Virus record (IMG/VR): IMGVR_UViG_3300024343_000137
Span: 1-21,282 of that record
Length of the DNA: 21,282 nt
Reading direction: 5' to 3' (one strand)
From: a virus
The notes beneath the pieces are model-generated. The model searched no databases, was not told the origin of the DNA, and saw only the letters and a list, made by a program, of their open reading frames with translations. Shown in pieces: positions 1 to 21,282 of the stretch (position 1 is the stretch's first letter; each line of letters opens with the position of its first letter). The position numbers were made by a program, and so were the translations under genes.

Positions 1-774
1 AATGTTTACTACGACATTAAAGACTATGAGATAGGAGTAATGAAAGAAGATATGCTACACTTCTTTAACCTATCCTTTAATGGATGTGAGGGTGTTAGCG
101 TATTAAAAGCACAAAATACAACTATAGCAACTTCTATCGCAGCTAACGATACTGCTAATAGTTACTTAGGAAACTCTGCTCAAGTAGGTGGAGTGATTAA
201 ACATCCAGGTAAACTATCTAAAGAAGCTGTAGCAAGATTAAAGAACTCTTGGAATCAGAACTACTCTGGCTCGTTTGTAGCTGGTAAGACTGCTATTTTA
301 GAAGAGGGAATGTCATTCGAGCAAACTAACATAGATGCTAACAAGTATCAGCTTTTAGAGACTAGACGCTTTCAAATAGAAGAGATAGCTAGAGTATTTA
401 AAGTACCTTTATCTTTGATAGGACACTTAGAGAAAGCTGCAAACTATTCAAGTATAGAAGCATTAAGTATTGACTTTGTTAGATTTACTTTAACTCCTTA
501 TATGGTCCTTATAGAGCAAGAGTTAAATCGTAAACTATTTAGACAAAACGAATTTGGTAGCTTTACAATTAAGCTAGATGCTAATGCTTTACTAAGAGGA
601 GATAGTTCTTCAAGAGCTACTTACTATAGAGAGATGGCTAGTATAGGTGCATTAAGCATTAATGAAATAAGAAGAATGGAAGACTTAAATAGAGTAGGTC
701 CAGAAGGAGACCAACTATTTATGCCTTTAAACTTTGCTCCAGTTGGAGACGTAGAAGAGGAGGATAAAGAGTAG
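1..774 (+). CDS. HK97-family portal protein, C-terminal part (5' end outside window)
   Basis: The reading frame is open from base 1, so this is the last 257 codons of a longer gene; the ATG at 40 is internal, not the start. The portal forms the dodecameric ring at the head vertex through which DNA is packaged and to which the connector binds. Family features visible are the segment around window residues 110-165, with F(K)VPLSLIG and the ANYSSIEAL motif followed by a helix ending in LIEQELNRKLF, which is typical of the HK97/SPP1-type portal stem and wing. The C-terminus is short and acidic (VEEEDKE). It abuts the next gene, whose ATG follows the stop with no gap, so the two are probably translationally coupled. 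The gene order portal-protease-capsid supports the call. Confidence 0.93.
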   Translation, partial: NVYYDIKDYEIGVMKEDMLHFFNLSFNGCEGVSVLKAQNTTIATSIAANDTANSYLGNSAQVGGVIKHPGKLSKEAVARLKNSWNQNYSGSFVAGKTAILEEGMSFEQTNIDANKYQLLETRRFQIEEIARVFKVPLSLIGHLEKAANYSSIEALSIDFVRFTLTPYMVLIEQELNRKLFRQNEFGSFTIKLDANALLRGDSSSRATYYREMASIGALSINEIRRMEDLNRVGPEGDQLFMPLNFAPVGDVEEEDKE

Positions 775-1761
775 ATGGCTTTATCTGATATAAATACAAA
801 GCCAACTCAAGAGATGGCTGATGAAGCTGCTCAAGGCTTAGAGTGGAGAGAAGAGTTTGGTAGAGGAGGAACTGAGGTAGGTGTTGCAAGAGCAAGAGAT
901 ATTAAGAACAGAGCTAATCTTTCAATAAGAACTGTTAAGAGAATGTACTCTTATTTAAGCAGACACGAAGTAGACAAAGAAGGTCAAGGCTTTTATAGTG
1001 GAGACGAAGGCTACCCAAGTGCTGGAAGAATAGCTTGGGCATTATGGGGAGGAGACCCTGGCTTCGCTTGGACTAAGAGAAAGATAGCTGAAATAGAAAA
1101 AGAAGAAAAATCTAATAATATGAAAAATAAAGAAGTAAGAACTATAGACGTTCAAGATTTAGAGCTAAGAATGGATGGCGATAATCCAACAGTAGTTGGC
1201 TACGGTGCTGTCTTCAATTCAATGTCTAATGACTTAGGTGGCTTTAGAGAGTACATTGCTCCAGAGGCATTTGAAGGTAGATTAGAAGATGACGTAAGAT
1301 TCTTAGTAAACCACGATGCTAACTTAGTACTAGCAAGAACTACTAACAACACTTTAAGACTATCTGTAGATGAGAAGGGACTACGCTACGAAGCTGATAT
1401 GCCTAACACTTCTACTGCTAGAGACTTAATGGAGTTGCTAAAGAATGGTACTATCAGCCAGTCTAGTTTTGCATTTACTGTAGAGGATGACTCTTGGGAA
1501 ATGAAAGACGGTATGAACGTTAGAACTATAAACAAGGTATCACGCTTATATGATGTAAGCTCAGTAACTTACCCAGCTTACAACGCTGCAAGTAGTTCAG
1601 TAGCTTTACGCTCGATGGAAGAGTGGCAAGAACAAGAAGAGGCTAAGAAATTAGAAGAGAACTTAGCTAAGGAAAAAGAAGAGGGCATAAAAGAAGAAAA
1701 AGACTTAACGAAACGCTCCCTCGTTGAAATGCGTTTGAAGGTCTTAAAAAATAAATATTAA
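775..1761 (+). CDS. Prohead maturation protease (HK97 family, S78-like) with extra N-terminal domain
   Basis: A 328-residue protein in two parts. Residues about 20-105 carry a conserved phage module (ARARDIKNR, SRHEVDK, GYPSAGRIAWALWGGD) often found next to or fused with head-maturation genes; its job is not established. Residues about 120-280 are the HK97-type prohead protease: VVGYGAVFN, then FLVNHD with the likely catalytic His180, then the SQSSFAF motif with the likely catalytic Ser (230 or 231), and an acidic residue in LYDVSSVTYPAY (Asp260). The C-terminal tail (about 285-328) is highly charged and coil-forming. The protease cleaves the scaffold region of the capsid protein inside the prohead. 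An in-frame ATG at 1120 (residue 116), with an A-rich leader, lies exactly at the domain border and could give a separate protease. Confidence 0.92.
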   Translation: MALSDINTKPTQEMADEAAQGLEWREEFGRGGTEVGVARARDIKNRANLSIRTVKRMYSYLSRHEVDKEGQGFYSGDEGYPSAGRIAWALWGGDPGFAWTKRKIAEIEKEEKSNNMKNKEVRTIDVQDLELRMDGDNPTVVGYGAVFNSMSNDLGGFREYIAPEAFEGRLEDDVRFLVNHDANLVLARTTNNTLRLSVDEKGLRYEADMPNTSTARDLMELLKNGTISQSSFAFTVEDDSWEMKDGMNVRTINKVSRLYDVSSVTYPAYNAASSSVALRSMEEWQEQEEAKKLEENLAKEKEEGIKEEKDLTKRSLVEMRLKVLKNKY

Positions 1762-1777
1762 TAATAATTTTCGTAAA

Positions 1778-2983
1778 ATGAAAAACTCAAAATCTTACAT
1801 AGAGGAGAGAGCTGTGAATATCGAAAAAATGGAAGCTATTGTTTCTACTGCTGAAGGTAGAGACTTAACTTCTGAAGAGAAAACAGATTTCGACTCTTTA
1901 AATGACAAGGTAGAAGAGCTTAACTCAATGGCAACTCGTGCTGCTAACTTTGAGAAGCTACAAGCTACTAAAGCTGTAAAAGAAGAAAGAGAAAACGCTC
2001 CAAAAGAAGTTCGTGAGTATTCTTTCCAAGAAGCAATGAATGCTGCTTACACTGGACGTTTAGAAGGTCTAGTAAAAGAAATGGACCAAGAAGCTCGTAA
2101 CGAAGCTCGTTACACTGGTCAATCTTTCAAAGGTATTGCAATTCCTTCAAGTGTTTTAACTCGTGCTGCAGTAGGTACTGCTGCTGGTAACGCTACTGAA
2201 GTAATGGCTTGGACTGACCAACTAGAAGCAAACTTAGTTTTAGCTTCTGCTGGTGCTAACTTCTACTCTGGTGTGAACAATATGAAGTTCCCAGTATTTA
2301 GTGCAATCAACTCTGGATTCGTACCAGAAGCTGGTGGCTCTGCTCCAGCTGCTAACGGTACTGCTTCTAGTGTTACTTTAGACCCTAAGAAGCTTATCTC
2401 TATTGTAAATGTTTCTGCTGAGGCTTTAGCTCAAAACTCTGGTATTGAGGCTGCTTTAAGAAGAAATATGGCTGCATCTGTAGCTGCTACTTTAGAAGCT
2501 GCTTTATTAGGAACTGGCGACGTTACTAACGCTCCAACTTCTATCTTTGCTGACGCTGCAACTGGACCAACTACGGTTACTGCTGCTGATTGGTTTGAAA
2601 TGGAAACTGACTTAATTGCTAACGGTGTACAGTTAGAAGGTGCAAGATTAGCTTACTTACTAGACCCATCTGCTTACGCTACAGTAAAAGGATTGGCTCA
2701 AGTAGCTTCTGTATCTCCTATCTATGATAACGCTAGAAAAGAACTTAACGGTTACTTCTCTTTCGTATCTCCAAACGTAGGAAACGGTGGAACTGCTGGT
2801 AAAGACCACGCTCTATTCGGAGACTTCTCTAAATGTCACATTGCTCAGTTTGGTGGACTAGATATTCTAGTAGACCCTTACACTGACGGTGGTATTGGAC
2901 AAACAAGAATGATTGTTACTTCTTTAGTTGATGGAGACTGTGTACAAAATGACACAGCATTCGTTAAATTAATCGAGGCTTAA
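1778..2983 (+). CDS. Major capsid protein, HK97 fold, with N-terminal scaffold (delta) domain
   Basis: A 401-residue HK97 gp5-like capsid protein. Residues about 3-75 are charged, helical and coiled-coil-like, as expected of the delta scaffold domain removed by the upstream protease. The rest looks like the HK97 fold: the SVLTRAAVGT region, a long A-domain (PKKLISIVNVSAEALAQNS), and the end GDFSKCHIAQFGGLDILVDPY with TRMIVTSLVDGD. Arg is coded by CGT several times here, whereas AGA dominates in neighbouring genes, which fits selection for high expression. It sits 16 bases after the protease gene and is followed directly by a hairpin terminator. Identity is secure from sequence pattern and position; the exact cleavage site cannot be read. 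Confidence 0.95.
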   Translation: MKNSKSYIEERAVNIEKMEAIVSTAEGRDLTSEEKTDFDSLNDKVEELNSMATRAANFEKLQATKAVKEERENAPKEVREYSFQEAMNAAYTGRLEGLVKEMDQEARNEARYTGQSFKGIAIPSSVLTRAAVGTAAGNATEVMAWTDQLEANLVLASAGANFYSGVNNMKFPVFSAINSGFVPEAGGSAPAANGTASSVTLDPKKLISIVNVSAEALAQNSGIEAALRRNMAASVAATLEAALLGTGDVTNAPTSIFADAATGPTTVTAADWFEMETDLIANGVQLEGARLAYLLDPSAYATVKGLAQVASVSPIYDNARKELNGYFSFVSPNVGNGGTAGKDHALFGDFSKCHIAQFGGLDILVDPYTDGGIGQTRMIVTSLVDGDCVQNDTAFVKLIEA

Positions 2984-2997
2984 TTATATTTTTAATT

Positions 2998-3032
2998 GGT
3001 GGGAGGGTAAAACCTCCTACCATTTATTTTTT
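2998..3032 (+). terminator. Intrinsic terminator/attenuator after the capsid gene
   Basis: The left arm GGTGGGAGG (2998-3006) pairs with CCTCCTACC (3013-3021), nine pairs including one G-U, around a 6-base loop. A T-rich tract follows at 3023-3032. It lies 15 bases after the capsid stop, and the next gene starts only 3 bases beyond it. As all downstream morphogenesis genes need read-through, it most likely works as a partial terminator, or a 3'-end stabiliser, that gives excess capsid mRNA. Confidence 0.82.
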
Positions 3033-3035
3033 AAA

Positions 3036-3665
3036 ATGGAATACTACGACTACAACTTTAACACTTTACGAGGGACTAACTATGTACCTTATGGTAAGTT
3101 AGTACTAAAGACTGGACCAGCTACTACTGCAATATCTTTAGCAGAGGCTAAGGCTTTTCTAAGAGTTGATTCCGATTATGACGATGACGATAGTTATATC
3201 ACTTCGTTAATAGGTGTTGCTACTAATGTAGTAGAACAGTTTACTAGACGTAGATTAATCACACAAACATATAATATTTACTACGATGAGTTTCCTCCTT
3301 TTATGGATTTACAAGTAGGTAACGTAGCTAGTGTTACTCACGTTAAGTATTATGATACCGACAATACATTACAAACTCTTGATACATCTCAGTACGATGT
3401 TGATATAAGAGTAAAACCAGGAAGGATATACCAAGCTGAAGACGGTAACTTTCCAGACACTTACGAACGAGCTAACTCTGTAGAGGTTGAGTTTGTAGTA
3501 GGTAGTGCAGCTTCTGATGTTGAAGATGCTATAAAACAAGCTATGTATATTGTAATAGGAAGATATTACGAAAACCGACAAGACGTGGTAATGGGTACAC
3601 AAGTAAACGAATTGCCATTAATGGTTGAACATTTACTAACTCCTTACCGTTTGCTAGAACTATGA
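3036..3665 (+). CDS. Head-tail connector protein (HK97 gp6-like)
   Basis: A 209-residue protein directly after the capsid gene. It carries the gp6-like connector pattern: an N-terminal SLAEAKAFLRVD helix followed by YITSLIGVATNVVEQFTRRRLI, a beta-rich middle (VTHVKYYDTDNTLQTL, RPGRIY-like RVKPGRIY), and a C-terminal helix (EDAIKQAMYIVIGRYYENRQDV). Proteins of this type form the ring docked under the portal and start the head-tail interface. The ATG at 3036 is immediately downstream of the terminator T tract, so the usual ribosome entry region is the terminator itself. The gene overlaps the next by 4 bases. The N-terminal 25 residues (Tyr-rich, MEYYDYN) are longer than in many relatives. Confidence 0.85.
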   Translation: MEYYDYNFNTLRGTNYVPYGKLVLKTGPATTAISLAEAKAFLRVDSDYDDDDSYITSLIGVATNVVEQFTRRRLITQTYNIYYDEFPPFMDLQVGNVASVTHVKYYDTDNTLQTLDTSQYDVDIRVKPGRIYQAEDGNFPDTYERANSVEVEFVVGSAASDVEDAIKQAMYIVIGRYYENRQDVVMGTQVNELPLMVEHLLTPYRLLEL

Positions 3666-5071
3666 TAATAGGTAAACTAGATAGAAAACTAAAGCTCTAC
3701 ACACAAACTTACTCTACTAACGCTTATGGCGAGAGAGTGGTTTTAGATAATAGTTATGTAACTATATATGGAGACTTTGACTTTAAGTCTGGTAATACTA
3801 CCTATGATGCTGACGATTTAATTAACTCGCAGACTATAGAGTGCTTAATAAGATACCGAACTAACATAGGCACTACTCCACAATACTTTATTCAGAATGG
3901 CTCTACTAACTATTCTATAAAAGCAATAAAACAAGTAGGCAATAGAAAGGACGCAATGATACTTACGTTAGAGAAAAATGACGTAGTAGACTTATCTACA
4001 GTTGCTCCAAATCAATTTGTATTTACAATAGATACTGCTAACCTTTCTGATGGCTCTACACTTAACACACAATTTAAACTACCTACTGTAGCTTCTGGCT
4101 CTTATAATTGTACAGTACTATGGGGAGATGGTAGTAGTAGCACAATAACTAGCTACAATCAAGAAGAGATAACACACACTTATAGTAGTGCTGGAGAGTA
4201 TCAGATAAGCATAGAGGGAACTATACAAGGGTGGCAATTCAATAACACACAAGATAGGCTTAAAATACTTAACATCAGTAACTGGGGTACTTTAAATATA
4301 TCTACCAATAAAGCATTCTTTGGATGCTCTAATTTAGAAGCTAACGCTACTGACTATCCTACAATATCTACAGATAGTTTTGTAAGTATGTTTGAAGGTT
4401 GCACTAACTTTAATGGTGTGGTAGATGATTGGAATGTATCTGGTGTTTACTTCTTTGACAAAATGTTTAAAGACTGCTATTCTTTTGACCAACCGTTAAA
4501 TAGTTGGAATACGGAAACCTCTGGTAGTTACATTTCTGTTTTTGAAAACTGTTTAACATTCAATCAAGACTTAAGTAATTGGGAGGTAGAAGCAGTTATA
4601 GATATGAGTAGAATGTTCTATAACTGTGTACAGTTTAATGGAGATATATCTTCTTGGTCTATTCAAGATACTGAGGATATGAGTGAAATGCTCTTTAATT
4701 GTGATAGGTTTGACCAATCTTTAGCTGGTTGGAATATAAGCAACGTTGCTAACTTTACTAACTTTATGCAGAACGCTAGTGGCTTATCTAATGCTAACTA
4801 CGATGCAACTCTTATAGCTTGGGCAAGTGGACAAGTAGAGTCTGATATAAATATTAACTTTGGAGGTAGTCAATATACATTTAGTGCATTCTATTCTAAG
4901 CTATCATTAATAGAAGACGATGGATGGACTATCGTTGATGGTGGACTATTTGACCCAACACCAGCTCAGTACTTAAGTGTACTAAACGATAGAGTAGTAG
5001 CTGCTGGAGGCGTAATGGAAAACACTACAGATACACTAGCATTCTTAAATGAACTTAACGACATAACATAA
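3662..5071 (+). CDS. Head-tail adaptor fused to PKD-like domain and DUF285/BspA-type repeats
   Basis: A 469-residue chimera. Residues 1-107 look like a head-tail adaptor/head-closure protein (SPP1 gp16 / PF05521 type): short opening KLDRKLKLYTQTYSTNAYGE, a beta-barrel, and the ending YSIKAIKQVGNRKDAMILTL. Residues about 117-190 form a PKD-like domain (WGDGSS, then HTYSSAGEYQI). Residues about 215-367 hold repeats of pattern MFxxCxxFnxxlxxWnv with a 25-residue period, the DUF285 or bacterial surface 26-residue (BspA-like) family known from mycoplasma lipoproteins and Bacteroidota surface proteins. The C-terminus (435-469, QYLSVLNDRVVAAGGVMEN) is a short motif I believe recurs in other phage structural proteins. 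The gene overlaps both neighbours. Inference: the adaptor domain sits in the neck and the rest projects outward, perhaps binding surface glycans or proteins. The fusion is read directly; the display role is not proven. Confidence 0.8.
   Translation: MIIGKLDRKLKLYTQTYSTNAYGERVVLDNSYVTIYGDFDFKSGNTTYDADDLINSQTIECLIRYRTNIGTTPQYFIQNGSTNYSIKAIKQVGNRKDAMILTLEKNDVVDLSTVAPNQFVFTIDTANLSDGSTLNTQFKLPTVASGSYNCTVLWGDGSSSTITSYNQEEITHTYSSAGEYQISIEGTIQGWQFNNTQDRLKILNISNWGTLNISTNKAFFGCSNLEANATDYPTISTDSFVSMFEGCTNFNGVVDDWNVSGVYFFDKMFKDCYSFDQPLNSWNTETSGSYISVFENCLTFNQDLSNWEVEAVIDMSRMFYNCVQFNGDISSWSIQDTEDMSEMLFNCDRFDQSLAGWNISNVANFTNFMQNASGLSNANYDATLIAWASGQVESDININFGGSQYTFSAFYSKLSLIEDDGWTIVDGGLFDPTPAQYLSVLNDRVVAAGGVMENTTDTLAFLNELNDIT
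4388..4762 (+). repeat. Five 75-bp coding repeats (25-residue DUF285 units)
   Basis: Five successive units with exactly 25-residue spacing begin at residues 243, 268, 293, 318 and 343 of the adaptor fusion. Each has Met/Val-Phe or Met-Leu-Phe, then Cys at unit position 5, then F(N/D) and a Trp about ten residues later. A less perfect unit (FFGCSNLEA, near residue 219) precedes them. The DNA has diverged between units, so the repeats are kept at protein level rather than recently copied. Confidence 0.85.
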
Positions 5072-7398
5072 TGGCAGAGGGACTACTAGACAAAGCGAAT
5101 ATTATTTTAACTCCTACTGGTTATAAGGCTGGTACTATGTACAACGTAGCACCTATTGAGCAGCCATATGAGGACTTTGTATTCTCTAGAGCATCAGTTG
5201 CTAGTAGAGTTAATTCTAGTGGCTTAGTCGAGATGGTAGGTAGAACTTTAGGAAGTAACTTAGTACAGAATGGAGACTTTAGTGAGATAGGACCAGACTT
5301 AGTACAGAATGGTACTTTTGACTTAGGTAGTGAATTAAACGATTTAACTTGGAGTGCTTTTGGAGGTTGGAGTATAGTAGATGGAGTTGCATCTAATGAT
5401 GGAAGTGGAAGCACGATAGTTAATGAAATTTTAGAGATTGGTAAAACGTATAAAATAACAATACAATTATCTACTTACACAAGTGGTAATTTTTCTGTAT
5501 TTCTTGGTAGTGGCACAGAGTCATCTCAATTTAATGGAACAGATGAATTTACTTTTTACGGAGTATGTAGTGGAGATGCTTACGCAAGAGTGAAATCTTA
5601 TAGTGGTATTGGTTCTATAAATATACAAAACGTATCAGTTAAAGAAGTACCAGATTGGACTGTTACAGATAGTGATGCTAATAATTATGTAGAGTTTACA
5701 GATGGATTTGCTAGACTAAAGTTTTTAAATACAAGTCCAATTACAATGTTAAATAGTTCTTTAACATTACAAGCTAATAAAAATTATAAATTAATAGTTG
5801 ACGTACACGATGTAACTAGTGGTGCTATTAAGATTGACTCTGCTGGAATGTCTGAGCTTTTTAATACAGAAGGTGTTACAACAAGATATTTAAATCCAAC
5901 TGGTAATACTTCTTTAACTTTTTACAGAGCAACTGCTGATGTTGATATAACTTTAGCTAGTGTATCAGTACAAGAACTAGACCCTAATGACTATTGGATT
6001 TTAGGAACTGGTTGGAGTATAGGAGATGGTAAGGCTACAAGTAATGCTTCTGCTAATTCTTACTTAAATCAATCCGTATATACAATAGGTAATACATATA
6101 AATTAACATTTGAAGTTCTTGAAGGAACTATCGAACTTAGGTCTGCTCATTATAGTAGTGGTGTAGGTTATTATGCAACAGGAACACACACAGTATATGT
6201 AATTCCAACAACAGCAGACACTAACTTTTATGTTTACACAGGATTTGGTCAAACATCAATAACCAACATAGTAGTCCAAGAAGTAATAGACACCAACAAC
6301 ATTCCAAGAATAAACTATGATAGTAATGGAGAGAATGGGCATTGGTTGTTAGAGCCTACTTCTACTAATATATTACCTTATAGTGAGGACTTTAGTAATG
6401 TTACGGAAAATGCTTTAACAGTAACAGATAATGTAACAACAAGTCCACAAGGATTAAGTAATGCTGCAAGTATAATTCCAAATAACACAAATACAGTACA
6501 TTATTTAAGTTATCCAAATAATACAACTGGAACAGTAACGTTTTCTATTTACGCTAAATCTAACGGCTATAACTTTATATTTTTACACTTATACGATGGT
6601 AGTAATGGTAGAGCTTGGTTTAATTTAGAAAATGGACAAGTAGAAACAACTGATGCCTCTATTACATCTAAAATAGAATCGGTTGGTAGTGGTTGGTATA
6701 GATGTATTATAACAAGAGTTTTAACAGGTAGTTTAATTCAAGCAGACATTGCAGTTTCTAATGCAGATAATACAGTTGTATTTCCTGGAGATGGAACAAG
6801 TGGAGTTTATATATGGGGAGCACAACTAGAAGCCTTACCCTACGCTACATCATACATACCAACACTAACTGGAAGTACAGAGACAAGAGCTACAGAGACT
6901 GCAGCTGGTGCTGGTAGTGCTGACTTAATAAACTCAACAGAAGGAGTATTGTACGCAGAGATAGCTGCTTTGTCTAATGATGGTACAACAAGAAGAATAT
7001 CTTTGTCAGATGGAAGTATATCTAATAGAGTATCTTTAGAATTAGACGAAACATCTAATAAAATTAAAGCATTTATTTCAAATGGTGGAGTAAGTCAGAT
7101 ATTAGAATATACTGCAAGTGATTTAACTCAATACAATAAGATAGCCATTAAATATAAAGCTAATGATTTTGCTTTATGGTTAGGTGGAGTAGAAAGAGAC
7201 ACAGATACACTTGGCAGCGTTCCTATTGGATTAAATACACTTGAATTTGCACAAGGTAGTGGCGTACAAAATTTCTACGGTAAATGCAAAGAACTAGCAG
7301 TATTTGGAGAAGCATTATCAGATGATGAGTTAGAAAAATTAACTTCTTGGAGTTCATTTAACGCAATGGCTACAGATTTAGGATATACAATAGAATAA
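5071..7398 (+). CDS. Large fibre-like protein with jelly-roll (CBM-like) modules and LamG-like C-terminus
   Basis: A 775-residue Ser/Thr/Asn-rich protein. Residues 1-62 match the start of the next gene's product (FVFSRASVASRVNSSGLVEMVG). Residues about 63-409 contain three loosely similar modules of 100-130 residues, each opening with a GWSI..G.A or comparable strand and ending in a V(S)VxE(V/L) strand (NVSVKEV, SVSVQEL, IVVQEV), as in carbohydrate-binding CBM4/9-type jelly rolls. From about 410 on comes a phage fibre pattern (NIPRINYD, LLEPTSTN, YSEDFSN, GSGWYRC, YIWGAQLEALPYATSYIPT), then a concanavalin/LamG-like end (STEGVLYAEI, KIAIKYKANDFALWLGG, LSDDELEKLTSW). It probably binds surface sugars or decorates the virion. 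Head fibre, neck whisker and tail fibre are all possible; position among connector genes favours head or neck. Confidence 0.72.
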   Translation: MAEGLLDKANIILTPTGYKAGTMYNVAPIEQPYEDFVFSRASVASRVNSSGLVEMVGRTLGSNLVQNGDFSEIGPDLVQNGTFDLGSELNDLTWSAFGGWSIVDGVASNDGSGSTIVNEILEIGKTYKITIQLSTYTSGNFSVFLGSGTESSQFNGTDEFTFYGVCSGDAYARVKSYSGIGSINIQNVSVKEVPDWTVTDSDANNYVEFTDGFARLKFLNTSPITMLNSSLTLQANKNYKLIVDVHDVTSGAIKIDSAGMSELFNTEGVTTRYLNPTGNTSLTFYRATADVDITLASVSVQELDPNDYWILGTGWSIGDGKATSNASANSYLNQSVYTIGNTYKLTFEVLEGTIELRSAHYSSGVGYYATGTHTVYVIPTTADTNFYVYTGFGQTSITNIVVQEVIDTNNIPRINYDSNGENGHWLLEPTSTNILPYSEDFSNVTENALTVTDNVTTSPQGLSNAASIIPNNTNTVHYLSYPNNTTGTVTFSIYAKSNGYNFIFLHLYDGSNGRAWFNLENGQVETTDASITSKIESVGSGWYRCIITRVLTGSLIQADIAVSNADNTVVFPGDGTSGVYIWGAQLEALPYATSYIPTLTGSTETRATETAAGAGSADLINSTEGVLYAEIAALSNDGTTRRISLSDGSISNRVSLELDETSNKIKAFISNGGVSQILEYTASDLTQYNKIAIKYKANDFALWLGGVERDTDTLGSVPIGLNTLEFAQGSGVQNFYGKCKELAVFGEALSDDELEKLTSWSSFNAMATDLGYTIE
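5258..5312 (+). repeat. 16-bp direct repeat inside the fibre gene
   Basis: ACTTAGTACAGAATGG occurs at 5258-5273 and again, identical, at 5297-5312, 39 bases (13 codons) apart in the same frame. It encodes LVQNG twice (NLVQNGDF, DLVQNGTF). This marks a recent in-frame duplication, or recombination between module boundaries, at the point where the CBM-like modules begin. Confidence 0.85.
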
Positions 7399-7401
7399 GA
7401 T

Positions 7402-8622
7402 ATGGCAGCGACTATTAAATACGGAGACACTAAATGGGCTGTAAAAGACGGCAATACTTTAGGGTATAATGATGAGAATAGTTTTAAGCCAGTACCTTTT
7501 GACTTTACTAGAAATAGCATAGGAACAAGAGTAGATAGAAATGGCTTAATAGAGACTATAGGAAACAATATACCTAGAATAGACTTTACAGATAATACTG
7601 ATGGTCATTTATTACTTGAACCACAGAGTACAAACTCATTGACTTATAGTGAGGATTTTAGTAATACTTATTGGAATCCAAATGATATTAGTGTAGAAAG
7701 CAACGCTGCCACTTCTCCTAATGGTGCTACAAACGCATTTAAAATTACTATAACTGATGTTACTCCTTATCTTGGCAATTTAAACATATCTTTAATTGTA
7801 GGAAATACCTACACTCTTAGTTGTTTTGTTAAAAAAGGTACTAATAGATGGGTAAGATTAGCTAGTGTTTCAAGTGCTAGTACAGGTGCTTGGTTTGACT
7901 TAGATAATGGGGTAGTAGGTACTGTTAATTCTACATCTGCAACTATTGAAGATTATGGTGATGGTTGGTATAGAATTACAAACACACTAACCTCTATAAG
8001 TGGTTCTAACGATGTATTTCTTGGTCTTTCAGGTGTTGATGGTAGCACAAGTGGTTCTAGTGTAATTGGAAACAATGTATTCGCTTGGGGTTTTCAAGTA
8101 GAAGCCTTATCATACCCAACTTCTTACATACCTACTAATGGCTCAACGGTTACTAGAGCATCAGAAACTTGCACCAACGCTGGTAATAGTACATTAATAA
8201 ATAGTACAGAGGGTGTGTTATATGCAGAAATAAGTAGTTTTAAAAATGGTGGAATAGGAGATAGAACAATATCTATTTCAGATGGAAGTACACAAAACGC
8301 TATACAATTATTTCTACACAATACAGCAAATAGAATAAACTTTAGATTAAGAAGTGGTGGTAGTTTAGATGTAAACATTTCAGACTTTACATTTGAACAA
8401 AATCAAATAAATAAAATTGCTTGTAAGTATAAATCGGGAGATTACGCTTTGTGGATTAATGGTGAAGAAAGAGCTACATCTACAAATAGTAGTTTACCAT
8501 CAGGATTATCTGTATTAGCGTTTGATGATGGCTCATTATACGAATTTTACGGTAAAGTAAAAGCAGTAACAGTATATAACACAGCTCTAACAGATGCTGA
8601 ACTAACAGAACTAACAAGCTAA
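7402..8622 (+). CDS. Fibre-like LamG/concanavalin-fold protein, paralogue of the preceding gene
   Basis: A 406-residue protein whose whole length aligns with the two ends of the 775-residue neighbour. Shared landmarks in order are DFTRNSIGTRVDRNGLIETIG (compare FSRASVASRVNSSGLVEMVG), NIPRIDF, LLLEPQSTN, TYSEDFSN, GDGWYRI, FAWGFQVEALSYPTSYIPT, LINSTEGVLYAEI, INKIACKYKSGDYALWING, and ALTDAELTEL. It lacks the three inserted jelly-roll modules, so it looks like the basic architecture, and the upstream gene like a copy with an insertion. The likely role is virion surface decoration or glycan binding. It starts 3 bases after the previous stop. Phage proteins with the LLEPQ(S/R)TN...YSEDFS pattern are often annotated as fibre or spike proteins; I cannot tell head from tail placement. 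Confidence 0.74.
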   Translation: MAATIKYGDTKWAVKDGNTLGYNDENSFKPVPFDFTRNSIGTRVDRNGLIETIGNNIPRIDFTDNTDGHLLLEPQSTNSLTYSEDFSNTYWNPNDISVESNAATSPNGATNAFKITITDVTPYLGNLNISLIVGNTYTLSCFVKKGTNRWVRLASVSSASTGAWFDLDNGVVGTVNSTSATIEDYGDGWYRITNTLTSISGSNDVFLGLSGVDGSTSGSSVIGNNVFAWGFQVEALSYPTSYIPTNGSTVTRASETCTNAGNSTLINSTEGVLYAEISSFKNGGIGDRTISISDGSTQNAIQLFLHNTANRINFRLRSGGSLDVNISDFTFEQNQINKIACKYKSGDYALWINGEERATSTNSSLPSGLSVLAFDDGSLYEFYGKVKAVTVYNTALTDAELTELTS

Positions 8623-8625
8623 GAT

Positions 8626-8835
8626 ATGTCTAAACTAAGAATGACAGAAATATGCTATCCAGAAGTAAAGAGCTACTTTATTGTATGGAATGATAAAAGA
8701 GAGATAGTTTCTTGGGGTGCATTAGAAACCTACCAATGTATAGAAACTAAGTGGGAAGACGTAGATATGTACACAAGTGAGTTAGACTGGGTAAATGTAT
8801 TAATAGATAACGGTATAAATCCTTTTGACTACTAA
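8626..8835 (+). CDS. Small conserved phage protein of unknown function (69 aa)
   Basis: An acidic, aromatic-rich 69-residue protein with pattern VWNDKREIVSWGALE, TKWEDVDMYTSELDWVNVLIDNGINPF. I recognise the style from small proteins that sit directly after fibre genes in marine and flavobacterial phages, but no function is known to me. It starts 3 bases after the fibre gene and its stop overlaps the ATG of the gp10-like gene, so it belongs to the same transcript. A fibre assembly helper or a small decoration protein are guesses from position only. No membrane segment or signal peptide is seen. Confidence 0.7.
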   Translation: MSKLRMTEICYPEVKSYFIVWNDKREIVSWGALETYQCIETKWEDVDMYTSELDWVNVLIDNGINPFDY

Positions 8836-9263
8836 TGATAGTATCAGCTAAAATAGATGAGAGAGAGCTTAAGTCTTTGATTAAGGACTTAGAGAGCCTT
8901 AATATGTCTGATAGCAAGAATAAAACTATCTTGAGACAAGGTATGCGAAAAGCTGCAAAGCCTATACAACAAGAGTTAAAAGACTTAGTACCTAAGAAGA
9001 GTGGTCAGCTAAGAAAGTCTCTAGCTGTAATAAATGGTAAGAACAGAAGAGGTAGACCACCAGCAGTATATATTGGACCAAGAGTTAAAGGTGCTTATGC
9101 TGATATGAAAAAGACTGGATTCTACTTTTACTTTTTAGAGTATGGATTTAGAGGTATTCCAGGACTAAGAATGTTAGATAGAGCTGCAATGAATAAAGGT
9201 AGTCAAGCACAAAATGACGTAATAAACCAAGTAAAAAAGCTCATTGATAAAAGAATGAAGTAA
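8835..9263 (+). CDS. HK97 gp10-like head-tail joining/tail completion protein
   Basis: A 142-residue basic protein matching the HK97 gp10-like family: an N-terminal helix (DERELKSLIKDLESL), KAAKPIQQELKDLVPKKSGQLRKSL (the hallmark P(K)xxGxLRkSl), a VYIGPRVKGAY strand, then YFYFLEYGFRGIPGLRMLDRAA, corresponding to the (A)HLxExGt...PfLrpA pattern. These proteins act at the head-tail interface in siphoviruses. It overlaps the preceding stop and the following start by one base each, a sign of tight translational coupling. Identity is secure at the family level. Confidence 0.88.
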   Translation: MIVSAKIDERELKSLIKDLESLNMSDSKNKTILRQGMRKAAKPIQQELKDLVPKKSGQLRKSLAVINGKNRRGRPPAVYIGPRVKGAYADMKKTGFYFYFLEYGFRGIPGLRMLDRAAMNKGSQAQNDVINQVKKLIDKRMK

Positions 9264-9679
9264 TGGAGATAGGTAAAGTAGTATATAATATTTTAGGAAA
9301 CGATGGCAATGTAAGTCCATTAGTAACTACTGATGGCAATAAGCGTATATTCCCATCTAGATATAACTTTCCTACACAAAGTAAGTTGCCTTATATTACT
9401 TATCAAATGGTAGCAGATATACCTAACAACACTAAGAACGGTGTAAGTGAATACGACTATGTAACTGTTCAGATAAGTATGTACCATAATAACTACGCTG
9501 ACTTAGTAGCTTTAGCTGGACACGTTAGAACGGCTCTAGACTACGTTAGTGGCACTTATAGTGGTGTAGTAGTAGACAAGATATTCTATGAGTCTCAAGA
9601 CGAGCTATACGATGATAGTGCTGGAAGTTTAGGCTTTTACGGTATAAGACAAGATTACAGATTTAACATAAATAGATAG
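9263..9679 (+). CDS. Tail terminator / tail completion protein (DUF3168-like)
   Basis: A 138-residue protein with the features of the DUF3168 or gp11-type tail terminator family: an N-terminal helix (IGKVVYNIL), RIFPSRYNFPTQSKLPYITYQMV (the conserved P..a..PyvvY segment), EYDYVTVQISMYHNNYADLVALAGHVRTAL (strand plus helix), and a final strand GFYGIRQDYRF. Such proteins cap the tail tube hexamer and join it to the head. It follows the gp10-like gene and precedes the tube gene, its usual place. Confidence 0.85.
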   Translation: MEIGKVVYNILGNDGNVSPLVTTDGNKRIFPSRYNFPTQSKLPYITYQMVADIPNNTKNGVSEYDYVTVQISMYHNNYADLVALAGHVRTALDYVSGTYSGVVVDKIFYESQDELYDDSAGSLGFYGIRQDYRFNINR

Positions 9680-9681
9680 AT

Positions 9682-9858
9682 ATGTATAAAATTAAATTAA
9701 AAAAAGATATTGAGTTTCGAGGTGTAGAATACATCAAAGGCGAGACTTATGAGGTTGGTAGAAAAGAGCGTAATCATTTTGCTAATGAAGACGCTATTGC
9801 AAAGCCGACAAAGAAGAAATCTAAGGAAGTCGAAACTTCAAAAGATTTAGATAACTAG
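9682..9858 (+). CDS. Small basic protein of unknown function (58 aa)
   Basis: The ATG at 9682 is 2 bases after the tail terminator stop, and the frame runs 58 codons to TAG at 9856-9858. Residues 1-35 look like a small beta fold (MYKIKLKKDIEFRGVEYIKGETYEVGR); residues 36-58 are a charged tail (KPTKKKSKEVETSKDLDN). Short proteins with this opening are common between tail terminator and tube genes of phages, but I know no assigned function. Spacing and codon use match the neighbours. Confidence 0.72.
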   Translation: MYKIKLKKDIEFRGVEYIKGETYEVGRKERNHFANEDAIAKPTKKKSKEVETSKDLDN

Positions 9859-9882
9859 TTATAAATTTTAAATAAAAGAGAA

Positions 9883-10314
9883 ATGATTTTTAATGGAACG
9901 GATTTAATCCTAAAAGTAAGTCCTTCGGATGGAGGAGCTGATGCGAAGCTAATGCACTCGCAAAATGTAAGTTTAAGTATTAACGTAGACCCTATAGACA
10001 TCTCTAACAAAGATTCTGCTGGTTTCAGAGACATCATTGGAGGTCAGAAGAGCTTTAGCCTTAGTGCTGATGGTCTTATGGACTTTAATCCAGCGACTGC
10101 TGCTGATACTGAAGTAGATGAGTTGACTACACAAATGTTAGCAAGAACTGCTGTAACATTTACATTCACTCTATCTTCTACTGCTGCTGGAGACTATTTC
10201 TATAGTGGCTCTGGATTTGTTACAAGTCTAGAAATTTCTGCTGGTACTGAAGATGCACCTACTTACTCTTGTTCAATCGAGGGAACTGGAGCATTAACTG
10301 TTACAACTGTATAA
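9883..10314 (+). CDS. Major tail (tube) protein
   Basis: A 143-residue protein that fits the TP901-1/lambda-type tail tube family: a beta-rich start (NGTDLILKVSPSDGG), SLSINVDPIDISNKDSAGFRDIIGGQKSFSLSADGLMDF (the conserved IdvT.kds.g..e...G..s.sls..g pattern) and the end VTSLEISAGTEDAPTYSCSIEGTGAL. It stacks as hexameric rings to form the tube. A 24-base A-rich leader (aaataaaagagaaatg) precedes the ATG, the usual style of a strongly translated Bacteroidota gene. It is followed by a large RNA structure (10318-10380) and the chaperone gene, as in other siphoviruses. Confidence 0.9.
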   Translation: MIFNGTDLILKVSPSDGGADAKLMHSQNVSLSINVDPIDISNKDSAGFRDIIGGQKSFSLSADGLMDFNPATAADTEVDELTTQMLARTAVTFTFTLSSTAAGDYFYSGSGFVTSLEISAGTEDAPTYSCSIEGTGALTVTTV

Positions 10315-10317
10315 TCC

Positions 10318-10380
10318 TTTTGTTGGTTGGGGTATGGGCTTCGGCTCTGCTCCAACTAATAAAACTAATAACCAACAAAA
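10318..10380 (+). promoter_or_regulatory. Folded mRNA leader with cUUCGg hairpin burying the chaperone start
   Basis: TTTTGTTGGTT (10318-10328) pairs perfectly over 11 bases with AACCAACAAAA (10370-10380). Inside it, a second stem (10329-10334 with 10348-10353, then 10336-10339 with 10344-10347, with a one-base bulge at 10335) is capped by a C(UUCG)G tetraloop at 10339-10344. The last A of the outer stem is the first base of the chaperone ATG. No T tract follows, so it is not a standard terminator. It probably limits chaperone translation or protects the 3' end of tube mRNA. Confidence 0.72.
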
Positions 10381-10730
10381 TGTACGAAATAGTAATAATA
10401 AACGGTAAAGACTACCCAGTTAGATTTGGGATGAATAGTCTAAGAAACTTCACTAAGGCAACTGGTAGAAGTTTACAAGATTTAGACAAGCTAGGAGAGG
10501 GAATGAGTTTAGATGATGCTTGTCAATTAATTCTAGCTGGTTTACAAGACGGTGCTAGAGTTAGTGGAAAAGAATGTTCTTTAAATGTTGATGGTGTTGC
10601 AGACCTTTTAGATGATGACTTTGATGCTTTAAATAAAGTATTAGAGGTATTCTCTACACAGTTTTCTGCTAAGTTTGAAGATGAGGGAAACGTGAAAGCC
10701 ACGAAGAAAGTGGCGAAGACAAAGAAATAA
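10380..10730 (+). CDS. Tail assembly chaperone, short form (gpG-like)
   Basis: A 116-residue protein from the ATG at 10380, the first base after the leader stem. Its frame is open further upstream to 10269, but that stretch overlaps the tube gene and its structured leader, so I reject the longer form. Features: YEIVIINGKDYPVRFGMNSLRNFTKATGR, then an acidic helical region (LDDACQLILAGLQDGAR, VADLLDDDFDALNKVLEVFSTQF). This is typical of G-type chaperones that coat the tape measure and recruit tube subunits. Near its end lies the slippery site at 10685-10691; ribosomes that do not slip finish in a Lys-rich tail (KATKKVAKTKK). Confidence 0.88.
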   Translation: MYEIVIINGKDYPVRFGMNSLRNFTKATGRSLQDLDKLGEGMSLDDACQLILAGLQDGARVSGKECSLNVDGVADLLDDDFDALNKVLEVFSTQFSAKFEDEGNVKATKKVAKTKK

Positions 10731-11056
10731 ACTGGGATAGTCTAGAGGCTGTAGCTTACGGTCTAGGACTTTTACCTAGTCAGTTTTGGGAGCTAACATT
10801 TCACGAGTTCTTTTGTATTCAAAAGGGTAGGAATGATAGGTTTGAATTAGAGCAGAGGTTTGAGTGGGAAAGAGTACGTTGGTTGGCGTGTTGTAACTTA
10901 CAGCCACATACTAAGAAAGGTCAATCCTTAACCCCAGAAAAACTTATAAAGTTTGAATGGGAAAAGACTAATAAAGAAATAGACATCGAACAACAAAGAA
11001 AGAGAGCAGAGTATGTTAAGAAGAAATACGAATTGCTAAAAAAGAAAAATGGCTGA
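10380..11056 (+). CDS. Tail assembly chaperone, frameshifted long form (gpGT-like, -1 shift at 10691)
   Basis: A -1 shift on G GGA AAC (10685-10691) re-reads base 10691 and continues for 121 codons to TGA at 11054-11056, giving 225 residues (104 before the shift). The new frame encodes a clear protein domain with WDSLEAVAYGLGLLPSQFW, ELTFHEFFCIQKG, RFEWERVRWLACCN and LTPEKLIKFEWE, then a Lys/Glu helix. This is the gpT type of siphovirus chaperones. The extension has no start codon of its own, fills the 318 bases between chaperone and tape measure, and overlaps the tape measure start by 8 bases. The long form is expected as a minor product that links tube subunits to the tape measure. Confidence 0.88.
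10685..10714 (+). promoter_or_regulatory. Programmed -1 ribosomal frameshift signal
   Basis: The heptamer GGGAAAC (10685-10691) is in the correct X XXY YYZ register of the upstream frame. Six bases later GCCAC (10698-10702) pairs with GTGGC (10710-10714) around a 7-base loop, giving the usual slippery site, spacer and stimulatory hairpin. The zero-frame stop (10728-10730) lies 37 bases downstream of the slippery site. Confidence 0.88.
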
Positions 11057-12677
11057 GAAGAACTTAAGTATTAAACTATCGTTAAACGATAAGCAGTTTC
11101 AGAGTAACCTCAAGAAGTCGATGAGGTCAATGAAAAAGTTTGGTAATAATATGAAGTCTTTAGGACGTACTATTTCTACTGGACTTACTTTACCTATTTT
11201 AGCTTTTGGAGCTGCAAGTGTTAAAGCATTTGATGAACAGATAAAAGCAGAGACATCGTTAAGAACTGCACTAGGAAACAATGCAGAAGCATTTGCTAAC
11301 TTAGCTGAACAAGCTAGGGAATTACAAAAGGTTACAATATTTGGAGATGAGGCTACTTTACAAGCTCAATCATTTCTAGCTCAGTTAGGACTTAATGAAC
11401 AAGCTATCTTGCGACTAACTCCATTGATTCAAGACTTCGCTACTGCTCAAGGTATTCAATTAACAGATGCTGCTAAATTAGTTGCTAAGTCAGTAGGCTC
11501 TAGTACCAATGCTTTATCTCGTTACGGTATAACTATTGAGGGTGCAGTAGGAGAGCAAGAAAGACTACAGAGTGCAGTAGATGCTCTTACAGTTGCTTTT
11601 GGAGGTCAAGCTGAGGCAATAGCTAAAGAAGGTCTAGGACCGTTACAACAGCTTAAAAACGAATTAGGAGATGTATCTGAGAAGTTTGGAGAGATTATAC
11701 TAGAATTTATAGACCCTTTAACAAAAGGTCTACAAAAAGTATCAAAGGCATTAAGCAATCTAACAGAAGAACAAAAAAAGAACATAGTAAAATATGGAGC
11801 TATAATAGCTGCTGTAGGTCCTTTGTTAATTGTGTTTGGTAGTTTAGTAACTACATTGACTACATTAATACCTTTAGCTATAAGTTTTGTAGCTGCAATT
11901 AATCCAATAACTATTGCAATAGCTGCTGCTGGTGCAGCTGTTTTATATCTTGTCAATAGGTTTAGAGACTTACAAAAAGAGTACGAAGAATATAATGAAG
12001 TAGTAGGAGATTTTGAGCCTATTGCTCCATTTGTACCTACTACAACGCCTACAACGCCTACAACACCTACTATTGAAAGGAGTACAATACCAGAAAGAAT
12101 AGAGCCAATAAAGGCATTAAAGGTAGAGTTACAAAGCATTCCAGATGTTTTAGATAAAATTGATGTTTCATTTAGCGAGACATTTACTAAAATGGAAAGA
12201 ATGGCTATGATGGTTTCTAGCACTATTAGAAATGCTTTTTTATCTACTGCTGATGCTTCAGAACAAAGTAGCAAACAAATGATAGCTTCAGCTAAAAATG
12301 CAGCAAGAGAACAAATTAAAATAGCTTTAGCTACAGCAGTAGCTGAACAAATGAAATCAATTTTTGCTTCTGTACCTTTTCCATTTAATTTAGCTTTAGC
12401 TGCTGGAGCTGGTAGTATTGTAGGAAGTTTATTCTCTAAAGTAATTCCAGCATTTGCTGAAGGTGGATTAGTTAGTGGAGCTACTTTAGGTATGGTAGGA
12501 GAAGGACCAGGAACTTCTATGAGCAATCCAGAAGTGATAGCTCCTTTAAATAAATTAAAATCAATGATAGGAGGAGGAGGAGATGGTGTACAAGTATTTG
12601 GTACAATAAGTGGAGCTGATATATTACTAAGCTCAGATAGAGCAAAAAACAATAGAAACAGAACAAGAGGATACTAA
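11049..12677 (+). CDS. Tail tape measure protein
   Basis: A 542-residue protein. Residues 1-45 are basic (LKKSMRSMKKFGNNMKSLGR). Residues about 60-240 are helical, with the typical phage pattern SFLAQLGLNEQ...L.PLIQDFATAQG, LTDAAKLVAKSVGSSTNALSRYGI and GPLQQLKNELGDVSEKFGEII. Residues about 250-302 are strongly hydrophobic (two or three membrane-like segments), then comes a Pro/Thr linker (residues 330-341, TTTPTTPTTPT) and a Gly-rich end with the EGGLVSGATLGMVGEGP motif found at the C-terminus of many tape measures. It sets tail length and enters the host membrane at DNA injection. At about 1.5 angstrom per residue, a general rule of thumb, the tail would be roughly 80 nm. It overlaps the frameshift product upstream and shares its last base with the next ATG. 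Confidence 0.92.
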   Translation: MAEKNLSIKLSLNDKQFQSNLKKSMRSMKKFGNNMKSLGRTISTGLTLPILAFGAASVKAFDEQIKAETSLRTALGNNAEAFANLAEQARELQKVTIFGDEATLQAQSFLAQLGLNEQAILRLTPLIQDFATAQGIQLTDAAKLVAKSVGSSTNALSRYGITIEGAVGEQERLQSAVDALTVAFGGQAEAIAKEGLGPLQQLKNELGDVSEKFGEIILEFIDPLTKGLQKVSKALSNLTEEQKKNIVKYGAIIAAVGPLLIVFGSLVTTLTTLIPLAISFVAAINPITIAIAAAGAAVLYLVNRFRDLQKEYEEYNEVVGDFEPIAPFVPTTTPTTPTTPTIERSTIPERIEPIKALKVELQSIPDVLDKIDVSFSETFTKMERMAMMVSSTIRNAFLSTADASEQSSKQMIASAKNAAREQIKIALATAVAEQMKSIFASVPFPFNLALAAGAGSIVGSLFSKVIPAFAEGGLVSGATLGMVGEGPGTSMSNPEVIAPLNKLKSMIGGGGDGVQVFGTISGADILLSSDRAKNNRNRTRGY

Positions 12678-14812
12678 TGGCTAGACTAAAAAGATTAGAG
12701 AGTAGTTTTCAAAGTGATAATGGCACTTATTACCGTATAGAAGTATATGATAATAATGCTTCTGCACCTACATTATACACTCCAGACTTAGGACCAGATG
12801 GATTTACTTTGACATATCAGACTAACGATAACGATAGATTTACTGGACTAATACCTTCTGAGGTTAAATTTGATATAAATGTAACAATAGGAGGAGAGCA
12901 AGGTGTTGTAGATGATATTAGAACAAGTGCTTATGGAGATTGGGATATTGGTATATATATAAGTGATGACGATGTTACCTATAATAGATACTGGTTTGGT
13001 ATATTGCTAAATGATATATCTCCAGAGGCTGATGCTTCTTACCCTACTAGAATAACTCTAACTGCTGTATGTGGACTAGCACCTTTAAAAGATATTCCAT
13101 TCAATAGAAATATTGGTTATGAAACACCATCTTCATATCAAACTATCAACTATTTTAGACTATCCTTTGTCAATCAAATTAGTACTGCTGACAATTACTT
13201 TGGAGCTAACGATTTATTTATAGCTACTTTTGTAGATTGGACTACTGATACAATGACTAGACAAGTACAAAGAGACCCTTTGAATGCTAGTAGATTTAAC
13301 TTTATGGCATTTGTAGATATTGCTGACGATGGTAGCAGAAACTATAAAACTGCATTTGAGTTATTAGATAGCATATGCAAATCTTGGGGAATGAGATGTT
13401 TTATGTCAAATGGTAGATGGAATCTAGTACAAGTAAATCATTATGCAGACTGGAAAACTCCTTCGACTCAGTACTATCGTTATTATAAAAAAGGTAGCAG
13501 TAATTCTTATGCTAGTGGCAGTACATCAGTCGTATTTACAGAAGGATTTAACATAAAAAGATATGGTGGCAAGTTTGACTATTTACCTATTTTAAGAAGT
13601 GTAGAAACTAACTACAATCACTTACAGCCGTTCGATATGCCATTCTTCTACTATAACATAGATGGCGATACTTCGACACAATATCAGACTACACTTAACG
13701 AGATACCTATATGGAATGGCTACCAATGGAACAACTCTAACTATACTGGTGCAGCTTATTCTATTAACAACGCTCCTACTGATAAATTAATAATCTCTTT
13801 AGGTAATGTAAATGCTTTAGCTGGTAGTAGTATTTTATTAAATAGAGACTTTACAACTAGATACAGTCAAGGTATTTCTTTTTCTGATGTAAGTGGCTCA
13901 CAGCAAAAGGTAAGAACAGATTTATTTGCTAGATTTAAATTAGTAGGAGATTCTGCTACTTATTATTTTCCTTTATCTACTGCATTAGCTATGGATTGGA
14001 CAACTACTGACCAATTTACATTAACTGATACTATACCAGCAACTTATTTAAACAATACTGTAGGGTCTTTAGAGCCAGCAATTAATATAAATATACAAAC
14101 TAATGAGCTACCAGTTGATGGAGATTTATTCTTCGAGATATTCGCTGAATGCTACTATCAACTTTATGCTAATGCTTTAGCTATATTAGGAGAGATAGAA
14201 ATAACTGAAGCTACAACGACTACTCAAGAAGATAATATCTTAGTATTTTCTGCTCCAGAAACAAGTTCAGAGCAAGGAATAAAGTACCTATTAGATAATG
14301 AAGTACTATCTGCTAAGTTCTTTAGAGCATTTAACGCTCCTGGAGGAACTACTATTGAAAATGGTGTAAAGTTTGAGATACCAGAATTATTTATTGGAAC
14401 TGGACCTACGAGTGGAGCAGTAGGTAGATTAGAGACATACAACTATACTACTACTTCTTGGGAAAACGGTACTAACGCTACTTGGAAAGCATATGGCTCT
14501 GGTACTGGTGTAGAGTTTACACAGCTTTTAGTAGAGGAAGTATTAAAAGGTCAAGCTGAAGGAGCTAAGGTATTTAACGGTAGTTTAAAAACAGTATCTG
14601 GATTTATACCACGTTATCTTAATGGAATAGAAATAGATGGCTCTCCATATATACCTTATCAATGTTCATTTAATGCTAATGAAGATACTTGGTCTGGAGA
14701 GTGGTATGGAATAGAATTAAGTACTAACACACAAAATGTAGAAGTAAACATAACATCATTTGACGTTTTTGATGGTCAAGAAGCAACTGGTGGAGGAGAT
14801 ATATTTTTCTAA
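12677..14812 (+). CDS. Large tail protein, probably baseplate/tail tip
   Basis: A 711-residue, beta-rich protein directly after the tape measure, where distal tail and tail-associated proteins usually lie. The N-terminal 200 residues (LKRLESSFQSDNGTYYRIEV, DGFTLTYQTNDNDRFTGLIPSEVKFDI, WFGILLNDISPE, ITLTAVCGLAPLKDIPF) resemble a distal-tail or baseplate hub beta-sandwich. The middle (KTAFELLDSICKSWGMRCFMSNGRWNLVQVN) matches a pattern I associate with tail proteins of flavobacterial phages. The C-terminus is Gly-rich (DGQEATGGGDIFF). No peptidase or glycosidase motif is visible. Its role in the tail tip is inferred from size and place; a catalytic function cannot be excluded. Confidence 0.7.
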   Translation: MARLKRLESSFQSDNGTYYRIEVYDNNASAPTLYTPDLGPDGFTLTYQTNDNDRFTGLIPSEVKFDINVTIGGEQGVVDDIRTSAYGDWDIGIYISDDDVTYNRYWFGILLNDISPEADASYPTRITLTAVCGLAPLKDIPFNRNIGYETPSSYQTINYFRLSFVNQISTADNYFGANDLFIATFVDWTTDTMTRQVQRDPLNASRFNFMAFVDIADDGSRNYKTAFELLDSICKSWGMRCFMSNGRWNLVQVNHYADWKTPSTQYYRYYKKGSSNSYASGSTSVVFTEGFNIKRYGGKFDYLPILRSVETNYNHLQPFDMPFFYYNIDGDTSTQYQTTLNEIPIWNGYQWNNSNYTGAAYSINNAPTDKLIISLGNVNALAGSSILLNRDFTTRYSQGISFSDVSGSQQKVRTDLFARFKLVGDSATYYFPLSTALAMDWTTTDQFTLTDTIPATYLNNTVGSLEPAININIQTNELPVDGDLFFEIFAECYYQLYANALAILGEIEITEATTTTQEDNILVFSAPETSSEQGIKYLLDNEVLSAKFFRAFNAPGGTTIENGVKFEIPELFIGTGPTSGAVGRLETYNYTTTSWENGTNATWKAYGSGTGVEFTQLLVEEVLKGQAEGAKVFNGSLKTVSGFIPRYLNGIEIDGSPYIPYQCSFNANEDTWSGEWYGIELSTNTQNVEVNITSFDVFDGQEATGGGDIFF

Positions 14813-14814
14813 TT

Positions 14815-15612
14815 ATGGCAACATTATCAAATTATTTAAGAGGGGAATGTGTAGCAGTAGTACAAAACGATACTACTAGCCTTACATTAAGTTCAGTAAC
14901 TATTATACCTTCTACTGGCTCAGATAGATTATTAGTGTCTGGAGATGTGATAATAATAGTATGTGCTGATACTGGCTTTCCTATACAAATTACACTTAAT
15001 TCAGATGTAACATATACTGGAGCAAAACTTAACTTTGCATCTACTACCGTTAAGCAGTTAATACCAGCTGGTAGTATAGTTATACTAGACAAAGACTACA
15101 AGTATAGGTCTTTATTTAGAGACTATACTATAGTAACTCATAAACTATATGAGACTGGTAATACTCACGGTAATACAAATCTTATAGACCCACAATACCC
15201 ATCTAACATAACAGTAAATGCTGGTACAACTTGGAGTGATGGGGATACTTTAGCTAACTCATATATAAATAACAGTATATTTAGAAGTCCACACGAAGGA
15301 TTTAAGTTAGAAAGAGTAACGTGGGATGTTAATACAGATGCTCCTCCCGAACGCAACTGTGAGTTTTCTTTATGGGCTAAGCCTATAACTGAGAACGGTA
15401 ATACAGCTACCGATATAGAACTGATAGACACTTTTGCAATAACATCTCAAAACGACTCTAACTATGTATTTAATAGAGACATAGTACAGACTGGTAGTTA
15501 TGATAACAATGTATGCTTGATACCAGCATTTAGAAAAACTGGTAGAGCATCAAGCTCAGATAATTTTTACGCAACTTTAACGCTTTTAATAAGCACAGAC
15601 CCTAGACAATAA
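14815..15612 (+). CDS. Tail fibre / receptor-binding-like structural protein
   Basis: A 265-residue beta-rich protein two bases after the tail tip gene. Residues 1-110 form a small domain rich in short strands (GDVIIIVCADTGFPIQITLNSDV, LIPAGSIVILDKDYKYRSLFRDYT); residues 120-265 may be a jelly-roll head (GFKLERVTWDVNT, EFSLWAKPITENG, NVCLIPAFRKTGRASSSDNFYATLTLL). It sits between the tail tip gene and the lysis cassette, the usual place of receptor-binding or short fibre proteins. No recognised domain name can be given with confidence. The stop overlaps the next gene's ATG (TAATG). Confidence 0.6.
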   Translation: MATLSNYLRGECVAVVQNDTTSLTLSSVTIIPSTGSDRLLVSGDVIIIVCADTGFPIQITLNSDVTYTGAKLNFASTTVKQLIPAGSIVILDKDYKYRSLFRDYTIVTHKLYETGNTHGNTNLIDPQYPSNITVNAGTTWSDGDTLANSYINNSIFRSPHEGFKLERVTWDVNTDAPPERNCEFSLWAKPITENGNTATDIELIDTFAITSQNDSNYVFNRDIVQTGSYDNNVCLIPAFRKTGRASSSDNFYATLTLLISTDPRQ

Positions 15613-15785
15613 TGAGAAATTTAATGAAAGAAGTAGGAGACGTTCTAGTATTAAATACTACTACATTTACTTTTGTAACATTAGCAGACATAGAAGTACT
15701 ACTCAAGATAGTTCTTTTACTTATGTCAATTATATACACTACAGATAAATACATCTACAATAGAAAACGTAAAAAGAATAAATGA
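15612..15785 (+). CDS. Small single-membrane-segment protein, candidate holin or antiholin (57 aa)
   Basis: The ATG at 15612 overlaps the previous stop, and the frame ends at TGA 15783-15785, inside the next gene's ATGA start. Residues about 28-43 (EVLLKIVLLLMSIIY) are a hydrophobic membrane segment and the last 14 residues are strongly basic (NRKRKKNK), as in small holins with a cytoplasmic positive tail. It directly precedes the endolysin gene. A second membrane protein with a better holin signature follows the endolysin, so this one may be a holin partner or antiholin. The function is inferred from size, topology and place only. Confidence 0.62.
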   Translation: MRNLMKEVGDVLVLNTTTFTFVTLADIEVLLKIVLLLMSIIYTTDKYIYNRKRKKNK

Positions 15786-16180
15786 ATCTTGATATTTGGA
15801 AGAAAAGCGTAAAGAAAGTAGAAGAACAGATGGCATTGAAATACTTTAAGCTAAGTGAGTTTGATGATGCTCCAGGAACTGGCAAGAATATGAAGAAAGA
15901 ATTTCTCACTAAGCTAGACAAGGCTAGAGCCATTGCTGACGTACCATTTAAGATAACAAGTGGCTATAGGTCCAAAGAAACAAATAAGAGGGTTGGAGGT
16001 GTTTCTACGTCAAGCCATTTAAAAGGTTTAGCAGCAGATATTTCTTGCAAAGATAGTAGCACTAGACAAAAGATAATTAGTGGCTTAATAAAAGCTGGAT
16101 TTACTCGTATTGGCATAGCCGATACTTTTATACATTGCGATACTGACAAAGATAAACAAGATGCTATATGGCTATATTAG
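15782..16180 (+). CDS. Endolysin, M15-family peptidase (peptidoglycan D-Ala-specific type)
   Basis: A 132-residue zinc peptidase of the M15 type (Peptidase_M15_3-like). The zinc ligands are visible: His79 and Asp86 in SSHLKGLAADI, and His118 in FIHCD, with the flanking SGYRS (60-64) that is typical of the family. YFKLSEFDDAPGTGKNM at 21-37 is the usual start of the domain. Such enzymes cut the peptide part of peptidoglycan at lysis. There is no signal peptide, so export depends on a holin. An alternative ATG at 15830 (residue 17, MALKYFKLSEFD) would remove a basic 16-residue lead that lies outside the domain; the overlap ATGA with the upstream gene favours the longer start. Confidence 0.9.
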   Translation: MNLDIWKKSVKKVEEQMALKYFKLSEFDDAPGTGKNMKKEFLTKLDKARAIADVPFKITSGYRSKETNKRVGGVSTSSHLKGLAADISCKDSSTRQKIISGLIKAGFTRIGIADTFIHCDTDKDKQDAIWLY

Positions 16181-16551
16181 GAAACATATTAGGAAACTTA
16201 TTAGGGAAAGCAGATACTATAATCGACGAAGTAATCACGAGTCAAGAGGAAAAGCTAAAACTAAAAAACGAACTTCAAAAAATAATACAAGAGCAAGAAG
16301 CTCTAATAGAGCAAGAAGTTACTAAACGATGGGAGTCTGATAACTTGCAATCTAGTTGGCTACCTAGAAACATTAGACCTTTAGTATTAGCTTGGCTTGT
16401 AGTTTCGACTACATTGCTTATATTTATAGACGCTGGAGTTATCACATTTACTGTAGAAGAGCAATGGGTAGACCTATTGCAAATAGTTCTTATAACTTGC
16501 ATAGGTGCTTATTTTGGCTCAAGAGGTTTAGAGAAAATTAACAAAAAATGA
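16168..16551 (+). CDS. Holin-like membrane protein (GTA/3TM holin type)
   Basis: A 127-residue protein whose ATG lies inside the end of the endolysin gene. It has an amphipathic N-terminus (MAILGNILGNLLGKADTI), a charged coiled-coil stretch (residues 24-55), then SSWLPRNIRPLVLAWLVV leading into membrane segment 1 (about 70-88) and segment 2 (about 101-118), and a basic tail (KINKK). The W..RNIRPL motif before the first hydrophobic segment matches the 3TM holin family (PF11351 type) of gene transfer agents and many phages. Its place next to the endolysin supports membrane permeabilisation at lysis. Confidence 0.8.
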   Translation: MAILGNILGNLLGKADTIIDEVITSQEEKLKLKNELQKIIQEQEALIEQEVTKRWESDNLQSSWLPRNIRPLVLAWLVVSTTLLIFIDAGVITFTVEEQWVDLLQIVLITCIGAYFGSRGLEKINKK

Positions 16552-17603
16552 CAAAGGAAAAAAGGTATAGACTTAAAGAAGATGAATGGCAATTAGTAGA
16601 CAAATACAGAAACGACAAGGAAAGGCAATCTTTACTAAATGATGAGTGTGAAGCTGTTGGTATTAATCCTAGTTCTGTTAGCCATTATTGGTACAAGAGC
16701 CAAAAGTTCTCCATATTTGCTAAACCCAATGAATTTACTAAAGATGAATTTTTACAATCTATTGAGGACCTTATATCCAACTATGCTCCTAAGTATCCCG
16801 CCATTGATTATCCTATTAGAAAGGATGGACACTTACTTATAATAAATCCAGCAGACGTACATATTGGTAAGTATGCCGATGCTACAGAAACTGGTAGCGA
16901 CTATAACATAGAAATAGCTAAAGAAAGAGTTAGAGAAGGTGTCAAAGGTATTCTAAGAAACGCTGAAGGCTTTCCTATAGAGCGTATATTGTTCTGCATA
17001 GGTAATGATATACTACATACAGATAACGTACATAAGACCACTTCAAGAGGCACTCCACAAGATACAGACGGTAAATGGTATAAACACTTTACAGAGGCTT
17101 TAGAGCTTTACGTTGAGGTAGTAGAGATGCTTATGCAAATAGCTCCAGTCGATTGTGTACATTCTATGAGTAATCACGACTATATGAGTGGATTCCATTT
17201 AGCACACGCTTTAAAGTCTTGGTATCGTAATACAGAAGCTGTAACTGTAGATGCAGAGCCTAAGCACAGAAAGTACTATAAATATAAAAATAGTCTAATA
17301 GCATTAACTCACGGCGATGGTGCTAAATTGCCTTCATTGCCTTTATTAATGGCTCAAGAAGAGCCTAAGATGTGGGCTGATACTAAATATCGTTACTGGT
17401 ATTTACATCACTTACACCATAAGCAACGCTATAAGTTTATGAGTTCTTTTGATAATATAGGAGTAACAGTAGAGTTCTTACGTTCTCCAAGTGGTACAGA
17501 TTCTTGGCACTATCAAAAAGGTTATACTGGTAGTATTAAAGCTGTAGAAGGCTTTATTCATAACGAATTTGGTCAAATAGCACACTTAACTCATATTTTT
17601 TAA
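16548..17603 (+). CDS. Calcineurin-like metallophosphoesterase with N-terminal HTH-like region
   Basis: A 351-residue protein overlapping the holin stop by 4 bases. Residues about 10-55 are helical with an SSVSHYWYKSQKF stretch like a small DNA-binding HTH. From about 95 on the metallophosphoesterase motifs appear in order: D103-x-H105 (PADVHIGK), G152-N-D154, S-N209-H210-D211, then THGD (H255) and a HHLHH cluster (287-291). These ligate two metal ions and cleave phosphoester bonds; Mre11-type nucleases share the fold. Two motifs are unusual: SNHD instead of GNHD and HHLHH instead of GHxH. It is the last gene before the terminator, after the lysis genes, a place where repair or DNA-end-processing enzymes are not expected. 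The substrate is unknown. Confidence 0.85.
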   Translation: MTKEKRYRLKEDEWQLVDKYRNDKERQSLLNDECEAVGINPSSVSHYWYKSQKFSIFAKPNEFTKDEFLQSIEDLISNYAPKYPAIDYPIRKDGHLLIINPADVHIGKYADATETGSDYNIEIAKERVREGVKGILRNAEGFPIERILFCIGNDILHTDNVHKTTSRGTPQDTDGKWYKHFTEALELYVEVVEMLMQIAPVDCVHSMSNHDYMSGFHLAHALKSWYRNTEAVTVDAEPKHRKYYKYKNSLIALTHGDGAKLPSLPLLMAQEEPKMWADTKYRYWYLHHLHHKQRYKFMSSFDNIGVTVEFLRSPSGTDSWHYQKGYTGSIKAVEGFIHNEFGQIAHLTHIF

Positions 17604-17623
17604 TATATTTGCAACGTTTTTTG

Positions 17624-17642
17624 GTTAACTTTTTTAGTTAAC
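17624..17642. repeat. Paired GTTAAC palindromes
   Basis: GTTAAC occurs at 17624-17629 and 17637-17642, 13 bases apart with a T-rich spacer. Each copy is its own reverse complement, so the pair is both a direct and an inverted repeat. It lies between the phosphoesterase stop and the terminator. It could be a protein-binding site or a weak hairpin in the mRNA; nothing decides between them. Confidence 0.5.
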
Positions 17643-17666
17643 GTGTTGTATTTGTTTTGATAAAAG

Positions 17667-17698
17667 GAGGGTATTTTCTGAGAATATCCTCTTTTTTT
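17667..17698 (+). terminator. Strong intrinsic terminator at the end of the late unit
   Basis: GAGGGTATT (17667-17675) pairs with AATATCCTC (17683-17691), nine pairs including one G-U, around a 7-base loop, followed by seven T (17692-17698). It lies 63 bases after the phosphoesterase stop and ahead of the promoter of the replication genes, so it separates the two transcription units. Confidence 0.9.
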
Positions 17699-17752
17699 AT
17701 GCCTATTTTTAAAAAAGATTAACAATTCTCTTATCTAGTAACTGTAAATAAA

Positions 17753-17769
17753 TACACTTTTTTTGTGTA
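17753..17769. promoter_or_regulatory. Inverted repeat just upstream of the promoter
   Basis: TACAC (17753-17757) and GTGTA (17765-17769) flank seven T. The repeat ends 4 bases before the -33 element of the predicted promoter, so it is a candidate operator. The arms are only 5 bases long and the evidence is weak. Confidence 0.35.
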
Positions 17770-17773
17770 AAAG

Positions 17774-17805
17774 TTTGCACAGTAATTTAGAAAAGTATAC
17801 TTTAG
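17774..17805 (+). promoter_or_regulatory. Bacteroidota-type promoter for the replication operon
   Basis: A TTTG at 17774-17777 is followed after 20 bases by TACTTTAG (17798-17805), one mismatch from the TAnnTTTG -7 element used by the Bacteroidota primary sigma factor, whose usual spacing is about 17-23 bases. The transcript would begin near 17811-17814, giving an A-rich leader of about 22 bases before the ATG at 17835. It is the only good match in the 231-base gap. Confidence 0.62.
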
Positions 17806-17834
17806 CACCATCAAACAAACTAAAACAACTAACA

Positions 17835-18071
17835 ATGAAAACAAACGATTTACACAAACCAACTTACTTAGATGCTAAAATGGAATTAGGTACAGAGGTA
17901 CAATTCTTTAGCTATACATTAACTGATTTATGTACTTATAGCGTGATATTAGGCTTTTTAACGGTACTTCTACTAAATTTAATACCTACATACTATACAG
18001 AGGTATTAAGCCTTTATAGTGGCTCATTTATTACATTAATCATATTTTACATAAAATGGGGAACAAATTAG
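17835..18071 (+). CDS. Small two-segment membrane protein, unknown function (78 aa)
   Basis: The first gene of the replication operon. The ATG at 17835 is chosen because it follows the predicted promoter and an A-rich leader (aactaacaatg); a TTG at 17763 in the same frame would precede the promoter. Residues 1-30 are polar and residues about 34-52 (YSVILGFLTVLLLNLIPTY) and 56-74 (LSLYSGSFITLIIFYIKW) are two membrane segments. I do not recognise the family. First-gene membrane proteins of phage early operons sometimes act in host takeover or superinfection exclusion, but nothing in this sequence shows that. Confidence 0.7.
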   Translation: MKTNDLHKPTYLDAKMELGTEVQFFSYTLTDLCTYSVILGFLTVLLLNLIPTYYTEVLSLYSGSFITLIIFYIKWGTN

Positions 18072-18151
18072 AATATTTAAAGTACATCCTAATGTATTTA
18101 GGATTTTTAACAATAGTAACATTAACAATTATAAATTATTTTGAATTATGA
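18056..18151 (+). CDS. Membrane micropeptide, unknown function (31 aa)
   Basis: The ATG at 18056 lies inside the end of the preceding gene and the frame closes at TGA 18149-18151, overlapping the ATG of the SSB-like gene (ATGA). Residues about 9-27 (LKYILMYLGFLTIVTLTII) are one membrane segment. The exact overlap at both ends, the way other genes here are joined, and the lack of any other coding in this 76-base gap support a real gene, but it is too short to be sure. It might serve only to couple translation. Confidence 0.5.
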   Translation: MGNKLEYLKYILMYLGFLTIVTLTIINYFEL

Positions 18152-18582
18152 GAAAGAAAGTAACAAAAGTATTGCAAAGTGGAGACTTCGAGTCTCAGTA
18201 TGGACACTTCTACAAGTGGCTACTAGAATTTGAAGACGGTTTTAAAGGCGAGTATTTGTCTAAGACTGAAACACAAAACAAATTTATAGAAGGTCAAGAA
18301 GCTGACATAGAAGTAACTACAAGAGATTACAACGGTACTAAAATCAACAAAATCAAACCAGCATCAACATTTCAAGGTGGTGGCAAGAGCTTTACACCAG
18401 CTCCAAAAGACAATAAGACCCAAGAGTTAATAGTAAAGCAGAATGCACTTACTAACGCTTGTAACATTGTAGGAACTGATGACGTGGCTAAGATTATAGA
18501 GATAGCCGAATCTTTTAAGGATTGGGTGTTAAATGATGTTAAACCAAAAAACGATAGCAATGGGACAGACTTACCTTTTTAG
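18148..18582 (+). CDS. Single-stranded DNA-binding protein-like (SSB-like)
   Basis: A 144-residue protein. Residues about 1-72 could form an OB-fold barrel (KVTKVLQSGDFESQYGHFYKWLLEFEDG, KGEYLSKTETQNKFIEGQEADIEVTTRDYNGTKINKI). A Gly/Pro-rich linker (74-90) follows, then a helix-rich region (LTNACNIVGTDDVAKIIEIAESFKDWV). The very end, GTDLPF, is the acidic tip by which bacterial and phage SSBs recruit replication partners. Its place among replication genes agrees. The central barrel is not close enough to the bacterial SSB for a definite family name. The last 23 bases are also the start of the next gene. Confidence 0.75.
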   Translation: MRKKVTKVLQSGDFESQYGHFYKWLLEFEDGFKGEYLSKTETQNKFIEGQEADIEVTTRDYNGTKINKIKPASTFQGGGKSFTPAPKDNKTQELIVKQNALTNACNIVGTDDVAKIIEIAESFKDWVLNDVKPKNDSNGTDLPF

Positions 18583-18835
18583 TAAAGAAACAAGAGACGA
18601 GCATTTCGATACAGATACTAGCTATGCTTTTAGATTAAGAGTAGGACGTGGATGGTTACAATTAAACAAGAAAGCAACTAAACTTGTAGAACACGATGAC
18701 CATTTAGAAGTAAAGTTAGCTGATTGGTATATAAACGTAGGAGATAAGTTTATTGCAGAAACTGTTATAAGACAAGAGAGATGCAACGATTTACAAGAGT
18801 ACTATTATTTTTTAAAGAATATAAAAGATGACTAA
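18560..18835 (+). CDS. Unknown protein (91 aa)
   Basis: The ATG at 18560 (MGQTYLFSKETRDEHF) is preferred over 18533, since the longer form would start deeper inside the SSB-like gene. The protein is mixed alpha/beta: SYAFRLRVGRGWLQLNKKATKLVEHDDHLEVKLADWYINVGDKFIAETV suggests a small beta domain, and the C-terminus is helical (NDLQEYYYFLKNIKDD). No membrane segment or known motif is seen. It overlaps the SSB-like gene by 23 bases and the next gene by 8. I do not recognise a family; the context suggests a replication accessory role. Confidence 0.65.
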   Translation: MGQTYLFSKETRDEHFDTDTSYAFRLRVGRGWLQLNKKATKLVEHDDHLEVKLADWYINVGDKFIAETVIRQERCNDLQEYYYFLKNIKDD

Positions 18836-19016
18836 AAAAGAGAGAATAGATAAAATACTTAAAGAATCTCACTTAATTATTAATGATGCTACTGGTACAG
18901 ATATAAGTAAGACCAGAAGAGAAGAGGCTAGTCGAGAATCAAGAAAGAAACTAAGAGAGCTAAAAGACTTAGCTCCAGATATTTATGAACGAATAAAACC
19001 AGAATTTGATGGATAA
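18828..19016 (+). CDS. Small charged helical protein, unknown function (62 aa)
   Basis: A 62-residue, Lys/Arg/Glu-rich, mostly helical protein (KKERIDKILKESHLII, KTRREEASRESRKKLRELKDLAPDIYERIKPEF). It overlaps the previous gene by 8 bases and the next by 8 bases, in step with the dense packing of the operon. No motif or family is recognised; a nucleic-acid-binding or adaptor role is possible from charge alone. Confidence 0.6.
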   Translation: MTKKERIDKILKESHLIINDATGTDISKTRREEASRESRKKLRELKDLAPDIYERIKPEFDG

Positions 19017-19428
19017 GATAGAAAGAGTTAAAAATGTAGTTTGTTATGTTAGTAAGATAAGTAAGAATGAATTATTATCTAAAAGCAGAGAGAGATACAT
19101 AGTAGATAATAGACGTATGTGTTTCGCACTATGTAGAGATGTGTTAGAATTAGGATGGTCTAAAATTGCTAAAGAATTTAATCTTAATCACGCTAGTATA
19201 ATACATCATTATAAAAAGCATCAAGATTTTATATCTATTGATGAGTACTACAAAAATAAATATAATGATATTTTAGAAGTATTTAAGCTTCAAATAAATT
19301 ATGTAGAGCCACAAGAACTTATAAAAGAAGTGGTTAATATTAAAAAGCAACGATATAACGAATACTTAAAACAAAAATTAAAAGAAAATGAAGGTCAAGG
19401 ACAAAGTGAAACAACTTTTATTGGATAA
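19009..19428 (+). CDS. Free-standing DnaA domain IV-like DNA-binding protein
   Basis: The ATG at 19009 gives 139 residues; a TTG one codon earlier is less likely. Residues 7-72 match the C-terminal DNA-binding domain of DnaA: VVCYVSKISKNELLSKSRERYIVDNRRMCFALCRDVL, then LGWSKIAKEFNLNHASIIHHYKK, corresponding to the domain IV pattern with the R-D-H-T-T-V signature changed to L-N-H-A-S-I (N60, H61, A62, S63). There is no Walker A, no Walker B and no AAA+ domain. Residues 80-139 are helical and charged. It probably binds DnaA-box-like sites or regulates replication; it could guide the host initiator or compete with it. It overlaps the next gene by 41 bases. Confidence 0.78.
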   Translation: MDKIERVKNVVCYVSKISKNELLSKSRERYIVDNRRMCFALCRDVLELGWSKIAKEFNLNHASIIHHYKKHQDFISIDEYYKNKYNDILEVFKLQINYVEPQELIKEVVNIKKQRYNEYLKQKLKENEGQGQSETTFIG

Positions 19429-19696
19429 TCCATCTAATAGGGACTCTGATAATAAGCTAATAGCCAATTACTGGCACTTTGAATTATTAAAAAAAGGTGT
19501 AGATTTGAATGAGTTAAGTGCTTTTGATTTGCTTAAGTATTATGCTGAAAGCAAACTAACTAACGCTGAGTCAATTAGACGAATGAGAGCGAAGCTACAA
19601 GAAGAGCATCCAGAGCTAAGGGGTAGAAAGTACCAACTAAGACAAACGACACTAAAAAACAAAGTAAGAAAGGAGCTAGGATATGAAGCGTATTAG
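19388..19696 (+). CDS. Conserved phage protein of unknown function (102 aa)
   Basis: A 102-residue basic protein with the pattern LLDNPSNRDSDNKLIANYWHFEL, LTNAESIRRMRAKLQEEHPELRGRKYQLRQ. I recognise this as a common protein of Bacteroidota phage replication regions but no function is established to my knowledge. The (S)IRRxRxKLQeexPeLRG stretch suggests a nucleic-acid or protein-binding helix. It starts within the DnaA-like gene and ends 14 bases into the initiator gene. Confidence 0.68.
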   Translation: MKVKDKVKQLLLDNPSNRDSDNKLIANYWHFELLKKGVDLNELSAFDLLKYYAESKLTNAESIRRMRAKLQEEHPELRGRKYQLRQTTLKNKVRKELGYEAY

Positions 19697-20357
19697 AGTA
19701 GAGAAGTCTAAGAACTTTACAACAATCAACAATGAATTTATCTTTAATAAAGATTTATCACTAAAAGCTAAGGGGATGCTATGCCATCTCCTGGCTTTAC
19801 CTAATGAGTGGAAGCTATATGTAGAAGAGGTGGAAAAGTGGCACAAAGACGGTAAAAAAGCTATTTATAGTGCATTTAAGGAACTTACTGAGAATGGCTA
19901 TATGAAAAGAGAGCAAATAAGAGACAATGGAAAGTTTAAAGGTTATGATTATGTAGTCTATGAAGTACCGTATAGCCAAAAACGGAATACCGAAAAACGG
20001 TATGCCGAAAATGGCACACTATTAAATACTAATACTAAATTAAATACTAATATAACTAAAACAGAAAGGGACTATCCGTTTGAATTAAATTTAGAAGCTT
20101 GGAAACTTTGGAAGGAGTTTAGACGTAAAGAGTTTAGAACATCCTACAAGACTTTAGGAGAGAATGCAGCAATAAATAAGCTGCTGCGACTTTCAGACGG
20201 TAATAAAGACGTACAATCTGAGATAATACAACAATCAATGGAAAACTCTTGGAAGGGACTGTTTGCCGTTAAAAGCGAGAAAAAGCGTAAGGTCCAGGAG
20301 ATACTTACGGAATACGAAAAAGGACTAGAACTATTAAACCAACAATTCGATGACTAA
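19683..20357 (+). CDS. Winged-helix replication initiator / replisome organiser-like protein
   Basis: A 224-residue protein of the DnaD/lambda O-like layout. Residues about 13-95 are a winged helix (FTTINNEFIFNKDLSLKAKGMLCHLLALP, KDGKKAIYSAFKELTENGYMKREQIRDNGKFKGYDYVVYEVP), typical of phage replication initiators. Residues 96-128 are a polar repeat linker coded by 15-bp and 18-bp DNA repeats. Residues about 135-196 (AWKLWKEFRRKEFRTSYKTLGENAAINKLLRLSDGN, IIQQSMENSWKGLF) match a domain often found at the end of such proteins and thought to bind ssDNA or the helicase loader. It overlaps both neighbours by 14 and 8 bases. The likely role is to bind the origin and load the replication machinery. 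Confidence 0.82.
   Translation: MKRIRVEKSKNFTTINNEFIFNKDLSLKAKGMLCHLLALPNEWKLYVEEVEKWHKDGKKAIYSAFKELTENGYMKREQIRDNGKFKGYDYVVYEVPYSQKRNTEKRYAENGTLLNTNTKLNTNITKTERDYPFELNLEAWKLWKEFRRKEFRTSYKTLGENAAINKLLRLSDGNKDVQSEIIQQSMENSWKGLFAVKSEKKRKVQEILTEYEKGLELLNQQFDD
19977..20052 (+). repeat. Iteron-like 15-bp repeats and AT-rich 18-bp repeats (candidate replication origin)
   Basis: Three 15-base units lie head to tail in the initiator gene: CAAAAACGGAATACC (19977-19991), GAAAAACGGTATGCC (19992-20006) and the weaker GAAAATGGCACACTA (20007-20021). Right after them TTAAATACTAATA occurs at 20022-20034 and again at 20040-20052 (18-base period) in nearly pure A/T. Repeats followed by an AT-rich stretch inside the initiator gene is the layout of the phage lambda origin in gene O. 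Function is inferred. Confidence 0.6.
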
Positions 20358-20601
20358 AGAACAAACAGTAGAGCTTAATTTACTCATAGCTACTTTTAGA
20401 TGCTTTAACGAGCAGCTATATAACCTAAAGGGTAATCACTCTGGAATAGTAAAGCAGAAATTTAATAGGCTACTAAAGGTAGCAGCTCAATATGAGAAAG
20501 AAGTTGTACATTTAACGCAAGGAAGCGAACAACTAGAAACCATTTACGATGGTCTAATGGAGATACTAATAGAAGTTAAAAGACAAGTATATGAAGACTG
20601 A
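20350..20601 (+). CDS. Small helical protein, unknown function (83 aa)
   Basis: An 83-residue, almost wholly helical protein (ELNLLIATFRCFNEQLYNLKGNHSGIVKQKFNRLLKVAAQYEKEV, LETIYDGLMEILIEVKRQVY) that may form a helical hairpin or coiled coil. It overlaps the initiator gene by 8 bases and the next small gene by 11. No family is recognised. The place after the initiator gene could fit a helicase loader adaptor, but the sequence does not show it. Confidence 0.65.
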   Translation: MTKEQTVELNLLIATFRCFNEQLYNLKGNHSGIVKQKFNRLLKVAAQYEKEVVHLTQGSEQLETIYDGLMEILIEVKRQVYED

Positions 20602-20755
20602 TTATAATAAAGTAGTAGAACGTAAGGATGTAACTGTAAAGAATATGCTAAATATGTATAAAAGCCATCCTAGATTTAAAAGAAAGATAACTTGGGATGC
20701 TTTTTACCTTATTACTGGCTGGAAGCATATACCTAACGAAAAGATAAAAAAATGA
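20591..20755 (+). CDS. Small basic protein, unknown function (54 aa)
   Basis: The ATG at 20591 lies within the end of the previous gene and the frame runs 54 codons to TGA at 20753-20755, overlapping the next ATG (ATGA). The protein is basic with VERKDVTVKNMLNMYKSHPRFKRKITWDAFYLITGWKHIP. The W-D/K-rich end looks like a folded mini-domain rather than chance. The exact overlaps on both sides and the 150 bases it fills make a real gene likely. No function can be named. Confidence 0.68.
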   Translation: MKTDYNKVVERKDVTVKNMLNMYKSHPRFKRKITWDAFYLITGWKHIPNEKIKK

Positions 20756-21054
20756 AAGACAAGTCAAAACAAATATGGAGCATATACGCTAAAGACATTA
20801 AAGCACTTAAGAACGGTGTTTACAAGTTACTATCTGAGATTTACCTACAGCTAGGACAAAAACCAGAAAACGAAATAGTAGTAATGATGACCAATAGCTT
20901 TACAGACGATTTAGCTACTTCTTACTCTACAATGGAGCTAGAAGAGGTAAAGTTTGCTCTTAACAAATACATAAGGGAAAACGACCCACCAATCTTTGTA
21001 ACATTCCAACGCTTAATAAAGCAATTAGAGACTACAAAAAGACTAAGGCACTAA
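20752..21054 (+). CDS. Unknown protein of the replication region (100 aa)
   Basis: A 100-residue alpha-rich protein: IWSIYAKDIKALKNGVYKLLSEIYLQLG, then ENEIVVMMTNSFTDDLATSYSTMELEEVKFALNKYIRENDPPIFVTFQRLIKQLETTK. The second half resembles small proteins that precede ninG-like genes in flavobacterial phages and may belong with helicase-loading or primosome helpers, but I cannot name the family. It starts in the overlap with the previous gene. An alternative frame is open from 20964 past its stop (see the entry at 21111), so the 3' end of this gene needs checking. Confidence 0.62.
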   Translation: MKDKSKQIWSIYAKDIKALKNGVYKLLSEIYLQLGQKPENEIVVMMTNSFTDDLATSYSTMELEEVKFALNKYIRENDPPIFVTFQRLIKQLETTKRLRH

Positions 21055-21110
21055 GAAAGCAGACGAATCAAATAGAACAATACTCCCTTTACAAGAAACG
21101 AGTGGAAAGT

Positions 21111-21173
21111 ATGGGTAAGGTGTTGAGTAAAAGAGAAATAAAAAAGATAGGTAATGGCGACCACAATAAGTAA
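21111..21173 (+). CDS. Doubtful short reading frame between the 100-aa gene and the NinG-like gene
   Basis: The frame is open from 20964 to TAA at 21171-21173, but its first ATG is at 21111, leaving only 20 codons (MGKVLSKREIKKIGNGDHNK). The 70-codon open stretch has a plausible basic, helical composition (KKTKALRKQTNQIEQYSLYKKRVESMGKV), in the -1 frame relative to the preceding gene. It may be the true C-terminus of that gene reached by a frameshift, or a short separate gene with an odd start. Either would fill the 99-base gap 21055-21153. Confidence 0.3.
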   Translation: MGKVLSKREIKKIGNGDHNK

Positions 21174-21282
21174 ACTAAAGAAAAAGTTAGATTCTTTGTT
21201 TAGTCAATACATTAGACTTAGAAATGCTGACCATTTAGGTAGAGTCAAATGCTTTACTTGTGGAACTGAGAAGCATTGGAAA
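21154..21282 (+). CDS. ninG: NinG/Rap-like recombination protein, N-terminal part (3' end outside window)
   Basis: The first 43 codons of a gene running off the window. It begins MATTISKLKKKLDSLFSQYIRLRNADHLGRVKCFTCGTEKHWK. The pattern LDxLFSxYIRxRxA...G.VkCFTCG...HWK is the opening of the NinG (lambda Rap) family, with a Cys-x-x-Cys pair that begins a metal-binding fold. Lambda Rap is a structure-specific endonuclease acting on recombination joints. The region that would hold the rest of the family motif is not in the window. Its place after the replication genes is usual for ninG. Confidence 0.8.
   Translation, partial: MATTISKLKKKLDSLFSQYIRLRNADHLGRVKCFTCGTEKHWK

What the first reader, a model, noticed from the sequence alone, without database searches (positions are those of the whole stretch)
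3662..5071. Head-tail adaptor fused to PKD and DUF285/BspA repeats
A core neck protein of about 107 residues is continued into a PKD-like domain and at least five 25-residue repeats of a family best known from bacterial and mycoplasma surface proteins. The fusion would place 12 (or 6) copies of a repeat-rich adhesin at the neck. I know of no standard head-tail adaptor with this extension. It may be a virion surface display or host-binding device gained from bacterial surface proteins.
Basis: partly seen in the sequence, partly recalled or inferred. Interest (0 to 1): 0.72.

Follow-up and report, generated by a model that had tools for sequence, protein, structure and literature searches.

The report
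Phage neck protein carrying variable adhesin
In a widespread group of uncultured marine viruses of bacteria, the small ring protein that seals the virus head has grown a long, fast-changing sticky arm, and a neighbouring gene adds a second, even more variable sticky protein, which suggests a removable gripping device mounted at the virus's neck rather than at its tail tip.

Summary
Window 3662-5071 encodes one 469-residue protein: a head-closure/stopper core (Hc1, PF05521, residues 1-~110), a PKD domain (~119-185), DUF285/BspA 25-residue repeats (~233-375) and a helical tail (429-469). The core is the stopper (six copies in solved necks), not the adaptor; the adaptor (Ad1) is the gene upstream.

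It is a recurrent device. Of 108 non-redundant viral contigs with a complete Hc1 gene, 68 have the fusion with tail plus a downstream lectin-like gene (gA), 16 have the fusion without tail and without gA, and 24 have a bare 112-residue Hc1 followed directly by Ne1. One contig (L100) shows a clean 2.8-kb loss of the whole cassette from a closely related operon, so the extension is dispensable. Variation is graded: Hc1 and PKD nearly fixed, repeats variable at sites phased to the 25-residue unit, gA hypervariable beyond a conserved 60-residue N terminus.

Best explanation: an optional neck-mounted adhesin, with the stopper as covalent anchor, PKD as spacer, repeats as a diversifying binding face and tail as a probable dock for gA. 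Neck adhesins (lactococcal NPS, whiskers) are known; building one onto the stopper appears to be a new variant. Virion location and binding are inferred.

The parts
3662..3991 (+). Hc1 head-closure (stopper) core, residues 1-110
   Evidence: PF05521 30.8 bits and phrog_25; Foldseek to T1, RcGTA, Pam3 and SPP1 stoppers; entropy 0.21 bits, dN/dS 0.05; stands alone as a 112-aa gene in 24 relatives
3992..4231 (+). PKD domain, residues 111-190 (WGDG motif)
   Evidence: PF00801 23.9-24.4 bits, cut-off 23.5; strands 118-189 in model; dN/dS 0.07
4358..4786 (+). DUF285/BspA 25-residue repeats, residues 233-375, with hypervariable positions 7, 9, 10, 11, 13 and 16 of each unit
   Evidence: PF03382 128 bits; pLDDT ~90; entropy autocorrelation 0.51 at lag 25, permutation p 2e-4; pN/pS ~1.1 at these positions against 0.26-0.36 elsewhere in the repeat, in the well-populated divergence bins
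4787..4945 (+). C-terminal cap of the portable module, residues 376-428 (NYDATLIAW...WTIVDGG)
   Evidence: shared with phage KZY1 and the 462-kb phage LR756500
4946..5068 (+). helical tail, residues 429-469 (predicted helices 434-447 and 456-466), probable dock for gA
   Evidence: present in 68/68 loci with gA, absent in 16/16 fused loci without gA; helices in model; only 2-4 independent contrasts on the tree
5071..7398 (+). gA: modular adhesin, conserved 60-residue N terminus then hypervariable beta-sandwich modules
   Evidence: phrog_5939 tail protein; 0.89-0.97 conservation over residues 1-60, lengths 326-800 aa; Foldseek to Pa193/E217 tail fibres, laminin LG and CBM40; LamG Pfam hits in relatives
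7402..8622 (+). gB: second gA-like lectin gene (tandem paralogue)
   Evidence: Laminin_G_3 45 bits, phrog_5939, 45% identical to gA; seen in only part of the family
8626..8835 (+). g69: small cassette protein of unknown role, present only with the extension
   Evidence: no Pfam/PHROG hit; found with the fusion, absent in all 24 bare loci; its last 9 bases remain in the L100 deletion scar
3036..3665 (+). Ad1 head-tail adaptor, upstream neighbour
   Evidence: PF05135 41 bits, phrog_442/phrog_40
8835..9263 (+). Ne1 neck/tail-completion protein, directly downstream of bare Hc1 in relatives
   Evidence: PF04883, phrog_5; order
9263..9679 (+). tail terminator
   Evidence: PF11367, phrog_347

Best explanation
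The protein is a working stopper (Hc1) that also serves as a covalent anchor for an optional adhesin at the neck. Six Hc1 cores form the ring under the adaptor and close the DNA channel. Each core's C terminus continues, on the outside of the neck, through a PKD spacer into a DUF285/BspA repeat solenoid whose one face is diversified to bind a changing ligand, probably a host-surface glycan or protein. The helical tail docks the conserved N terminus of gA, a chain of swappable carbohydrate-binding-like modules, adding reach and a second variable specificity. The device is accessory: it aids reversible attachment or particle retention, while the tail tip (genes at 12677-15612, present in all types) does the committed binding. 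Shown: domains, operon, the three states, clean loss, graded and phased variation. Inferred: six copies, outward position, gA docking, binding role.
For: Stopper identity by sequence and fold, with the Hc1 core under the strongest purifying selection. Operon order identical in bare and fused genomes except for the cassette. Three discrete states in 108 loci. L100: 94.5% nucleotide identity to L053 up to Hc1 codon 110, then resumption in the last bases of g69, leaving a 112-aa Hc1. Bare contigs of 19-26.5 kb hold no copy of the extension or gA elsewhere. Against phages with an Hc1 core identical to the window's: PKD 100%, repeats 87-97%, tail 88-100%, gA 1-60 95-100%, rest of gA 42-48%, g69/Ne1/terminator 96-100%: conserved base, variable tips. 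Hypervariable sites repeat every 25 residues with pN/pS ~1.1. gA modules resemble phage tail fibres, LG domains and CBMs. The module occurs on other carriers in other phages. Stopper termini reach external decoration proteins in phage 812 (PMC12886913).
Against: No virion proteomics, micrograph or binding data; no cultured member and no host found. The tail-gA association rests on only 2 well-supported (up to 4) independent contrasts. gA could attach to another neck protein. The N terminus of gA is unstructured in the monomer model (pLDDT ~33), so docking is untested. Diversified sites were picked by variability, so the pN/pS contrast is partly circular; their phasing is not. In cyanophage A-1(L) a neck-fibre CBM did not bind the host (PMC10966104).
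Confidence: 0.62

Rival explanations
1. [quoted passage not shown]
For: The R4C adaptor carries an Ig-like domain thought to serve local stability, not adsorption (PMC10276861); 812 stopper has an external beta-sandwich domain (PMC12886913); the PKD part is nearly invariant.
Against: Repeat sites phased to the 25-residue unit are hypervariable, the reverse of what a fixed virion contact predicts; the whole extension is lost cleanly in L100; 24 relatives do without it.
Confidence: 0.16
2. Attachment to something other than the host cell, such as algal or gel polysaccharide, particles or other virions (a retention device), using the same anatomy.
For: PKD/Ig-like adhesins of T4 Hoc and gut phages bind mucus or epithelium and aid retention (PMC13370021); gA modules resemble general CBMs and LG domains; the cassette is optional.
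Against: Strong local diversification of repeats and gA between near-identical phages fits a fast-changing host surface better than a bulk polysaccharide.
Confidence: 0.15
3. Only the gene fusion is real: Hc1 is released by proteolysis or made as a short product, and the C-terminal part acts elsewhere or not at all.
For: Processing cannot be seen from sequence; bare Hc1 of 112 aa works in relatives.
Against: The intact reading frame is conserved in 95 contigs, with purifying selection through PKD (dN/dS 0.07); the window has no in-frame ATG between codons 101 and 240 and neither have 27 of 76 fused ORFs in all; no conserved slippery site was seen by eye at the junction.
Confidence: 0.07

Closest known systems
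SPP1 gp16 / Hc1 stopper family (PF05521; Virfam Type 1 neck)
   Same: core fold, gene position Ad1-Hc1-Ne1-terminator, ~110 residues, most conserved stretch around the channel-closing loop region
   Different: the members examined here outside this group end after the core; here ~360 residues of PKD, BspA repeats and helical tail follow
Neck passage structure (NPS) of lactococcal 936/P335 phages, e.g. TP901-1
   Same: works like it: optional neck-mounted carbohydrate-binding device, conserved base and variable ends, non-essential
   Different: NPS is a separate protein with a BppU-like N-terminal ring and trimeric coiled coil; here the anchor is a covalent extension of the stopper, and gA lacks a detectable BppU domain
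Staphylococcus phage 812 stopper and neck decoration/whisker proteins
   Same: stopper with an extra external beta-sandwich domain; its termini contact decoration proteins that probably hold neck whiskers
   Different: separate decoration proteins; no LRR arm on the stopper reported in the passages read
R4C adaptor with Ig-like attachment domain
   Same: neck-ring protein of a marine siphophage fused to an accessory beta-sandwich domain
   Different: adaptor rather than stopper, N-terminal rather than C-terminal, proposed for capsid contact
DUF285/BspA surface proteins (bacteria) and phage BspA proteins (KZY1, PAU gp103, LR756500)
   Same: PKD + 25-residue repeats + WTIxDGG cap as one module (KZY1, LR756500)
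   Different: stand-alone or on other anchors, not on a neck ring protein
phrog_10356, 852-position 'virion structural protein'
   Same: its first ~108 positions match this Hc1 (up to 45 bits), so another stopper with a long extension probably exists
   Different: only the Hc1 part matched; the extension gave no match to PKD/DUF285 of this protein, and its phage could not be located here

Membership tests
Hc1 head-closure/stopper (PF05521, SPP1 gp16) | profile match over the curated cut-off | tested here: met
   30.8 bits against 25, residues 1-104
Hc1 head-closure/stopper (PF05521, SPP1 gp16) | stopper fold | tested here: met
   top PDB matches are T1, RcGTA, Pam3, Douge and SPP1 stopper/neck proteins, probability ~1.0, TMt 0.5-0.59; E-values only 0.01-0.1
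Hc1 head-closure/stopper (PF05521, SPP1 gp16) | hexamer under the adaptor, closes channel | not testable with these tools
   copy number taken from PMC9701221, PMC12886913, PMC10276861
Virfam Type 1 neck (Ad1-Hc1-Ne1-Tc1) | gene order and components | tested here: met
   Ad1 3036, Hc1 3662, Ne1 8835, terminator 9263; definition from PMC4362835. The Hc1-Ne1 gap is filled by gA, gB and g69 here and empty in bare relatives
DUF285 / BspA-type repeats (PF03382) | profile match and 25-residue period | tested here: met
   128 bits; period 25
PKD domain (PF00801) | profile match over cut-off and beta-sandwich | tested here: met
   23.9 bits against 23.5, marginal; strands in model
Lactococcal-type neck passage structure (NPS) | BppU-like N-terminal domain forming a collar | tested here: not met
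   no BppU-type Pfam hit in gA or the extension at E<=10; the N terminus of gA is too poorly modelled for a fold test
Lactococcal-type neck passage structure (NPS) | optional carbohydrate-binding modules at the neck with variable ends | tested here: inconclusive
   optional and variable: shown; CBM-like fold; location and binding not shown
Diversity-generating retroelement target | changes confined to adenines of a template, other codon positions constant | tested here: not met
   variable codons change at all positions (TAT, GAA, AGT, AGA, CAA, TTT ...); a reverse transcriptase gene was not searched for
Repeat-shuffled receptors (lamprey-VLR-like) | repeat segments exchanged between registers | tested here: not met
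   no identical segment shared between registers in 61 sequences

The most novel reading that the evidence does not exclude
Tailed phages can turn the stopper ring itself into a six-armed, interchangeable display platform: a covalent LRR arm whose one face evolves like a recognition surface, plus a docked, swappable lectin chain, gained and lost as a single cassette, giving a second host-recognition system at the neck that is independent of the tail tip.
Probability: 0.45. Interest if true: 0.75.

Novelty: new variant of a known kind. Interest (0 to 1): 0.6.

Why it matters
Host recognition in siphophages is mostly sought at the tail tip. If a core neck protein carries a diversifying arm and docks a hypervariable lectin, host-range prediction from tail genes misses a second determinant. 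The family gives a ready natural experiment: closely related viruses with the whole cassette, with the arm alone, and with neither, so the question of what neck appendages do becomes testable. The stopper's tolerance of a ~360-residue C-terminal load also makes it a candidate display site, and the portable PKD-DUF285 module shows one adhesin unit on several different phage carriers and in bacterial surface proteins.

Tried and rejected
Contig chimera or chance ORF: rejected, 95 contigs carry it. Diversity-generating retroelement: codon pattern does not fit. Repeat shuffling between registers: none found. Independent internal start for the C-terminal part: no conserved ATG near the junction. 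Extension relocated elsewhere in bare genomes: not found. Host or prophage search in GTDB genomes with the Hc1/fusion alignment and with the major capsid alignment: nothing. Closest isolates by capsid, portal, Ad1 or Hc1: only distant. Nonlabens phage P12024S was examined because of a gA-like gene; PF05521 does not ring in it, so it shows no comparable neck fusion. Identity of phrog_10356 phages: tried nine flavobacterial phages, no match. PDB by sequence profile: no useful hit. The top Foldseek hits of gA to Cry/Vip3 proteins have TM-scores of only ~0.1 and reflect shared beta-sandwich/jelly-roll modules; no toxin function is suggested.

Full report
WHAT IS THERE. The ORF 3662-5071 is one uninterrupted 469-residue frame, its ATG overlapping the Ad1 stop (ATGA) and its TAA overlapping the next ATG (TAATG). 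The start overlap is seen in 76 of 76 fused relatives measured, and every end context listed is a TAATG junction. Residues 1-104 match Phage_HCP (PF05521), 119-185 PKD, ~233-375 DUF285; PHROGs call the core head closure Hc1. The AlphaFold2 model (mean pLDDT 79) has the repeats at ~90 and two C-terminal helices. Its N-terminal part aligns best in the PDB with solved stoppers, including T1, RcGTA, Pam3 and SPP1 gp16. The neighbours are portal, protease, major capsid protein, Ad1, Hc1, gA, gB, g69, Ne1, terminator, major tail protein, tape measure and two further genes at the usual tail-tip position. So this is a Virfam Type 1 neck (PMC4362835), and the core is the stopper, not the adaptor. In SPP1, R4C, 812 and T1 the stopper is a hexamer (PMC9701221, PMC10276861, PMC12886913, PMC11945409), so six copies are expected.

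THE FAMILY. Viral-contig scans with the whole protein, the core alone and a core alignment gave 120 non-redundant contigs. Of 108 whose Hc1 gene ends inside the contig with sequence beyond it, 68 have fusion + tail + gA, 16 have the fusion ending at residue ~429-436 with g69 following directly, and 24 have bare Hc1 of 112 aa followed directly by Ne1 (one of the 24 is cut at its 5' end); no other combination occurs. g69 was found with the fusion in 67 loci; in the other 17 it was not found, and the listing shows such contigs ending inside gA or gB. Distantly related phages with annotated necks (OP947159, MW202777) have Hc1 of 116-117 aa followed directly by Ne1, and the four flavobacterial isolates in which PF05521 rang have open frames of 109-136 aa, the bare type.

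LOSS OF THE CASSETTE. L100 is 94.5% identical to L053 over 4.4 kb up to Hc1 codon 110; the match then resumes 2.8 kb further on, at the last bases of g69. The last codons of the L100 Hc1 (GAGCAATGA) equal the end of g69 in sister loci (PEQ-stop), so L100 reads as a deletion that removed extension, gA and g69 in one step and left a 112-aa Hc1 in frame. On a tree of Ad1+Hc1 DNA, bare against fused needs two changes, and L100 sits inside the fused clade. The other bare clade (21 rows) may be primitive or secondary; the root is not known. Bare contigs of 19-26.5 kb contain no copy of the extension or gA (L100 itself is only 7.4 kb), and the three read through have the same operon, tail-tip genes included. 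The extension is therefore dispensable and separable from head closure.

VARIATION. Among 61 fused sequences, entropy and dN/dS rise from the core (0.21 bits; 0.05) and PKD (0.25; 0.07) to the repeats (0.96; 0.34), then fall in the tail (0.39; 0.22). The most variable sites recur every 25 residues (autocorrelation 0.51 at lag 25, permutation p 2e-4), at unit positions 7, 9, 10, 11, 13 and 16. In a solenoid, equal positions stack on one face, so this is what a diversified binding face would look like; the mapping onto coordinates was not done. These positions have pN/pS ~1.1 against ~0.3 for the rest in the large divergence bins (0.3-0.76 in the small ones); they were chosen for variability, so this contrast is partly circular. 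Codons change at all three positions, unlike a retroelement target, and no segment is shared between registers. Against phages with an identical core, identity runs Hc1 100, PKD 100, repeats 87-97, tail 88-100, gA 1-60 95-100, rest of gA 42-48, gB 38-54, g69 99-100, Ne1 96-99%. gA keeps its first 60 residues and several linkers while its modules and length (326-800 aa) change. Its model is a string of beta-sandwiches that match phage tail fibres (Pa193, E217), laminin LG and CBM40; the N-terminal 93 residues are not modelled with confidence.

ORIGIN OF THE MODULE. Residues 119-428 behave as one portable unit. It occurs as a stand-alone 384-aa protein next to a large fibre-like gene in a 462-kb uncultured phage (36% identity, E 5e-56), behind a different N terminus in a Zobellviridae phage, and inside a large surface protein on a Salinibacter plasmid. 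Transfer between phages and bacterial surface genes is plausible; direction was not tested.

HOW IT MOST LIKELY WORKS. Shown: a conserved stopper core, an optional cassette, clean loss, and graded, phased variation. From known structures: a hexameric stopper ring, with stopper termini contacting external decoration proteins in 812 (PMC12886913). Inferred: the C terminus exits outward, six LRR arms surround the neck, and the tail docks gA. The last step rests on perfect co-occurrence (68/68 against 0/16) but only two well-supported independent contrasts, up to four in all, so it is a hypothesis. The likely role is accessory adhesion. Lactococcal NPS is the closest functional parallel: present in about two thirds of 936 phages and absent from the rest, reported non-essential in TP901-1, with a CBM that binds host cells weakly (PMC6669499, PMC10747895). 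A caution: the neck-fibre CBM of A-1(L) did not bind its host (PMC10966104), and the R4C adaptor's Ig-like domain is thought to be structural (PMC10276861).

NOVELTY. Neck appendages and extra domains on neck proteins are known. In the open-access papers searched and the PDB I found no stopper that is itself extended into a PKD-BspA arm paired with a lectin gene; the library lacks most subscription papers. An 852-position PHROG whose first 108 positions match this Hc1 suggests at least one other extended stopper. I therefore call it a new variant of a known kind. No host was found; phosphatase homologues in Flavobacterium and Elizabethkingia phages (the single best hit is a cyanophage) and the low G+C make marine Flavobacteriia the best guess only.

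Noticed in passing
window 5071-8622: gA and gB are tandem paralogues (45% identical); in relatives there is often a single gene, so the lectin locus duplicates and contracts.
   Followed up: partly
window 8626-8835: The 69-aa g69 has no known family but travels with the stopper extension and is missing from all bare loci; possible assembly factor or connector.
   Followed up: partly
L039:4112-5311: Major capsid protein only 39% identical to the window's although its Hc1 core is 86% identical: head and neck modules recombine.
   Followed up: no
L175 (orientation-corrected) 7868-10195: Tail-tip protein replaced by a 775-aa version with 23% partial identity while neighbours stay conserved: the tail tip is also a swapping hotspot.
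   Followed up: no
L054:10223-10649: The major tail protein frame is split into two ORFs in this contig (frameshift or sequencing error).
   Followed up: no
Ne1 position, e.g. L119, L120, L116: Ne1 occurs in several diverged forms (142, 158-159, 176-177 aa) independent of Hc1 type.
   Followed up: no
BFVD entries A0A6J5NZE0 and A0A6J5M0K7: Two 193-195 aa 'SPP1 head-tail adaptor' proteins of uncultured phages align over ~205 columns with the fusion model, perhaps Hc1 with a shorter extra domain.
   Followed up: no
L169:65-2950: A 961-aa repetitive fibre-like protein precedes the stand-alone PKD-DUF285 protein in the 462-kb phage LR756500.
   Followed up: no
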